64,000 nucleotides of DNA from Aerococcus urinaehominis. GTDB taxonomy: Bacteria; Bacillota; Bacilli; Lactobacillales; Aerococcaceae. The notes below the pieces were generated by a model that saw nothing but the letters and a program-made list of their open reading frames with translations, searched no databases and was not told where the DNA came from. The translations under genes and the position numbers were made by a program. Below are positions 1-64,000 of the stretch, one piece after another. Position 1 is the first letter of the stretch, and each line of letters opens with the position of its first letter. The stretch covers positions 1,222,387 through 1,286,386 of the forward strand of contig NZ_CP014163.1 in assembly GCF_001543245.1 (NCBI RefSeq), written 5' to 3'.

Positions 1-18
1 TGGGTCTTTTGCAACCAT
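1..18 (-). CDS. Start of an unknown gene cut by the window edge
   Basis: Only the first six codons lie in the window (reading M-V-A-K-D-P on the minus strand). The start is supported by a GGAGGT ribosome-binding site about eight bases upstream of the ATG. It lies 84 bases downstream of the stop of a 20-codon ORF on the same strand and may share its promoter. Nothing can be said about function. Confidence 0.4.
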
Positions 19-102
19 TTATCTTACCTCCGTTATTATGAATTTAGTCTTGTTAACACTTACATTCTATCATAAAAACGGCCTTAATAAATACCAGTCA
101 GA

Positions 103-165
103 TTATTTATTGCGGAAAATTGTAAAAATAGCTTCTAAAGCTGCTGCGATTGGTAGGTTATTCAT
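103..165 (-). CDS. 20-residue hydrophobic peptide, unknown function
   Basis: The minus strand encodes MNNLPIAAALEAIFTIFRNK followed by TAA. The ATG is preceded by an AAGGAGG ribosome-binding site with six-base spacing, and a near-consensus promoter lies 42 bases further upstream, so translation is plausible although the ORF is very short. After the proline at position 5 the sequence is alanine/isoleucine/phenylalanine rich with one Glu and a basic C-terminal end, which would suit a short membrane-active or amphipathic helix. Size and character recall phenol-soluble modulins and leaderless bacteriocins, but there is no recognisable homology. It could instead be a leader peptide for the gene that starts at position 18. 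I do not recognise it. Confidence 0.5.
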   Translation of the reverse strand: MNNLPIAAALEAIFTIFRNK

Positions 166-206
166 GATTGGCCTCCTTTCTCTTTTAAAATTTATTAACA
201 CTGAGA

Positions 207-235
207 ATTATAGCTGATTGTAAATTTAATGTAAA
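207..235 (-). promoter_or_regulatory. Strong sigma-A promoter for the small peptide gene
   Basis: On the minus strand TTTACA (235-230) and TATAAT (212-207) are separated by exactly 17 bases, one mismatch from the vegetative consensus. The -35 hexamer is itself one half of a TTTACA-N5-TTTACA direct repeat, so a DNA-binding regulator at this repeat would touch RNA polymerase. Confidence 0.7.
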
Positions 236-279
236 GGTAATTGACTACAAATTTACATCAATTTTACATAAAATTTACA
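219..279 (-). promoter_or_regulatory. Array of WalR/PhoP-type direct repeats (five half-sites)
   Basis: Plus-strand TGTAAA occurs at 219-224 and 230-235 with a 5-base gap; TTTACA occurs at 252-257, 263-268 and 274-279, again with 5-base gaps, so the half-sites recur every 11 bases. On the minus (gene) strand the upstream three read TGTAAA-N5-TGTAAA-N5-TGTAAA, matching the WalR consensus TGTWAH-N5-TGTWAH, and the promoter-proximal two read TTTACA-N5-TTTACA, the orientation of PhoP boxes. Binding by an OmpR-family regulator is inferred. Confidence 0.6.
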
Positions 280-342
280 ATTAGCCAAGGAAAAGGCAAT
301 AAATATAGCTAATTTCCTAATATAATAAGCTTTTAAGCAAAT

Positions 343-372
343 AAAAGCTGTGACTCGCTTGGTCACAGCTTT
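343..372 (-). terminator. Rho-independent terminator of the DUF1846 gene
   Basis: An 11-bp inverted repeat (AAAGCTGTGAC / GTCACAGCTTT) with a short loop lies just after the stop codon of the gene at 385-1893; on the minus strand it is followed by TTTATTT. Confidence 0.75.
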
Positions 373-384
373 ACGATTAAAGGT

Positions 385-1893
385 TTAACTATTATAAAGA
401 TTTTTGCTGGCGTAATTAGCATCGCTTGTAATGTCAATACCCAGACGTTTCAGCACTTGTTCATTCTCTAGGGAAGGCATGAAGGTGGCGTGGGCTTGGC
501 AGTTAACCAACTGGTCTAACTGGTCATAGGCAATTTTGGCAGTTGGGTTAGTGACGGCAGAAATAGCTAGGGCGATTAAAATTTCATTAGCATTTAAAGC
601 TTGGACCCGATTACTGAGAGCATCGCGCTTGAGTTCTTGGATGGTATTTAAAATCATGGGTGCTACCAGATCAATATTATCGTTAATACCGGCTAAGGTT
701 TTTAGGCTATTGACAATAATAGCAGCTGAAGCGTCCATGACGTCACCATTACGTCCAGTGACAATCTGGCCGTCAGCTAGTTGCAGGGCCATCACACCTT
801 GGATGTTGTCAACGCCTAGACGGTCTTGAACACTGGCTTCATAGTCACGGGCTGGTTGTACCACGACTCGGTCAGTTGGCTGTAGGTCACTTTCTTCCAT
901 AATGATTTGCATCCGTCGGCGGACCTGCTTGTCGGCATGGCCTTTAAAGTAGTCATTTTCAATATTGAAGTAGCGGCGGATAATTTCCTGGTTAGCAGCC
1001 TTAATAACTACCTCGTCATCGATAATGCCGGAAGCAATGTAGTTAACGCCCATATCAGTTGGTGATTGGTAAATAGAGGGGGCCTCAGTGATGTTTTCAA
1101 TAATTCTTTTAATCACGGGGAACATATTGATATCACGGTTATAGTTAACCGCCACTTCACCGTAGGCTTCATAGTGGTAGTTATCGATCATATTAACATC
1201 ATTGAGGTCAACAGTGGCAGCCTCATAAGCAATGTTAACTGGATGCTTAAGGGGCAGGTTCCAAACGGGGAAGGTCTCGAACTTGGCGTAAGAGGCGTTC
1301 ATACCCCGTTTATGCTCATGGTAGAGTTGGTTGAGGCAGGTAGCCAATTTACCAGAACCTGCGCCTGGTGCTGACACAACCACAACAGGTTTGGTTGTTT
1401 CGATATAGTCGTTTTTGGCAAAGCCTTCAGGGCCAAAAATAGCTTCAATATCAGTTGGATAACCTGCAATAGCCTGATGGGTGTATACCTTAATGCCACG
1501 GTTTTCAAGGTTCTTAATAAAACCCTTGGCAGCTGGCTGGCCAGCATAGCGGGTAAGCAGGACACTATTAACCGGTATATGGTAATTTTCATATTCACGG
1601 ATTAGACGTAATACTTCTTCATTATAGGGGATGCCGTAGTCGCCACGTATTTTGTTGGATTCAATATCACCCGCATAGATACAGATAATAATTTCAGTCT
1701 TGTCACGAATGGTTTGCAAGAGCTTCATCTTGGCATCCTCGTCGAAGCCCGGCAGGACCCGCTTAGCATGCTTGTCACCGATAAGTTTGCCCCCAAATTC
1801 TAAATAGAGTTTATCCTTGCCAGCAACTCGACTGAGGATTTTTTCAGATTGTTCTTGTAGATACTTGTCTGTATCAAAACCAATTTTTCTCAT
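385..1893 (-). CDS. DUF1846 family protein
   Basis: A 502-residue cytosolic protein whose sequence, starting MRKIGFDTDKYLQEQSEKIL, is recognised as the DUF1846 family (COG4868), widespread in Firmicutes and of usual full length here. A glycine-rich segment GAGSGK at residues 177-182 follows a hydrophobic strand (PVVVVSAPG) and looks like a P-loop, so nucleotide binding is possible but not established. No signal peptide or membrane segment is seen. It is transcribed alone, divergently from a MocR-type regulator, with its own terminator at 343-372. The molecular function of the family is not known to me. Confidence 0.85.
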   Translation of the reverse strand: MRKIGFDTDKYLQEQSEKILSRVAGKDKLYLEFGGKLIGDKHAKRVLPGFDEDAKMKLLQTIRDKTEIIICIYAGDIESNKIRGDYGIPYNEEVLRLIREYENYHIPVNSVLLTRYAGQPAAKGFIKNLENRGIKVYTHQAIAGYPTDIEAIFGPEGFAKNDYIETTKPVVVVSAPGAGSGKLATCLNQLYHEHKRGMNASYAKFETFPVWNLPLKHPVNIAYEAATVDLNDVNMIDNYHYEAYGEVAVNYNRDINMFPVIKRIIENITEAPSIYQSPTDMGVNYIASGIIDDEVVIKAANQEIIRRYFNIENDYFKGHADKQVRRRMQIIMEESDLQPTDRVVVQPARDYEASVQDRLGVDNIQGVMALQLADGQIVTGRNGDVMDASAAIIVNSLKTLAGINDNIDLVAPMILNTIQELKRDALSNRVQALNANEILIALAISAVTNPTAKIAYDQLDQLVNCQAHATFMPSLENEQVLKRLGIDITSDANYASKNLYNS

Positions 1894-2035
1894 GTTTTCC
1901 CCACCTTAAAGTATATTCGCTACTACTGTAGCACACCCCTAAATGATATAAAAGAGTCGAGACTTTTGTAAAGTTAATTTTCTACCAAGACAGCTATGCT
2001 AAAATAGGGGGTAAATACACTTTAGGAGGTCTGCC

Positions 2036-3448
2036 ATGTTAATTCCTATTGACCAGGATAGCCAGCAACCCCGTTACCAGCAGATCTATCATTACCTTAA
2101 AAATCAAATAATGACTGGCCACTTACTAGCTGGCCATAAGCTACCCAGCAAGCGGCAGCTGGCCCTTGATAATGGTATTAGTCAAAATACAGTAGTACGC
2201 GCCTATGACCAGCTCCTCGTAGAAGGTTATATCCAATCCAAAGAACGATCTGGTTACTATGTCTGTGATATTAGCTACCAGACGCTAACACCTCCAACTC
2301 AGCCCAACCAGGCGAGGTCAACAGAGCAATCATCTAATGATTACCAATTAGATCTCAGTAAGTCAATTCCTGACCAGGATATTTTCCCCTACACTAAGTA
2401 CCGCCAAATTTATCGTCATATTTTAGCGGGAGAAGATAGCCTGATTTTAGACCAGTTTAGCCACCAGGGTTTAGTTGATTTGCGCCAGCAGATTCAAAAT
2501 TATCTACAAGTTTCTCGGTCCGTGCCCTGCCAGGCTGACCAAGTGGTAATTGGTGCTAGTTTTAACCAGCTCTTCACAGACCTAATCAGGTTGTTTGACC
2601 AGCCCCTGGACCTGGCTTTGGAAGATCCGGGCTATCTAAAGGCTAGCCATTTAAACCATCTCAGTCAGGTCAAGACTTGGCCAATACCTCTGGCTAGTGA
2701 TGGACTAGATTTGGACGCTCTGGCTGCTTCGCCAGCAGATTGGGTGTGTGTTACCCCTGGACACCAGTACCCCACGGGATCAATTATGCCCATGAAAAAA
2801 AGACTACAACTGTTAGATTGGCTGCAGATTGGTGGCAACCGCTATATTATTGAAGATGACTATGATAGTGAATTTAAATATGGTGGTCTAACTATCCCGT
2901 CACTCAAACATTTAGACCACCAGGACCGGGTAATTTATTTTGGGTCTTTTACCCGGACGCTAGCGCCTGGCTTACGGGTAGCTTATATGGTCCTCCCACG
3001 TCATTTAGTAGTCCGCTATCAAGACAAATTTTCCCATCTATCTTCAACAGTCTCTAGTTTGACCCAACTAGCACTAAGTGAGTTTATGAGGCAGGGTGAG
3101 TTTGCTAATCACTTAAACCGTACTAGACGCTATTACGGTCGTAAGCGCGACCAAATAATTAAAGCCTTGTCTAAGTATGATCCAGCTGGCCAGGTATATG
3201 GAGAAGAAGCGGGGCTACATATACTCTTTAAGCCTAGTCAAAGCTTTGATTTGGTCCAGTTCAAAAAAATGGCTGGATCAGCTGGCCTTAAAATCCGTAG
3301 CCTGGCTGATTTTTCAAGTATTTGTCAGGCTGGTTGGGAAAATATTCTGTTCATTTCTTTTTCTGCGGTCCCTACAGCCATGCTTGATAACTTAGCTCAC
3401 GATCTAATTAAATGGGTAAAAGAAAGTGCGGTAGTAAAAAAAAGCTAG
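2036..3448 (+). CDS. MocR-family regulator (GntR wHTH plus aminotransferase-like domain), PLP lysine missing
   Basis: A 470-residue protein with an N-terminal GntR-type winged helix (about residues 10-75, including LPSKRQLALDNGISQNTVVRAY) and a C-terminal class I aminotransferase-like domain (about 110-460), the MocR/PdxR architecture. The aminotransferase part keeps the IIEDDYDSEF motif, but the usual SK-T-L-A-P segment that carries the PLP Schiff-base lysine reads FTRTLAPGLR, with Arg at about residue 307. It therefore probably cannot form the internal aldimine and may sense another ligand or act without PLP. Start ATG follows TAGGAGG; an extended -10 (TGCTAAAAT) lies upstream. It is divergent from the DUF1846 gene and not next to pyridoxine genes, so its target is unknown. 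Confidence 0.85.
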   Translation: MLIPIDQDSQQPRYQQIYHYLKNQIMTGHLLAGHKLPSKRQLALDNGISQNTVVRAYDQLLVEGYIQSKERSGYYVCDISYQTLTPPTQPNQARSTEQSSNDYQLDLSKSIPDQDIFPYTKYRQIYRHILAGEDSLILDQFSHQGLVDLRQQIQNYLQVSRSVPCQADQVVIGASFNQLFTDLIRLFDQPLDLALEDPGYLKASHLNHLSQVKTWPIPLASDGLDLDALAASPADWVCVTPGHQYPTGSIMPMKKRLQLLDWLQIGGNRYIIEDDYDSEFKYGGLTIPSLKHLDHQDRVIYFGSFTRTLAPGLRVAYMVLPRHLVVRYQDKFSHLSSTVSSLTQLALSEFMRQGEFANHLNRTRRYYGRKRDQIIKALSKYDPAGQVYGEEAGLHILFKPSQSFDLVQFKKMAGSAGLKIRSLADFSSICQAGWENILFISFSAVPTAMLDNLAHDLIKWVKESAVVKKS

Positions 3449-3468
3449 CCAATTCGGCTAGCTTTTTT
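3436..3468. terminator. Bidirectional terminator between mocR-like and LysM genes
   Basis: Inverted repeat AAAAGCTAGCC / GGCTAGCTTTT with a five-base loop, flanked by an A-tract and a T-tract, so it can stop transcription from both convergent genes. The stop codon of the regulator gene lies inside the stem. Confidence 0.85.
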
Positions 3469-3488
3469 GTGAAGCAAATATAGGATGG

Positions 3489-4976
3489 TTAACGTAATTT
3501 GTAGTTGACCATAAATTTACCATCTTCATAAGTGATATACCAAGATTTATGTTTACGCGCATCGAAGTGCTTGTCAGCATAGCGCTTAGCAGCTTCGTTA
3601 CTATTCAAAGCTGGCCGCTGGTCAGTTTGATTAGCCTGACCTGGTTTTGCTTGCTTACCTTGGCCAGGAATGATCAGTTTGTCTCCGACTTGTAAGAAGT
3701 TAGAAGTAGCCTTATTAGCCTTTTTCAAATCAGCCACAGACACATTGAACTTGTTGGCAATCTTATAGTAGTAGTCACCAGCTTTAACGGTATAAGTAGT
3801 TTCTGTTTGCTTGATTTCTGGTTTACTTACAGCTTGGTCAGCTGGTTTTTGATTTGCTTGCTGGTTAGGAGTGACCTCCTTGCGGCCACCATCCTTGAAG
3901 TCATAGAAAACATGGTAGCCATCTTTAACATAGTCTACATACCATTGGTCATGTTTTTTATAGTCAAAGTTATCTTTGGCAAATTTAACTGCATCATTAA
4001 GCTTGCTGAAGGCTTTTAATCCATCCTGGTCGGTTTTTTCTGGTTTATTTTCATCAGGCTTGTCTGCAGTTTGATTTAGGCCAGGAATGACTAGCTTATC
4101 ACCAGGATATAACATGTTAGAAGTCGCTTTATTAGCTTTTTTCAAAGCCTCAACAGTGACTCCGTGTGCCTTAGCAATCTTGTAATAGTAGTCACCAGCT
4201 TTTACAGTATAAGTTTTGGCTGGCTCAACTGTTTTTTCTGCTTTATCAGCGGGTTGATTGCTTGGCTTATCGGCTGGTTGGTCAGTTTTTTTATCTGTAT
4301 CTACCTGGCCAGGAATGACTAATTTATCACCAATTTGTAAGAAGTTGGAAGTCGCTTTATTGGCCTTCTTCAAGGCCTCAACAGTGACCCCATAACGTTG
4401 CGCAATCTTATAGTAGTAGTCACCAGCTTGAACGGTGTAGATGGCCTGTCCGTTAACTTCTGCCTTGTTTTCACTCGGTTTTGCTGGTTCGTCAGACTTT
4501 TCAGCGGGTTTATCCGCTGGTTTTTCTGGTTCAGCTTGCGCTTGCAGGGGTTCGAAATGGACAAAGTAACGGCCATCCTTGTAGTCAACCCGCCATTCTT
4601 TATGGAGGTGCCAGTCAAAATTAGCCTTGGCATAATCGATGGCTGCTTGGTTACTTGTAAAGCCAGCTGCTGGATCTGTCACTTCGGCTACTGAATGATT
4701 CGTTTCTGTATCATTTTCGCTATCAGCTTCAGCTTGTGTATCGCTAGCTTGTGGAATGACTAACAAGTCACCGGCTTGGATAAAATTATCAGTTTTATGG
4801 TTAGCGGCCTTTAATTCTTCTAGGCTCACACCATGATTCAGGGCAATTCGATAAAGGTTGTCCCCGCTTTTGACTTGGTAGTTTTGGTCGGCATAAACCG
4901 CTTCTTGGCTGGCTACTAGCGCAGCGGCACTAGCCAAAGTCAGAGAAGTGAGGGTTAGCATACTTTTCTTGTTCAT
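3489..4976 (-). CDS. Secreted four-LysM protein with three copies of a novel ~37-residue repeat
   Basis: The start was set at the ATG at 4976 because it has a GGAGGG site seven to eight bases upstream and is followed at once by a signal peptide (MNKKSMLTLT..., cleavage expected after AVYA, residue 29); the frame is open further upstream but without support. The 495-residue product has LysM domains at about 32-76, 179-223, 265-298 and 394-438, separated by Pro/Lys/Glu/Gln-rich linkers. Between them are three repeats (about 108-143, 326-360, 458-494) of the form A--YAk-nFD---H--WyvdY-DG-f-V-Y that I do not recognise. LysM binds peptidoglycan or chitin, so it is probably a wall-associated protein; no hydrolase domain is present. 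Confidence 0.85.
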   Translation of the reverse strand: MNKKSMLTLTSLTLASAAALVASQEAVYADQNYQVKSGDNLYRIALNHGVSLEELKAANHKTDNFIQAGDLLVIPQASDTQAEADSENDTETNHSVAEVTDPAAGFTSNQAAIDYAKANFDWHLHKEWRVDYKDGRYFVHFEPLQAQAEPEKPADKPAEKSDEPAKPSENKAEVNGQAIYTVQAGDYYYKIAQRYGVTVEALKKANKATSNFLQIGDKLVIPGQVDTDKKTDQPADKPSNQPADKAEKTVEPAKTYTVKAGDYYYKIAKAHGVTVEALKKANKATSNMLYPGDKLVIPGLNQTADKPDENKPEKTDQDGLKAFSKLNDAVKFAKDNFDYKKHDQWYVDYVKDGYHVFYDFKDGGRKEVTPNQQANQKPADQAVSKPEIKQTETTYTVKAGDYYYKIANKFNVSVADLKKANKATSNFLQVGDKLIIPGQGKQAKPGQANQTDQRPALNSNEAAKRYADKHFDARKHKSWYITYEDGKFMVNYKLR

Positions 4977-5022
4977 TATAAATCCCTCCTCAATTAGTGG
5001 AAGTAAATCTTCCTTCACCTGT

Positions 5023-5050
5023 ATTATAGCACTGATGTAATGGTTTTCAA
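5023..5050 (-). promoter_or_regulatory. Promoter of the four-LysM protein gene
   Basis: Minus-strand TTGAAA (5050-5045), a 16-base spacer, and TATAAT (5028-5023) preceded by TGC, an extended -10 element. Confidence 0.65.
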
Positions 5051-5129
5051 AGTTAATCAAGCTAGTATTAATAATTAATTAGCAAAAAAATGCCTAAGAA
5101 TGGACCTATCAATTTAGAGAGTGCTTGGG

Positions 5130-5135
5130 TATAAT
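5130..5135 (+). promoter_or_regulatory. -10 element of the metK promoter
   Basis: A perfect TATAAT lies just upstream of the SAM-III riboswitch. The -35 region is not convincing. Confidence 0.5.
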
Positions 5136-5142
5136 GGGACCA

Positions 5143-5216
5143 GTTACAAACTTCCCGATAGGGTTTACCTTGATTGTGGTAAATGTGCCTTGTAACCAAT
5201 ATAAAAAATGGGGGAA
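5143..5216 (+). promoter_or_regulatory. SMK-box (SAM-III) riboswitch of metK
   Basis: The leader contains in order the conserved SMK segments: GTTACAA, TTCCCGATAGG, a helix (TTTACC...GGTAAA), TGCCTTGTAACC, and the GGGGG Shine-Dalgarno at 5210-5214 ten bases before the metK ATG. In the known E. faecalis element SAM binding lets the Shine-Dalgarno pair with the conserved anti-SD strand and blocks translation. All the core pieces match, including GGGGGAAT, so I assign it with confidence. It should repress metK translation when SAM is plentiful. Confidence 0.92.
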
Positions 5217-5224
5217 TATAATAT

Positions 5225-6394
5225 ATGACTTTAGAATTATTTACATCAGAATCAGTTACTGAGGGGCATCCTGATAAAGTGGCTGATCAAATATCAGATG
5301 CGATTTTGGATGCCATCCTAGCTCAGGATCCACTCGCTCGGGTAGCCTGTGAGACAGCTGTTAATACCGGTTTGGTCCTGGTTTTTGGTGAGGTGACAAC
5401 TACTGCTTATGTTGATATCCAGGCGATTGTCCGTCAAACCATTCGTGAAATTGGCTATTGTGATGGTCGTTTTGGTTTTGATGCTGACCAGGTAGCAGTT
5501 TTAGTTTCTTTAGATGAGCAATCACCTGATATTGCTCAAGGAGTCGATGATGCCCTGGAAAGTCGAGGGACCAGTCAAGAGATTGGTGCTGGCGACCAGG
5601 GGATTATGTTTGGCTATGCCAGCGATGAAACGCCATCTTATATGCCTTTAGCTATTTCACTCAGCCACCAGCTAGCCCAACGCCTAGCTCAGGTACGTAA
5701 GGAAGGAATTCTAGACTATTTAGGTCCAGATGGCAAAACCCAGGTTACAATTGAAAGTGACCAGGGCCAACCCAAGCGAATTGATACCATCGTGATCTCT
5801 ACCCAACATGATGAGGGGGTAACACTAGATCAGGTTCGCCAAGATGTGATTAATCACGTGATAAAGAGCGTGGTGCCAGCTGAGTGGTTGGACGACCAGA
5901 CCCGTTACTTGATTAACCCGACTGGAAAATTTGTTATCGGAGGCCCAGTGGGAGACTCGGGTTTAACCGGCAGAAAAATCATTGTTGATACCTATGGGGG
6001 AACAGCCCACCATGGCGGCGGAGCGTTTTCTGGTAAGGATGCAACTAAGGTAGACCGGTCAGCCTCATATGCAGCACGTTATATTGCTAAAAATATTGTT
6101 GCAGCAGGCTTAGCCCATAGGTGCGAGATCCAATTAGCCTATGCCATTGGTGTAGCCCAACCAGTCTCTATTTATGTGGATACATTTGCAACGAGCGACT
6201 TTACCAGTGACCAATTAGTTTCAGCTATTCGCCAGGTCTTTGATCTAACGCCAGCTGGTATTATTAAAATGCTTGATTTACAGCAGCCTGTATATAAGCG
6301 AACTGCTGCTTATGGGCATTTTGGCCGATCTGAATTTACTTGGGAACAGACGGATAAAAGCGATCAATTAAAAATTGCTTTAGGATTGAAGTAA
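5225..6394 (+). CDS. metK: S-adenosylmethionine synthetase
   Basis: Converts methionine and ATP into S-adenosylmethionine, the cell's methyl donor. The 389-residue product has the usual family length and motifs: [20 protein letters not shown] at the N terminus, [12 protein letters not shown] in the middle and the glycine-rich [17 protein letters not shown] near residue 260. The gene is preceded by an SMK-box riboswitch, whose Shine-Dalgarno is the metK ribosome-binding site, which supports the start and the assignment. Three co-oriented genes follow with gaps of 18-22 bases and no terminator until 8396, suggesting a four-gene transcript. Confidence 0.97.
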
Positions 6395-6412
6395 AACTAG
6401 GAGGACAATAAA

Positions 6413-6676
6413 ATGCGTGCCGTAATTACTGTAATTGGCAAGGACCGGGTGGGAATTTTAGCTGATTTAGCCAGTGTTTGTGCCAAAAACCAAGCCAATG
6501 TTGTTGATGTTAGCCAGACGATTATGCAGGAATATTTTACTATGACCATGTTGGTAGAAATTGATCAAATCAATCTAGAATTCGAAGAATTTCAGCAGGC
6601 GGTAAAAGATTCTAATCCAGATATGACGATTCACGTCATGCACGAAGAAATCTTTAACCACATGCACCGAGTTTAA
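6413..6676 (+). CDS. ACT domain protein, UPF0237 family
   Basis: An 87-residue single ACT domain (MRAVITVIGKDRVGILADLA...) of the UPF0237 family. ACT domains bind small ligands, commonly amino acids, and often act as regulatory subunits. It has an AGGAGG site and begins 18 bases after metK; the UPF0210 gene follows 18 bases later, the common pairing in Firmicutes. The tight conserved pairing suggests that the two proteins work together. Ligand and function are not known. Full length, no oddities. Confidence 0.9.
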   Translation: MRAVITVIGKDRVGILADLASVCAKNQANVVDVSQTIMQEYFTMTMLVEIDQINLEFEEFQQAVKDSNPDMTIHVMHEEIFNHMHRV

Positions 6677-6694
6677 TTAAGAATAGGTGGAACT

Positions 6695-8053
6695 ATGATT
6701 AATCGTGAAAGTATTTTAGAAACCATTACTATGATTCATGAAGAGGATTTAGATATTCGGACCATCACTATGGGGATTTCTCTCTTGGATTGTATGGACA
6801 GTGATATTGACCGGTCCTGTCAACGGGTTTACGATAAAATTTATCGATCAGCTAAAGATTTGGTCAAGACTGGTGAAGCCTTGGAGGCTAAGTATGGGAT
6901 TCCTATTGTTAACAAGCGCATATCAGTAACGCCTATCGCCCATCTATTAGCAGCCTCTGGTGGCGATCCACTCAAGTACGCGCGTACTCTTGATCAGGTA
7001 GCAGCAGATGTAGGGGTTAACTTTATCGGTGGTTATTCAGCCTTGGTGCAAAAAGGCTTTGGACCAGGAGACCGAGCTTTAATTGAGTCTTTGCCCCAGG
7101 CACTGGCTGAGACTGACCGGGTGTGCGGGTCAGTTAATATTGGCTCAACCAGAGCCGGTCTTAATATGGATGCGGTCGCATTAATGGGGCGGGTTGTAAG
7201 GGATTGTGCCACCTTGACCCAGGATAACCAATGTGTGGGCGCCACTAAGTTAGTTGTTTTTTGTAATGCCGTGGAGGATAATCCTTTCATGGCGGGCGCT
7301 TTCCATGGGACAGGGGAGGCCGATGTGGTGATTAATGTTGGTGTTTCCGGGCCTGGTGTAGTCCGCTCAGCCCTCAGTAAGTTGCCTAAGGAGGCTCCAA
7401 TTCAGGAAGTTGCGGACCTGATTAAACGGACTGCCTTTAAGATTACTCGGGTAGGTCAATTGGTAGCTAGTGAAGCGGCTGACCGTCTAGGTGTGCCTTT
7501 TGGGATTGTCGATATTTCTTTGGCCCCAACTCCAGCTGTGGGGGACTCGGTAGCTTATATATTAGAAGAAATGGGTCTAGACCAAGTAGGCGGCCATGGG
7601 ACTATTGCTACTTTGGCCCTTTTAAATGATGCCGTTAAAAAAGGTGGCGTTATGGCCTCGTCCAGTGTGGGAGGCTTGTCTGGTGCTTTTATTCCGGTTT
7701 CTGAGGATGCTGGTATGATTGCTGCTACTGAAGCTGGTAACCTGTCTTTGGCTACTTTGACTGCCATGACGGCAGTGTGCTCGGTAGGACTAGATATGAT
7801 TGTGATTCCAGGAGACACATCTGCTGAAATTATTTCAGCAATAATTGCTGATGAAGCGGCGATTGGCATGATTAATTCCAAAACGACAGCCGTCCGTGTT
7901 ATTCCAGCTATTGGCATGGCTGAAGGTGACCAGTTAGATTGGGGTGGCCTTTTTGGCCGCGCCCCAGTAACGCCCGTTAATCTGACTAAACCTGATACTT
8001 TTATCCATCGAGGGGGGCGGATGCCAGCTCCCCTGCAGAGTTTGAAGAACTAA
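6695..8053 (+). CDS. UPF0210 (PFL family, DUF711) protein
   Basis: A 452-residue cytosolic protein recognised as UPF0210/PFL family from its length and its glycine-rich segments ([61 protein letters not shown]). Members have a fold related to glycyl-radical enzymes such as pyruvate formate-lyase, but radical activity has not been shown to my knowledge. It follows the ACT-domain gene in what looks like the metK operon. The link to SAM synthesis is suggestive only. Start ATG has an AGGTGG site. Confidence 0.9.
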
Positions 8054-8075
8054 ATATGGAAAGGAAGTCTTAAAT

Positions 8076-8384
8076 ATGGCTATTTTAGAATTGACCTTAT
8101 TACCAATTGCGACAGAAACGACCTCAGTCAGCGAATATGTGGCAGCCGCCTATGATGTGGTTAAGGATGTAACTGATGTCGAAGTGGAGTTAACGGCCAT
8201 GGGAACTATTTTAACCGGGGATATCGACCGTCTTTTTGATCTAGTTCGGCAAATGCAGGAGGCTGTTTTTGCTAAAGGTATTGATCGGGTTTATACAGTG
8301 ATTAAGATTGACGATCGGCGTGATAAAAAGGGACAGACAAAAGATAAGTTAGCGAGTGTGACAGCTAAGCTAACCGATAAATAA
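8076..8384 (+). CDS. Thiamine-binding family protein (YqgV/MTH1187 family)
   Basis: A 102-residue protein of the UPF0045/MTH1187 family (COG0011), ferredoxin-like fold, several members of which bind thiamine or related pyrimidines. Recognised from the N-terminal MAILELTLLPIATETTSVSEYV and the ELTAMGTILTGDID segment. The last ~20 residues are charged and low-complexity. It is the last gene of the apparent metK-ACT-UPF0210 unit, 22 bases after the previous stop, and is followed by a terminator at 8396. Whether it carries or senses thiamine here is inferred from family only. Confidence 0.85.
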   Translation: MAILELTLLPIATETTSVSEYVAAAYDVVKDVTDVEVELTAMGTILTGDIDRLFDLVRQMQEAVFAKGIDRVYTVIKIDDRRDKKGQTKDKLASVTAKLTDK

Positions 8385-8395
8385 TTAGATGGACT

Positions 8396-8436
8396 AGGCC
8401 TCGAGACTGATTTTTCCACTCTCTGAGGCCTTTTAC
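8396..8436 (+). terminator. Terminator of the metK operon
   Basis: Inverted repeat AGGCCTC (8396-8402) / GAGGCCT (8425-8431) followed by TTTT. Confidence 0.7.
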
Positions 8437-8494
8437 TTTGAATTCGTTTTTATTTACGATAGGCTAGTAGTATAGCAATAAGGAGGAATTTATA

Positions 8495-9103
8495 ATGAAA
8501 AAATTAAATTTAGCCCTAGTGACCTTGTCGTCAGCTTTCGTATTAGCTGCATGTGGCTCTAACCAAAATCAAGCCAACCAAGCATCAAGCTCAGAAGCAA
8601 CTAGTCAAGCTGCCTCAAGTCAAGCAACTAGCCAAACCGAAAGTCAAGCTGCTTCAAGTCAAGCCAACGCTAACGTTGCGACAGGTATAGAAAATCAAGA
8701 ATTTGCAATTAGTTTAGCAGATGCTACAGCTATTTTTAACGAACAGCAACCACAGGCTGGTGCCTATAAGGTAGAATTCGAAGAAGAAGATGGCCGCTAC
8801 GTCTATAACTTCCATGGTTATGATGATACTTATGATTATGAAGTTGAAGTAGATGCACAAACTGGTGACGTTGTTGCCCAAGAAATGGAATCACAAGAGG
8901 GTGCTCGTCCTGAAATTCAATTTGGTACCTTCAAGTCTCCTGAGGAAATCATTGAATTAGCCCTAGCTCATACTGCTGGTGCAGTTGTTGAAGGCTGGAC
9001 AATTGAATTTGAAGGTGACACCCTAGTTTATGAAGTTGACCTAACTGGTGATGTTGATTTAATTATCGATGCTAATTCAGGTGACGTTATTCGTGAAGAT
9101 TAA
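8495..9103 (+). CDS. PepSY-domain lipoprotein
   Basis: A 202-residue lipoprotein: signal peptide with lipobox LAAC (Cys at residue 20), then a Ser/Gln/Ala-rich linker to about residue 60, then two PepSY-like modules (about 70-130 and 145-202) marked by the YEVEVDAQTGDVV and DLIIDANSGDVI endings. PepSY domains are secreted modules thought to modulate proteases or other wall enzymes. The domain part is very acidic. Monocistronic, with an AGGAGG site and terminators on both sides. Partner unknown. Confidence 0.85.
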   Translation: MKKLNLALVTLSSAFVLAACGSNQNQANQASSSEATSQAASSQATSQTESQAASSQANANVATGIENQEFAISLADATAIFNEQQPQAGAYKVEFEEEDGRYVYNFHGYDDTYDYEVEVDAQTGDVVAQEMESQEGARPEIQFGTFKSPEEIIELALAHTAGAVVEGWTIEFEGDTLVYEVDLTGDVDLIIDANSGDVIRED

Positions 9104-9113
9104 TTGCCTACTT

Positions 9114-9143
9114 AAAAAAGACTGGCCGCGGCCAGTCTTTTTT
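9114..9143. terminator. Strong bidirectional terminator
   Basis: Perfect GACTGGCC/GGCCAGTC hairpin with A6 before and T6 after, between the lipoprotein gene and the convergent hydroquinone reductase gene. Confidence 0.85.
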
Positions 9144-9218
9144 ATTAAGGCTAATATTTACTAATTTTTTCAATCGTTGATTCCTGCATGCCAAAGTTCA
9201 TATTTTTTAATCACTCAA

Positions 9219-10190
9219 CTATTTTTCGTCAGCTGACCAGGTCCAGTCAATGTCTGGACCGGCAGGGACAATACCATTTGGATTGATGGTAGTATGACTC
9301 TTGTAATAGTGGGTTTTAATATGGTCAAAGTCAACAGTTTCTTTAACACCTGGCCAGTTGTAGAGGCGACGGGTGTATTCCCATAGCTTAGGGTATTGCC
9401 GTAGTTCTTTTAAGTTACATTTGAAGTGGCCGAAATAGACAGAGTCAAAGCGAACCAAGGTGGTGAAGAGGCGCCAGTCGGCTTCGGTAATCTGGTCACC
9501 GACTAGGTAGTCGTGGTCAGTCAAATGGTTTTCTAACTTATCTAATTCCTTGAAGAGTTTTTTAACTTCTTCTTGGTAGACATCTTGGTCAGTGGCAAAG
9601 CCAGCCTTATAAACACCATTATTAACAGCATCATAGACTTCATCATTGACTCGGTCGATTTCATCTATTAATTCATCAGGATTGTAGTTTCCTTCTTTGG
9701 CACCGATCCCATCAAAGGCCGAATTAAACATGCGGATAATATCAGCCGATTCATTATTAACAATTCTTTTTTGCTTTTTATCAAAGAGAACTGGTACAGT
9801 TACCCGACCAGTATATTCAGGGTCCTCATGCTGGTAAATCTCATACATATAGTCTGCTTGGTAAACTGGGTCGCTAATCACACCAGGCCCTTCCTCGAAG
9901 GTCCAGCCGTGTTCTAACATGACAGGGTTAACGACAGATACACTAATCATGTCTTCAAGGCCTTTTAGGCTACGGTAAATCATCGCCCGGCTAGCCCAAG
10001 GACAAGCCAGACTCACATAGAGGTGGTAGCGATCAGCTTCCGCCTTGAATCCGCCTTCACCTGTTGGACCAGGTTGGCCATCCGGGGTAATCCAATTTCT
10101 AAATTGTGAATCTTTACGGACGAAGCGTCCACCTGTTGACTCGGTATCATACCACTGGTCAACCCATTTACCATCTACTAGTAATCCCAT
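9219..10190 (-). CDS. Glutathionyl-hydroquinone reductase (ECM4/YqjG family GST)
   Basis: A 323-residue glutathione S-transferase-like enzyme of the Xi class, which reductively removes glutathione from glutathionyl-hydroquinones. The diagnostic catalytic motif CPWAS is present with Cys at residue 63, inside the thioredoxin-like domain (about 50-160); the all-helical GST C-terminal domain follows (about 175-300). Length is typical. This implies that the cell meets glutathione, made or imported, which is common for some Lactobacillales. Single gene, AAGGAGG site upstream. No operon partner to point to a substrate. Confidence 0.9.
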   Translation of the reverse strand: MGLLVDGKWVDQWYDTESTGGRFVRKDSQFRNWITPDGQPGPTGEGGFKAEADRYHLYVSLACPWASRAMIYRSLKGLEDMISVSVVNPVMLEHGWTFEEGPGVISDPVYQADYMYEIYQHEDPEYTGRVTVPVLFDKKQKRIVNNESADIIRMFNSAFDGIGAKEGNYNPDELIDEIDRVNDEVYDAVNNGVYKAGFATDQDVYQEEVKKLFKELDKLENHLTDHDYLVGDQITEADWRLFTTLVRFDSVYFGHFKCNLKELRQYPKLWEYTRRLYNWPGVKETVDFDHIKTHYYKSHTTINPNGIVPAGPDIDWTWSADEK

Positions 10191-10309
10191 AAAATCCTCC
10201 TTTTATACTGAACAAGTTACAATCCTAGTATACATTGTTTCTGTTTCGAAATAAAGTAATCCGGGCTGACGCCTAGTCAGCTATGATAAAATTTGATTGA
10301 GGTGAGTAT

Positions 10310-11029
10310 ATGAAAGAGATAATTATCCTATCACCAGCCAAGGAGATGGATATGACAGTGGGTCAAGAACGGCCTTTAGTTAATGCATATAGTAATCATG
10401 TTCGGTCAACTCTTTTAGAGATGAATTTAGAGCAAATCGGTCAGATTTTTAAAATCAAGGCAGATAAGGCCCAGCAAGTTGTGGCATGCTACCAACGCTT
10501 GCTAGATGATTACGCTAAACCTGCTAAAGCAACCTATCAGGGTCTGGCTTTTCGCCAGTTACACTTTGATCAGTTGGATTCCGAGTTCTGTGATCAACAC
10601 CTGCGTATCCTGTCAGCGCTCTATGGCCCGCTTAAACCTAGCCAAGCAATTAATCCTTATCGGTTAGATTTTAATTGTCGACTCAATCTAGGGGATACTA
10701 GTCTACGCCAGGCCTGGTTGGATAACTACCATGACCAGCTGCAAGGCTATAGAATTTTTAACTTAGCCTCTCAAGAGTTTGCTAACCTAGTTAATCGTCA
10801 AGAAAATGAAGTGATTGATATAGTATTTCTTAGGGATGCTCGGACGCAGAAAGCGGCGCCTTCAGCAACAGCTAAAAAATTGCGCGGTCAACTAGCTAAC
10901 TATCTCTTGCTTTACCAGGATTTTTCGTTGGCGAGCTTTAAGGATTTTACTAGTCTAGGCTATACTTACCAGCCAGAGCTGAGTAAAAAACAAAAATTGG
11001 TTTATGCAAACCTGGAATTGAGCGATTAA
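10310..11029 (+). CDS. yaaA: Peroxide stress protein YaaA (UPF0246)
   Basis: A 239-residue cytosolic protein beginning KEIIILSPAKEMD, the hallmark of the YaaA/UPF0246 family. In E. coli the homologue lowers free iron under hydrogen-peroxide stress and binds DNA with a helix-hairpin-helix-like fold. Conserved segments LSALYGPLKP-QAI-PYRLDF and IFNLASQEFANLV are present. Length matches the family. It stands alone after the divergent hydroquinone reductase gene, with an AGGTG site. Confidence 0.9.
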   Translation: MKEIIILSPAKEMDMTVGQERPLVNAYSNHVRSTLLEMNLEQIGQIFKIKADKAQQVVACYQRLLDDYAKPAKATYQGLAFRQLHFDQLDSEFCDQHLRILSALYGPLKPSQAINPYRLDFNCRLNLGDTSLRQAWLDNYHDQLQGYRIFNLASQEFANLVNRQENEVIDIVFLRDARTQKAAPSATAKKLRGQLANYLLLYQDFSLASFKDFTSLGYTYQPELSKKQKLVYANLELSD

Positions 11030-11039
11030 CCTGGATTAT

Positions 11040-11055
11040 TTGCAAACGATTGCAT
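11040..11055 (+). promoter_or_regulatory. cre (CcpA) site upstream of glucose PTS gene
   Basis: TTGCAAACGATTGCAT matches the catabolite-responsive element consensus WTGNNARCGNWWWCAW with one deviation and is nearly palindromic. A second, shorter cre-like sequence (GTAGCGCTTTCA) lies at 11091-11102 inside the promoter. CcpA control is inferred. Confidence 0.65.
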
Positions 11056-11082
11056 AATTTTTGGTGAATTCTCCTGTTTCTC

Positions 11083-11111
11083 TTGTTTTTGTAGCGCTTT
11101 CATTATATTAT
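11083..11111 (+). promoter_or_regulatory. Promoter of glucose PTS gene
   Basis: TTGTTT (11083-11088), 17-base spacer, TATTAT (11106-11111). A cre-like GCGCTTTCA occupies the spacer. Confidence 0.5.
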
Positions 11112-11142
11112 TATAAGGAAAATAATATAAGGAGTGGCAGAA

Positions 11143-13317
11143 ATGAAGAAATTTTTCTCTTTTGATTTTTGGCAAAAATTTGGTAAGTCCTTAATGGCCG
11201 TTATTGCAGTTATGCCCGCTGCCGGTTTAATGATTAGTTTGGGGGCTACTATTCCCTTAATCAATCCAGATTGGGCTTTCCTAGTAACTTTGGGCGATGT
11301 AGTGGCTAATATCGGTTGGGCCATTATCGGTAATCTTCACTTGCTTTTTGCAGTGGCAATTGGTGGCTCCTGGGCCCGTGACCGTGCTGGTGGTGCCTTT
11401 GCAGCCGCTATTGGCTTTGTACTTTTAAACCGAATCACAGGATCTATTTTTGGCGTAACCCCAGAGATGCTGGCCGATGCAAGCGCAACCACAACAACGC
11501 TTTTTGGCCAGGTCATCCCAGTGAACGGTTATTTCACTAGTGTCCTAGAAGCCCCAGCCTTAAATATGGGGGTATTTGTTGGGATTATTGCTGGCTTTAT
11601 GGGGGCAACAGCCTATAATAAATACTACAATTTCCGCAAATTACCGGATGCTTTATCATTCTTTAATGGCAAACGCTTTGTGCCATTTGTCGTTATTCTT
11701 TGGTCAGCTATTGCGGCCCTAATTCTTTCAGTAGTTTGGCCATTTATTCAGACCGCTATCAATAGTTTTGGGGTTTGGATTGCTTCTTCTCAAGAAACAG
11801 CACCCTTTGTAGCACCATTTGTCTTTGGTGCCATGGAACGTCTTTTACTACCATTTGGTCTCCACCATATGCTAACTATTCCAATTAATTATACGGAAAT
11901 TGGTGGTACCTATGAAATTTTAACTGGAGCTAATATGGGTCAGCTTGTACAAGGACAAGACCCACTTTGGTTTGCCTGGGCAAGCGACTTGGCTAACTTA
12001 CGTCAAGCAGGTGACAGCCAGGCTTATCAAAGCTTGCTAAATAATGTAACGCCAGCTCGTTTCAAAGTCGGCCAGATGATAGGTTCTATGGGTATTACCA
12101 TGGGGGTTGCCTATGCTATGTATCGAAATGTTGACCAGGATAAAAAAGATGCCTATAAATCTATGTATATTTCAACAGCTTTGGCAGTATTCTTGACAGG
12201 GGTAACTGAACCGATAGAATTTATGTTCATGTTTGCCGCTATGCCGCTATACTTAGTATATGCCGGTTTGCAAGGTTTGGCTTTTGCCATGGCGGATTTA
12301 GTGAATCTCCGTGTCCACTCATTTGGGGTAATTGAGTTAATTACCCGGATTCCCTTGATTGCTAATGCTGGTATTTTAGGTGACCTCTTTAACTTTGTAT
12401 GGGTTACAGCTCTTTTTGCTGTCATCTCCTACTTTATTGCTAACTTCTTTATCCGTAAATTCAACTACGCAACGCCTGGCCGTAATGGTAATTATGAGGC
12501 TACCCAGGCTGATCAAGCCGAAGCTAGTCAAGCTAATGCGGTCGATGCAAATCAAGAAGTTTATAACATTATCAATCTCTTAGGTGGGCCAGATAATATT
12601 GAATTTGTTGATGCTTGTATGACTCGCTTACGGGTGACCGTCCAGGATGAAAGTCAAGTTGGGGACAAAGAGCTGTGGCTCAAGAACGGGGCGCGTGGTT
12701 TTGTCTTAAAAGATCGTGGTGTGCAAGCCGTTTATGGCCCTAAGGCTGATGTACTTAAGTCAGATATCCAAGATGTGCTTGATTCAGGTCAAGATATTCC
12801 AAATTTAGAAATTAAGGGAACAGCAGCAGATAACAAGTCTGACCAAGTTGAAGAAGTAGCCGCTGCTGAAGAGGTAGCGACACCTGTTGATGGCCAAGTA
12901 ACCGCTATTGCTGAAGTTTCTGACGAGGTCTTTTCTAATAAGATGATGGGTGATGGTTTTGCCATTAAGCCAAGTAACGGTGAATTAGTTTCGCCGGTTA
13001 AAGGGGTTGTGCAATCTGTTTTTCCAACCAAACATGCCTTGGGCATTACTACCGATAACGGGGCTGAAGTCCTAGTTCATATAGGTATTGATACGGTTGA
13101 ACTTGAAGGGGAGCTGTTTGAAATCATAGTTGCTGAAGGCGACTTGGTTGATATTGGTCAAGAAATTGGCCATATGGATATCCAAGCTGTTGAAGCCGCA
13201 GGTAAAGCTAGCGACGTTATTGTAGCCTTCACTAATATGACCGATAAATCAGAATTTAAATTAGAGCAAACTGGCCAGCAAGCGCGTGGCAGTCGCATTG
13301 CCACGATTAAACAGTAG
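11143..13317 (+). CDS. ptsG: PTS glucose-type permease, EIICBA
   Basis: Imports and phosphorylates a hexose, most likely glucose, using the phosphoenolpyruvate phosphotransferase chain. I place the start at ATG 11143, eight bases after AAGGAG; an in-frame GTG at 11134 overlaps that site. The 724-residue protein has an EIIC membrane domain (about 1-440, with the substrate segment GAMERLLLPFGLHHM), an EIIB domain with phospho-Cys about residue 492 (VDACMTRLRV), a linker rich in Glu/Ala, and an EIIA domain with active His about residue 646 (VLVHIGIDTVEL). Domain order C-B-A fits the glucose/maltose subfamily. Exact sugar is inferred. A cre site and promoter lie upstream; a terminator follows. 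Confidence 0.85.
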   Translation: MKKFFSFDFWQKFGKSLMAVIAVMPAAGLMISLGATIPLINPDWAFLVTLGDVVANIGWAIIGNLHLLFAVAIGGSWARDRAGGAFAAAIGFVLLNRITGSIFGVTPEMLADASATTTTLFGQVIPVNGYFTSVLEAPALNMGVFVGIIAGFMGATAYNKYYNFRKLPDALSFFNGKRFVPFVVILWSAIAALILSVVWPFIQTAINSFGVWIASSQETAPFVAPFVFGAMERLLLPFGLHHMLTIPINYTEIGGTYEILTGANMGQLVQGQDPLWFAWASDLANLRQAGDSQAYQSLLNNVTPARFKVGQMIGSMGITMGVAYAMYRNVDQDKKDAYKSMYISTALAVFLTGVTEPIEFMFMFAAMPLYLVYAGLQGLAFAMADLVNLRVHSFGVIELITRIPLIANAGILGDLFNFVWVTALFAVISYFIANFFIRKFNYATPGRNGNYEATQADQAEASQANAVDANQEVYNIINLLGGPDNIEFVDACMTRLRVTVQDESQVGDKELWLKNGARGFVLKDRGVQAVYGPKADVLKSDIQDVLDSGQDIPNLEIKGTAADNKSDQVEEVAAAEEVATPVDGQVTAIAEVSDEVFSNKMMGDGFAIKPSNGELVSPVKGVVQSVFPTKHALGITTDNGAEVLVHIGIDTVELEGELFEIIVAEGDLVDIGQEIGHMDIQAVEAAGKASDVIVAFTNMTDKSEFKLEQTGQQARGSRIATIKQ

Positions 13318-13321
13318 AGAT

Positions 13322-13358
13322 AAAAAAAGTAGCTGGGAAATTCCCAGCTACTTTTTTA
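13322..13358 (+). terminator. Terminator of glucose PTS gene
   Basis: Perfect GTAGCTGGGAA/TTCCCAGCTAC stem flanked by A7 and T6. Confidence 0.88.
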
Positions 13359-13454
13359 TACTTGAGCTAGATTAGCTCGGTAGCCAATAAAGATATTTGT
13401 AGGTTAAGATAAGGATATCAAGATTTGTCCGATTTACATTAGGGAGGTAAGTAG

Positions 13455-14294
13455 ATGAAAATAATGACCTTAAATGTCCATGCTTGGGAAGAAGACCAGC
13501 CATTGGAAAAATTAGCGAGCTTAGCTCAGCATATTAATGACCAGGATTACGACTATATTCTCTTACAAGAAGTCAATCAATTGCTGGCTGACCCAGTGGT
13601 CAAGCCCACCCGGTTTATCCGGCCCAGTCATGAAGAGGTCGATATTCCTATAAAACAATCGAATTATGCCTATCAGCTATTAAAGCTTTTAGACTACCCT
13701 TACTACTGGTCTTGGACTCCTGCCCACGTGGGATATGGCAAATATGATGAAGGGTTAGCCATTCTCGCTAAAAGTTCTTTTGCTGCTAGATGTCAACGCA
13801 TTTCAACCAACCAGGACTACCAGGACTATCGACGACGTGTGGTTTTAGCGGTTCACCTATCTGAAAAAGATTTGGAATTAGTTTCTGGTCATTATTCCTG
13901 GTGGCAGTCAGTAGATGATGAGTACCCGGGACAAAGTTTTCAAGCAGAATGGGACCAAACCCGGAAAATCCTTACTAGTGGTGGTCGTAAAATTGTGGGT
14001 GGTGATTTTAATCAGTTAGCTCATGTCAACGATCAAGGCTATGATTATGTCTTAGCCACGAGCGACCTGTTAGATGCTTACCGAATGGCAACTAGTCCTC
14101 AGGGGCAAGCCACGGTACCGGGTGAAATAGATGGTTGGGAGGGCGATGATGCTGCCAAACGAATTGACTACTTCTTTGTTAGCCCTAATCTGAATGTTCA
14201 AAGCTACCAAACCTTATTCGACGGCCAAGCTATGCCGCAGGTCAGTGATCATTTTGGCATTGCCTTGACTTTAACTAGGTCAACTAGTTTCTAA
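13455..14294 (+). CDS. Endonuclease/exonuclease/phosphatase (EEP) family protein
   Basis: A 279-residue metal-dependent phosphoesterase of the EEP (exonuclease III/DNase I/sphingomyelinase) fold. The family motifs are in order: MTLNVHAW near the N terminus, LLQEVNQ with the metal-binding Glu near residue 38, VSGHYSWW, GGDFNQLAH, and the terminal SDHFGIALTL catalytic Asp-His. There is no signal peptide, so it acts in the cytosol. Substrate (nucleic acid, phospholipid or small phosphate ester) cannot be told. GGGAGG site before ATG. Stands alone between the PTS gene and fabV. Confidence 0.85.
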   Translation: MKIMTLNVHAWEEDQPLEKLASLAQHINDQDYDYILLQEVNQLLADPVVKPTRFIRPSHEEVDIPIKQSNYAYQLLKLLDYPYYWSWTPAHVGYGKYDEGLAILAKSSFAARCQRISTNQDYQDYRRRVVLAVHLSEKDLELVSGHYSWWQSVDDEYPGQSFQAEWDQTRKILTSGGRKIVGGDFNQLAHVNDQGYDYVLATSDLLDAYRMATSPQGQATVPGEIDGWEGDDAAKRIDYFFVSPNLNVQSYQTLFDGQAMPQVSDHFGIALTLTRSTSF

Positions 14295-14343
14295 AACCAT
14301 ATAAATCTGATACAATGTTAAAAAAAGTAAAAGGAGATTTAGT

Positions 14344-15543
14344 ATGGCAATTCAACCACAAGCAACCATGAGGGGAAATGTTTTGATGGGGGTCAATCCC
14401 TTGGGCTGTAAGCAAGAGGTTTACAACCAAATTAACTATGTTAAGAAAAATGGTAGCTACCAGGGGCCAAAAAAGGTGCTAGTATTAGGTGCCTCATCTT
14501 CTTATGGCTTGGCTACCCGTATTTCAACAGCTTTTGGGGCGGGTGCTGATACGATTGGTGTGTCTTATGAAAAAGGGCCCAAGTCAGAAAGGAATTTGGG
14601 CACGCCGGGTTGGTACAATAATATTGCTTTTAAGCAGGCAGCTGAAGCGGATGGCTTGATTGCCAAAAATATTATTGGGGATGCCTTCACTGATGAATTA
14701 AAGCAAGAGGTTATTGACTACATTAAAGAGGATTTTGGCGGACAGGTTGATTTAGTAGTTTATTCTTTAGCTACTGGGCGACGTACTGATCCAGAAACGG
14801 GTCAGGTCTACACTTCAGCAATCAAGGCTATCGGTCAGGAAGTAGTCGGCCCTGATATCAATCTACAAAAGGAAACTTTTTACCAAAAGACCCTGGCAGC
14901 TGCTAGCCAGGAAGAAATTGATGAGACGGTCAAAGTAATGGGAGGTGAGGATTGGCTAATCTGGATGAAGACACTAAAAGAAGCCGGTGTGCTAGCTGAT
15001 GGCGTCAAGACAGTAATTTATTCTTATCTGGGTTCTGACCTTAATCGAGCTTATTACCATGATGGCACTTTGGGCCGGGCTAAAGCTGACTGTGATGCTA
15101 AGGCAGGGGAAATAAATAATCTTTTAGCTGACATTGACGGACAAGCCCTAGTTTGTGTCTCAACAGCTGTTACTACTAAGGCTTCATCTGTTATTCCTTT
15201 CTTTCCGGTTTACTGCCTGGCCCTATACAAAGTGATGGCAGAGGCAGGTAAACATGAAACACCAATCATGCATAAGCATCGGATTTATCGCGATATGATC
15301 TATGGTGACCAACCACTTTATGATGATGAGGGACGTTTGCGTCCAGATGCTTGGGAGTTGGATCCTGATATCCAGGCTAAAACGACCGAGCTGGTCCAAC
15401 AAATAAATGAAGACAACTTTAATACAGATTTTACGGCTTACGACCTCTTTATGCATGAGTTTTATAATCTTAATGGTTTCGATGTGGCTGGTTACCAAGA
15501 AAAAAATATTGAAATTGATCAACTTCAGGCGCTAGAGCCTTAA
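14344..15543 (+). CDS. fabV: Trans-2-enoyl-CoA/ACP reductase, FabV type
   Basis: A 399-residue NADH-dependent enoyl reductase of the FabV/TER family, which reduces trans-2-enoyl-ACP (or -CoA) in the last step of fatty-acid elongation. The nucleotide-binding segment KVLVLGASSSYGLATR is at about residues 40-55 and the family-specific catalytic Y-X8-K reads YHDGTLGRAK near residue 240. C-terminal FAD-like and Rossmann extension segments are present and length is normal. It is not next to other fab genes. FabV enzymes tolerate triclosan in other bacteria. Start ATG with AAAGGAG. Confidence 0.92.
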   Translation: MAIQPQATMRGNVLMGVNPLGCKQEVYNQINYVKKNGSYQGPKKVLVLGASSSYGLATRISTAFGAGADTIGVSYEKGPKSERNLGTPGWYNNIAFKQAAEADGLIAKNIIGDAFTDELKQEVIDYIKEDFGGQVDLVVYSLATGRRTDPETGQVYTSAIKAIGQEVVGPDINLQKETFYQKTLAAASQEEIDETVKVMGGEDWLIWMKTLKEAGVLADGVKTVIYSYLGSDLNRAYYHDGTLGRAKADCDAKAGEINNLLADIDGQALVCVSTAVTTKASSVIPFFPVYCLALYKVMAEAGKHETPIMHKHRIYRDMIYGDQPLYDDEGRLRPDAWELDPDIQAKTTELVQQINEDNFNTDFTAYDLFMHEFYNLNGFDVAGYQEKNIEIDQLQALEP

Positions 15544-15575
15544 GTTGAATCGAGGCCATGATGAGCTAGAAAAGC

Positions 15576-15620
15576 AAAAGCCGCCAAACCTATATTATTT
15601 TTAGGTTTGAGCGGCTTTTT
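15576..15620. terminator. Bidirectional terminator fabV / GNAT gene
   Basis: Long imperfect hairpin AAAAGCCGC-AAACCTA / TAGGTTT-GCGGCTTTT between two convergent genes. Confidence 0.8.
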
Positions 15621-15626
15621 AACTGA

Positions 15627-16187
15627 TTAGTTTTTTTCTAAGCTAAGATTCTCTGCGACGTAAGTATTATCGAGGGCCTCACTACCCATATAATTTTTCC
15701 AAAATTCAAGATAAGCATCTGAACTAATAGTCTCACCGTCCTGGCAGAAAATGACATAATCTTCACCGTCCATGTGGATAATATAGTCCTGAGCGGAAAA
15801 ACCATTGCGCTCATAGAAGCCTAACCGACGTCGGCGCATTTGGTGATTAGCTGCGTGAGAATGAGGAAATTCGCTTTCCAAGAACATAATTTTATCAGGA
15901 TAATAAGTCTTTAAAGCAGCGAGCGCATGGCTACCCAGGCCGCCACCACGTTGCTTGGCGTCTACTGCGAAGTAGTTGAGTAGGACATAGTCATCTTGAG
16001 CCGAGCAAAAGGCCAAACCGGCATACTCACCATCTTGTTCTAAATAAAGCAAGTCCAGTTTGTTTTGGTTACTTAAATCTAATAATTTATCAAAAACAAT
16101 CTGTTCAACGGGAGGGAAGCTGGCGTAATATAAATCCTCCAAGTAGTTAATATCAGTGGCTTGGCTAGCCTCTTGAATTTTTATCAT
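15627..16187 (-). CDS. GNAT-family N-acetyltransferase
   Basis: Start chosen at ATG 16187, which has TAAGGAG upstream; the frame is open further but runs into the preceding gene. The 186-residue product carries the GNAT acetyl-CoA site (VDAKQRGGGLGSHALAAL, Q/R-x-x-G-x-G/A type) at about residues 75-95 and ends with a family-like LGFYERNGF segment. Substrate unknown. It lies 10 bases after the FAH-family gene on the same strand and is probably co-transcribed with it. Confidence 0.85.
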   Translation of the reverse strand: MIKIQEASQATDINYLEDLYYASFPPVEQIVFDKLLDLSNQNKLDLLYLEQDGEYAGLAFCSAQDDYVLLNYFAVDAKQRGGGLGSHALAALKTYYPDKIMFLESEFPHSHAANHQMRRRRLGFYERNGFSAQDYIIHMDGEDYVIFCQDGETISSDAYLEFWKNYMGSEALDNTYVAENLSLEKN

Positions 16188-16197
16188 ATAAATCTCC

Positions 16198-17082
16198 TTA
16201 AGTAAATTTGATAATATTGGTGAGTTGACCGATGCCTTCGATAAAGACAGTGAGTTCCTCACCATGACCAACCCATTCTTGTTGGTCTGGTTTTAAGCCG
16301 GAAACAACGCCATGTGGTGTACCAGTAAAAATAAGGTCACCTGGGCGTAGTTGCATGTATTGGGATAGGTAGGCTACTAGTTCTTGTGGCTTACGGATTA
16401 AGTCAGCTGTTGAGGCGTCTTGCACAATTTTGCCGTTACGTTTAAGGCCTATCCGACTGTTGGCCAGGTTAAATTGGTCACGGGTAATTAAGTAAGGGCC
16501 AATCGGGGCAAAACCATCCAGGGTTTTACCCAAATACCACTGACTGGTTTTAAATTGCAGGTCACGGGCTGACAAGTCATTACCGATTGTATAACCGAAA
16601 ATATGTTGGTCAGCTTGATCAAGGCTAATATTGTGGCCTGCTTTGCCAATTACAATGACTAGTTCAGCTTCATAGTCTAACTGGCTAACTGTTTTAGGCA
16701 CATAGATAGTTTGTTGGTGGCCAGTAATGGCATTATTACTCTTTGAAAATATTTCGGGGGCCTCAGGTACCGCCATGTTAACTTCAGCAGCATGGTCAGC
16801 GTAATTTAGGCCCACGCAAATAATTTTAGAGGGATTTTCGATAATTGGTGCAAAAGAAATATTATGAGTATCAAGTTGGTCAGCTTGGATAACCGGTTCG
16901 CGTTCCGCTACCCGAATGAGATCCGCTAACTGGTAATGACTAGGGTGCTCCAAATAGGATTTGATATCGCTTGGTACCGCATAATTAAAAGTTTCACCTA
17001 AGAAATCTAAATCGTAGCTGGCTTCTCCGATGACGACAGCTAATTTCTTACCATTATCAGTGACATAATTAAATAGTTTCAT
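16198..17082 (-). CDS. Fumarylacetoacetate hydrolase (FAH) family protein
   Basis: A 294-residue protein with the FAH fold: a short N-terminal domain (1-70) and the catalytic domain (about 90-290) with ICVGLNYADHA, metal ligands in EAP-EIF and YEAELVIVIGK, and GYTIGNDLSARDLQF. Family members include acylpyruvate hydrolases, oxaloacetate decarboxylases and 2-hydroxyhepta-2,4-diene-dioate isomerases. Which activity applies is unclear; as there is no aromatic-degradation gene nearby, oxaloacetate/acylpyruvate housekeeping activity is the likelier guess. The gene is followed 10 bases later by a GNAT gene. Confidence 0.85.
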   Translation of the reverse strand: MKLFNYVTDNGKKLAVVIGEASYDLDFLGETFNYAVPSDIKSYLEHPSHYQLADLIRVAEREPVIQADQLDTHNISFAPIIENPSKIICVGLNYADHAAEVNMAVPEAPEIFSKSNNAITGHQQTIYVPKTVSQLDYEAELVIVIGKAGHNISLDQADQHIFGYTIGNDLSARDLQFKTSQWYLGKTLDGFAPIGPYLITRDQFNLANSRIGLKRNGKIVQDASTADLIRKPQELVAYLSQYMQLRPGDLIFTGTPHGVVSGLKPDQQEWVGHGEELTVFIEGIGQLTNIIKFT

Positions 17083-17338
17083 GGTTACTAGCTCCTTTGC
17101 TTATTTAACTTCATTATAGAACACTAAGAAAAGAATGCCCACTAGTGAGCCTAAAAACTTTTAAATATTACAGATATATTACAAAATATTTAAAAGATAG
17201 ACTTTTTAGGAAAATTTTTAAACCATTCGGGCGGTGGGAAAGCTGCCTTATCAGCTGTCCTATCTTAAAAAATTGTTTGCTGAGAAAAACTGAAATCTGC
17301 TTAACTATGTTATATAAAGTCGAAATTTATTAAATTTT
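17083..17338. other. AT-rich intergenic region, no gene assigned
   Basis: This divergent region between the FAH-family gene and the wall hydrolase gene is AT rich. A 62-codon plus-strand ORF at 17145-17333 has no ribosome-binding site and an unlikely composition, so I do not call it. The WalR box and promoter of the next gene lie at its right end. Confidence 0.5.
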
Positions 17339-17355
17339 TGTAATCTATTTGTTAC
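17339..17355 (+). promoter_or_regulatory. WalR (YycF) box upstream of wall hydrolase gene
   Basis: TGTAAT-CTATT-TGTTAC is a perfect match to the WalR consensus TGTWAH-N5-TGTWAH. Its centre is about 32 bases upstream of the -10 TATAAT at 17377-17382, i.e. near -42, a position typical of activation, and no good -35 hexamer is present. walR itself lies 1.6 kb downstream. Confidence 0.75.
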
Positions 17356-17376
17356 CCAAAAAGAAATCCAAGCCTG

Positions 17377-17382
17377 TATAAT
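17377..17382 (+). promoter_or_regulatory. -10 element of wall hydrolase gene
   Basis: Perfect TATAAT without a recognisable -35, consistent with an activator-dependent promoter. Confidence 0.55.
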
Positions 17383-17418
17383 ATGATTTATCATAACTCA
17401 GGGGGTAAATATTAAATT

Positions 17419-18789
17419 ATGAGTTTTTCAGTTAAATCAATGTTAGGAACGTCCTTAGCCACAACGGCAGCCTTAGTCGCAATCGCACCAAGTGTTGTCG
17501 CTGATGACTATACCATCCAATGGGGTGACACTTTAACCGACTTAGCCCAAAAGCACAATGTTACTTTAGATGATTTAAAAGCCGCTAATGGCATTACTGA
17601 TTCAGGCGACTTAATTATCGCTGGTCACACGCTAGTGATTCCTGAATTACCACAAGTTGTAGGTCAAAGCCAAGCAACTGATGGACAAAATGTTTACACT
17701 GTACAAGCAGGCGACACCTTAAACAAAATCGCTGCCCAATTCGGGACAACTGCAGACAGCTTACGTGCTTTAAACAATATCCAAGGCGACTTGATTTTTA
17801 TTGGTCAACAGTTGGTAGTTGCAGGCCAAGTGGCTGAAGCAGCGACTGTAGCGCCAGTTGTTGAAGAGCCAGCAGTCGCTGAAGAAACTACCGTTGAAGC
17901 CGAACCAGCAGTAGTTGAAACGGATAAGCTTGATGAAGCTGAACTTGCTCAAGCTGTTGCTTATCAAGCTGAAGAAGTAGCACCAATTGCTGAAGAGCTT
18001 GTTGCGCCAGCTTCAGAAGCTGTAGGTGAGCAAGAAGTAGCAGCTACAAGTTCAAATGAAGTAGAATCAACTGAAGCTACAGTTACAGAGGAAGTAGCTC
18101 CTAAAGCTGAAGCTAAAGAGGAAACACCTGTAGCTACTGCGGAAACAGCAGCTGCAGCACCAGCCTCAGCTGAAGCTACTGCAGTAGATGCAGAAGTAGC
18201 GCCAGCTGTTCAAGCAGCACCAGCTCCAGCCCAAGAAACTGTAACAGTTACTGAAGCAGAAACTGCACCAATTGAAGAGGCAGCACCAGTAGCCCAACCA
18301 GTTGCTTATGAAGCACCGGCTGTCGAAGCGCCAGCACCGGTTAAAGAAGAAGCACCAGCAGAAACTGCTCCAGTGGAAGAAGAAGTTGTGGCTGAGCCAG
18401 TTCAAGAAGCCGCGCCAGCTGCAGAAACGCAACACAATGGCTCTAGCGTCTTAGAAGTAGCTGATCAATATGTTGGCACACCTTATGTATGGGGTGGTCG
18501 TCAACCAGGTGGTTTTGATTGTTCAGGTTTCGTACAATATGTTTACCGCGAAGCTGAAGGTCGAGAAGTTGGTTCATGGACTGGTGAGCAACAATACGCT
18601 GGTCCGCAAATTGCTGTTGAATCAGCTCAACAAGGTGACCTACTATTCTGGGGTGACTATGGTAATCCTTACCACGTAGCCATCTCTACTGGTGATAATG
18701 GTTATATCCATTCACCACAGCCAGGTCAAACAGTTGGTTATGGTACAGTGAGCGAATACTGGTATCCAAGCTTCGCTGTTCAAATGTAA
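17419..18789 (+). CDS. Secreted LysM-NlpC/P60 peptidoglycan endopeptidase
   Basis: A 456-residue secreted wall hydrolase. Signal peptide about 1-28 (cut after VVA), two LysM domains (about 29-75 and 90-132) that bind peptidoglycan, a very long Glu/Ala/Pro/Val-rich linker (about 135-345), and a C-terminal NlpC/P60 cysteine peptidase domain with Cys368 (GGFDCSGFVQ) and His419 (YHVAIST). Such enzymes cleave D-Glu-mesoDAP/Lys peptide bonds in stem or cross-bridge peptides during growth and daughter-cell separation. A perfect WalR box upstream and the neighbouring wal operon support its being a WalRK target. The ribosome-binding site (AGGGGG) is 13 bases from the ATG, longer than usual. A strong terminator follows. 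Confidence 0.93.
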   Translation: MSFSVKSMLGTSLATTAALVAIAPSVVADDYTIQWGDTLTDLAQKHNVTLDDLKAANGITDSGDLIIAGHTLVIPELPQVVGQSQATDGQNVYTVQAGDTLNKIAAQFGTTADSLRALNNIQGDLIFIGQQLVVAGQVAEAATVAPVVEEPAVAEETTVEAEPAVVETDKLDEAELAQAVAYQAEEVAPIAEELVAPASEAVGEQEVAATSSNEVESTEATVTEEVAPKAEAKEETPVATAETAAAAPASAEATAVDAEVAPAVQAAPAPAQETVTVTEAETAPIEEAAPVAQPVAYEAPAVEAPAPVKEEAPAETAPVEEEVVAEPVQEAAPAAETQHNGSSVLEVADQYVGTPYVWGGRQPGGFDCSGFVQYVYREAEGREVGSWTGEQQYAGPQIAVESAQQGDLLFWGDYGNPYHVAISTGDNGYIHSPQPGQTVGYGTVSEYWYPSFAVQM

Positions 18790-18803
18790 TTAACTAACAT
18801 TGA

Positions 18804-18839
18804 TAAAAAAAGGCCGAGTTTACCCCCTCGGCCTTTTTT
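18804..18839 (+). terminator. Terminator of wall hydrolase gene
   Basis: AAAAGGCCGAG/CTCGGCCTTTT hairpin with T6 tail. Confidence 0.88.
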
Positions 18840-18967
18840 GTATACTTATAACCCGAGAACTTGGCAACTACGACCTATCTCCGTTATAATAAAGAGAAGT
18901 ATGAGAAAAACTGCAGCTATGAACCAGTAGGACCTAGCTCCTACTAGATATAGAGGTGAAAGTAATT

Positions 18968-19681
18968 ATGAGTAAGATTCTAGTTGTTGACGATGAAAAG
19001 CCGATTGCTGATATTTTAACTTTTAACTTGAAGAAAGAGGGTTACCAGGTAGTGACAGCTGGTGACGGGGAAGAAGCACTGGAAAAATTTTCCGCTGAAG
19101 ATCCTGATCTGGTCGTACTTGATTTAATGCTGCCAAAAAAAGATGGCCTAGAAGTTTGCCGGGAAATTCGAAAAACTAGCCAGGTGCCTATTATTATGTT
19201 AACAGCCAAAGATGATGAGATAGATAAGGTATTAGGTCTGGAGCTGGGTGCCGATGACTATGTCACCAAGCCCTTCCAAAATCGGGAATTTGTGGCTCGA
19301 ATTAAGGCTAATTTACGCCGGACGGCTCAGTTGCGAGAGGCTGAAGCTGTTACTAATGAGGTGGCAAATAAACAAATTGTGATTGGCGACCTAATTATTC
19401 ATGAAGATGCTTATGCTGCTAGTCGACATGGCGAAGAATTGGACTTAACGCATCGTGAATTTGAGCTTTTACATTATTTGGCCCAGCATGTTGGTCAGGT
19501 GATGACGAGAGAAGATCTTTTACAAACGGTATGGGGCTACGATTATTTTGGTGATGTGCGGACGGTGGATGTAACAGTCAGACGCCTAAGGGAGAAGATT
19601 GAGGAAAACCCTAGCCATCCTAATTTACTGATGACCAGACGAGGTGTCGGCTACTTTATTAAAAATCCTGACCAGGAGTAA
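18968..19681 (+). CDS. walR: Response regulator WalR (YycF)
   Basis: A 237-residue OmpR-family response regulator that controls peptidoglycan hydrolase genes in Firmicutes. Start chosen at ATG 18968 with AGAGGTG upstream; the in-frame GTG at 18956 overlaps that site. Receiver domain 1-120 with phospho-Asp52 (VVLDLMLP) and the Thr/Lys switch residues (MLTAKDD, VTKPF); winged-helix DNA-binding domain about 135-232 ([21 protein letters not shown]). It is the first gene of the wal operon; walK follows after five bases. Confidence 0.97.
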
Positions 19682-19686
19682 GCACC

Positions 19687-21564
19687 ATGCCTGCTAAAGA
19701 ATATATCCTGCAAGCAGCCAAGAAAATGAAATCCATTCACTTTAAAATTCCCTTCGTTTTCTTTATGCTGCTTTTGTTATCCTTGCAACTAATAGGGGCC
19801 TACTTTATTCAGCAACTTGAGGCTGAGATGTTGGCCTCTTTTGATGAGCAAGTTCAGGTGCAAACTAACTATCTGATGGATGCTATCCAACCCATTTTAG
19901 AAAATGATAATCTGTCGGAAGTTGAGCGCAACCAGCAGTTAAACGAAACTATTCGCCGCTTTAATAATGCCATTTTAAATGAAATTCAGATTCTAGATGA
20001 AGATGGCTTTTTGATGGCCACTGGTAATCCGACCATGCTATCGGCAATTGGTCGGCGTTCAACCAGTCCGGAGGTGGAACAAGCCTTGCTATCTGGGGGC
20101 ACTCAGGAGAAGGTATATTTTGATCCCAATCAAAATATCCGAGCCAAGACTTTTATTACACCGGTTACCAGCCGCCAATCTTCAGGGGAAAATATTGGAT
20201 TGATGGTGGTTGATGTCAATCTGGAGACAGTTTATAGCCAGGTGCAAAATATTGTTACTATTTTTGTGACTTCTTCTGCTGTATCACTGGCCTTTGCCAC
20301 AGTCCTATCAATTTTAGTATCGACCGGGATCACCAGACCCCTCCAAGAGATGCGTGACCAGGCTGAAAAAATTGCTGAGGGCAATTATACGGGTGAAGTG
20401 GTGGTCCATGCCAAGGATGAAATTGGTGAGCTTGCTGAAACAATTAACTATTTATCTGTCCGTGTCAAAGAAGCCCAAGAAACAACCGAGTCCGAGCGTA
20501 AACGTCTCGATTCAGTCCTGAAGCATATGACTGATGGAGTAATTGCAACCGATCGGCGAGGTAAAGTAATTATTATTAATAATCGTGCCTTGGAATTTTT
20601 AGATATGGTTCAAGAAGAAGCCATTGGGCAAGCAGTGATTGAAATTCTTAATCTCAAGGACCGTTATACCAACCGAGACCTTTTCGACTTGCCAGAGGCC
20701 ATTTACCTAAATATTGACCAGGTAGATGAAGGAGAGAGCATTATCAAAGCAGAGGTTTCTGCAATCCAAAGAGAATCCGGCTTTGTGTCCGGCTTAGTAG
20801 TGGTTTTAACCGATGTTACTGAGCATGAAAAAATTGAGCAGGATCGTCGCCTCTTTGTCTCTAATGTTTCTCACGAATTGCGCACTCCGCTAACGTCAGT
20901 TCGCTCTTATAGTGAGGCTTTGATGGAGGGTGCCATGTCTGATCCAGAACTATCCAAATCTTTTCTGCAGGTGATTCAAACTGAGACCGATCGAATGATT
21001 CGCATGATTACCAACTTACTTAATTTATCTCGGATGGACTCTGACCAATTAGAGTTGAATGTTGAATTTGTCCTCTTCAATGATTTGATCAACCATATTT
21101 TAGACAGATTTGATTTTATGCTTAAATCAGAAGATTACCAGGATACCAATATTAGGATTGTTCGAGAATTTACTGATGAAACAGTTTGGGTAGAGATTGA
21201 TACTGACCGGATCACCCAAGTAGTTGATAATATTATGAATAATGCCATTAAATATTCACCAGATGGTGGCGATATTTACGTTAGGCTAATGACTACCCAT
21301 AATGAAGTGGTGTTGTCGATACAAGACCAAGGACTCGGTTTACCGCAGAAGGCAATTCCGCATGTCTTTGAACGCTTTTATCGAGTAGACAAGGCTAGGT
21401 CAAGGGCTCAGGGTGGGACCGGTTTAGGTCTAGCCATTGCTAAAGAAGTCGTAGAGCTCCACCATGGTCGCATTTGGGTTAATTCAATTGAGGACAAGGG
21501 GTCAACCTTCTTTATTGCCCTGCCTTACGAAGCTAGTATGGGAGAGGAGACTTGGGAAATATGA
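19687..21564 (+). CDS. walK: Sensor histidine kinase WalK (YycG)
   Basis: A 625-residue membrane kinase that phosphorylates WalR. N-terminal transmembrane helix (about 20-40), an extracellular domain (about 41-190), a second helix (about 193-215), HAMP (about 215-268), PAS (about 275-375), HisKA with phospho-His396 (SNVSHELRTPLTS) and a HATPase domain (about 500-620, NIMNNAIKYSPDG, DQGLGLP, GGTGLGLAI). It keeps a two-helix form with an extracellular sensing domain, as in Bacillus and Enterococcus and unlike streptococcal one-helix VicK. walH overlaps its stop codon. Confidence 0.96.
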   Translation: MPAKEYILQAAKKMKSIHFKIPFVFFMLLLLSLQLIGAYFIQQLEAEMLASFDEQVQVQTNYLMDAIQPILENDNLSEVERNQQLNETIRRFNNAILNEIQILDEDGFLMATGNPTMLSAIGRRSTSPEVEQALLSGGTQEKVYFDPNQNIRAKTFITPVTSRQSSGENIGLMVVDVNLETVYSQVQNIVTIFVTSSAVSLAFATVLSILVSTGITRPLQEMRDQAEKIAEGNYTGEVVVHAKDEIGELAETINYLSVRVKEAQETTESERKRLDSVLKHMTDGVIATDRRGKVIIINNRALEFLDMVQEEAIGQAVIEILNLKDRYTNRDLFDLPEAIYLNIDQVDEGESIIKAEVSAIQRESGFVSGLVVVLTDVTEHEKIEQDRRLFVSNVSHELRTPLTSVRSYSEALMEGAMSDPELSKSFLQVIQTETDRMIRMITNLLNLSRMDSDQLELNVEFVLFNDLINHILDRFDFMLKSEDYQDTNIRIVREFTDETVWVEIDTDRITQVVDNIMNNAIKYSPDGGDIYVRLMTTHNEVVLSIQDQGLGLPQKAIPHVFERFYRVDKARSRAQGGTGLGLAIAKEVVELHHGRIWVNSIEDKGSTFFIALPYEASMGEETWEI

Positions 21565-23018
21565 AAATAAAGTCTAATTGGCTCATTCATTTGGTCTTAA
21601 TTGGTCTAGTAGTTTTTTCACTCCTAGCCACTTTTTCCATATTTTCTTCTTCTACCTGGATACATAATTTAATTAATCCCTTGGTAGGTAACCAGTCGCG
21701 TCCCTTGGCTCAAATCGCTGGTAGTGACAACCAAGAAGACCTTCAGTTGGCTAAAACCTTTGGTGTCAGAAAGGTAATCCGTCACCAGGAAAATGGACAA
21801 TATGGCCAATCGATTGATACTAAATTAACGCAATTAATGAATGACTACCTGATTCAACTAGGTAAGCAAAAACTAGAGGTAACTAAGTCACCGCTAGCAG
21901 ATAATTATTATGAAAAGTTCTCTGGTCAAGCCTATGCCATTTTGGCCTTTGCTGACGAGATACCACTTTCTTTTTTTATTAGCCAGACACCTGATAGTGA
22001 TTTTAGTGGCCAGGAAAGAGTTTCTCAGGTCATTATTACAGCAGAGGATAACCAAGTTTATTTGCTTAATGAAAAGGCCCAGGAAATGATTATAGTTAGT
22101 AGTTCGGATCAAAAGGAATCAATTAGTAAGTTAGCTAAAAATTTGGCAGACTATCCTTTTACGCCAGTAATACCGGTTAATCTGGATGGACGTTATTTAT
22201 TCCTAACCAACCAAGATGTGCGTTTAGACCGTTTAACATATATGATTGAACGCCAAGCTAATGTCAACTATCTTTCCCAATTATTTGCAGCCCCTTCCGA
22301 AGTTCATGATTATTCTGATGAAATTTATACCCGCTACTATGGTGATGAGGGTAAACTGATGATTAATACGCAAACATACAGCTTGCTCTTTGAACGTCAT
22401 GGTGACCTAGTAGAGCCAACCGATTACGAAGCAACCCTGGTTAATTCTTTAGCTCAGCTAAGTAAATTCCAACATAATATCGATAATTGGTATTTTACTA
22501 GTTATGATGAAGCTAATCACCAGGTGCGTTACCGTTACTTTGTCAATAATATACCGATCTTTGGGCAAGATTATACGGCTAAGGCTGAATTAGTTATGTC
22601 AGCTAATGATCTTCAGGCTTTGAGGATGTCGACGATAAATATCCAGACCCCTTTGACTGACCGAAGTAAGTCGCTGGTATTACCCAGTGGCCAGGAGGTT
22701 TATCAAGGGCTAGTAGCAGCTGGAATAGATCAAAATGATATCCAGGATATGGTGCCTGGTTATTATTGGATTTACAGCCAGGAATCAGCTCGTCTAGTAG
22801 AATTGGTGCCGACCTGGTTCATCAGACTTGGTGGGAATTGGCAGTTGCTTAGTAATTTAGTCGATTTGAACCAGCAAAAAAATTTAGCAACCAAAGACCA
22901 AGAAGGCCAGGTATTCGACTTTAATCGACATATAAACCCACAAGGCCAGGATAGTCAGGATAGTAATAGTTTTCAGGCATTGGATGAAGATATGACGATT
23001 AATGGTTTTGAAAATTAG
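21561..23018 (+). CDS. walH: WalK regulator WalH (YycH)
   Basis: A 485-residue membrane-anchored protein: a single N-terminal helix (about 10-30) and a large extracellular domain, matching YycH, which with WalI modulates WalK. The ATG at 21561 overlaps the walK TGA and has GGAGAGGAG upstream; the TTG at 21552 is too close to that site. Sequence in this family is weakly conserved, so the call rests on position, topology, length and segments such as LVPTWFIR-G--W. Start of walI follows nine bases after its stop. Confidence 0.88.
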   Translation: MKIKSNWLIHLVLIGLVVFSLLATFSIFSSSTWIHNLINPLVGNQSRPLAQIAGSDNQEDLQLAKTFGVRKVIRHQENGQYGQSIDTKLTQLMNDYLIQLGKQKLEVTKSPLADNYYEKFSGQAYAILAFADEIPLSFFISQTPDSDFSGQERVSQVIITAEDNQVYLLNEKAQEMIIVSSSDQKESISKLAKNLADYPFTPVIPVNLDGRYLFLTNQDVRLDRLTYMIERQANVNYLSQLFAAPSEVHDYSDEIYTRYYGDEGKLMINTQTYSLLFERHGDLVEPTDYEATLVNSLAQLSKFQHNIDNWYFTSYDEANHQVRYRYFVNNIPIFGQDYTAKAELVMSANDLQALRMSTINIQTPLTDRSKSLVLPSGQEVYQGLVAAGIDQNDIQDMVPGYYWIYSQESARLVELVPTWFIRLGGNWQLLSNLVDLNQQKNLATKDQEGQVFDFNRHINPQGQDSQDSNSFQALDEDMTINGFEN

Positions 23019-23027
23019 GAGGCAGGT

Positions 23028-23864
23028 ATGGATTTTAGAAGAATAGAAAAATTACTTATTTTTGCCTTCTTACTGCTTAATATATTTTTGGTCTATGTCT
23101 TTGTGGGAAAAAACTCTCTGCTTATTTTGCCACGGATTGACCAGTCTCAAGTCAATGTGGCTGCTGAAATGAAGGCCGATGGGATTAAGTTTACTGACTT
23201 GTCTGACGAAATTAGGGACCTGCCTTTAATGCGTGTTCCTAACGAGCCACTCTTGACTAATGAAAACACTAACTTCGCTAACCAGACCGTAACCCTTGAC
23301 GGTGGTAATCGTTTAGTTAGCCAGCTAAATACCAATATAGTCTTGTCTAAACTAACTAGTGACGTGTCAGCTAGTGAAATAACTAATGAGATGCTAGCAC
23401 CCTTGGAAAATTTTGTTAATGCCGACAATATTGTTGCTGGTGATAGTTATCAATTCTTTTATTACGATGCGATTAATCGACGTATCCACTATATTCAATT
23501 TAAGGATGGTAATATTCCTATTACTGATGGTACTAGTGAACTAATTTTTCATTTAGATAATAACTTTAATGTTTCCTCATATGAACAACGTCTGGTTGCT
23601 ACGATGAAGACTCAGGGTAGTGCCCGTAAGTTAATCAGTGAAAAACAAGCTGTTGAGAATCTTTATTTGAATGATGAGATTTCTGACCAGTCAACTATTT
23701 TAAGACGAACCCTAGGTTATAATGTGACCCTGCCGCTAACTGATATGACGGTTTATACACCAGTTTGGTGTGTGGTCGTTGCTGAGCAAGATGGGGCAAT
23801 CAGTCGTCACTATGTGGATGGCATTAATGGTACGATTATCCAGGTTGAAATCACTAATGCTTAA
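23028..23864 (+). CDS. walI: WalK regulator WalI (YycI)
   Basis: A 278-residue protein with one N-terminal membrane helix (about 8-28) and an extracellular domain with YycI-type features (MDFRRIEKLLIFAFLLLNIFL and a C-terminal YTPVWCVVV segment). It forms a complex with WalH and WalK in the membrane in related bacteria. Position directly after walH is canonical. AGGAGG-like site before ATG. Confidence 0.9.
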   Translation: MDFRRIEKLLIFAFLLLNIFLVYVFVGKNSLLILPRIDQSQVNVAAEMKADGIKFTDLSDEIRDLPLMRVPNEPLLTNENTNFANQTVTLDGGNRLVSQLNTNIVLSKLTSDVSASEITNEMLAPLENFVNADNIVAGDSYQFFYYDAINRRIHYIQFKDGNIPITDGTSELIFHLDNNFNVSSYEQRLVATMKTQGSARKLISEKQAVENLYLNDEISDQSTILRRTLGYNVTLPLTDMTVYTPVWCVVVAEQDGAISRHYVDGINGTIIQVEITNA

Positions 23865-23879
23865 AAGAAGGAGCTTACT

Positions 23880-25523
23880 ATGATTAGAAAAAGGTGGCTA
23901 ATTATTTGCGCTTTAAGCCTGCTTGCCGTCATCTTAGGGGCCAACTGTCCGGTTTGGGCAGCTGACGAACCGGTTCAGACTAAAATTACTAGCTATCAAG
24001 CTAATATTGAAGTGGATGCTAATGGTCAAATGCAGGTTAAAGAACAGATTGATTATCAATTTAATATAGACCGTAATCACTTGGAACATTTTATTCCTTT
24101 AAGCAACCAAGCTGAGGTTCATAGTCTGGAAATTGGCCTCAAAGCCACAGGCGCTAACCAGGCTTTTCCTTTTGCTGAATCTATCTCAGAACAGATAGGG
24201 ACCTACAGCTTAAGGAGTGACCCTAATGGTCTAGGCATTACGCTTTTTAACCATATGGGCTTGGACCCCCATACGGGCTTCTTTAACTATAAAATTGACC
24301 AGGTTTGGCAACTTGCCAAGGATACGGTTGTGATTAGCCAACCCTTCGCCAGCCTGCCTTATCCCAGTGATAAGGTGACCCTGACCTTCCACTTTCCTCA
24401 GGCCTTAACTGGTCAAAAAAATAATTTTTTAGTCGCTCCCCAGGATAATATCGAGGCTGCTTGGCTAGATGGGCAAACATTTCAAGTGACTGCCCGAAAT
24501 TTAACAGCCCAAACAGGAATTAAGCTTGAAATGTACTTACCTGCTAGCATGTTTACTGCAGAAGTTACCCCCGGGGCTGCCTCCCATATTGATGGTGTGG
24601 TGACTCGTATTAATAAATTTTACCAAGACCAAGCAGCCGCTAAGCAGGCCCGTCATCGTCATCATGTATGGCTAGTAGTTGGGCTTAGTTTGGCTAGTTT
24701 AGTAGTCTTAGGGCTGACCATATGGGGTAAAAACAGAGCCAAGCAAGATACAGTAGCTCAAAGCCAATCTGTTGATTGGCCACTGGCTAGCTTGGCACAA
24801 TTGGTTGGTAAACAGAATCAGACCTTGGCAAGCTTTTGGCTAACTTTATTTGATATGACTAGTAAGGGCCAATTAGCTTTAAAGGTGGTTGCTGATGACC
24901 AGGGTCAGGTGGGGGATCTTTATTGGTCAGATTTAGGCTACGAACCCGAATTTCCTGGTGAAAGACTACTTCTATCGACCTTAAAAGACCAAAATCAAAC
25001 TTCAATCAAGACTATCATCACTAATAATCAAGGTCTAGGTTCTAAATTAAAGAAAGCTGCGCAACAGTATCTTGCTGACCAGGGGGCCTATGTGCCAGCT
25101 AATAGCTTGCTAAAGGGCTTGTGGCTACTTAATGGCTTGGCTCTGCTGGTTGGGGCGATATATCTGGGCTGGCAAATTTTTGCCTGGATGGATCCGCGCT
25201 GGCCGCTTTTCGTCTGCCTAGTCTTGTTACTAGTGATGGCTGGCGCTTATTATTGGCTGTTACCTATTTATTCAGCCAAAGCGCAGTCTGTTGGCAAATG
25301 GGTTGACCAATTAGGTAACCAATCAGGCAGAAATTTAGAAGTATTACTTACTAACTATCCAGATGAGGATGCCTATACGATGATTTATCTCCTATCCTGG
25401 ATCTATAACAACCAGGCCCAGTACGGTCAAACTATTCGGCGGCTATATCCGCTAACTTATGATAGTATTATCAATAGCTTAGCGCCCTTGGAGGGGCGTA
25501 AACTGAATAAATTATTAAAATAG
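23880..25523 (+). CDS. DUF2207 membrane protein inside the wal operon
   Basis: A 547-residue protein recognised as DUF2207 (YciQ-like): signal peptide about 1-28, extracellular beta-rich domain about 30-230 starting KITSYQANIEVDANGQMQVKEQ, transmembrane helix about 260-283, a cytosolic stretch (about 285-415) and two further helices (about 418-463), then a cytosolic tail. Family function is unknown. It starts 15 bases after walI and 21 bases before walJ on the same strand, so it should be co-transcribed with WalRK; in the usual gene order walJ follows walI directly. A role in envelope sensing or in the WalHI complex is conjecture. Confidence 0.85.
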   Translation: MIRKRWLIICALSLLAVILGANCPVWAADEPVQTKITSYQANIEVDANGQMQVKEQIDYQFNIDRNHLEHFIPLSNQAEVHSLEIGLKATGANQAFPFAESISEQIGTYSLRSDPNGLGITLFNHMGLDPHTGFFNYKIDQVWQLAKDTVVISQPFASLPYPSDKVTLTFHFPQALTGQKNNFLVAPQDNIEAAWLDGQTFQVTARNLTAQTGIKLEMYLPASMFTAEVTPGAASHIDGVVTRINKFYQDQAAAKQARHRHHVWLVVGLSLASLVVLGLTIWGKNRAKQDTVAQSQSVDWPLASLAQLVGKQNQTLASFWLTLFDMTSKGQLALKVVADDQGQVGDLYWSDLGYEPEFPGERLLLSTLKDQNQTSIKTIITNNQGLGSKLKKAAQQYLADQGAYVPANSLLKGLWLLNGLALLVGAIYLGWQIFAWMDPRWPLFVCLVLLLVMAGAYYWLLPIYSAKAQSVGKWVDQLGNQSGRNLEVLLTNYPDEDAYTMIYLLSWIYNNQAQYGQTIRRLYPLTYDSIINSLAPLEGRKLNKLLK

Positions 25524-25544
25524 TAACTAGAAAGAAGGCTAATA

Positions 25545-26360
25545 ATGGAAATAAGCCCAGCAAGTTTTGATATGCGGGTTTCCATGTTAGGCAGTGGTTC
25601 GACTGGAAACTGTACCTACATTGAAACTCCCAAGCGTAAAGTTTTAGTAGATGCAGGCTTTTCAGGTAGTAAAATCAAAGCCATGCTAGCCAAAATTGAT
25701 CGTGACATTAACGACATCGACAGTCTGTTTATTACCCATGAACATTCTGACCATATTAAAGGTTTGGGTGTTTTAGCTCGAAAATATGATATTGACCTTT
25801 ATGCCAACCAGGCTACCTGGGCGGCAATTGGTGATAAATGCGGTAAAATAGACAACCAGCAAAAGCATATTATGGAAATGGGTGACATGCTAGCCCTGGA
25901 TGATTTGGATATTATGTCTTATGGAGTGAGCCATGATGCGGCTGAGCCACAATTCTACGCCTTTCAAAACAACGGCAAGCAGTTTGCCATTTTAACCGAT
26001 ACTGGCTATGTCAGTCAAAAACTCAGTGATTTATTGACTAATTGTGATGCTTATTTAGTGGAATCTAACCATGACTTAGATATGCTAAGGATGGGGCGCT
26101 ATCCTTGGCGTCTTAAACAGCGGATATTAAGCGATGAAGGCCACCTGTCTAATGAAGCAGTTGCTCTGGCTCTCACTGATATGGTGGGTGATAAAACTAA
26201 GCGTGTCTATCTAGGCCACTTGTCTAAGGAAAATAATATGAAGGTCCTTGCCAACCAAACTTGTGAGCAAATCCTCTATCAGAACGATACGGGTGTTAAC
26301 CAAAGTTTCTTTTTGGAAGATACTGATCCTGAGGAACCGACCGCACTTTATCAATTGTAA
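25545..26360 (+). CDS. walJ: WalJ/YycJ metallo-beta-lactamase-fold exonuclease
   Basis: A 271-residue MBL-fold protein (VicX/YycJ). The zinc motif HEHSDH is at about residues 66-71, preceded by MLGSGSTGNCTYIET. Homologues are 5'-3' exonucleases active in DNA mismatch repair in Bacillus anthracis and are encoded in the walRK operon throughout Firmicutes. Starts 21 bases after the DUF2207 gene with AGAAGG site. The N-terminal ten residues before the usual VSMLGSGS start are an extension. Confidence 0.93.
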   Translation: MEISPASFDMRVSMLGSGSTGNCTYIETPKRKVLVDAGFSGSKIKAMLAKIDRDINDIDSLFITHEHSDHIKGLGVLARKYDIDLYANQATWAAIGDKCGKIDNQQKHIMEMGDMLALDDLDIMSYGVSHDAAEPQFYAFQNNGKQFAILTDTGYVSQKLSDLLTNCDAYLVESNHDLDMLRMGRYPWRLKQRILSDEGHLSNEAVALALTDMVGDKTKRVYLGHLSKENNMKVLANQTCEQILYQNDTGVNQSFFLEDTDPEEPTALYQL

Positions 26361-26455
26361 ATTATTAAAATATTAAGTATTAATCAATAGATTATTCACG
26401 ACTTGGGCATGTTTGTCCGTTATAATGAAAAAAATGACATGGGAGGGCCAAGCGT

Positions 26456-27712
26456 ATGACTGATAATAAGCAAGATAAAAAGATATTAAATGAAAAATTA
26501 GCTTCAGGACTCATTGGTGGTCTAGTAGGAGCCGTTTTAGTAGGCGGTGTTGGCTATGCAGTTAATCAAAATGATGGGCAAGTTAATAATGACCAAGACC
26601 TATCCAAGCTAGTCAGCCAAGAGGTTGACCGCAAGCTAAAAGGAGGTAACCAGGGCACAAATAGCTCAGGTTCTGTCTCTATTGTTTCTGACGTAAGTGA
26701 AATTGTGAAGCAAAATGCGGGAGCAGTTGTTTCAGTGGTTAATCTGGCTAATACAAATCGAGTTTATGATTTGTTTGGTTTTGCGACACCATCTACTGCT
26801 GAACAGGCCGATAGTGAATACCAGACCGCTGGCGAAGGCTCTGGCGTTATTTATAAAAAGGATGGTGACAAGGCCTATTTAGTAACCAATAACCATGTGA
26901 TTGCTGGTTCAGATGCCTTGGAAGTTATTTTAAGTAATGGCCAGCAGGTACCAGCTAAACTAGTTGGCACCGATGTTTGGACTGACCTGGCAGTTTTGGA
27001 AATTCCGGCTGAGTATGTAGAAACCGTGGCTGAATTTGGTGACTCTTCTGCTTTAACTGTGGGTGAACCAGCCATTGCGATTGGTTCACCACTTGGTTCC
27101 GATTTTGCTTCAACCGTTACCCAAGGGATTATTTCAGGACTAGACCGGTCAGTGCCTACTGATTTAGATGGTGACAAGCAAGCCGACTGGCAGGTGACAG
27201 CTATTCAGACCGATGCTGCCATTAATCCTGGTAATTCTGGTGGTGCCTTGCTAAATGCGGCTGGTCAAGTTATCGGCATTAATTCAATGAAGATTTCAGC
27301 CAGCCAGGTTGAAGGGATGGGCTTTGCAATTCCGAGCAATGATGTGCAGTCGATTATTAGTCAGCTTGAAAGCAATGGTCATGTGACCCGTCCAGAATTA
27401 GGCATTGCTATGGTTAGCCTTAATCGCGTGCCTCTAGAAGAACAAAGTCAGGTCTTGAATCTACCAGACCAAGTTAAAGATGGTGTCCTAATCTATGAAA
27501 TAGATAGCCATGGTCCAGCTTATGCGGGTGGATTGAGAGCTAACGATGTGATTACCAAGTTTGATGGGCAGGAAGTTACTGATGATATTTCTCTGCGTAA
27601 GGCACTTTATTCAACAGATCCTAATAAGACGGTTGAAATTGAATATTATCGTGATGGTAAACCACAAAAAGCCCAAGTTAAACTACAGCCTCAAGCTCAG
27701 CAAGTTAATTAA
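26456..27712 (+). CDS. htrA: HtrA/DegP serine protease
   Basis: A 418-residue membrane-anchored trypsin-like protease for surface protein quality control. N-terminal helix about 18-37, flexible linker, protease domain about 80-300 with catalytic triad His147 (TNNHVIAG), Asp177 (TDLAVLEI), Ser261 (NPGNSGGAL), and one PDZ domain (about 315-410). It has its own promoter (TTGGGC...TATAAT at about 26404-26427) and lies downstream of walJ, the usual location in Lactobacillales. AGGGAGG-like site before ATG. Confidence 0.95.
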   Translation: MTDNKQDKKILNEKLASGLIGGLVGAVLVGGVGYAVNQNDGQVNNDQDLSKLVSQEVDRKLKGGNQGTNSSGSVSIVSDVSEIVKQNAGAVVSVVNLANTNRVYDLFGFATPSTAEQADSEYQTAGEGSGVIYKKDGDKAYLVTNNHVIAGSDALEVILSNGQQVPAKLVGTDVWTDLAVLEIPAEYVETVAEFGDSSALTVGEPAIAIGSPLGSDFASTVTQGIISGLDRSVPTDLDGDKQADWQVTAIQTDAAINPGNSGGALLNAAGQVIGINSMKISASQVEGMGFAIPSNDVQSIISQLESNGHVTRPELGIAMVSLNRVPLEEQSQVLNLPDQVKDGVLIYEIDSHGPAYAGGLRANDVITKFDGQEVTDDISLRKALYSTDPNKTVEIEYYRDGKPQKAQVKLQPQAQQVN

Positions 27713-27746
27713 TTATTAGGCCTATATCAATAATTTAGCAGACAAT

Positions 27747-27778
27747 AAAAGCCCTGGTGTCGGTAACCAGGGCTTTTT
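27747..27778. terminator. Bidirectional terminator htrA / GPH transporter
   Basis: AAAAGCCCTGGT/ACCAGGGCTTTT hairpin between convergent genes. Confidence 0.85.
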
Positions 27779-27803
27779 ACTGTTTATTTAGTAAACTGAT
27801 TTT

Positions 27804-29342
27804 TTAATCATCGAAATGAATTTCATCATAATTATTAGCTACTTCAGTCCGACCAAGGTCTTTGTTAACCCGCTCCAATAGTTGCGGTGTCAAGTTGTAG
27901 ACAAAGGTTAGAGCGATGAAAACTAATAACCAACCAAGACCTGGGAACCAACCTGATAGGGATTTTAAGGCATCCGCGTTTTCGGCAGTCCAAGTCGCAG
28001 TATTATTAAGGTCTAAGCTCGGGATGAAGGTAGCTAAGATTAGTGGTACAGCAGCTTGACCGATACCTTGTCCAATTTTACGAGCCATTGAATAGATAGC
28101 ATAGATTGAGCCTTCGTTCCGAGAACCAGTTTGCCATTCTTGGTAGTCAATGGCATCACCGACCATACCCCAAACGTAAACCCACATACCGAATGAGAAG
28201 GTATTAGCAATGGTTTGTACAGCGATGAAAATCCACGGCTGCTCAGGAGACACTGGGAAGATAGCGTATAGGAAGTAGGCAACAAAGGCACCAATTACTG
28301 GCCAAGATGACACCGCTTTGGTACCCCATTTACGTAAAGCAAAGGTCCCGAGGGTTGCGCCAATGATGAGCGGCACAATTTGTGGTAGGGCTGACCAAGC
28401 ATTTAGAGAACCATCACCATAATAAATTTGATAGTTCAATTGGAAAAGTTGTGGTGCAGTTTGGATAAAGAGCACCTGAGCTAATGATGCCAAAGAAACT
28501 CCAATAACAGCACGGTTCTTGAAGAAATCTTTTAACACATCAAAGAAATTATTTTCCTTATCACCTTCAACTACTTCGTTAGTTGGCTCAACAACTTCAA
28601 CTTTGTCTAAGTCAGGATTAATTTCTTTGGCCTCTGAAATAGGCACATGAACTAGGCGCTCTTCAGTATTAAAGTAAGTGATAAAAAATGAAAGTGTGGC
28701 AATCACGCCTAGGCCAATTGCGATTGGAAACATTCGTTGTCCCTGGAAAATTGATTCGCCATTTACAGTTTGATAAACAATTAAAGGAATAAGTACTGTT
28801 AATAGTGTATTACCAATTTGTGATTCCCATGCTCGAGCAGTTGATAATAGGGATCGTTGTTCAGACTCAACTGTCATAACTGAAGCTAGGGAGCCATAAG
28901 GCACGTTAACACAGGTGTACATTAAATCCCATAGAATATAGCCGACTGCGCCAACAGTGAAGCGGACACCGTATGAAAAGGCTGATGAGTCAATAAACAT
29001 GACGGTAGCTGCTAATGCTAGGGCCGGGCCAAAATAAAGAACCCAGGGCTTAAATTTTTCCCTTTTTTGTCCACGTGGGTCCAAACGGTCGATAATTGAT
29101 CCAACAATCGGATCATTAATGGCGTCTATAATTTTAGCTACTAATATTAGCGCTGAATAGTGGGTTAGCTTAATACCTAAATATTGGGTATAAAAAATAA
29201 ATTGATAGGCTGAAATAAGTGTAAAACTCATATTACAACCAAAATCACCAAAGAAGTAGCCGATGAGGTCGCGTCCAGAGAAGGGCCTTTTGCGCTCATC
29301 AAATATAACTGTAGTTGGCTCTTTTTTTGCATTTGTTGCCAT
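27804..29342 (-). CDS. Glycoside-pentoside-hexuronide (GPH) family sugar symporter
   Basis: A 512-residue, about 12-helix transporter of the GPH:cation symporter family (MelB/LacS/XylP type), recognised from GYFFGDFGCNMSFTLISAY, the IIDAINDPIVGSIIDR motif and YVWGMVGDAIDYQEWQTGSRNEG. It lacks the C-terminal EIIA-like domain of LacS. The sugar cannot be told, and no glycosidase gene is adjacent. A promoter (TTTACT-N17-TATAAT) with a palindromic operator at the start site suggests catabolite or LacI-type control. Confidence 0.85.
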   Translation of the reverse strand: MATNAKKEPTTVIFDERKRPFSGRDLIGYFFGDFGCNMSFTLISAYQFIFYTQYLGIKLTHYSALILVAKIIDAINDPIVGSIIDRLDPRGQKREKFKPWVLYFGPALALAATVMFIDSSAFSYGVRFTVGAVGYILWDLMYTCVNVPYGSLASVMTVESEQRSLLSTARAWESQIGNTLLTVLIPLIVYQTVNGESIFQGQRMFPIAIGLGVIATLSFFITYFNTEERLVHVPISEAKEINPDLDKVEVVEPTNEVVEGDKENNFFDVLKDFFKNRAVIGVSLASLAQVLFIQTAPQLFQLNYQIYYGDGSLNAWSALPQIVPLIIGATLGTFALRKWGTKAVSSWPVIGAFVAYFLYAIFPVSPEQPWIFIAVQTIANTFSFGMWVYVWGMVGDAIDYQEWQTGSRNEGSIYAIYSMARKIGQGIGQAAVPLILATFIPSLDLNNTATWTAENADALKSLSGWFPGLGWLLVFIALTFVYNLTPQLLERVNKDLGRTEVANNYDEIHFDD

Positions 29343-29362
29343 GGATAAGCTCCTTTATATTA

Positions 29363-29395
29363 TGTAATACGCTTACTTCTATGAAGCGCTTACGC
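29363..29395. promoter_or_regulatory. cre/LacI-type operator pair at the GPH transporter promoter
   Basis: ATGAAGCGCTTACGC (29381-29395), with palindromic core AAGCGCTT at 29384-29391, overlaps the expected transcription start, and TGTAATACGCTTAC (29363-29376) lies just downstream in the leader. Both resemble cre or LacI-family operators and share CGCTTAC with the scr operators at 50 kb. Confidence 0.5.
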
Positions 29396-29397
29396 GA

Positions 29398-29426
29398 ATT
29401 ATAGAGAGTTAATTATATAAAGTAAA
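29398..29426 (-). promoter_or_regulatory. Promoter of the GPH transporter gene
   Basis: Minus-strand TTTACT (29426-29421), 17-base spacer, TATAAT (29403-29398). Confidence 0.6.
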
Positions 29427-29536
29427 GCTTTTTTGTGAAAAAATAGACATGTAATGTTAAAAAGCTTGAAAAATAGGAGTTTGCATTTATTGTCTTATCC
29501 TATTTTGTATGCATTTTGTTTTGTTTAGGCTAAGCT

Positions 29537-29562
29537 AAAAGCCCAGCCAAAACGGCTGGGCT
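29537..29562 (-). terminator. Terminator of the OFA-family transporter gene
   Basis: AAGCCCAGCC/GGCTGGGCTT hairpin followed on the minus strand by TTTTAGC, 30 bases after the stop of the gene at 29592. Confidence 0.75.
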
Positions 29563-29591
29563 TAATGTATATAAATTTTATTATGGGCTTG

Positions 29592-30872
29592 TTAACCTTG
29601 GCTTTTATTGCTAGCAAATTGGTAGGCAAGGTACCAGAAGATGGCACCAGCAACCGCAAAAATAATATTAATCCACCAGCCACCTGCGTAGGAGCCGGTT
29701 GTGTCGTAGATCAAAGGCACAAGTAGCGGACCAATGGCTGTACCAATCTGAGTAGAAGAAGTAACATAACCGTAGGCCTCTCCATAGCGTTTGTTAGAGT
29801 AAATAGTTGAGGTCACAATTGGCGGTAAAACAGTACCAGTAGCGATACCTAAACCACCAAAGAAGACAACAACACCGACTGGGCCAATCATGCTGCCAGC
29901 TAGCAACATAGAGACAAAGGAAAGCGCTAGGGCACCCATACCTGTAAAGAGGGTGACCTTAAAGCCAAATTTGTCATTAATCCAGCCCATCAGGATTTTA
30001 CCAAAGACCCCTACTAATAGATAGGCAGATACTGTAATCGATTCAACTACTGGGCCCTGGGCTTCTGTTAGGCCAGGGGAGAATTGCAGGGAGCCACCGT
30101 TAGCTAAACCATTAGCCACTGCCCCTAATAATAATAGGATAAAGAAGGCCTTGGTCCAAGATTGACCAATTGGCAGGTCTACATCCAGATTGTTGCCCTG
30201 GTCTGCTTCCTCTTTTTGCTTGTCTTCGGGGTTAATTTCGTTTTTGTGCTGGTAACCATAAGCCTCAAGGCCTCTGTCTTCTGGTTTTTGATCAATGATA
30301 AAGATACCAAAGACAAAAGCAATGACTAAAGCGACTATACCATAAACCAGGTAAGCATGGCGCCAACCGAAGTTGGTAATCAGATAGGTGATAATTGGAC
30401 TAAAAATAAAACCACCGGCTGAAATCCCAGCAAAGGCAATAGAAGTTGCCAGACCACGTTTTTCTACAAACCAATTATTAATCATCATAGTCATTGGGAT
30501 AGAGGTGGTAGAGATAAAGGCAAAACCAATTACAAAAGAAATAATATAGAAGTGCCAAGCATTTTGCGCAAAAGCATAAGCGATTAGCCCAAGGCCAAAT
30601 ATAGCTGCAAAAATTGTCCAAAGTCTTTTAAAATTACGCTCTGTTAAGAACTTGGAAGCAATTGGCCCGATAAAAATACCGACTGCCTGTACAATTGTCG
30701 TATTCAGAGAGAAAGCTGATCGTGAAAAGCCTAAATCTTCCGTTACCGCAATTTGCCATTTGTTAAATAATGAGGTAACTGCTGGCATATAAGTGGCCAG
30801 AATAATAGTAGCCGCGAATAAAATAATCCAAGCATAGTGGAATTTTTTACCGCTCTGGTGAGTATTCGTCAT
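29592..30872 (-). CDS. MFS transporter, oxalate/formate antiporter (OFA)-like
   Basis: A 426-residue 12-helix major facilitator resembling the OFA family (long helix blocks, NKWQIAVTEDLGFSRSAFSL near the start, GLATSIAFAGISAGGFIFSPI in helix 5, and a cytoplasmic central loop rich in Asp/Glu/Lys at about 205-230). The family exports or exchanges carboxylates such as oxalate, formate or pyruvate; the substrate here is not determined. Monocistronic; -10 TATAAT at 30910-30905 on the minus strand. Confidence 0.8.
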   Translation of the reverse strand: MTNTHQSGKKFHYAWIILFAATIILATYMPAVTSLFNKWQIAVTEDLGFSRSAFSLNTTIVQAVGIFIGPIASKFLTERNFKRLWTIFAAIFGLGLIAYAFAQNAWHFYIISFVIGFAFISTTSIPMTMMINNWFVEKRGLATSIAFAGISAGGFIFSPIITYLITNFGWRHAYLVYGIVALVIAFVFGIFIIDQKPEDRGLEAYGYQHKNEINPEDKQKEEADQGNNLDVDLPIGQSWTKAFFILLLLGAVANGLANGGSLQFSPGLTEAQGPVVESITVSAYLLVGVFGKILMGWINDKFGFKVTLFTGMGALALSFVSMLLAGSMIGPVGVVVFFGGLGIATGTVLPPIVTSTIYSNKRYGEAYGYVTSSTQIGTAIGPLLVPLIYDTTGSYAGGWWINIIFAVAGAIFWYLAYQFASNKSQG

Positions 30873-30969
30873 TTTATAACTCCTTTTTTAAAATATACAT
30901 CTCTATTATACCTTTTTTCTTGTAAAATTTTAAGCGTGAGGCTCTAATCTTATCAGCAATGAACATATT

Positions 30970-31192
30970 TCTTCCACAGCTCATGTGGAATAAACAGGGG
31001 AAAACTTATCCACAAAAAATGAGTTATGTGGACAAGTTAGTAAAAACCTGTGGGTATCATCTTTCTAATGTGGAAGAAATTGTGGTAAATTTGAGTGTTT
31101 TACACATTAAGAAAGCATAAAGATCAAAAAGCTGATAATATCAGCATTTTAATTGTGTATAATTGTGGATATGTGGATAACTTTGTGGATTA
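30970..31192. other. Dense DnaA-box cluster (origin-like)
   Basis: Within 223 bases of AT-rich intergenic DNA there are three boxes matching TTATNCACA exactly (31006-31014 plus strand; 31154-31162 and 31172-31180 minus strand), four with one mismatch (31027-31035, 31098-31106, 31164-31172, 31184-31192) and several weaker ones (30970, 30984, 31049, 31081). Two boxes at 31164-31180 overlap head to tail, as in Bacillus subtilis oriC. A 15-base palindrome GCTGATAATATCAGC lies at 31131-31145. dnaA and dnaN are not in the window, and gene orientation does not switch here, so this may be a DnaA titration/regulatory site rather than oriC. Confidence 0.7.
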
Positions 31193-31264
31193 ATTAGTTT
31201 TACTGCTAAGCAAAAAATTTTGGTCTGAACATTAATCCTGCTAAGCTGTATGAGAGGTGAAATC

Positions 31265-31657
31265 ATGGCAAAAGAAAGATTATTTTTACAAGTAGATGAA
31301 GAAGGCTTACACTTACCAATTGCAGATGGTCAATGGCATATCGATGGGCAAACTACTTATTCCGCTCTAGAGATGTTACTGGCTTCAACCGCAGCTTGTG
31401 GCGCTAGTGTTTTTCGTGATTTATTAAAGAATTCTGAGGTAGCCGCTAAATTGACGGGGGTAAAAATTGATTTTACCCGTCATGAAGAGCGACCGCGCCC
31501 TATTAAGTCGATTACTTTGACCTTTTTAGTTGATGCCGAGGATGACAAGGCCAAACGTCGAGCCAGTCAAATGACCCGGTTTGTATCACGTTACTGTCCA
31601 GTGATTCAATCTTTAGACCCTGATATTGATTTAAAAGAAGTTGTTGAATTTATCTAA
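31265..31657 (+). CDS. OsmC/Ohr family protein
   Basis: A 130-residue OsmC-fold protein. Start set at ATG 31265 five bases after GAGAGGTG; the upstream in-frame ATG overlaps that site. It has the usual family pattern: an N-terminal strand region, the helix with a first Cys (TAACGASVFRDLL, about residue 47) and a second Cys near the end (VSRYCPVIQSL, about 113), the two cysteines that act in hydroperoxide reduction in OsmC/Ohr. Role is probably redox defence; substrate unknown. It is followed by a small terminator and then rlmH. Confidence 0.85.
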   Translation: MAKERLFLQVDEEGLHLPIADGQWHIDGQTTYSALEMLLASTAACGASVFRDLLKNSEVAAKLTGVKIDFTRHEERPRPIKSITLTFLVDAEDDKAKRRASQMTRFVSRYCPVIQSLDPDIDLKEVVEFI

Positions 31658-31679
31658 AGACATACACTTGTGCTGATTT

Positions 31680-31714
31680 AAAGAAAGCAGGCTTGACCAG
31701 CTTTCTTTTATTTA
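31680..31714 (+). terminator. Terminator after OsmC-family gene
   Basis: AAAGAAAGC / GCTTTCTTT stem with an 11-base loop followed by TATTT. Confidence 0.6.
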
Positions 31715-31747
31715 CGATAATAATATTTGCTTGAGAGGAGGACTGGT

Positions 31748-32227
31748 ATGGATATACAAGTCGTATGTGTAGGAAAGTTAAAGGAAAAATATTTAAAGCA
31801 AGGGGTTGCCGAGTACCAAAAGCGACTCAGTAAATATACTAAGTTTAAAATTGATGAGGTAGGGGACGAGGCAACGCCTGATAACTTGAGTGATCATGAA
31901 ATAGAACAAATTTTAGCTAAAGAGGCTGACCGTATTCTAGCTAAAATTGGACCTGGCCGGAAAATAATTGTCTTAGCTATCGAAGGCGATTTAGTTTCTT
32001 CTGAACAACTAGCCGATCGCATCAACCAGTATGCGACCTATGGCGATAGTAAATTGACCTTGGTGATTGGTGGCTCATTAGGTTTGGCAGAAAAACTGAA
32101 AGCCCAGGCCGACTGGTCGATATCTTTTGGCCGGATTACCCTGCCCCACCAACTGATGCGCCTGGTTTTAACCGAGCAAATTTACCGGGCCTTTCGTATC
32201 ATTAACCACCATGCTTACCATAAGTAG
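31748..32227 (+). CDS. rlmH: 23S rRNA pseudouridine-1915 N3-methyltransferase RlmH
   Basis: A SPOUT-family methyltransferase that methylates pseudouridine 1915 of helix 69 in the assembled ribosome, using SAM. Start set at ATG 31748, six bases after AGGAGG, giving the canonical 159 residues. The trefoil-knot glycine loop (LTLVIGGSLGL, about 98-108) and the conserved C terminus HHAYHK are present. In staphylococci (orfX) this gene is the attachment site of SCC elements; no inserted element is seen here. Confidence 0.96.
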   Translation: MDIQVVCVGKLKEKYLKQGVAEYQKRLSKYTKFKIDEVGDEATPDNLSDHEIEQILAKEADRILAKIGPGRKIIVLAIEGDLVSSEQLADRINQYATYGDSKLTLVIGGSLGLAEKLKAQADWSISFGRITLPHQLMRLVLTEQIYRAFRIINHHAYHK

Positions 32228-32234
32228 GCTAAGT

Positions 32235-32264
32235 AAAAAGGAAGGCAAACCGCCTTCCTTTTTT
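32235..32264. terminator. Bidirectional terminator rlmH / DUF1002 gene
   Basis: AAAAGGAAGGC/GCCTTCCTTTT hairpin with T-tract, between convergent genes. Confidence 0.85.
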
Positions 32265-32274
32265 ATTGTTATTC

Positions 32275-33243
32275 TTATTGTTGGTCTTGGTCGTTGTTGC
32301 CGCCACCAAACAGGGTGCGGAAGAAGTTGCTAATCGCATCCCAAATGCTTTGGCCATCTTTGGCTAATTGCTCTTTATCAGCATTATCCCAAGCAGTTTT
32401 GGCCTTGTCGAATAATTGACCACCTTGGGAAGCAATCTCTTGACCGAGATTACGGATTTGTTCTCTTTGCTCATCTGTCAACTCGATTTGAGAAAAGTTT
32501 TGCATATAGTTGATGATTGACTGGATATTTTCCTGGCTTAAGACATCTTGAAGATTGTAGTTATTAACTACATTGTTCACGATGACTTGGATTTGGTCGA
32601 TGGTGATTTCACCATTATTCTCAGCCTTGGCCTGGTCAACTTCAGTTTTAATTTCAGCGATTGCGGCATTTAGCACTTCATCAGAGTAACCTTCTTTGCC
32701 TTGGTTTTCTTGGTTGATGCTAGAAGTAACGACTAATTCATCCTGAGCTACACTGACAGCTTGGTCATCTAAGGTGTAACCAGCATCAGCAAAGGCTTTA
32801 TAGACACCGGCTAGAGCACCGGAACCATCGACAGGTACTGCAGAAGCTACCTTGATATCAACATCGACCGCGCCTGCTGTTAGAGCGGCATTTTGATATT
32901 GGAGTGGGGTAATATCGGTAATGGTTTCTGGTGTGACGATTTCTACAGAAATTTTGCCATCGTTCTTAGCTGGTGTGATATAGGCTGAAGAGTAGACTTG
33001 GCGGTAAGGGTAGCTATCATTGAGCAGGTCATTTAGTTCATTGACATGAACTTGGATTTCTTGGGCACCATCTTCGACACCAAGTTCCCTTTTAGTGGTA
33101 TTGAATTGTTGGTCGTTCAGACTCTCGCCATAGGTAAACATGGGATTAATTTGGATTTTGTCTGCTAAAACGCGTGGTGCTGCTAGGATAGAAGCAGCTA
33201 GAGCCGCTGATAAAACAAGCGCTTTTTTCTTATGGTTCATCAT
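32275..33243 (-). CDS. Secreted DUF1002 protein (YpuA-like)
   Basis: A 322-residue exported protein with signal peptide (about 1-27, cut after VLA) followed by the DUF1002 domain (about 30-270), recognised from TYGESLNDQQFNTTKRELGV and the SSAYITP and ALTAGAVDVDIKVAS segments. The C-terminal part (about 270-322) is a charged helix and a Gly/Asn/Asp/Gln tail. Family function is unknown; B. subtilis YpuA is linked to cell-envelope stress. GGAGG site; two adjacent ATGs are possible starts. A weak WalR-like repeat (33307-33323, one mismatch) is upstream. Confidence 0.85.
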   Translation of the reverse strand: MMNHKKKALVLSAALAASILAAPRVLADKIQINPMFTYGESLNDQQFNTTKRELGVEDGAQEIQVHVNELNDLLNDSYPYRQVYSSAYITPAKNDGKISVEIVTPETITDITPLQYQNAALTAGAVDVDIKVASAVPVDGSGALAGVYKAFADAGYTLDDQAVSVAQDELVVTSSINQENQGKEGYSDEVLNAAIAEIKTEVDQAKAENNGEITIDQIQVIVNNVVNNYNLQDVLSQENIQSIINYMQNFSQIELTDEQREQIRNLGQEIASQGGQLFDKAKTAWDNADKEQLAKDGQSIWDAISNFFRTLFGGGNNDQDQQ

Positions 33244-33267
33244 AAATTCCTCCTTAAAGTTTCAATC

Positions 33268-33273
33268 ATTATA
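33268..33273 (-). promoter_or_regulatory. -10 element of DUF1002 gene
   Basis: Minus-strand TATAAT about 25 bases upstream of the start codon; the -35 is not clear. Confidence 0.4.
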
Positions 33274-33279
33274 TCATGA

Positions 33280-33600
33280 TAAGCTTAAATTGACCTAAAA
33301 TATGGATTAACACTTAATTAATATTGGGTAGTTATCGGCAGGACAAGGACTAACATGCTGGTAGGTGGAGCCCTGGCCCTAAACGATTTTGGTCAGACCA
33401 TGAGCTAGGGACTAAACTAAATAGGGCTACGAGCAAATGAATTGAAACCGTTTTTTTTTTTTGATAAAGTAAAATTGTCAGGAAGATAAGCGAGCAACTT
33501 TATTCGTTTTACCAATTGCGATATTGAACTAAGTCAATTGTTGGTTAGGCCTAACTATATTGCCTTAGATTTGTGCCGCCAATTTGGTTTATAACAGCTT
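33280..33600. other. Intergenic region with a T12 tract and a palindrome
   Basis: No gene is assigned. It holds a run of 12 T at 33451-33462, several complementary GC-richer segments (CCCTA/TAGGG, AGCCC/GGGCT) between 33360 and 33435 that could fold, and a perfect 12-base palindrome GTTAGGCCTAAC at 33544-33555, 60 bases upstream of the next gene. A small structured RNA is possible but unproven. Confidence 0.4.
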
Positions 33601-33615
33601 AGGAGATGAGTATAC

Positions 33616-33822
33616 ATGTCAAAAAAACATTATAGGGTTATCCTGATATCAATGCTTGTTTTAACGCTTCTAACGACCATCTACGACCTTTATTATGAAT
33701 CTATTTCAGATAATTTTTTAATCACGGTGGCAATAAGCACCTTGTTTGGCATCGTAAATGTAACATTATGGTTAAACTACCGAAATTACTTTCCCAAAGA
33801 TGACGACCATGGGAAAGAATAA
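33616..33822 (+). CDS. Small two-helix membrane protein
   Basis: A 68-residue protein with two predicted membrane helices (about 7-24 and 32-53) and a charged C terminus ending DDDHGKE. The ATG follows TAGGAG. I do not recognise it. A second tiny protein of the same layout (basic M-S/T-K-K start, two helices) begins 68 bases downstream, and the two look like distant paralogues in one transcript. Confidence 0.6.
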   Translation: MSKKHYRVILISMLVLTLLTTIYDLYYESISDNFLITVAISTLFGIVNVTLWLNYRNYFPKDDDHGKE

Positions 33823-33890
33823 AGCTTGGCTATCTTGCTGTCACAAGTAATTGAAAGCAAACTAGGATTTATTAGTGGAGGGCGCTTAAT

Positions 33891-34055
33891 ATGACTAAAA
33901 AGAACATCTTTACTGGTATTCTAATGTCGATGTTGACCTACTTTATTGTTAAAGCACCAGGGTCTACTGTCTTAGATGAAACAAGCTACTTGATACTTAA
34001 GTATGCCTTGTTAATAATTGGCCTCTATATGTTAGTATGGCTGAGAAAAAATTAG
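33891..34055 (+). CDS. Small two-helix membrane protein, 54 residues
   Basis: Encodes MTKKNIFTGILMSMLTYFIV and so on, 54 residues ending LVWLRKN, with helices at about 5-20 and 33-51. The ATG has a strong GGAGGG site nine bases upstream, which is the main support for a gene. It has the same layout as the preceding 68-residue protein. Function unknown. A terminator lies 50 bases downstream. Confidence 0.55.
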   Translation: MTKKNIFTGILMSMLTYFIVKAPGSTVLDETSYLILKYALLIIGLYMLVWLRKN

Positions 34056-34106
34056 AATTTGCTGGCCAAGTGTTGGCCATGACTAAATGCTGTGATTGAG
34101 TAGAAA

Positions 34107-34152
34107 AAAACCAGGTAGATCCTAAACCTTATGGTGGACCTGCCTGGTTTTT
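34107..34152 (+). terminator. Terminator whose T-tract holds the IS insertion site
   Basis: CCAGGTAG-ATCC / GGAC-CTGCCTGG hairpin with A7 before and GTTTTT after. The last bases, GTTTTTAT at 34147-34154, are the left copy of the insertion sequence target duplication. Before insertion it was probably a shared terminator with the DUF4015 gene now at 35944. Confidence 0.7.
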
Positions 34153-34154
34153 AT
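34147..34154. repeat. 8-bp target site duplication, left copy
   Basis: GTTTTTAT, identical to the right copy at 35936-35943. Eight bases is the usual duplication length for ISL3-family elements. Confidence 0.9.
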
Positions 34155-34180
34155 GGCTCTTTGTCAAATAGTGTTGGTGA
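34155..34180. repeat. Left inverted repeat of the insertion sequence
   Basis: GGCTCTTTG...GTGTTGGTGA; pairs with the right end at 35910-35935. Confidence 0.88.
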
Positions 34181-34458
34181 TATTAAAGATCGAAGTTTTG
34201 ACTTCGGTCTTTTTTATTTTTTCTAGCCATAGGCTAGAGTCTCCAGAGAATTGGTCATCTGTTCAACAGCCATGGCACCGGTTCGAGCCAAGGTCTCTCA
34301 CCTCGCCAGCCTCAAACAAGCTGTAGTCAATCGCTATATCCGTACGTCGCGTTGCTCCTACGGCTCTAGGATTGTCACAGCTTGTATTTCTTTGGCGTGC
34401 TTAACATGGCTAACAGATGCCCATTCTCTTCCGCCTCTAGTAAAAAATATCTTTTAAC

Positions 34459-35811
34459 TTAGGCACATAGGGCCCTAGATTCTGTATCTAGCTTTTCAAT
34501 CTTTCTATTTATGGTAGGTTTATTTTCCCTCTTTACCTCATATGATTTAAAGGAAAGAAAAGCCCTTGCCCTTAAATGATAAAAATTGCGGTAACCAAAT
34601 CCGGAACGCTTAATATTCTTAATTTTATTATTCATACCCTCAATTGGCCCATTGGAAAGTGTATAACGAAAGCTATTGATAATAGCAGGTAAGTATTTGA
34701 GCAGAGTATTCATCGTTTTTCTCAAATTCTTCGGGAGCCGTTGGCTCTTATTGCGACTAATTGTATGTAGGAAAGCATTGATATTCCCTGTTTTAAGGTG
34801 ATATTTGAGCTCATTGACGACATCATAGACTTTTCTAAATTTACTGTCGATATTAAGCATAAATTCAACTATACCTGCTTCTGTTATAAGGCCATCAAAT
34901 AAGCGATGTGTGCGGTAATTAACACTATTCAGTGCTTCTTGGTTCTTTAAAATCAGCTTCCATAACTGTTTCAATTTCCGATAGTGTGTTGATTGCTTAG
35001 GTTGTTGATTCATCACAAGAATCCGTTGGCTATTCAAAGTCTGATTCAGTAGTTGGACAATATGGAATCGGTCAATAATAATTTTCGCATTTGGAAAGAT
35101 TTGTTGTAAAAAATCATAATAAGGTGAGTACATATCCATGGTAATCGTTTCAACTAGCTTTCTCTTTTCCAGAGGGAAACGCATAAAATAATCTCTTAAA
35201 TAAGCTTGCGTCCGATCTTCTAATATATCAAATAAACGATGATTAGCTGCATCCACTAGGATGCAAGACATAGCGCCTGAGACATTTTTAACAGATTTAA
35301 ACTCATCAATAGATAAATGCCTAGGTAGTTGCCGGTAACTTTGTTTGAATTGTTTAGCAGTCGATTCAAGCAGACGAATAACAGTAGAATTTGAAATATT
35401 AAGTTTTTTAGCGATTAAGGACATACTTTGCGACTCTGATAATTCTTGTATCGCTAAACACTTGATTTGGCGACTAATAAAGCAATTTTTAGCAACTAGA
35501 TTAGAAGAGGCTGTAAACGTAATTTGGCAATTTTTACAGAAAAATCGCTGTTTTTTTAATACTAAAGAGATTGGTTGTGTGTTGAATTCACCTATTAAAA
35601 TGCGCGATAGTTTATAACCATGCTTAATAATACTAGCTTGGTCAGCCTCCTTATGGAGGCAATTTGGACAGCTGTCTGGTTGATAAGTTAGTGTGCCGTA
35701 GATTACTTTATGAGTCACTTGTTTAATCTTTTTAATCGTTACCTTGTCCTCTAATTTAATATTTTCGTCTGTAATACTTAATAGGTTTTTGATACAATCA
35801 TTTTGAGCCAT
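34459..35811 (-). CDS. ISL3-family transposase
   Basis: A 450-residue DDE transposase of ISL3 family. Zinc-finger region near the N terminus (CPNCLHKEAD and CKNCQITF, about residues 34-95), a helix-turn-helix (SMSLIAKKLNISNSTVIRLLE, about 130-150), then the DDE core: SIDEFKSVK, ITMDMYSPYYDF and the late SNGPIEGMNNKIKNIKRSGFGY segment with the catalytic Glu. Open reading frame is intact and length is typical, so the element may be active. It is transcribed toward the left end of the element. Confidence 0.93.
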   Translation of the reverse strand: MAQNDCIKNLLSITDENIKLEDKVTIKKIKQVTHKVIYGTLTYQPDSCPNCLHKEADQASIIKHGYKLSRILIGEFNTQPISLVLKKQRFFCKNCQITFTASSNLVAKNCFISRQIKCLAIQELSESQSMSLIAKKLNISNSTVIRLLESTAKQFKQSYRQLPRHLSIDEFKSVKNVSGAMSCILVDAANHRLFDILEDRTQAYLRDYFMRFPLEKRKLVETITMDMYSPYYDFLQQIFPNAKIIIDRFHIVQLLNQTLNSQRILVMNQQPKQSTHYRKLKQLWKLILKNQEALNSVNYRTHRLFDGLITEAGIVEFMLNIDSKFRKVYDVVNELKYHLKTGNINAFLHTISRNKSQRLPKNLRKTMNTLLKYLPAIINSFRYTLSNGPIEGMNNKIKNIKRSGFGYRNFYHLRARAFLSFKSYEVKRENKPTINRKIEKLDTESRALCA

Positions 35812-35909
35812 GTGAATTCTCCTTTGTAGTTTTGTCTGACAACTTAATTATAAAGAATTCACTGGCTTTTTGTGATTCCAAATAAAAAAAGGTGTCAGTG
35901 AGTTTTTAC

Positions 35910-35935
35910 TCACCAACACCAAAAAGTATAGAACC
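35910..35935. repeat. Right inverted repeat of the insertion sequence
   Basis: Complement reads GGTTCTATAC...GTGTTGGTGA, matching the left repeat. A GTGAGT/ACTCAC hairpin at 35898-35913 overlaps its inner end. Confidence 0.88.
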
Positions 35936-35943
35936 GTTTTTAT
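35936..35943. repeat. 8-bp target site duplication, right copy
   Basis: GTTTTTAT, identical to the left copy; the stop codon of the DUF4015 gene begins at the very next base. Confidence 0.9.
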
Positions 35944-37254
35944 TTAGTTGTAGCTAACACCTTCAGTATAGGTGTTGGCTGCATCCCATAGCAAATACTC
36001 ATGGATGCCCATCTCGTTGAGGGCATCAATTTGAGCTTGGACTTGGTCGGGGCCATAATTGATATATTGACCTTCTGGGAGATAGTCAGCGGTAAAGTCT
36101 TGCAACCAAGGCCGGGTAATCGGTGGATTATCTAGCTGGTTAAGTAAGGCAAGTTCAGCATCCATATATTCTTTAACCACACCATGCGGGTCAAGGTCAG
36201 GATAGTCAATGCCGAAGTAGCCTGGTCCCCAGTGACTTGGGTAAATCATCGAAGAAATCACATCGACATTATCAGCGATCATCTTGAAGTTCTGCCCGAT
36301 ACCTGGAGTGGATTCTACGGTGGCCACATAGCCGAAAATATCGGCTGAAACGTGGACCCCGTAAGGCTCTAATTGACTTTTAGCAAAGGCTAAAAAGTCA
36401 GCAATAACTTTTTCTCGGGCTTCGGTAGAATCCTTGCCGTATTCAGCATAATCTCCCATATTATAGACCAGGCTTGCGCCAAAGGTTTCAAAACCTTCGG
36501 GGAAGCGGACGTAGTCGTATTGGATATCTTTAAAGCCAGCCTTGGCAGCGGCTATGGAAATATCAACAATATACTGCCAGGTTTCCTTGTTGTAAGGGTT
36601 TAAGAAGGCTTGGCCGGAAGCATCGGTCCAGATAGAGCCATCGGCATTTCTAAAGGACCAGTCTGGATGACTTTCTGGTACCAATCCGTCCTTAAAGGTA
36701 GTAATTCGGGCAATTGGGTAGATCTGTTTCTCTTCAAACAGGGGCATCAATTCTTGAGTGGAGAAGGTGGCTTGGATATTGTCTTTAACCAGTTGGTTAT
36801 CGCTTTCTAAATTAGTAGCAATTGAACCGTAATCTGTTTTTACATCAATCACAACACTATTAAGACCAGATTGGTCTAGAAGACGGATATTATTATCTAA
36901 GATAGTTTGGTCAGCCATGCCATCTGCTGATAAGTATATGCCTTTGACGCCATCAGCTGGATAGGCAATATCTACGCCGGAATCATAGAAAAGAGATTGG
37001 GGTAGGTTGTGAGGACGATTGAGCAAGCTAGCTTGGTTAATGTGAAGCTGGTTGCTATCAATTTGAGCCTCTGCTACCGCTTGGCTAGCTGAGCTTTGGC
37101 TGGATGCTGCTTGGCTAGTTTGTTGGGAGGTAGATTGGCTAAACCAGTCACCTTTAACAGCTACAATGGCTATGCTCAGGATAACTACTAGGGCTATCAA
37201 AGCTGTAACTAGTTGCCAGTTCAATTTGGGTCCGACTTGTTTATGCTGGGGCAT
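35944..37254 (-). CDS. Membrane-anchored putative glycoside hydrolase (DUF4015)
   Basis: Start set at ATG 37254, which has GGAGGTG six bases upstream; a further in-frame ATG overlaps that site. The 436-residue product has an N-terminal anchor helix (about 14-33), a Ser/Gln/Ala linker, and a TIM-barrel DUF4015 domain (about 95-420) with YLSADGMAD, VVIDVKTDYG, DIQYDYVRFPEGF and SSMIYPSHWGPGYFG, typical of this putative glycoside hydrolase family. Substrate unknown, probably wall or exopolysaccharide. It overlaps the ykyA-like gene by 14 bases. The insertion sequence sits immediately after its stop codon, so its original terminator is gone. Confidence 0.85.
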   Translation of the reverse strand: MPQHKQVGPKLNWQLVTALIALVVILSIAIVAVKGDWFSQSTSQQTSQAASSQSSASQAVAEAQIDSNQLHINQASLLNRPHNLPQSLFYDSGVDIAYPADGVKGIYLSADGMADQTILDNNIRLLDQSGLNSVVIDVKTDYGSIATNLESDNQLVKDNIQATFSTQELMPLFEEKQIYPIARITTFKDGLVPESHPDWSFRNADGSIWTDASGQAFLNPYNKETWQYIVDISIAAAKAGFKDIQYDYVRFPEGFETFGASLVYNMGDYAEYGKDSTEAREKVIADFLAFAKSQLEPYGVHVSADIFGYVATVESTPGIGQNFKMIADNVDVISSMIYPSHWGPGYFGIDYPDLDPHGVVKEYMDAELALLNQLDNPPITRPWLQDFTADYLPEGQYINYGPDQVQAQIDALNEMGIHEYLLWDAANTYTEGVSYN

Positions 37255-37900
37255 CTTGCTCACCTCCATTTTTATCTTTTTCCTGATTTAGGCTAGGAAG
37301 CTGGTTTAACTGTTCTAGGGGCTCCACTAAAGATTGCAGTTGGTCTTGTAATTTTTGGTGGTTTTGGTTTATATCACTCATACCTTGGTTGAAGGTTTGA
37401 TAATCAGCATCCTTTTTGCTAAGTGATTTATAGAAACTCTCTTCCTGGTCTAGCAAGGCCTGGTAATTATTAATATAGCTTTCTAGAGTCGGCACGATTT
37501 GATCGATTAGGGGTAGGATGGCTTCGAAATGTTGGCGCTGCTTAATGACCGTTTCATCATCAGATTGTACTTGGTCCATGCTAGCTTGTAATTTTTCTCC
37601 CTGACTCTTTAAGGTTTTTAAAGCCTTAGCAAGCTGGTCTAGGTCATCCTGGCGGTCAGATAGGTTAGCTTGTGTGGCTCCTCTATTGCTTGCCAGACGC
37701 TTTAGACTATCATCTTCAGCAATGTCCTGGGCAAAGGCCTGGTTGAGTTGGCCTTCTTGGAGCTGGATACTATTAATTTCTTGCGTTGCTTGGTGGCCTG
37801 CTTCTTGAACCTGGTCGGCCACACTAGTTGGGTTGGCTGAGCAGGCGACTAGTAAGAAACAGGCGCTAAGGGCTAAGAACCCAAATTTAAGCTTATTCAC
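37241..37900 (-). CDS. YkyA-family lipoprotein
   Basis: A 219-residue lipoprotein with lipobox LVAC (Cys about residue 22) and an all-helical, coiled-coil-rich remainder (Gln/Leu/Asp rich), matching the YkyA putative cell-wall-binding lipoprotein family. GTG at 37900 is preferred as start because GAGGTGA lies five bases upstream; another GTG at 37909 overlaps that site. It ends inside the DUF4015 gene, suggesting translational coupling of the two surface proteins. Confidence 0.8.
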   Translation of the reverse strand: MNKLKFGFLALSACFLLVACSANPTSVADQVQEAGHQATQEINSIQLQEGQLNQAFAQDIAEDDSLKRLASNRGATQANLSDRQDDLDQLAKALKTLKSQGEKLQASMDQVQSDDETVIKQRQHFEAILPLIDQIVPTLESYINNYQALLDQEESFYKSLSKKDADYQTFNQGMSDINQNHQKLQDQLQSLVEPLEQLNQLPSLNQEKDKNGGEQDAPA

Positions 37901-38122
37901 CGGTTTCACCTCATCTATAATATTTGTTATGCCAGCCTAGTATGTCTATTCAGACACGCTTAGAGGGCTGGCCTTGCTTATCTTATTTAGTATAGTATAG
38001 CGAAAATCCTAAGTTTTTAAAATGATAAGATAAGAATGATGATTTTCTCTGCTTAAAAAATCAGTCTCTAGCCCCTAGTTTCCTATGACGTATCAACATA
38101 TAATAAGATAGGAGGGATAGCT

Positions 38123-39034
38123 ATGACCAAATCAGATAACGATAAGCAGATATTAACAGGCCTTTCAACTGGCGCCATTGCCTTGTTTGGCTACCTACAT
38201 CGGGCTTTGAATCGAGAGGGAGATTTAAGAGAGCAATTACAAGTTGACCTTACTAAGTTGTACCAAAATTTTACTGGTGAGAGTGAAGCTGAGGTATTGA
38301 CTAATCATTTGGAGCATTTGACAAATTGTCAGATTAAACAGGCCGATTTCGCTTCAAAGTCTGCGACTTACCAAGTTTATGGTGCTGATTTTTTATCTAG
38401 CCGCCAAGCCTTAGTTTATCTGCCTGGCAATTATCTAGTGGGATTGGCTGACCAGAGTCAACATAAGTTTGCTGAACGCTTAGCCAGGCAATGTCAAAGG
38501 CCTCTTTACCTAGTTGATTATCCTAAGTGGCCCCAGACTGATTATGATAATATGGTTGCTAGTCTAGCCCAAACTATTGATGAGATTCTAGCAGTTGGCT
38601 CTCACAGTCATGTCGTCTTAGTAGCTGACCAAGCTGCTAGTAACCTGGCTTTAACTTTGGGAAAAAGTTATAATCAAGCTTATCAAATTAGTCAGATTGT
38701 GTTATTATCACCAGCCATCAATAACCAGCTTGGTCAGCTAAGTAAAGTTTTGAACAGTAACCAGCATAAAGATTTTGCGACTGGCTATTTAGTGGGATTA
38801 GATTTTGATCCGATATATCTAGCTAATTTACCCTTAACCATGCCGCCTTTAACTATGCTAGTGGCTAGCAAAGATGCTAATTTTTTAGCTAGCTTGGCTT
38901 ACTATCGTCAGCTCAAGAATAGAGGGCTTGCAATACGTTGTTACCAGTTTGATGACCACCAGGCTAACTTTTACCTGCGTCAGCTCAATGAAAGTTTGGA
39001 AGCCGCTGAAATTATTAGTGATAATATTAGTTAG
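38123..39034 (+). CDS. Alpha/beta-hydrolase-like protein with lost catalytic residues
   Basis: A 303-residue protein whose second half follows the hormone-sensitive-lipase type of alpha/beta hydrolase: ALVYLPGNYLVG where the oxyanion HGGG is normal, LYLVDYPKWP where VDYRLAPE is normal, VVLVADQAASNLALTLG where the GDSAGGNLA nucleophile elbow is normal, then MLVASKDANFLAS and DDHQANF at the acid and histidine positions. The nucleophile Ser is Gln and the HGGG is gone, so it is probably inactive as an esterase. The first ~80 residues are helical. Monocistronic. I assign the fold from pattern, with moderate certainty. Confidence 0.6.
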   Translation: MTKSDNDKQILTGLSTGAIALFGYLHRALNREGDLREQLQVDLTKLYQNFTGESEAEVLTNHLEHLTNCQIKQADFASKSATYQVYGADFLSSRQALVYLPGNYLVGLADQSQHKFAERLARQCQRPLYLVDYPKWPQTDYDNMVASLAQTIDEILAVGSHSHVVLVADQAASNLALTLGKSYNQAYQISQIVLLSPAINNQLGQLSKVLNSNQHKDFATGYLVGLDFDPIYLANLPLTMPPLTMLVASKDANFLASLAYYRQLKNRGLAIRCYQFDDHQANFYLRQLNESLEAAEIISDNIS

Positions 39035-39091
39035 CTAAAAAATTTCATTTTGACCTTACTTTGGCTATAATAATCTAAAGGAGTTGATTCA

Positions 39092-39787
39092 ATGCCCTTC
39101 CTATACTTTGGTCCTGGTATGATTCTAGTTGTCATTGGCTCTATTATTGCCGCCATTGCCTCTTGGAATATGCAAAGGACTTTTCAAAAATATGACCAAT
39201 ATCAAAATAAGCATGGTTATACTGGTAAAGAAATTGCCGAATTAATTTTGCAATACGCGGGTATTCATGATGTCCGGGTAGAACATATCTCTGGCCAGTT
39301 GACTGACCACTATGATCCCAAAAATAAGGTTTTACGATTGTCTGATGCCACCTATAATCGTACAACTGTAACTGCTGTGGGTGTAGCAGCCCATGAGTGC
39401 GGTCATGCTGTGCAGGATGACCAGGGTTATTGGTTTATGCGGTTGAGACAAAATATTGTACCGATAGTTAATATCGGTTCTAATTTGGGCTTACCGATAT
39501 TACTTTTGGGGACATTTTTTGGCCTAAGCCAAACTTTTGTCAATATTGGTCTGATTCTTTTTTCACTGACCTTTATTTTTCAGTTGATTACGCTACCTGT
39601 AGAGTTTGATGCTTCTAAGCGCGCTTTAGATATTATTGAAGAGAAAAACTTACTAACTGCCGGTGAGCTACCTTATGCTAAAAAGACGCTAACAGCAGCA
39701 GCCTTAACCTATGTAGCTGCAGCAATTTCAAGCCTACTAGTGCTTTTACGGATGGTTTTAATTTTTGGTGGGCGTCGTCATGACTAG
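39092..39787 (+). CDS. Membrane zinc metallopeptidase, YugP family
   Basis: A 231-residue membrane protein of the YugP/COG2738 neutral zinc metallopeptidase family. N-terminal helix (about 5-25), the HECGH zinc motif at residues 101-105 (AAHECGHAVQD), two central helices (about 127-170) and a C-terminal helix (about 203-225). The conserved FDASKRAL segment with a further zinc ligand candidate lies near residue 173. Substrate unknown. Stands 57 bases after the hydrolase-like gene. Confidence 0.9.
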   Translation: MPFLYFGPGMILVVIGSIIAAIASWNMQRTFQKYDQYQNKHGYTGKEIAELILQYAGIHDVRVEHISGQLTDHYDPKNKVLRLSDATYNRTTVTAVGVAAHECGHAVQDDQGYWFMRLRQNIVPIVNIGSNLGLPILLLGTFFGLSQTFVNIGLILFSLTFIFQLITLPVEFDASKRALDIIEEKNLLTAGELPYAKKTLTAAALTYVAAAISSLLVLLRMVLIFGGRRHD

Positions 39788-39996
39788 TTCACCGTTTTAG
39801 CTAAATTAGCCGTATAAATATCATGACCTTTACTAGAAAAATTAATATATTTGATAGGGCCTGTGGCTAACATCGCAGGTCTACTTTTATGCCTAGCGCT
39901 AGTGGCGTCACGATATTATTAAGAAGAATTAGGTCTTAAGGCTGACGGTTTTAAGACGCTTTTAGGTTAAAATATTCCTAGGAAGGGGGATAACTG

Positions 39997-40638
39997 ATGG
40001 ATTATAAGCGTGCAGCGAAGTTATTACTAGCCCAGGACAAGGACCGTTTTATCGGCTTGACCCTAGTTGTAGTCCTTATACAGTTAATTTTATTAACTAG
40101 TGGGACGAGTTTCTTTTTCTTGGGTCTAGCTTTTTGGGCCCTGTATATCAATATTGACCTGGCCTACCAGGCTTATATCTTGGCTGCTAGTCGTAAGTTA
40201 TCACTCACCTGGACTAATCTAGTGAGCCACCATTGGCTAAAGGCTGTGGCTAGTCAGCTGTTAGGCCATTTGCAAGTGCTATTAGCTTTTATCTGCTTTA
40301 TTTTGCCTGGTATTTACCTGAAATTAGCCTATGCCCTCTTGCCTTATGTCTTAGTTGATTTTCCTGATCTCAGCGTGGGGCAAAGTTTGGGATTGGCCAG
40401 ACGACTAATGAAGGGCCGTAAATGGGCTTTAATTCTATTATACTCGCGCTTTATTCTGTGGGGACTATCGATAATTTTTAGCTTTGGTTTAAGCTATTTC
40501 TATGTTCGTCCCTATCTATCCCTAGCTCGCGCCTACTTTTACCAGGATAGTCTGACTAAACAAGGCTTGAACCATTTGGTTACTGGCGGTAACCAATGGG
40601 CCCAAGTGACTGACCATCAGGGTTGGGATGATTTTTAA
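39997..40638 (+). CDS. DUF975 family integral membrane protein
   Basis: A 213-residue polytopic membrane protein (about five helices) resembling DUF975: it has the conserved pattern SLGLARRLMKGRKWALILLYSRFILW followed by FYVRPYLSLARAYFYQD. Family function is unknown. AGGGGG site before ATG. The 209-base gap before it holds no gene; a bidirectional terminator follows. Confidence 0.75.
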   Translation: MDYKRAAKLLLAQDKDRFIGLTLVVVLIQLILLTSGTSFFFLGLAFWALYINIDLAYQAYILAASRKLSLTWTNLVSHHWLKAVASQLLGHLQVLLAFICFILPGIYLKLAYALLPYVLVDFPDLSVGQSLGLARRLMKGRKWALILLYSRFILWGLSIIFSFGLSYFYVRPYLSLARAYFYQDSLTKQGLNHLVTGGNQWAQVTDHQGWDDF

Positions 40639-40642
40639 GATG

Positions 40643-40680
40643 AAAAATAAGCCCGGTGTATTTTGCACCGGGCTTATTTT
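40643..40680. terminator. Bidirectional terminator DUF975 gene / glnA
   Basis: AAAATAAGCCCGGTG/CACCGGGCTTATTTT, a 15-bp perfect stem. Confidence 0.88.
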
Positions 40681-40719
40681 CTGTGTTTTTATGATTTACA
40701 GGTATAGAAGTAACTACTA

Positions 40720-42057
40720 TTAATACCATCTGAGATAGTGTTGAATCTCCCAAGGTGTAATTTGGGTCTCGTATTCATTATATTCTACTTGTTTACTAGA
40801 AATATAATTCTCATATATATGGCGTCCTAGTGCAGCCTGAACAATATTATCGTTTTCTAGATGAACCAGAGCAGCTGCTAGATTGACCGGCAATTTATCA
40901 ATACCTTCTTGTTTCAGTTCGTATTCGGTCATTTGGTAGATATTCCGGTCGGTAGGACTTGATAAAGGCAGTTTTTCTTTGATGCCGTCTAGACCAGCCT
41001 TAATTAGACAGGCAGTGATAAGATAAGGGTTAGCAGCGGGATCCACTGATCGTAACTCGATGCGGGTGGAATTGCCACGGGCTGATGGAATCCTGACAAG
41101 CGGTGACCGATTTTGGTGAGACCAGGCGATATAAACAGGGGCTTCAAATTCTGGTACCAGCCGTTTGTAAGAGTTGACCAAAGGATTAGCTACTGCTGTT
41201 AAGGCTTTAGCATGGGCTAGGATACCTGCGACAAAATAGCGGGCGTCTTGTGATAAACCTTGGTCATCATTTGGATCATAGAAAGCATTGCCATCTGCCT
41301 TGAAGAGCGACATATTACAGTGCATGCCGGAACCGGCCACGCCAAATAGAGGTTTAGGCATAAAAGTCGCATGTAAGCCATGTTGGCGAGCTACTGACCG
41401 GACAATTAGCTTAAAGATTTGAATTTGGTCACTAGCAGCTAGAGCATTATCGTATTTGAAATCAATTTCGTGCTGACCAATGGCAACCTCATGGTGAGAG
41501 GCTTCAATTTCAAAGCCTAACTCTTCTAATACTAAAACAATATCACGACGACAATTTTCGCCTGAATCTAGTGGTGCCAGGTCAAAATAACCACCATTAT
41601 CATTGACTTCGACAACGGGTTCACCTTTTTCGTCTAGCTTAAACAAGAAGAATTCAGCTTCTGGTCCCAACATAAAGTCGCTATAACCAGCTGCCTCCAT
41701 CTCTTTTACCATGCGTTTGAGGTTACCCCGAGGGTCACCAGGGAAGGGTTCGCCGTTTGGTAGATAGATATCACAGATGAGGAGGGCTACTTTCTTGTTT
41801 TCTGCTCCCCATGGTAGGACCAAGTAGGTATCTAGATCAGGATATAGGTACATGTCAGATTCTTCGATACGTACAAAGCCTTCAATTGAAGAGCCATCAA
41901 ACATCATTTTGTTGTCGAGGGCCTTGTCCAGCTGACTGACCGGAATTTCAACATTTTTTAGGTTACCATTCACATCGGTGAACATGAGACGGATAAAGTG
42001 GACATTTCTTTCTTCCACATCACGCATAATTTCAGTTGCAGTCCATTTTGACATCAT
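40720..42057 (-). CDS. glnA: Glutamine synthetase, type I
   Basis: Makes glutamine from glutamate and ammonia with ATP. The 445-residue length and motifs ([65 protein letters not shown]) fit the GSI-alpha form of Firmicutes, which is feedback-inhibited rather than adenylylated. Two GlnR-type sites lie upstream. Unlike in many Firmicutes, glnR is not the gene ahead of it; the divergent neighbour is a cyclodeaminase-family gene. Confidence 0.97.
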
Positions 42058-42082
42058 AAATTGCTCCTCTTAATTAGATTAC

Positions 42083-42099
42083 TGTTATATTATGCAACA
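42083..42099. promoter_or_regulatory. GlnR/TnrA-type site, downstream copy
   Basis: TGTTA-N7-CAACA, one mismatch from TGTNA-N7-TNACA, overlapping the -10 region (CATAAT with TTGCGC 17 bases upstream) of glnA. Confidence 0.6.
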
Positions 42100-42133
42100 A
42101 ATGAAGCTTGTGCGCAATAAAAGTATTGTAATT

Positions 42134-42150
42134 TGTTATAAAAAGTAACA
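42134..42150. promoter_or_regulatory. GlnR/TnrA-type site, upstream copy
   Basis: TGTTATAAAAAGTAACA matches TGTNA-N7-TNACA perfectly. It lies 51 bases (about five helical turns) from the second site, the arrangement known for GlnR-repressed glnA genes, and could also act on the divergent gene. Confidence 0.8.
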
Positions 42151-42230
42151 TAATTTTTGTTAAAAGCTTACTGGTAGCTAACCGCTCAAGGTGTTATACT
42201 ATATGAAATCTACTGTTTTAGGAGGATATG

Positions 42231-42836
42231 ATGGATTTACAGCGATTTATGGAAGAACTAGCATCAAAGAAATCTTCACCTGGTGGTGGCGCAGTAGCCC
42301 CTATTACTGGAGCTTTTGGCGTTGCGTTGGCAGCTATGGTTTTAGCTATTACCCAGGATAAGGAACCGGATAAGCAGCCGGAATTAGTGGCTGAACTTCT
42401 AAGCCAGGCACATAATTTAAAAGAGATCCTATTTAAGCTGTCGGCAGCTGACCAAACTGTATCTGAGCAATTGTTTGCTAGCTACGGCTTGCCTCGGACT
42501 AATGACCAAGAGAAATCTGACCGCCAGGCAGCCATTCAGACTGGTTTGATTAGAGCTACTGAGACGCCGCTGGCAACGATGCAGACGGCCTGCCAGGGTC
42601 AGGAAATGTTAGTGACTGTTGCCGAAATCGGTAGGAAGAGTGTGCTAGCCGATGTCAGAGTTGCTAGTCGCCACCTAACAACAGCATTAGAATCTGCTAA
42701 TGAGAATGTCATTGAAAATGTGGCTTGGTTAAAAGATCAAGATCTTGGTCAGACTTATCAAAGCCAGGCCCAGTCTTTGCTTCAAAAGAACCAAGACCTA
42801 GCTAGTCAAGTTCAAGTGAAGCTCAGTCTACGCTAA
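42231..42836 (+). CDS. Cyclodeaminase/cyclohydrolase (FTCD C-domain) family protein
   Basis: A 201-residue all-helical protein of the formiminotetrahydrofolate cyclodeaminase family, with the diagnostic SSPGGGAVAPITGAFGVALAAMV near the N terminus. The family handles one-carbon groups on tetrahydrofolate; stand-alone members may be methenyl-THF cyclohydrolases or cyclodeaminases. Start set at the second of two adjacent ATGs, five bases after GGAGG. It is divergent from glnA across a region with GlnR sites, so it may be nitrogen-regulated. -10 TATACT at 42195-42200. Confidence 0.82.
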   Translation: MDLQRFMEELASKKSSPGGGAVAPITGAFGVALAAMVLAITQDKEPDKQPELVAELLSQAHNLKEILFKLSAADQTVSEQLFASYGLPRTNDQEKSDRQAAIQTGLIRATETPLATMQTACQGQEMLVTVAEIGRKSVLADVRVASRHLTTALESANENVIENVAWLKDQDLGQTYQSQAQSLLQKNQDLASQVQVKLSLR

Positions 42837-42912
42837 GTGATTCACTAGCTTATACAAGTGGTGTGGTAAAAGTTATTTAGACTGAAGTATTGATGGAAAA
42901 TTATAAACATAG

Positions 42913-42946
42913 AAAAATCTGCGGCACCATTAGCCGCAGATTTTTT
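42913..42946. terminator. Bidirectional terminator cyclodeaminase / aminotransferase
   Basis: AAAATCTGCGGC/GCCGCAGATTTT hairpin between convergent genes. Confidence 0.85.
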
Positions 42947-42967
42947 ACTTGATTGACGAATTTATTT

Positions 42968-44149
42968 TTATTGTTGAGCTAGTTTTTGACAAAAGTGGCC
43001 CAAGCGTTGAATCAGGCGGGCTAGATCTTCGTCGGAGGCGGCGTAGGAAATACGGACATAGCCTTCGCCAGCCTGTCCAAAGGAGGAGCCAGGAATTAAG
43101 GCAACATGTTCCTGGGCAATGAGCTGGTAAACGAAGTCAGTTGAAGACAAACCGTAAGCAGAGATGTCTACGAAGGCGTAGAAGGCGCCATCACTAGGTG
43201 TTAGGCGCAGGCCAGGGATTTGAGCTAAGCCCTGGCTAAGTAAGTCGCGTCTGCGGCTGTAGGCAGCGCGCATAGCCTCGGTTGCTGGTTCTGCTTTTTC
43301 TAAAGCTAGCCGGGCTGATTCTTGGATAAAGCTAGGGACGGCAAAACTAGTTCCCTCTTTAAATTCTGCAATTGCTTGAATCAGGCGGCTGTCATTAGCG
43401 GCCGCGTAGCCAACTCGATAGCCAGTCATGGCATAAGATTTAGAAAAAGAGTCAACTAAGACAGTTTGATTATAGTTGGCCAAGCTGGGCTGGAAGAAGC
43501 TAGTGTGTTGGTGTCCCTCGTAAGTTAGGCTATGGTAGACTTCGTCAGCCAATATAAATAAGTTGTGGTCAGCTGCAAATTGGGAGATATCCTGAACTTC
43601 TGCTGGTGTCAAAACGGTACCCAGCGGGTTATTTGGGGTGTTTACAATTAACATCCGAGTCTTGTCAGTGATTTGTGCTTCCAAGTCACTAATCTGTAAG
43701 TGAAAATTATAGTCAGCTTGGAGAGGAACCAGCTTAGCCTGGGCACCTACCATGGCAATCTGGCCCAAGTAGTTGGGATAGTTGGGTGTTGGTACGAGTA
43801 CCTCATCGCCTGGGTTGAGTAAGGCAAACATGGTTGAGAACAGCGCATCGGTTGCTCCGTAGGTAATTGCAATCTGGTCTGGATTTAGTTGTGTCTTTAA
43901 ACGCTCATTAAGGTGGTTGGCTAGAGCTTGACGCAGGCTAGTTTCACCAATATTAGGGCCATAAAAGGTATTATTATTTTCAATTTCTTTAATCGCTGTA
44001 GCTTTTACAATATCTGGGGAGTTAAAATTAGGTTCTCCCATTGTAAAGTAATACATTTCTCCTGTTTGAAGTGCTACTTTGTGGGCATAGCTAGATACCT
44101 GACGAATAACGGAAGCAGGATAATTTAAGGCGAGATTGGATAATTGCAT
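42968..44149 (-). CDS. PLP-dependent class I/II aminotransferase
   Basis: A 393-residue fold-type I aminotransferase, likely aspartate/aromatic-type. PLP lysine in DSFSKSYAMTGYRVGY (about residue 231), NTPNNPLGTV with the conserved Asn, DEVYHSL with the Asp that contacts PLP nitrogen, and the C-terminal Arg in YVRISYA that binds the substrate carboxylate. Exact amino acid not determinable; homologues are often annotated as patA- or aspC-like. Monocistronic with AGGAG site. Confidence 0.87.
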   Translation of the reverse strand: MQLSNLALNYPASVIRQVSSYAHKVALQTGEMYYFTMGEPNFNSPDIVKATAIKEIENNNTFYGPNIGETSLRQALANHLNERLKTQLNPDQIAITYGATDALFSTMFALLNPGDEVLVPTPNYPNYLGQIAMVGAQAKLVPLQADYNFHLQISDLEAQITDKTRMLIVNTPNNPLGTVLTPAEVQDISQFAADHNLFILADEVYHSLTYEGHQHTSFFQPSLANYNQTVLVDSFSKSYAMTGYRVGYAAANDSRLIQAIAEFKEGTSFAVPSFIQESARLALEKAEPATEAMRAAYSRRRDLLSQGLAQIPGLRLTPSDGAFYAFVDISAYGLSSTDFVYQLIAQEHVALIPGSSFGQAGEGYVRISYAASDEDLARLIQRLGHFCQKLAQQ

Positions 44150-44246
44150 GACTTGCTCCTTTTTTTATTTCAGTATATCATGCTTGTAAAAATAAAAAGA
44201 CAGATAATTAGTGATAGAGACAAAACTAATTGAAAGGAGACTAGTG

Positions 44247-44912
44247 ATGGAAGTCCATATTTTCGAGGGTCATCCCAACTTAGCAGAGTCTGCCAGCCAC
44301 CAATTTTTAAAGGCAGGTCGACCTGCTGATAGCCACTATCATCAACTAGCTAATTTTAATAGTAGCGATATTTTGCTTCACCGTGATTTGATTTTAGCAG
44401 CTGACCGGATTGTTTTACAGTTCCCCTTGTATTGGTACCAAGCGCCGGCTTTAGTGGTTGACTGGTTAAATCAGGTATTAGCTGACAACTTTGTAAAGCG
44501 TCATGCTAGTCAACTGGCAGGGAAAGATTTCGGGCTAGTTATTTCTACTGGCCAGCCCTTATCTAGCTATCAGTCCGGCGGTCGGGAAGCCTATACGGTA
44601 TCTGAAATGCTGCGCCCCTATCAAATGTTGGCTAACCGGCTAGACTTCAACTATTTACCAGTTTTTGTCCTCGCTCAACATAGTTACCAGAGTCCTGAAT
44701 CCCAACAATTAAATTTGGTGGCCTACCAAAGCCACCTATCCCTGCCTAGACAGGCTGATTTTATCCAAAGATCAAATTGGTTGCTAGATCAACTACCCAC
44801 CGACTTATTAGGCGAAGTAGGGGATTTATTTATGGCAGTTTGTCGCGACCGTCTGAATGAATTAGAAAGCATGCAGTTTATGATTAAGGAGGGTGATTTT
44901 AATGACAGATGA
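44247..44912 (+). CDS. NAD(P)H-dependent quinone oxidoreductase, flavodoxin-like fold
   Basis: Start set at ATG 44247, with AAAGGAG upstream. The 221-residue product belongs to the NAD(P)H dehydrogenase (quinone)/MdaB-YwrO flavodoxin-fold family: VHIFEGHPNLAES at the FMN-phosphate loop, ADRIVLQFPLYWYQAPALV-DWL, and GKDFGLVISTG. These enzymes reduce quinones by two electrons. The 60-codon gene that follows overlaps its end by 11 bases. Confidence 0.82.
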   Translation: MEVHIFEGHPNLAESASHQFLKAGRPADSHYHQLANFNSSDILLHRDLILAADRIVLQFPLYWYQAPALVVDWLNQVLADNFVKRHASQLAGKDFGLVISTGQPLSSYQSGGREAYTVSEMLRPYQMLANRLDFNYLPVFVLAQHSYQSPESQQLNLVAYQSHLSLPRQADFIQRSNWLLDQLPTDLLGEVGDLFMAVCRDRLNELESMQFMIKEGDFNDR

Positions 44913-45084
44913 TTTATCCGGATGGGCTCAGGATTTAGTCCAAGCCCATATTGGCCAGGCTACTAGTTACCAGGACCAAGCTTATTTATCAGCCTTACTA
45001 GAGATGGTTGTTGAACTAGATAAGCGCTATAATCAGGCCCAAGCTCAACTAGATGGATTGGCTTGGAACAAGCAGGACTGGTAA
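44902..45084 (+). CDS. Small hypothetical protein coupled to the quinone reductase gene
   Basis: A 60-residue acidic, Gln/Leu-rich, probably helical protein (starting MTDDLSGWAQDLVQAHIGQA). The ATG overlaps the end of the preceding gene by 11 bases and has its own AAGGAGGGTG site, which strongly supports translation and coupling. I do not recognise a family. It could be a small partner of the flavoprotein. Confidence 0.6.
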   Translation: MTDDLSGWAQDLVQAHIGQATSYQDQAYLSALLEMVVELDKRYNQAQAQLDGLAWNKQDW

Positions 45085-45103
45085 CAGGTCAGATGATTTG
45101 GAT

Positions 45104-45120
45104 TGTAAAGATCTTGTAAA
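45104..45120 (+). promoter_or_regulatory. WalR/PhoP-type direct repeat upstream of phoU
   Basis: TGTAAA-GATCT-TGTAAA, a perfect match to TGTWAH-N5-TGTWAH. It is about 56 bases upstream (centre to centre) of a TATAAT at 45168-45173. Because the downstream gene is phoU, either WalR or a PhoP-like regulator could be the ligand. Confidence 0.6.
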
Positions 45121-45201
45121 TTCAAGCATTTTAATCGGTTAGTCATTCTTTTTTTCACTTAGTTTGGTATAATAAAAGAGAATTGAGAATGAGGAGGATA
45201 C

Positions 45202-45867
45202 ATGATGTCAAACTTACGCCGTAACTTTGATTTACAGTTAGAAGAGATTAACGAAAAATTCCAAACTATGGGCTTACAAGCTCTAGATGCCGTTCGCAAA
45301 GCTAATACAGCCTTAATTAATCGTGACAAGGAACTAGCTCAGGATGTTATTACTAGTGATGTTGAGATTAATTTATTGGAAGAATCGATTGAAAAGCAAA
45401 CAACTCAGGTTATTGCCTTACAACAACCTGTAGTTTACGATTTACGATTAGTAATTGCTGTACTGAAGGCTTCTTCTGATTTAGAACGTATTGGTGACCA
45501 TGCAGTTTCAATTGCCAAGCGGATTACTGACTATCGCGGTCGTGACCGGGTAGGCCAAATTGAAGAAGCCATTGAAAATATGGCTAATACTGTATCTGAA
45601 ATTGGTAAAGAAACGGTTAATGCTTTTGTTAACCAGGATGAGAAGGCCGCCATTGCTATTGCTAAACGTGATAGTGAAGTAGATGAGGCTTATCATGAAA
45701 TCTTCAAGATGGTTGTTAAAGGTCTTGAGGAAGATGATGAGTCTATTGAAGCTGGCCTAGCTTATATCTCTATCATTGCTAACCTTGAACGGATTGGTGA
45801 CTATTTGACTAATATCTGCGAACGAACAGTTTATATGGTAACTGGTCAAAATGTAGAGTTAAACTAG
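45202..45867 (+). CDS. phoU: Phosphate signalling regulator PhoU
   Basis: A 221-residue all-helical protein made of two three-helix PhoU repeats, each with the metal-binding E/D-x-x-x-D motif: LERIGDHAVSIAKR (about 94-107) and LERIGDYLTNICER (about 195-208). PhoU links the PstSCAB phosphate transporter to PhoR and restrains phosphate uptake. Here it is not next to pst genes. Two adjacent ATGs could serve; the second (45205) has better spacing to GAGGAGG. Confidence 0.92.
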   Translation: MMSNLRRNFDLQLEEINEKFQTMGLQALDAVRKANTALINRDKELAQDVITSDVEINLLEESIEKQTTQVIALQQPVVYDLRLVIAVLKASSDLERIGDHAVSIAKRITDYRGRDRVGQIEEAIENMANTVSEIGKETVNAFVNQDEKAAIAIAKRDSEVDEAYHEIFKMVVKGLEEDDESIEAGLAYISIIANLERIGDYLTNICERTVYMVTGQNVELN

Positions 45868-45876
45868 CTTCTTTGG

Positions 45877-45905
45877 TTGACAAAAAAAGGGCTCTTGGTT
45901 ATACT
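45877..45905 (+). promoter_or_regulatory. Promoter of tyrS T-box transcript
   Basis: TTGACA (45877-45882), 17-base spacer, TATACT (45900-45905). Confidence 0.8.
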
Positions 45906-45911
45906 GGGGCC

Positions 45912-46139
45912 CATAATAGTGACAAGAGTGGTTGAAGTAGGTAATAACTGTGACTTTTAGAGAGCTAGTGGTGGTGAGAACTAGTAGCAACTATTACTGA
46001 ATTACGGCTATAATCAGACTCTTGCGTTTAATATGCGTTAAATATTGGAAAGTGATACTTGCAGATAGTAAGTATAACTTGGGTGGTACCACGGTAATAA
46101 TCGTCCCAAAAACTCTGAGTAGTTTTTGGGACTTTTTTG
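45912..46139 (+). promoter_or_regulatory. T-box riboswitch controlling tyrS
   Basis: The leader has Stem I closed by CAAGAGT...ACTCTTG (about 45923-46022), an AGAGAGC motif and GGTGGTGAGA apical loop (about 45960-45980), Tyr specifier codons TAT-TAC in the loop (45992-45997), the antiterminator T-box GGGTGGTACCACGG (46081-46094) and an intrinsic terminator GTCCCAAAAACT/AGTTTTTGGGAC with T6 (46103-46138). Uncharged tRNA-Tyr should stabilise the antiterminator and allow tyrS expression. Confidence 0.95.
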
Positions 46140-46171
46140 TTTTTTTAAAACTATTTTTAGGAGGATTTATA

Positions 46172-47431
46172 ATGAATATTATTGATGAGTTAGCCTGGCG
46201 AGGAGCTATTAACCAGCAAACTGATGAGGAAGGCTTACGTCAACTAGTTGATGATAAGGCCATTCGTCTTTATTGTGGTGTCGATCCTACGGGTGACTCC
46301 TTACATATTGGCCACTTGATTCCTTTTGTTATGCTAAAAAGATTCCAAGATTTTGGTCATCACCCGTACATTTTAATTGGAGGGGCCACAGGTTCTATTG
46401 GTGATCCATCTGGTAAATCTGAGGAACGCACGCTTCAAAGTATGGATGTGGTCAATGAGAACGCCCGTAAGTTAACTAAACAAATGAAAAAGTTGTTCTT
46501 AGATGATCAGGATAGTAAATTTACGATTGTTAACAATTATGATTGGACGAGTAAATTAACCCTTTTAGATTTCTTGCGTGACTATGGTAAACGATTTAAT
46601 GTCAATACCATGCTGGCTAAAGATATTGTTTCTTCTCGCCTAGAAGTAGGTATCTCCTTCACAGAGTTTGCTTACCAGATTTTACAGTCTATGGACTATT
46701 TACACTTATACCAAACGGAAAACATTCAATTGCAAATTGGTGGGGCTGACCAGTGGGGGAATATTACCTCAGGTTTAGAATTAATTCGTAAGGTAGAAGG
46801 CCCCGAAGCCCAAGCTTATGGCTTAACGATTCCATTGATGTTAAAAGCTGACGGTACTAAATTCGGTAAGACAGCAGGTGGTGCGGTTTGGTTAGACCCT
46901 GAAAAAACTTCCCCTTATGAGTTTTACCAATTCTGGATTAATCAAGATGATGCTGATGTGATTAAATACTTGAAATATTTCACTTTCTTATCCCACCAAG
47001 AAATTGAAGATTTAGCTGACCAAGTTGCCCAAGCACCAGAGGCTCGTCAAGCACAAAAAGCCTTAGCTGAAGAGATGACACGTTTTGTGCATGGTCAAGA
47101 AGGACTAGACGATGCCCAAGCTATTACAGCAGCCCTCTTCCAAGGGCAGATTAAGGAATTAACAGGTAAGCAAATTGACCAAGCTTTTGGCAATATGCCG
47201 GGTGCCACTATGCCAGCCGAACCAGCTAACCTAGCTGTCTTTTTAGTTGATGCTGGTGTGGAGCCTTCACGTCGTCAGAGTCGGGAAGATATTAAAAATG
47301 GTGCCATTACTATCAATGGCGATAAAATGACCGACCTTGACTACGAGATTTCTCCAGCTGACGCAATCGAAGGTAAGTACCTTGTGGTTAGACGTGGTAA
47401 GAAAAAATATTTCTTAGTTAAATTCCAGTAG
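46172..47431 (+). CDS. tyrS: Tyrosyl-tRNA synthetase
   Basis: Attaches tyrosine to tRNA-Tyr. The 419-residue class Ic enzyme starts at ATG 46172 after AGGAGG; the frame is open upstream only through the T-box leader. HIGH motif as HIGHLIPF (residues about 45-52), tyrosine-specific YQILQSMDYL, QIGGADQWGNITSG, KMSKS-like KFGKT (about 230), and a C-terminal S4 RNA-binding domain (about 350-415). Confidence 0.97.
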   Translation: MNIIDELAWRGAINQQTDEEGLRQLVDDKAIRLYCGVDPTGDSLHIGHLIPFVMLKRFQDFGHHPYILIGGATGSIGDPSGKSEERTLQSMDVVNENARKLTKQMKKLFLDDQDSKFTIVNNYDWTSKLTLLDFLRDYGKRFNVNTMLAKDIVSSRLEVGISFTEFAYQILQSMDYLHLYQTENIQLQIGGADQWGNITSGLELIRKVEGPEAQAYGLTIPLMLKADGTKFGKTAGGAVWLDPEKTSPYEFYQFWINQDDADVIKYLKYFTFLSHQEIEDLADQVAQAPEARQAQKALAEEMTRFVHGQEGLDDAQAITAALFQGQIKELTGKQIDQAFGNMPGATMPAEPANLAVFLVDAGVEPSRRQSREDIKNGAITINGDKMTDLDYEISPADAIEGKYLVVRRGKKKYFLVKFQ

Positions 47432-47515
47432 CTATCTAGGCAAGGAGATAAAAATCTGCTAAAATGAGGGCGGTTTAGAGTACGGATAAGCCGAAAAGAT
47501 AAAGGAGTATCCGAC

Positions 47516-48021
47516 TTGAAAAAAAGAATGATAATAGGTGCGATAACTAGCACTATGTTTTTAATGGCTAGCTTAGTAACTCAGCCGGTAATAGCTAAGG
47601 GATTGGTTACTAACGTTGACCAGACAGCCACAACAATTCCACCAAGCCCAGTTGTTTCAGATAGTCAGGGGTCAGCTATTGTGGCCAGTGCCCAGACCTA
47701 TTTGGGTGTCCCCTACGTCTGGGGGGGACTAGCCCAGCAGGTTTTGATTGCTCTGGCTTGGTCCAATATGTATACGGACTACATGGTATCGATTTGCCGA
47801 GGACAACAGCTGACCAACAGCTGATGGGTCAGACCATACCTCTCGACCAGGCTCAGGCTGGCGACCTTTATTTCTTTATTGAGGCAGGCGCCACCAGTTC
47901 CTACCATGTTGCCATTGCTACAGGGGAGGGTTATTTTATTCATGCCCCTCAACCTGGGGACGTTGTCTCTTATAGTCATGTTGATTATTTTAGTCCCCAG
48001 TTAGCCATCCGTCTGAATTAA
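47516..48021 (+). pseudogene. Frameshifted secreted NlpC/P60 endopeptidase
   Basis: A TTG start eight bases after AAAGGAG opens a signal peptide (MKKRMIIGAITSTMFLMASL..., cut after VIA), a short linker and the start of an NlpC/P60 domain (ASAQTYLGVPYVWGG). At the run of seven G at 47721-47727 the frame is lost; the next frame continues the domain perfectly (TSPAGFDCSGLVQYVYGLHG ... SSYHVAIATGEGYFIHAPQPGD) to a stop at 48021. One more G would restore a protein of about 168 residues with the catalytic Cys and His. So it is a slippage-type frameshift, either a real mutation, phase variation, or a sequencing error. No LysM domain is present. Confidence 0.85.
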
Positions 48022-48063
48022 AAAAACAGGTCTTGCGATAATAATTCGCAAGACCTGTTTTTA
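48021..48063. terminator. Bidirectional terminator NlpC/P60 gene / scrA
   Basis: AAAAACAGGTCTTGCGA/TCGCAAGACCTGTTTTT, a 17-bp perfect stem between convergent genes. Confidence 0.9.
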
Positions 48064-48070
48064 TATGTTT

Positions 48071-50032
48071 TTAACTTACTTCAATCAAGCTTTGACCAGT
48101 TTTGATTGTATTCTGGTCTTTAACTGGATAGTCAAAATTTTGGAAGTCGTTAGAGTTGGTAATAATGACCATGACGGTTGGATCGTAACCAGCAGCCTTA
48201 ATGGTATCAATATCAAATTCGGCGACTAATTGGCCGGTTGTTACTTGGTCACCCTGGCTGAGATGGCTAGTAAAGCCTTGACCATTCATTTTGACAGTAT
48301 CAATACCGATATGGATCAGCACTTCTAGTCCATCTTGACCGGTAAAGCCATAGGCATGTTTACTATCATTGGTAACGCTTAGCTCACCGGTTACTGGTGC
48401 GTAAATTTTACCCTCACTAGGCAGAATGGCTGCCCCCTTACCCATGATTTCTTGAGAGAAGACGGGATCAGCTACCTGGCTAAGTGGAATGTAGCGACCT
48501 GCTACTGGATTGCTTACTGCCAGTGGACCGATGGCTGATGTAGACTGGGCGGGGCTAGCAGTTGCCTGGTTTGTGGCTGGTTCAGCTTGGTTATCAGTTT
48601 GGGTTTCCTGACTTAGTTGACTGAATTTACGTTTGCCGTAAATAAAGGTCACAATAAAGGAAACAGCTATTGAAGCTAAGAGGGCAAGCATATAGGCCGG
48701 AATTTTTTCGGCAAATATAGCGACAAAACCAATAAGACCGGCTGGACCAAGTGACCGACTGCGAACCCCCATCAGCCCCATCATTAGGGCACCGACGCCA
48801 GCTCCGGCCATCGCAGAGTAGAAAGGAAAACGGTGTTTCAGGTTGACCCCGAACATGGCTGGTTCAGTAATCCCTAGCATGGCTGATAAGGCAGAAGATG
48901 AGGCCAGGCCTTTTTCTTTCTCACTCTTAGTTAAGAAGAAGATGGCCAGAGCAGCTGCGCCTTGTGCGACGTTAGCAGCGGAAGCAACCGGGAAGATAAA
49001 GTTACCACCAGTGTTAGCTAAATCAGCGATAAGAGAAGTTTCTACTGCTGGGAAGGCTTGGTGGAGGCCAGTTAGGACGATTGGTGAGTAGAAGATACCA
49101 AAGACGCCTAGACCTAAGCCACCTAAGGTGTCAACTAGCCAAACTAGAGAACTAGTGAACCAATCAGAAGCTGTTCGTAAGACTGGGCCGACAAAGGCAA
49201 AGGTTAAAAAGCCAGTGATAATCACTGATAGCATAGGGGTAAAGGTGAAATCGACAGCATTATTTAAATGTTTGTGGAAAAATTTCTCTAGGCTGGCTAA
49301 AATCCAGGCAACCCCAATTACTGGTAACACTTGGCCTTGATAACCGGCTTGGGCAATTTCTAAGCCAAAGATATTCCAAACAGGCATTTCACCAGCTGCC
49401 ATCGTTTCAGCTACCGCATAGCCGTTAATCAGATCTGGCATAACTAGCATCATACCTGCTGCGGCACCGAGGAAAGGGTTACCTCCAAAACGCTTAGTAG
49501 CTGAAAAACCAATTAAAATAGGTAAAAAAGCAAAAGGTGCAGAGGCAAACATATTAATCATAGAGGCAACATCAGTTAGGGCCGGATACATCTCCACAAC
49601 AGCTTGGGGGCCGAAAAGGCCAGGGGCTGTTAAGACATTATTGAGGGCCATCAAAAGGCCGCCAGCTGTTAAGGCAGGAATCAAAGGCACAAAAATATCT
49701 GACAAGACCTTAATCAAACGCATCACCGGATTGCTGGTATCATTAGCTTGCGCTTCATTTTTCACTTCAGCTGTTGAGGCGGCAGTAGCCCCAGTTATTT
49801 TTACTAGTTCATCGTAAACCGGTCCAACATCACCAGGACCTACTATGATTTGGTACTGACCATTAGCCTTGAAGGTTCCCTTGAGATCAGGATCTTCATC
49901 TAAGGCGGCTTGGTTAATCTGGTCCACATCCTTAACAACTAAGCGTAGGCGGGTGGCACAGTGAGCAGCAGAAGTTAGGTTCCCTTGTCCAAGTGCATCA
50001 GCAACTCTTTGGGCAACTTCTTTATGATTCAT
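48071..50032 (-). CDS. scrA: PTS sucrose-specific permease EIIBCA
   Basis: Takes up sucrose as sucrose-6-phosphate. The 653-residue protein has an EIIB domain first (1-80, phospho-Cys25 in AHCATRLRL), the EIIC membrane domain (about 105-465) and an EIIA domain (about 505-653, active His in VLIHIGIDTVKMNG), the B-C-A order of sucrose/trehalose permeases. Divergent scrB and then scrR confirm the sugar. AGGAGAG site before ATG. Controlled by operator/promoter sequences in the shared intergenic region. Confidence 0.92.
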   Translation of the reverse strand: MNHKEVAQRVADALGQGNLTSAAHCATRLRLVVKDVDQINQAALDEDPDLKGTFKANGQYQIIVGPGDVGPVYDELVKITGATAASTAEVKNEAQANDTSNPVMRLIKVLSDIFVPLIPALTAGGLLMALNNVLTAPGLFGPQAVVEMYPALTDVASMINMFASAPFAFLPILIGFSATKRFGGNPFLGAAAGMMLVMPDLINGYAVAETMAAGEMPVWNIFGLEIAQAGYQGQVLPVIGVAWILASLEKFFHKHLNNAVDFTFTPMLSVIITGFLTFAFVGPVLRTASDWFTSSLVWLVDTLGGLGLGVFGIFYSPIVLTGLHQAFPAVETSLIADLANTGGNFIFPVASAANVAQGAAALAIFFLTKSEKEKGLASSSALSAMLGITEPAMFGVNLKHRFPFYSAMAGAGVGALMMGLMGVRSRSLGPAGLIGFVAIFAEKIPAYMLALLASIAVSFIVTFIYGKRKFSQLSQETQTDNQAEPATNQATASPAQSTSAIGPLAVSNPVAGRYIPLSQVADPVFSQEIMGKGAAILPSEGKIYAPVTGELSVTNDSKHAYGFTGQDGLEVLIHIGIDTVKMNGQGFTSHLSQGDQVTTGQLVAEFDIDTIKAAGYDPTVMVIITNSNDFQNFDYPVKDQNTIKTGQSLIEVS

Positions 50033-50060
50033 ATTCTCTCCTCCTTAAAAGGCAAAATTT

Positions 50061-50074
50061 ATAAAACGCTTACA
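50061..50074. promoter_or_regulatory. ScrR/cre-type operator O1 (scrA side)
   Basis: ATAAAACGCTTACA, which is the inverted counterpart of the scrB-side operator (TGTAAGCGGTATAA); it lies just downstream of the scrA start site. Confidence 0.7.
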
Positions 50075-50086
50075 ATTTATGACCAT

Positions 50087-50115
50087 AGTTTACCACCCGA
50101 TAACAATTAAGTCAA
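50087..50115 (-). promoter_or_regulatory. scrA promoter
   Basis: Minus-strand TTGACT (50115-50110), 17-base spacer, TAAACT (50092-50087). Confidence 0.7.
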
Positions 50116-50174
50116 AGCTTTTCTTAATTTCCTTATAAAACATTAAATAAGCTTTAACACCAATATGTAAACCT

Positions 50175-50203
50175 TTGACATATACTTATGTAAGCGGTAT
50201 AAT
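50175..50203 (+). promoter_or_regulatory. scrB promoter, consensus sigma-A
   Basis: TTGACA (50175-50180), 17-base spacer, TATAAT (50198-50203), a perfect consensus; an operator sits in the spacer and -10, as expected for a strongly repressed gene. Confidence 0.85.
50189..50202. promoter_or_regulatory. ScrR/cre-type operator O2 (scrB side)
   Basis: TGTAAGCGGTATAA overlaps the spacer and -10 of the scrB promoter and mirrors O1 at 50061-50074, 128 bases away. Binding by ScrR is inferred from the adjacent scrR gene. Confidence 0.7.
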
Positions 50204-50245
50204 TTTGGTAGTTATTATGAATGTATTGCAAGGGAGGATATTGCC

Positions 50246-51700
50246 ATGACTCATCAATTTACTAATTATACTGATGCTGAACGCTATCGGCCTTATCAAG
50301 ATTGGACACCAGACCATATACATGCCTTAAGTGAACGGGTTGCCAAGTCACCTTGGCGTGCCAACTACCATATCGAGCCAGAAACAGGTCTTTTAAATGA
50401 TCCCAATGGCTTTTCTTATTTTAATGGTCAGTGGCAGCTTTTTTACCAACATTTTCCTTATGGTGCAAGTCATGGGTTAAAATCTTGGCGCCATTTAACG
50501 AGTCCAGACCTGGTTCATTGGCAGGACCAAGGGACGAAAATTTATCCTGATACGGGTGTTGATTCCCACGGTGCTTATTCAGGTTCTGCTTGGCTCCAAG
50601 AAGATAGCTTATTTATATTCTACACTGGCAATGTACGCGATCAGAACTGGCAGCGACTGACCTTCCAAAACGGCGCCTGGCTGTCCAAGGAGGGGGAAAT
50701 TACAAAGGAGAAAAAACCACTGATTAAGCAACCTAGCCAGGTAACCAGTGATTTTCGTGATCCCATGGTTTTTGCCTACCAGGGTCAGACCTATATGGTT
50801 ATCGGTGCTCAGGATGCTAGTGATTTGAGTGGCCAAGTTTTCCTATACCAAGCTAAGGATAATAATTTGTTAGATTGGCAGCTTATTGGGCCGTTACATT
50901 TTACGGCTGATACAATGGGCTATATGGTGGAATGCCCTAACCTAGTGTTTTTAGATGGCCAGCCTTTACTAGTTTTCTGCCCACAAGGACTAGATAAAGC
51001 GATATTGGATTATCAAAATATTTATCCCAACTGTTATGTGCTAGCTGATGACTTGTCAATTTCAGCATGCTGCTTAGAGGGAGCAGGTGCTATTCACAGG
51101 CTTGATGATGGCTTCGACCTCTATGCCAGCCAAGCCTTTAATGCGCCAGATGGTCGCGCGTTGATGGTATCTTGGTTGGGTTTGCCGGATATCGATTATC
51201 CAAGTGACCAGTATGGCCACCAAGGCACCCTGAGTCTGGTCAAGGAGTTGAGCCTCGTCAATGGCCAAGTCTACCAATATCCCGTTCATGAAACCAAGGC
51301 CATGCGCCAAGCAGTAGAGTCAGTGGCTGGTTTACAGGCCCTCAGGGATAATACTTATGAACTAGAAGTTAGTCTAGCAGCCAACCAACAGACTCAAATT
51401 ATAGTTTTTGGTAACCAGGATGCTAGCCAGGGCTTACGCATTGAATTAGATAGTCAGCTAGGTCGGGTGGTCGTAGACCGTAGCCAGTGTGGCCAGCTTT
51501 TTGCTGAAGAATACGGGCAGGTTCGGGAGAGCTTAGTGGAAGCAGCCAGTCCTATGACTTTAAATATTTTTATCGATCAATCGGTATTTGAGATTTATAT
51601 TAACAAAGGACAAAAAGTTATTTCTGGCCGCGTATTTCCAGGTCCAGGTCAAAATTATATCAAGCTAGACCAGGGTCAGTTATGGTATCTAGCATTATAG
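50246..51700 (+). CDS. scrB: Sucrose-6-phosphate hydrolase (GH32)
   Basis: Hydrolyses sucrose-6-phosphate to glucose-6-phosphate and fructose inside the cell. The 484-residue GH32 enzyme has the nucleophile Asp52 in LLNDPNGF, the FRDPMVFAY transition-state Asp motif (about 170) and the VECPNLVF acid/base Glu motif (about 228), then the beta-sandwich domain (about 350-484). Good GGGAGG site. Head-to-head with scrA and 12 bases ahead of scrR. Confidence 0.95.
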   Translation: MTHQFTNYTDAERYRPYQDWTPDHIHALSERVAKSPWRANYHIEPETGLLNDPNGFSYFNGQWQLFYQHFPYGASHGLKSWRHLTSPDLVHWQDQGTKIYPDTGVDSHGAYSGSAWLQEDSLFIFYTGNVRDQNWQRLTFQNGAWLSKEGEITKEKKPLIKQPSQVTSDFRDPMVFAYQGQTYMVIGAQDASDLSGQVFLYQAKDNNLLDWQLIGPLHFTADTMGYMVECPNLVFLDGQPLLVFCPQGLDKAILDYQNIYPNCYVLADDLSISACCLEGAGAIHRLDDGFDLYASQAFNAPDGRALMVSWLGLPDIDYPSDQYGHQGTLSLVKELSLVNGQVYQYPVHETKAMRQAVESVAGLQALRDNTYELEVSLAANQQTQIIVFGNQDASQGLRIELDSQLGRVVVDRSQCGQLFAEEYGQVRESLVEAASPMTLNIFIDQSVFEIYINKGQKVISGRVFPGPGQNYIKLDQGQLWYLAL

Positions 51701-51712
51701 GAGGAAGATGAT

Positions 51713-52690
51713 ATGGCTGTTACACTAAAAGACGTGGCTCAGTTAGCTGGGGTCTCAGTAGCTACGGTTAGCCGAGTAATTAATGACAAGGGTTATTTAT
51801 CTGCAGCTACTCGTGCTAAGGTTGCGGCAGCCATTGAGGAGTTAGGCTATCAGCCTAATTTTATGGCGCGTTCACTTCAAGGTAAGCAGACTCAATTAAT
51901 TGGTTTAGTTTTTCCCAGTATTCAAAATGTTTTTTATGCTGAACTAATAGAAGCTCTTGAGGATAAGCTTTACCAGCAGGGCTATAAAAGTTTTTTAGCT
52001 ACTTGTGACTACCAGTCCAATAAAGAAAAGGCTTATATTGAGATGTTACAAGCTAACCGAGTTGATGGAATGATTGTCGGCTCTCATGCGCTCAAACCAG
52101 CAGACTATGCGGATGTTCAAGCGCCGGTTGTGAGTTTTGACCGTTATTTAGGCCCCAGTATCCCAATTGTATCTAGTGATAACTATCGTGGTGGCCAGTT
52201 AGTTGGCCAGCATTTCCAAAAAAAAGGCTTAACCAATATAGCGATTGTAACGGGTGCTAATGAAGCGGACTCACCAACCTATGACCGATATTTGGGTTTT
52301 AAAGAGAGCTTATCTGACCAAGAAAACATCGCTCTTAGCCATTGGCAACTGTTGCCTGATTATAGTATGGTCAGGCGGCGCTTGGTCTTGGGGGACCTGC
52401 TTAGGACCCCAGGATTAGAGGGAATCTTTTGCACAGATGATTTAACGGCACTTTTGGTCCTAGATCTGTTAGGTCATGATCAGAATAAGAATAGCATACA
52501 AGTAGTTGGCTATGATGGCAGCCAGTTAATCAACCGTTATCACTCCTATTTAACGACTGTTCAGCAACCGGTGGCTGACCTGGCTGACCTATGCGTGGAA
52601 ATGCTAATGAAGCGGATTGCGGGGCAAGTATTTTCTGACCATACGCATATCAAATTACCAGTATATTTGCGGGTAGGAACATCAGGCTAG
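51713..52690 (+). CDS. scrR: Sucrose operon repressor, LacI family
   Basis: A 325-residue LacI/GalR regulator: N-terminal helix-turn-helix (VTLKDVAQLAGVSVATVSRVIN, residues 3-24) with hinge helix (MARSLQGKQ), and a periplasmic-binding-like effector domain (about 60-320). Immediately follows scrB, so it is most likely ScrR, acting on the two operators at 50061 and 50189 and probably responding to fructose or sucrose-6-phosphate. Confidence 0.9.
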   Translation: MAVTLKDVAQLAGVSVATVSRVINDKGYLSAATRAKVAAAIEELGYQPNFMARSLQGKQTQLIGLVFPSIQNVFYAELIEALEDKLYQQGYKSFLATCDYQSNKEKAYIEMLQANRVDGMIVGSHALKPADYADVQAPVVSFDRYLGPSIPIVSSDNYRGGQLVGQHFQKKGLTNIAIVTGANEADSPTYDRYLGFKESLSDQENIALSHWQLLPDYSMVRRRLVLGDLLRTPGLEGIFCTDDLTALLVLDLLGHDQNKNSIQVVGYDGSQLINRYHSYLTTVQQPVADLADLCVEMLMKRIAGQVFSDHTHIKLPVYLRVGTSG

Positions 52691-52748
52691 GTCTCTTTTC
52701 TCAACTAGCTTTTATGTGCTATACTGGAAAGGAAATTATAGATTCTAG

Positions 52749-54773
<2,025 letters not shown>

Positions 54774-54788
54774 GGTAGATAAAAAGCT

Positions 54789-54830
54789 AAGGTGGCTGTG
54801 TATACTTATATCTCAGCCACTTTCGTTTTG
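54789..54830 (+). terminator. Possible terminator after metG
   Basis: GGTGGCTG / CAGCCAC hairpin with a 15-base loop, followed by TTTCGTTTTG. Weak. Confidence 0.4.
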
Positions 54831-54891
54831 CTTATTAGGCTAGTACCTGGTACCAGTTGGCTGGTATTAGCGATTTAGGAAGGAAAAAAAC

Positions 54892-55692
54892 ATGTTATTC
54901 GATACCCATACCCATATCAACGTTGACGACTTTGATGTCGACCGTGCGGAAGTGATTGCCAGAGCTAGAGAGGCTGGGGTTGCAGGTTTTGCCATTGTTG
55001 GATTTAATAAGCACACTATCAAGGCAGCTCGTAAGTTAGCTAAAACTAATGCTGATATGGTCAGCGTTTTAGGTTGGCACCCCACTGAGGCTAAGGATTT
55101 TACTGACGCCCATGAGGCTTACTTACTTAAACACCTTGATAATAAACGGGTGGTTGCTCTAGGGGAGACCGGTCTAGATTATTACTGGGATACATCAAGC
55201 CCAAGGGACCAGGAGCGGGCATTACGCCGCCAGTTAGCTATTGCTCGCGAGTTTAAACTGCCAGTAGTGATTCATAACCGAGAGGCTACTGCGGATGTCT
55301 ATAAGATTCTCAAGGATGAAAATGTGGGGCAAATAGGTGGTATCATGCACAGCTTCGGAGAGGGGCCGGAGTGGGCAAAAAAATTCTTAGATTTGGGCAT
55401 GCACCTATCTTTCTCTGGTGTGTCTACCTTTAAAAAGACAGATGATGTCCGTGAGGCTGCTCAGTTAGTCCCTGATGATAAAATTTTGATTGAAACAGAT
55501 GCGCCGTATCTAGCGCCAGTACCCAAACGAGGTAAGCGTAATGAACCAGCCTATGTTCATTATGTTTGTGAAAGGTTGAGTGAGGTTCGAGAAACTTCTT
55601 ACACCGATTTTGCCGAATTAACCTTCAAAAATGCCCTCAATTTGTTTAAGCTGAAGCACGATGACCAGGATGGGTTGAAGCGCCTTGACTAA
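54892..55692 (+). CDS. tatD: TatD-family metal-dependent hydrolase/DNase
   Basis: A 266-residue TIM-barrel metal-dependent hydrolase of the TatD family. Metal ligands: FDTHTHIN (about 3-10), GETGLDYYW (Glu about 94), VIHNREA (His), MHSFGE (His), and IETDAPYLAP (Asp). Homologues are 3'-5' DNases. It precedes rnmV, which overlaps its stop, the usual order in Firmicutes. GGAAGG site. Confidence 0.93.
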   Translation: MLFDTHTHINVDDFDVDRAEVIARAREAGVAGFAIVGFNKHTIKAARKLAKTNADMVSVLGWHPTEAKDFTDAHEAYLLKHLDNKRVVALGETGLDYYWDTSSPRDQERALRRQLAIAREFKLPVVIHNREATADVYKILKDENVGQIGGIMHSFGEGPEWAKKFLDLGMHLSFSGVSTFKKTDDVREAAQLVPDDKILIETDAPYLAPVPKRGKRNEPAYVHYVCERLSEVRETSYTDFAELTFKNALNLFKLKHDDQDGLKRLD

Positions 55693-56245
55693 GACTAAAA
55701 TTAAGCAGGTTCTAGTGGTGGAAGGCCGGGACGATACCAAGCGCCTGCAAGAATATTATGATGTGATGACGATTGAAACTAACGGGTCAGCCCTATCGCC
55801 AGTAACTTTGGCAGAAATTCAAAGAGCCCAAGACCTGTATGGGGTGATTGTCTTTACTGATCCAGATATTTCAGGATCTAAAATTCGTCAGACTATCACC
55901 CAGGCGGTTAAAGGGGTTAAGCATGCTTTTTTGACAGTTGATGAAGCACGGCCTAGTCATAGGGCTAGTCTGGGGGTGGAACATGCCAGTTTCAAGTCGA
56001 TAGACAGGGCCTTGTCCCAGGTTTATGAGCTGGCTGAGAATGTTTCAAACCAACCAGCTATCAGCCAGGCTGACCTTTACCGCCTGGGTTTAGTTGCTAG
56101 CCCTCAAGCTGCGGATCGCCGCGACTATCTGACAAATCGGTTGCGTATTGGCCATGTTAATGGCAAGCAACTGGCTAAACGCCTAAATTTATTTCAAATT
56201 GATATTAAGCAGGTGGAAGCCATTCTCGCCGACTTTGATGAATAA
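55685..56245 (+). CDS. rnmV: Ribonuclease M5
   Basis: Matures the 5S rRNA by cutting both strands of its terminal stem. The 186-residue protein starts at TTG 55685, overlapping the tatD stop by eight bases. Toprim domain with VVEGRDDTKRL (Glu near residue 14) and the VFTDPDISGSKIR Asp-x-Asp motif (about 58-60); C-terminal domain about 120-186 includes SNQPAISQADLYRLGL. Position between tatD and rsmA is canonical. Confidence 0.95.
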   Translation: MTKTKIKQVLVVEGRDDTKRLQEYYDVMTIETNGSALSPVTLAEIQRAQDLYGVIVFTDPDISGSKIRQTITQAVKGVKHAFLTVDEARPSHRASLGVEHASFKSIDRALSQVYELAENVSNQPAISQADLYRLGLVASPQAADRRDYLTNRLRIGHVNGKQLAKRLNLFQIDIKQVEAILADFDE

Positions 56246-56254
56246 GGGGGACCT

Positions 56255-57145
56255 ATGAAGAAAAAATACATTGCAACACCAACAAGGACAGGGGAATTAT
56301 TAGCTAAATATGGGCTTTCAGCCAAAAAAAGTTTGGGGCAGAACTTTCTAATGGAGCCACAAATATTAGATCATATGGTAGCGGTGGCAGATATTGATAA
56401 GACTACTAATGTTATCGAAGTAGGCCCAGGAATCGGCGCCTTAACTGAATTCTTAGCCCTAGCTGCTAACCAGGTGTTAGCCTTTGAGATAGACCAACGC
56501 TTGCTACCAGTTTTGGCTGAATCCTTGGCTGACTATGATAATGTTGAGGTGGTGAATGCAGATATCCTAAAGGTTAACTTGCTTGAAACTGTAACTGATA
56601 GATTTGAAGCCCAGTCTCCCTTGGCAGTGGTGGCTAACCTGCCTTATTACATCACCACACCAATTATCTTTCACTTGCTAGATTCTGGTGTGAAAATTGA
56701 TACTTTTGCCTTAATGATGCAAAAAGAAGTGGCAGAACGTCTCACTGCTAGTCCTGGGAGCAAGGCTTATGGCTCTCTGTCTATAGCGATTCAGTATTAT
56801 TGTCAGGCCGAAATAGCCTTTGTTGTGCCACCAACTGTCTTTAAGCCTCAACCTCGGGTAGATTCAGCAGTTTTAGTGCTCAGAGCCTTAGACCAACCTC
56901 GGGTTCAGGTTGCAAATCCTGATTACTTCTTTAGCCTTGTTCGGACAACCTTTACCCAACGTCGTAAAACACTTTATAATAACCTGCGGCAAGCTTTCGG
57001 TAAGGACGAAGACCAGCAAAATCGTCTAAAAGTTGCTTTGGACCAGGCCGGGATTGCTGCCAGTGAACGTGCTGAAAACCTAGCCATTGAAGACTTTGCA
57101 CGTTTAGCTGAAACTTGCTTAGACCAGGGCCTATCTTTTTGCTAA
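56255..57145 (+). CDS. rsmA: 16S rRNA dimethyladenosine transferase RsmA (KsgA)
   Basis: Dimethylates two adjacent adenines near the 3' end of 16S rRNA during 30S maturation, using SAM. The 296-residue enzyme has the SAM motif VIEVGPGIGALTEFL (about 53-67), the catalytic NLPYYITTPII motif (about 128) and the C-terminal helical domain. Starts nine bases after rnmV. Length normal. Mutants in homologues resist kasugamycin. Confidence 0.96.
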   Translation: MKKKYIATPTRTGELLAKYGLSAKKSLGQNFLMEPQILDHMVAVADIDKTTNVIEVGPGIGALTEFLALAANQVLAFEIDQRLLPVLAESLADYDNVEVVNADILKVNLLETVTDRFEAQSPLAVVANLPYYITTPIIFHLLDSGVKIDTFALMMQKEVAERLTASPGSKAYGSLSIAIQYYCQAEIAFVVPPTVFKPQPRVDSAVLVLRALDQPRVQVANPDYFFSLVRTTFTQRRKTLYNNLRQAFGKDEDQQNRLKVALDQAGIAASERAENLAIEDFARLAETCLDQGLSFC

Positions 57146-57187
57146 AAGTGCCAGCGGGTAGTTGACAAATACTGCCAAATTTGTTAG

Positions 57188-57216
57188 TTGAATTAAATGC
57201 AAAAGTGTGCTATTAT
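57188..57216 (+). promoter_or_regulatory. Promoter of veg
   Basis: TTGAAT (57188-57193), 17-base spacer ending TGC, TATTAT (57211-57216): an extended -10 promoter. Confidence 0.65.
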
Positions 57217-57238
57217 GTTATAATAGGAAGGTGAGCGC

Positions 57239-57478
57239 ATGCCAACTAATATAGCTGACATTAAGCAAGAGCTTGATCAAAATATTGGACGTCCTATCTG
57301 TGTGACCCAGCAGGCTGGTCGTAAACGTATAATCAAACGGAACGGCGTCTTAAGTGATACTTTTCCCTCTGTTTTCGTGGTCGAACTAGACCAGGAAGAG
57401 AATAAATTTGAGCGCGTTTGCTACTCATATACTGATCTTTTAACTGAGTCAGTTGAAATTGAGTTTACAGGAAGCTAA
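57239..57478 (+). CDS. veg: Veg family protein
   Basis: A 79-residue protein of the Veg family (DUF1021) located between rsmA and ispE as in most Firmicutes. Recognised from IADIKQELDQNIGRPICVTQQAGRKR and GVLSDTFPSVFVVELDQ; an SH3-like small beta barrel is expected. In B. subtilis Veg is strongly expressed and promotes biofilm formation. It has its own promoter and terminator here. Confidence 0.93.
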   Translation: MPTNIADIKQELDQNIGRPICVTQQAGRKRIIKRNGVLSDTFPSVFVVELDQEENKFERVCYSYTDLLTESVEIEFTGS

Positions 57479-57502
57479 TTCACACACAAATTTAATCAAA
57501 AA

Positions 57503-57528
57503 GGCCCGGCGTTGCCGGGTTTTTTTGT
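57503..57528 (+). terminator. Terminator of veg
   Basis: CCCGGC-GTT-GCCGGG hairpin with A5 before and T7 after. Confidence 0.85.
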
Positions 57529-57596
57529 TGGATATAATCTTTTGTAAAGGTAAAGGGACCATGATAAAATATATAAAAAATGTAAGGAGGCTAAAA

Positions 57597-58472
57597 TTGG
57601 AAACTTACGAGATTGCACCTGCTAAAATCAATCTAGCCCAAGATATCCTATTTAAGCGTCCTGATGGTTACCATGAGATTGATATGGTCATGGCCTCGGT
57701 GGATCTATCTGATTATTTGACCTTTAAGTGTCGCAGTGATCAAGAAATAAGGGTGACGACTAGCCAAGCCTTTTTGCCTAATGATAAGCGTAATCATGCC
57801 TACCAAGCAGCCCGTCTTTTACAAGTTAATTATCAGGTTGCTAAGGGGGTGGATATCGGGATAAAAAAACGCATTCCGGTTGCTGCTGGTCTGGGTGGCG
57901 GATCGACTAACGCTGCAGCTGTTTTAAGGGCACTTAATCGCTTGTGGCACCTTCATCTTAGCCAGGAAGAATTAGTAAAATTAGCTAGTCAATTGGGATC
58001 AGACGTGCCTTACTCTCTCGTAGGGGGTGTGGCTAGAGTTCAAGGGATGGGAGAAATTATAAAACCACTTAGCAAGCTGCCTGTGTCCTGGGTGATAATT
58101 GCTAAGCCACCAATATCTGTCTCAACTCGGAAAATTTTTAATCAAGTCGATATGCAGGAATTTTTAAAGCAGCCTAATGCTAGCCAGGTAGCAGCAGCAA
58201 TTGAGGCTCAAGATTATCAAGCCTTAATGGCAGCAACTGGTAATTCTTTAGAGCAAGTGACCTTTGCCCGGTATCCGTGGTTGGCTGAACTTAAGGCCAA
58301 GATGGAAAAATTTGGCGCCCAGGGAGTCACCATGTCTGGGTCCGGTCCTTCGATTATCGGCTTTACCCAGCACCAGCAGCGCGGTCAGCGCATATTTAAT
58401 GGCCTCAAGGGTTTTTGCGAAGAGGTCTATCTAGTAAGGGTGCTCAATCGTCCTCAAGATTTGAGACCATAG
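57597..58472 (+). CDS. ispE: 4-diphosphocytidyl-2-C-methyl-D-erythritol kinase (IspE) or homologue
   Basis: GHMP kinase. TTG start at 57597, six bases after AAGGAGG, gives 291 residues beginning METYEIAPAKINL; the frame is open upstream through the veg terminator and should not be included. ATP loop PVAAGLGGGSTNAAA (about 95-109) and C-terminal TMSGSGPSIIGF (about 245) are intact. IspE phosphorylates CDP-ME in the MEP isoprenoid pathway. Many Lactobacillales use the mevalonate pathway yet keep this gene between veg and purR, so its actual role here is uncertain; no other MEP gene is in view. Confidence 0.88.
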   Translation: METYEIAPAKINLAQDILFKRPDGYHEIDMVMASVDLSDYLTFKCRSDQEIRVTTSQAFLPNDKRNHAYQAARLLQVNYQVAKGVDIGIKKRIPVAAGLGGGSTNAAAVLRALNRLWHLHLSQEELVKLASQLGSDVPYSLVGGVARVQGMGEIIKPLSKLPVSWVIIAKPPISVSTRKIFNQVDMQEFLKQPNASQVAAAIEAQDYQALMAATGNSLEQVTFARYPWLAELKAKMEKFGAQGVTMSGSGPSIIGFTQHQQRGQRIFNGLKGFCEEVYLVRVLNRPQDLRP

Positions 58473-58484
58473 CGTGCTAGAATT

Positions 58485-58507
58485 AAAGAGACCAAGGTCT
58501 CTTTTTT
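58485..58507 (+). terminator. Terminator of ispE
   Basis: AAAGAGACC-AA-GGTCTCTTT hairpin with T-tail, though the two-base loop is tight. Confidence 0.7.
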
Positions 58508-58561
58508 ATTTAGGAATACTTTACTAGTGTATAGGTCTGCTTTATGATATCTTTTTCTAGT

Positions 58562-58583
58562 TATAATCGTAATTTTTACGATT
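58562..58583. promoter_or_regulatory. Zur box overlapping the -10 of the zinc ABC operon
   Basis: AATCGTAA-TTT-TTACGATT (58565-58583) is a perfect 8+8 palindrome fitting the Zur consensus TCGTAATNATTACGA, and it overlaps TATAAT at 58562-58567. Repression by zinc-loaded Zur is inferred. It is not the AdcR-type TTAACYRGTTAA motif of streptococci. Confidence 0.8.
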
Positions 58584-58613
58584 TAATTTCGAATGTAGAA
58601 AGGATGGTGGCTA

Positions 58614-59309
58614 ATGGATTATATTAAAGTTGATAAATTAGGATTTTCTTGGGATGATGAACCCGTATTAAATAATATTAGTTTTCGAGTAGCTCAAGGA
58701 GAATTTGTTATCCTGACGGGTGAAAATGGTGCAGCCAAGTCCACGTTATTGCGTAATATTTTAGGCCTACTGCAACCAGAAAGGGGCCAGGTTTGGATTA
58801 GTCCAGTTAATAGTCAGGGAGAAAAGATGCAAATTGGTTATGTACCACAATCAATTGCTTCATTTAATTCTGGCTTTCCGAGTCGGGTGTTGGAATTTGT
58901 GGAATCCGGCCGTTTTCAGCAGGGGCGTTGGTTTAAGCAGTTAGATACTGTGGACCATGAACATGTAGAACGGGCGCTTAAATCGGTTGGTATGTGGGAC
59001 CTTCGTTATAAAAAAATTGGCGAGCTTTCAGGGGGACAAAAACAGCGAATTTGCCTAGCTAGGGTTTTTGCGACCGATCCCGATCTCTTTATCCTTGATG
59101 AGCCAACGACAGGTATGGATAAGTCCTCACGTAGCCAGTTTTATGATTTACTTAAACACAATACCCGTGTTCATGGCAAGGCTGTTTTAATGGTTACTCA
59201 TGAGGATAATATGCTAAAAGATTTCTATGACAAACAAATTCACTTAGTTAGAGAGGAGGCCTCACCGTGGCGATGCTTCAGTATGAGTTCATGCAAAGAG
59301 CCCTCATAG
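58614..59309 (+). CDS. adcC: Zinc ABC transporter ATP-binding protein
   Basis: A 231-residue ABC ATPase. Walker A reads GENGAAKST (residues 36-44), with Ala in place of the usual Gly before Lys-Ser, a variant also seen in streptococcal AdcC; signature LSGGQKQR (about 139), Walker B LFILDEPTTGMD (about 158) and H-loop TH. The variant, the downstream permease and the upstream Zur box indicate zinc uptake. The last ~20 residues, overlapping the next gene, are unusual (SPWRCFSMSSCKEPS). No binding-protein gene is adjacent. Confidence 0.9.
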   Translation: MDYIKVDKLGFSWDDEPVLNNISFRVAQGEFVILTGENGAAKSTLLRNILGLLQPERGQVWISPVNSQGEKMQIGYVPQSIASFNSGFPSRVLEFVESGRFQQGRWFKQLDTVDHEHVERALKSVGMWDLRYKKIGELSGGQKQRICLARVFATDPDLFILDEPTTGMDKSSRSQFYDLLKHNTRVHGKAVLMVTHEDNMLKDFYDKQIHLVREEASPWRCFSMSSCKEPS

Positions 59310-60067
59310 CTTCTGCAGCTATTGCAGTTTTTTCTCCTGTTTTGGGTTTATTTTTAATTCTAAGACGTCAGTCCTTAATGGCTGATACCCTATCTCATAT
59401 TTCATTGGCGGGGGTTGCTTGTGGCTACCTGCTCGGAATTGATCCGACCATAGCGACCATCGTTTTCGTCGGTTTGGCGGCATTATTACTAGAGTACCTG
59501 CGGCAAGTTTACGCTAATTATTCAGATATTTCAGTTGCTATATTGATGTCAGGTGGGATGGCAGTGGCCTTATTATTGCTGTCACGTGTAGAATCAGCAG
59601 CATCTATAGATGCCTATTTATTCGGATCTATTGTTACCATCTCATGGTTCCAGGTGATACTCCTAGTTATTTTAGCTTTGCTGCTAATTACAGCTTATAT
59701 CATTTTTCGCAAGCCATTCTATGTTTTAACATTTGATGAAGATACTGCCCATACAGCTGGCTTACCAACGCGCTTGATGTCAACTCTCTTTTCGATTGTG
59801 ACCGGTGTGGCTATTTCTGTAGTGATGCCAATTGCCGGGTCTTTATTAGTATCTGCTATTATGATTATGCCAACAGCCATTGCTATGAGAAGTCTGAAGA
59901 GCTTTAATACTGTTATCTTGGCTGCCATCGCAATTGGGCTGGTGGGTATGGTAGGGGGGCTAGTTACCTCTTACTATTTTGACACACCACCAGGAGCTAC
60001 CATAACTTGTGTCTTTTTAAGTATTTTTATCTTACAGACTATTTTACTACGGATTAAGGGCCGCTAG
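59267..60067 (+). CDS. adcB: Zinc ABC transporter permease
   Basis: A 266-residue integral membrane protein of the ABC-3 (ZnuB/AdcB/MtsC) family, with about eight helices and the family segments GLFLILRRQSLMADTLSHISLAGVA and AIMIMPTAIAMRSLKSF. GTG start at 59267, seven bases after GAGGAGG, overlaps the ATPase gene by 43 bases, so the pair is translationally coupled. Metal is probably zinc, from the Zur box. The solute-binding protein must be encoded elsewhere. Confidence 0.9.
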   Translation: MAMLQYEFMQRALIASAAIAVFSPVLGLFLILRRQSLMADTLSHISLAGVACGYLLGIDPTIATIVFVGLAALLLEYLRQVYANYSDISVAILMSGGMAVALLLLSRVESAASIDAYLFGSIVTISWFQVILLVILALLLITAYIIFRKPFYVLTFDEDTAHTAGLPTRLMSTLFSIVTGVAISVVMPIAGSLLVSAIMIMPTAIAMRSLKSFNTVILAAIAIGLVGMVGGLVTSYYFDTPPGATITCVFLSIFILQTILLRIKGR

Positions 60068-60153
60068 AGTAGGATAAATGTTGGTATCTTATGCTTTTAT
60101 TGATTAAAAATAACTTGTATAATAAGGTGATATTAAAATAGGAAAGTGATTAC

Positions 60154-60972
60154 ATGACTAAGATTAAACGTAGCCACCGTCTAGTGGATATTACCCAATA
60201 CTTACTCAGTCACCCCCATCAACTGATTTCGATGACTTATTTTGTTGATCGCTTTAATACGGCTAAATCTTCTATTTCTGAAGATGTTGCTATTGTTAAA
60301 GACCAATTGCAAGCTGCTGGTGTTGGTATTGTTGAAACTGTGTCGGGGGTAACTGGTGGTGTTCGCTTTATACCATATTTAGCTAAAGACCAAGCTAAGT
60401 CAGAGGTCTTGACTATAATCGATCAATTAAAGACAGGTGACCGTATTTTGCCGGGGGGTTATTTTTACCTCACTGATATTTTGAGTCATCCCAAATACTT
60501 GCAGACAATTGGTCGTGTGCTGGCAACTAAATATGCCCATTCTGGTGCGACTGCTATTTTGACGGCTGCAACTAAGGGAGTTCCCCTAGCTCAAGTTGTT
60601 TCTATGTATCTAGGGATCCCCTATGTGATGGCGCGACGTGACTCTAAGGTTACTGAAGGACCAACTGTTTCTGTCAATTATGTGGCTAGAACCAATGGGC
60701 GCGTAGAGAAATTAGAGGTTACCCGGTCTAGTCTAGCAGAAGACTCTAAGGTCATTTTAATTGATGATTTTTTAAATTCAGGTGGTACTATCCATGGCAT
60801 GCTTGGTATTCTAAAGGAATTTAATAGTCAATGTGTCGGTGTTGCTGTGCTTTGTGAAAGTTATCGACGTGAAGCAGACCTGTCTTTTGAGTTCGATTCT
60901 TTGATAAAATTGGGTCAGCCCAATACAGAAACAGGCGAATTATCCTTAGAATTTGGTTCTATATTCGATTAA
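60154..60972 (+). CDS. purR: Purine operon repressor PurR
   Basis: A 272-residue regulator with an N-terminal winged helix (about 1-74, SHRLVDITQYLLSHPHQLIS) and a C-terminal phosphoribosyltransferase-like domain with the PRPP-binding VILIDDFLNSGGT (about 205-217). In Firmicutes PurR senses PRPP and controls purine genes at PurBox sites. Position after ispE (with the zinc pair between) is near canonical. Terminator follows. Confidence 0.95.
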   Translation: MTKIKRSHRLVDITQYLLSHPHQLISMTYFVDRFNTAKSSISEDVAIVKDQLQAAGVGIVETVSGVTGGVRFIPYLAKDQAKSEVLTIIDQLKTGDRILPGGYFYLTDILSHPKYLQTIGRVLATKYAHSGATAILTAATKGVPLAQVVSMYLGIPYVMARRDSKVTEGPTVSVNYVARTNGRVEKLEVTRSSLAEDSKVILIDDFLNSGGTIHGMLGILKEFNSQCVGVAVLCESYRREADLSFEFDSLIKLGQPNTETGELSLEFGSIFD

Positions 60973-60994
60973 AAGCGCTACGGCGCTTTTTTTG
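60971..60994 (+). terminator. Terminator of purR
   Basis: AAAGCGC-TACG-GCGCTTT hairpin with a stable tetraloop and T7 tail. Confidence 0.85.
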
Positions 60995-61077
60995 TTCATA
61001 AAGCTCGTCAGTCTGGCAACAACTATAGGTTAGTATGCTATAATGTTAAAAATTATATTCATGAAAGGAGGACAGAC

Positions 61078-62361
61078 ATGGTCTGGTACATGTTACTAAT
61101 GGTAATGAGTGTCTTTATGGGTTCAGAAATCATGGCGGTTAGCTTGCCGTTTGGTCAAATAACGATTTATCGGATACTCGTATTGGGCTTACTACCGCTA
61201 CTGATATTAGCCATCGGGCGTCAGGACCAGAAGCTGACGATTGACCGACAGTCCTATGCTAATTTTTCAGTGGGCGTCTATATTATTTGGCTACTTGTAG
61301 GCCTGGTGTCGGTCATTTGGGCTGTGCAAGTGACGGCTTGGATTAAGGGTATTTTTCTTTTGACCCTTGGTGTTTTGGCAATTGTTGGTCTTTATACCTG
61401 GGTTAACAAGTTTTTTGATTGGCAGCTCATCTTTAAAGGTGCTTGGCTAATGATGACCTTATTGACTCTCTGGGGTCTGACAGAGATAGTAACCAATACT
61501 TATCTCTTCGCCGACCTAGCGACCTTGGATAAATATCGTACTTTTGCTAGCCAGCCTTGGACCAGGATTCCCATTACACATTTTACGAATCAAAATGACT
61601 TTGCCACGATGCAGTTGGCGTATTTAGCCAGTAACGGTGTCATCTATCATTTGACAAGAACTCGGGGTATCAAAATAGTGACAGTCCTCATGACGGCGTT
61701 ATCATTGTTTTTAATTTTTCAAAGTGGGTCACGAATGAGCCTTTTGATGGGACTGGCTTATTTCCTGATTTTGATTTTACTCCAATTCAAGTGGGACTTT
61801 AAGAAGCACCACTATATCTTGGCTGTTCTAGGCCTCTTAGTCTTAGTGAGCGCAGTCTGGCTATTGGTGCCTAGCATCAGGTCTAGCTTATCATCCCTTT
61901 ACTATACAGGCCAACCTGGCCGTATTTACGGGGATACGGCCCGGGTCAATATGTGGCGTAATGGCTTGATTTTTTTGGGCCAGACCCTAGGCTTTGGAGT
62001 GGGCGCTGGCAACCTACCATTTTGGTTGGAACACTATGCGCCCTTGCCGATCAATAAAATATATAATATTCATAACTGGTGGTTAGAGATATTAGTGGGT
62101 TACGGATGGTTAGTATTTGCCTTGTATCTGGTTATGTATGGCTTGGTTCTCTACCGGCTTAACCAGGTCCGTCACCGCCAAAATAGCAGTAAGCGTCAGG
62201 TAACTAATGCCCTAATGACTTTTATGATTATTTTTATTCCGGCCTCAATTACGTCTGCGAACAATATGATGATTGAATGGCATTGGATATTTTTTGGCTT
62301 AATTATTTCTTATTTGCATATCATGGAGAAAGAGTATTTGATCAATAGGAGGACGAGATGA
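61078..62361 (+). CDS. O-antigen ligase/polymerase-like membrane protein (Wzy/WaaL type)
   Basis: A 427-residue polytopic membrane protein with about 11-12 helices and a large outside loop (about 270-330), the layout of Wzy polymerases and O-antigen ligases; the segment IYNIHNWWLEILVGYGWLVF (about 323-342), with a conserved His before the late helices, is typical. It probably joins or polymerises lipid-linked glycan repeats on the outer face of the membrane. Good AAAGGAGG site. First gene of a polysaccharide cluster; the next gene overlaps it by four bases. Confidence 0.8.
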   Translation: MVWYMLLMVMSVFMGSEIMAVSLPFGQITIYRILVLGLLPLLILAIGRQDQKLTIDRQSYANFSVGVYIIWLLVGLVSVIWAVQVTAWIKGIFLLTLGVLAIVGLYTWVNKFFDWQLIFKGAWLMMTLLTLWGLTEIVTNTYLFADLATLDKYRTFASQPWTRIPITHFTNQNDFATMQLAYLASNGVIYHLTRTRGIKIVTVLMTALSLFLIFQSGSRMSLLMGLAYFLILILLQFKWDFKKHHYILAVLGLLVLVSAVWLLVPSIRSSLSSLYYTGQPGRIYGDTARVNMWRNGLIFLGQTLGFGVGAGNLPFWLEHYAPLPINKIYNIHNWWLEILVGYGWLVFALYLVMYGLVLYRLNQVRHRQNSSKRQVTNALMTFMIIFIPASITSANNMMIEWHWIFFGLIISYLHIMEKEYLINRRTR

Positions 62362-63425
62362 GTTTAGTTACCTTAATCAGCGAGCTATGGCGCTTTATCA
62401 AAGATCATTTTCTGAAAATTATTCTGGGCGCTCTGCTTGTAGCGGGACTCGCTATGACAGGTCGGCAGTTATTAATGAATCGCTTGGAGCATCAGGATGT
62501 GAGCCAGTTAGTGAATGGCCAGGAAGTAAGCCAGGATGAGGTTGAAGCAGCTAGTCAATTTTTACAAGCAGTTTTTGCTAGTCAACCGGCTGGATTTTCT
62601 TTTGTAGCCTATTCAGAAGAGAATAGTATTTTTGATAATTCCTTTATCTTTGATGAGTTCTTTAGCTCGCCAGCTGTAGTGGCCGACCTGGAAGCAGCTT
62701 CTGGCGTGCCCATCCAAAAAGCTATCGATGCTGAAAAAATAATGGGCTTGACTAAGACCAATGAATACCGGGGCGTCATTGCCGGCGTCCGCGATACCTC
62801 TTCTAATGAAATTTATATTCGGGTCTTGGTATCAGCTGATCCAAAAGAGAACCTGGCAGTTGCTCAGGCCATTAAAAATTATATTGACCAGGGGCGGGTG
62901 CCGTTTATGGAAAGCCTAAAGGTTAATTACTTAAATCCAGTAGCTATAGGGGAAGAAATTAACCTGGAGGCTTATCCAATTGTCCCAACCGAGGGGACAT
63001 TGATTGCCAGTATGCCGAGCTTAGCGGCCCTACCAATTTGGGTTTATGGGGTAGTAGGTTTTGTTTTGGGCTTATTTATAGCCACAGTTGTCTTGTTCTT
63101 GGCCCACTTATTGGGAAGAAAAATTGTCTATGCCTTCGATTATAGCTGGGATCTTGATGATAGTCAGTTTATGCTTAATCAAGCTAAGACCAGTCCAGCA
63201 GAAATTGCTGACTTAGTAACAGGCCCAGTTAATAGTCAACGACTAGTTCTAGACCAACGTACTGATTCAGCTTATACTGGCTTGACAAATCAAGTGGACC
63301 TTGATTGCCTAAATGAGGCTGTTATCATTATTCAAGCAGGTCAAACTGATAAAAATTGGTATCAAAATCAGTACAAGGCACTACAAGCTTATCCACTGGC
63401 TCTCAGAATTGTGCATTTATACTAG
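62358..63425 (+). CDS. Wzz/CpsC-like polysaccharide co-polymerase with a C-terminal cytosolic domain
   Basis: A 355-residue protein with helices at about 18-36 and 222-250 enclosing an extracellular domain rich in charged helices, and a proline-containing stretch (YPIVPTEGTL...LPIWVYG) before the second helix, as in Wzz/CpsC chain-length regulators. About 100 residues follow inside the cell; strands such as QRLVLDQRT and EAVIIIQAGQTDKNWY hint at a Rossmann-like fold resembling a degenerate tyrosine-kinase module, without a visible Walker A. Overlaps the polymerase gene (ATGA). Role in chain length or export of a glycan is inferred. Confidence 0.65.
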   Translation: MSLVTLISELWRFIKDHFLKIILGALLVAGLAMTGRQLLMNRLEHQDVSQLVNGQEVSQDEVEAASQFLQAVFASQPAGFSFVAYSEENSIFDNSFIFDEFFSSPAVVADLEAASGVPIQKAIDAEKIMGLTKTNEYRGVIAGVRDTSSNEIYIRVLVSADPKENLAVAQAIKNYIDQGRVPFMESLKVNYLNPVAIGEEINLEAYPIVPTEGTLIASMPSLAALPIWVYGVVGFVLGLFIATVVLFLAHLLGRKIVYAFDYSWDLDDSQFMLNQAKTSPAEIADLVTGPVNSQRLVLDQRTDSAYTGLTNQVDLDCLNEAVIIIQAGQTDKNWYQNQYKALQAYPLALRIVHLY

Positions 63426-63438
63426 GAGCTGATTTGTT

Positions 63439-64000
63439 ATGACAGGAGAAAATTATTTGGTGTCGATTGTCACACCTGTTTATAATGCGGCAGCCTTTAT
63501 CGGTGAGACCATTCAAAGTGTTCAAAACCAGACCTATGAAAATTGGGAACTAATCTTGGTTAATGATTGTTCACCTGATAATAGTAGAGATATTATTTTG
63601 ACCTACCAAGCCCAGGACCAACGGATAAAATTAATTGATCTGGCTGAAAATGGAGGAGCTGCCGTGGCACGCAATGCTGGCCTTGATGCAGCCCGGGGGG
63701 ATTTTATTGCCTTTATTGATAGCGATGATGTTTGGAGCCCAACCAAATTGGCTGACCAGCTAGCCTTTATGATTGCTCATAACTATGCCTTTAGTTATAC
63801 TGATTTAGCTTTAGTGGATGTGGATGGACAGATTATTAAGCCTAGTCAAAATATTCCCAAGCAATTGACCTATCATCAGTTGTTGAAAAACACTGCTATA
63901 GCTTGTTCAACAGTTATGATTGATAAGCGCGTAACCGGTTCGTTCCATATGCCACTAGTTCGCAAAGGCCAGGATACAGCAACATGGTTGATGTTAATGC
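63439..64000 (+). CDS. Family 2 glycosyltransferase, cut by the window end
   Basis: The first 187 codons are present. The GT-A domain shows VSIVTPVYNAAAFIGETIQS (about 7-26), LILVNDCSPDNSRDII, NGGAAVARNAGLDAARG and the metal-binding FIDSDDVW (about 92-99), all standard for GT2 enzymes. It transfers a sugar from a nucleotide sugar to a glycan acceptor. AGGAGCTG precedes the ATG, which lies 13 bases after the Wzz-like gene. The C terminus is outside the window. Confidence 0.9.
   Translation, partial: MTGENYLVSIVTPVYNAAAFIGETIQSVQNQTYENWELILVNDCSPDNSRDIILTYQAQDQRIKLIDLAENGGAAVARNAGLDAARGDFIAFIDSDDVWSPTKLADQLAFMIAHNYAFSYTDLALVDVDGQIIKPSQNIPKQLTYHQLLKNTAIACSTVMIDKRVTGSFHMPLVRKGQDTATWLMLM

Follow-up and report, generated by a model that had tools for sequence, protein, structure and literature searches.

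An orphan 20-codon reading frame behind a promoter overlaid by Pho-box-type half-sites

Judged from its sequence, the interval between a DUF1846 gene and a HIT-domain gene holds what we consider to be a real transcription unit, which combines an operator of known kind with an orphan micro-ORF of 20 codons whose function is unproven. The explanation that we favour, to which as a whole we give about an even chance, is that a sigma-A-type promoter on which a Pho-box array is superimposed would drive a transcript that first encodes the 20-residue peptide and then probably reads into the HIT-domain gene. A PhoP/PnpR-type regulator, encoded beside pstSCAB and phosphorylated at low phosphate, would bind the 11-base-spaced TTTACA sites and would most likely repress or damp the peptide promoter in phosphate starvation, instead of acting as a classical activator. 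The peptide itself could be a recently arisen micro-protein that acts locally, for instance at the membrane; alternatively, its ORF may be translated simply alongside expression of the HIT-domain gene. In this arrangement an undescribed micro-ORF would be placed under a recognisable nutrient regulator, and the out-of-register spacing of the promoter makes it easy to test whether a sequence reveals the sign of PhoP control. Should the peptide be functional, the locus would present a very young gene in the course of acquiring two-component control.

Layout of the locus and its half-site array

The window, i.e. the whole 64-kb stretch of DNA that was analysed, corresponds to G000:C1:1222387-1286386, within a genome (G000) that consists of one contig of 1.83 Mb. 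Read along the minus strand, the DUF1846 gene is followed by a hairpin, three opposed half-sites, two TTTACA half-sites, the hexamer TATAAT, the Shine-Dalgarno sequence, the 20-codon ORF and, after 84 bases, the HIT-domain gene:

1-18, minus strand: first codons of the HIT-domain gene, which extends left of the window to G000:C1:1221970 and has its own Shine-Dalgarno sequence, GGAGG
103-165, minus strand: 20-codon ORF, MNNLPIAAALEAIFTIFRNK plus stop (ORF translation; Pfam and homologue searches empty)
172-179, minus strand: Shine-Dalgarno sequence AAAGGAGG, ending 6 bases 5' of the ATG
207-212, minus strand: -10 hexamer TATAAT (promoter scan)
219-224, minus strand: Pho/WalR half-site TTTACA, within the promoter spacer, 6 bases from the -10
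230-235, minus strand: half-site TTTACA doubling as the -35 hexamer, with a 17-bp spacer
241-246, plus strand: degenerate sixth half-site TTGACT, which fills the gap in the same 11-base register
252-279, plus strand: three TTTACA half-sites (252-257, 263-268, 274-279) with 11-base spacing, opposed to the peptide
344-372, minus strand: terminator-like hairpin separating the DUF1846 gene from the peptide unit (terminator scan)
385-1893, minus strand: DUF1846 gene, upstream of the peptide unit and on the same strand

A preliminary description of this DNA had reported a TTTACA-N5-TTTACA repeat with three more half-sites in the opposite direction just upstream, all in 11-base register, and all five sites proved to be exact: those at 219-224 and 230-235 read TTTACA on the peptide strand, and those at 252-257, 263-268 and 274-279 read TGTAAA there. 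The accompanying estimate that such a number exceeds chance also held. Indeed, the 219 bases from the ORF start to the DUF1846 stop contain five half-sites and three N5-spaced pairs, and among 20,000 dinucleotide shuffles of this stretch a single one reached at least five half-sites and a single one contained any N5 pair. Over the whole genome the exact triple array occurs in two places (the peptide locus and G000:C1:1567061-1567088), and when up to three mismatches are allowed it is found in 20 places, against 6 for a reversed control pattern. The peptide ORF is thus preceded by TTTACA-like direct repeats with the 11-base spacing that characterizes genes of the Pho regulon.

The promoter, described earlier as near-consensus and as having its -35 within the repeat, does read TTTACA-17-TATAAT, with 11 of 12 matches. 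A promoter-like site is by itself unremarkable, since the 951 bases scanned hold four such sites and shuffled versions have a mean of 3.8. The three opposed half-sites are left without account by the explanation that we favour. A divergent promoter making use of them was considered and rejected, as the plus strand offers no TANNNT -10 at N9 or N20; the sole candidate in the plus-strand scan near these sites was a 10/12 match, TTTACA-18-TACAAT, which lies inside the array.

Phosphate context of the operator and its candidate regulators

In the same genome, these half-sites precede the genes of PstS, of a purple acid phosphatase, of a GDPD and of a solute-binding protein, and the array also precedes a gene with no Pfam match. 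When the 241-base region was used to search 60 genomes, the own one among them, 13 gave matches. Outside the own genome these amount to 22 places, of which 21 correspond to the array or promoter part and one to the Shine-Dalgarno region. In 10 of the 18 relatives' loci read, the array adjoins a pst, phoU or phosphonate-binding gene, as judged by reading the translations, and the remaining loci comprise unknown genes, a surface-protein-like gene and a candidate small RNA. Further pstS-type promoters with the array were recovered by a pattern search of 76 family genomes. In addition, the passages of PMC4913102 available to us give TTTACACAATCTTTACA as a putative PnpR Pho box before pneumococcal pstS1. 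As the same form stands before phosphate genes and in this putative pneumococcal box, we read the operator at the peptide locus as one of the Pho-box kind and not as an undescribed element.

The multi-site PhoP/WalR-type operator initially proposed is in this way upheld, well above chance, and refined to the Pho-box type of the family, and the 11-base-spaced half-sites, whose occurrence in relatives was to be checked, are present at pst genes across the family. The suggestion that the locus is something undescribed stands for the peptide, for which no relative was found, and falls for the operator. The Gram-positive Pho regulon (PhoPR of B. subtilis, PnpRS of S. pneumoniae) shares with the peptide locus TTTACA-N5-TTTACA and its 11-base register, and a PnpS-type kinase with a regulator beside pst is also found in the own genome. 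The locus departs from that regulon in its N6 instead of N9 or N20 distance to the -10, in its three opposed half-sites and in its product, which is a 20-codon ORF and not a phosphate-acquisition gene.

Two regulators come into question. A kinase that matches the PnpS model with 439 bits (cut-off 400) is encoded, together with a response regulator, directly before pstSCAB (PstS by profile match, PstC, PstA and PstB by reading), so that, by the PnpS model, the genome holds a cognate two-component system for a Pho regulon. Against the YycF and PhoB models the response regulator stays under the curated cut-offs, and its presumed PhoP/PnpR role follows from its place beside pstSCAB. WalR is encoded within the window, at about 18974-19672 (406 bits, cut-off 340). 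The WalR motif is TGTWAH-N5-TGTWAH, and it is present upstream of the peptide when the same sites are read from the other strand; because the two motifs are the same sites on opposite strands, the sequence does not separate Pho from WalR. The exact TTTACA form nevertheless favours Pho.

Control of the unit by WalR, as part of cell-wall homeostasis and with or without PhoP cross-talk, appears to us distinctly unlikely, even if the half-site and spacing of the WalR (YycF/VicR) regulon are compatible with the locus. Its gene lies in the window, TGTAAA-N5-TGTAAA fits its motif, the three distal sites read TGTAAA towards the peptide in the manner of a TGTAATCTATTTGTTAC pair near a secreted-protein ORF, and the part of PMC13403408 considered here reports cross-talk between PhoPR and WalRK in B. 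subtilis. However, all five half-sites have the exact TTTACA form that is common at Pho genes in the own genome, both WalR-like pairs found at 17 kb are more degenerate than the array, and the product is no recognisable wall enzyme. These two pairs (17167-17183 and 17339-17355) are located between the secreted-protein ORF and a divergent ORF, the second of them 64 bases before the former, and possibly mark a WalR target in the same window as walR. Elsewhere in the window, phoU (about 45202-45867, plus strand) lies apart from pstSCAB and has TGTAAA-N5-TGTAAA (45104-45120) 82 bases upstream, in an orientation opposite to that of the other Pho promoters.

Promoter spacing and the sign of control

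The distance between the last half-site and the -10 is N6 at the peptide promoter, versus N9 or N20 in all six other Pho-type promoters scored in the own genome: it is N9 for pstS, the purple acid phosphatase and GDPD, and N20 for the solute-binding protein, the gene with no Pfam match and a candidate small RNA. These six were chosen from 20 places, the unscored ones being mostly shifted registers of the same arrays or lacking a clear gene. The peptide promoter does not therefore have the -10 spacing of its counterparts in the genome. In a wider survey of 34 hand-chosen rows (33 distinct sites, L055 being the same as L077), an N9 candidate was noted in 19, N20 in five, N6 in five (four scripted, L066 by eye) and none of these in a further five (L041, L049, L051, L052, L076); at L068 and L073 the N9 candidate is not the first-ranked one, and L111, L116, L118 and the phoU pair (L006, opposite orientation) were left unscored.

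As a result of the N6 spacing, the upstream TTTACA falls at the -35 position with a 17-bp spacer, and a promoter with 11 of 12 matches should work without help from an activator, while a regulator bound there would cover it. Repression or damping is favoured since the half-sites nearest the -10 overlap the -35 and the spacer and do not lie N9 or N20 from the -10, and it is from this spacing that we infer the sign. The tagA/tagD promoters of B. subtilis, which are repressed by PhoP~P according to the portions of PMC6232261 and PMC13403408 used here, provide a precedent for PhoP~P as a repressor; the likeness would be one of sign. For CiaR, a related regulator, the section of PMC3091779 consulted gives promoter predictions with a -10 distance of ten.

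The opposite sign, in which PhoP/PnpR~P would activate the promoter despite the odd spacing and the product would be a phosphate-starvation peptide, seems unlikely. The coding-strand TTTACA direct repeats upstream of the -10 have the orientation seen in the scored Pho promoters, and the array is one of the two exact triple arrays of the genome, both of which are in agreement with activation; yet the spacing is neither N9 nor N20, and the -35/-10 pair should need no activator. Returning to repression, its most far-reaching version is a highly improbable one: a new 20-residue peptide would have joined the phosphate response of one Aerococcus-like species by way of an inverted promoter logic, with synthesis at ample phosphate and shut-off by PhoP~P during starvation, and would tune Pst/PnpS or the membrane.

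The N6 layout is found also before a 37-codon ORF (G014), before a TPR-protein gene (G017) and in 11 genomes of genus g5. In the latter (L080-L090) it takes the form TTTACA-N5-TTTACA-N6-TATAAT, and the next gene is an RpiR-type regulator in all eight loci read (L087, L089 and L090 being outside these eight, with the RpiR-type call made by Pfam for one), a context without evident phosphate link. In G014, the 37-codon ORF has a good Shine-Dalgarno sequence and sits behind TTTACA-N5-TTTACA-N6-TAGAAT, followed by a hairpin-like stretch (L046/L066, 1501-1860), between a metallophosphoesterase-like gene and another gene as judged by reading. Weak matches to it occur elsewhere in the 76 family genomes (E 0.02-0.92, mostly in long frames), and as a relative of the peptide it was set aside, the two having no visible likeness. 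Under the far-reaching reading above, and with this different ORF (L066) in a second species of the genus, the N6 promoter type may recruit micro-ORFs repeatedly.

A further Pho-type locus of the own genome (L106/L008, G000:C1 about 1567090 down to 1566980, minus strand) has TATAAT 20 bases downstream of a triple TTTACA array, and a candidate small RNA of about 75 nt (three hairpins; terminator-like stem with a CCUGCCCCCA loop). In G010 (L054), half-sites likewise stand 20 bases before TATAAT and the C-rich terminator loop is similar, and both loci lie between the same two ABC-protein genes by reading. A DNA search of 15 genus genomes gave no other full match to the small RNA of the own genome, and no Rfam family was matched. 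The C-rich small RNA of these two species is a candidate for Pho control, and would be a more promising lead than the peptide.

The peptide and its link to the HIT-domain gene

Judging by the signals that precede it, the peptide is probably translated. What had been noted as a tiny ORF with a very good ribosome-binding site is indeed an ORF running from 165 to 103 on the minus strand, with AAAGGAGG 6 bases before its ATG. This sequence followed by ATG after 4-9 bases is found three times in the window, in a count that took ATG only and left out GTG and TTG starts, and the other two cases are ORFs of 427 and 323 amino acids. The codon content leans to coding without settling the matter: as high a score is reached by 134 of 2,081 overlapping intergenic stop-free stretches, a set that still contained the unmasked peptide ORF, and 309 of the 945 coding pieces do not exceed the score of this ORF.

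Searches for relatives, which are weak for a 20-residue query and were made in a set of one genome per species, returned the own genome and one match of E 0.76 in G010 from 76 family genomes (E ≤ 10), the own genome alone from 395 genomes of the order (E ≤ 0.1), and nothing from phages and plasmids (tblastn, E ≤ 10), from the PDB or from Pfam (E ≤ 1). The G010 match was rejected as a relative, since it falls outside the listed ORFs and neither an array nor a frame preceded by a Shine-Dalgarno sequence was seen there. The conservation of the peptide that was to be looked for in relatives did not materialize in the genomes searched. No description of the peptide came up in the literature listings searched. 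The missing relatives speak against a conserved function; the translation signals still favour a translated ORF, and we regard the peptide as a plausible, unproven orphan micro-gene. That it is a frame open by chance, or a remnant within intergenic DNA that has diverged, without functional product, is conceivable and on balance doubtful: the failure of every search to yield a homologue and the indecisive codon content are in line with it, but the pairing of AAAGGAGG with ATG at the proper distance is otherwise confined in the 64 kb to two long ORFs, and promoter, Shine-Dalgarno sequence and ATG stand in the correct order.

The peptide had been pictured as an Ala/Ile/Phe-rich helix with a basic end, possibly membrane-active. 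It is in fact hydrophobic with a basic end, and its amphipathicity appears weak: the moment of residues 6-20 is reached by 3,991 of 20,000 shuffles, and that of residues 4-17, which are more amphipathic, by 753 of 20,000; the net charge is +1. Small DUF1127 proteins, which are widely distributed and which the part of PMC12501420 considered describes as binding the sensor kinase PhoR, are likewise very small ORFs tied to phosphate control, the peptide's tie being by its operator alone; unlike them it is an orphan, and no sequence relation is claimed.

The gene that starts at position 18 was identified as that of a 144-aa HIT-domain protein, and is co-directional with the peptide ORF as supposed, both being on the minus strand. 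Since the terminator scan detected no terminator between the two, the operator could serve both, and the regulatory investment may be one for the peptide-HIT pair. The more specific proposal of a leader controlling this gene fared less well. The RNA of the unit shows no folding beyond that of shuffled sequences (z 0.22, with 113 of 200 shuffles folding at least as well), no stable or terminator hairpin was detected between the peptide ORF and HIT, and there was no Rfam match. A leader or attenuator for the HIT gene is in our view very unlikely; the shared strand, the lack of a detected terminator in between and a HIT start 84 bases past the peptide stop would suit it, but besides the folding result the two ORFs do not overlap, and no such ORF was seen in the relatives read. 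Of the 60 genomes, 47 have HIT matches, and the 700 bases upstream were read in seven of them (L011-L017) and in L125, a Clostridia MAG: none of the eight has a peptide-like ORF there, HIT having its own start.

Among the seven relatives, one, L016 (G017), has an N5-spaced pair (at least 5/6) in the 700 bases before HIT, facing the other way, and L125 has no exact half-site upstream of HIT, exact sites alone having been checked. The stretch after DUF1846 in eight relatives contains neither the peptide nor HIT; within the genus, 9 of 15 genomes (own included) match DUF1846, and G001 and G002 carry DUF1846 and HIT at distant places or on different contigs. The peptide-HIT operon thus appears not to be conserved among the relatives read.

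Some promoter elements do occur near HIT in other genomes. In G001 and G002, HIT is preceded at a distance of 371-591 bases by two TTTACA sites that lie 33 bases from each other, with N9 between the second and a TATAAT. This is a hint of Pho control in the vicinity of HIT, with activator spacing and not the N6 layout. The TTTACA/TATAAT elements of L011 (-594, G002) and L012 (-407, G001) are followed within about 50 bases by a hairpin and T-run recognised by eye, which in the G001 copy the terminator scan did not list, and possibly represent a Pho-type promoter of a very short RNA. At L016 (G017, 1264-1501), an alkaline phosphatase gene and HIT are divergent, with TTTACA half-sites in the gap. 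Left of the window, a ribosomal protein L13 leader (RF00555) is present at L009 5245-5298 on the plus strand.
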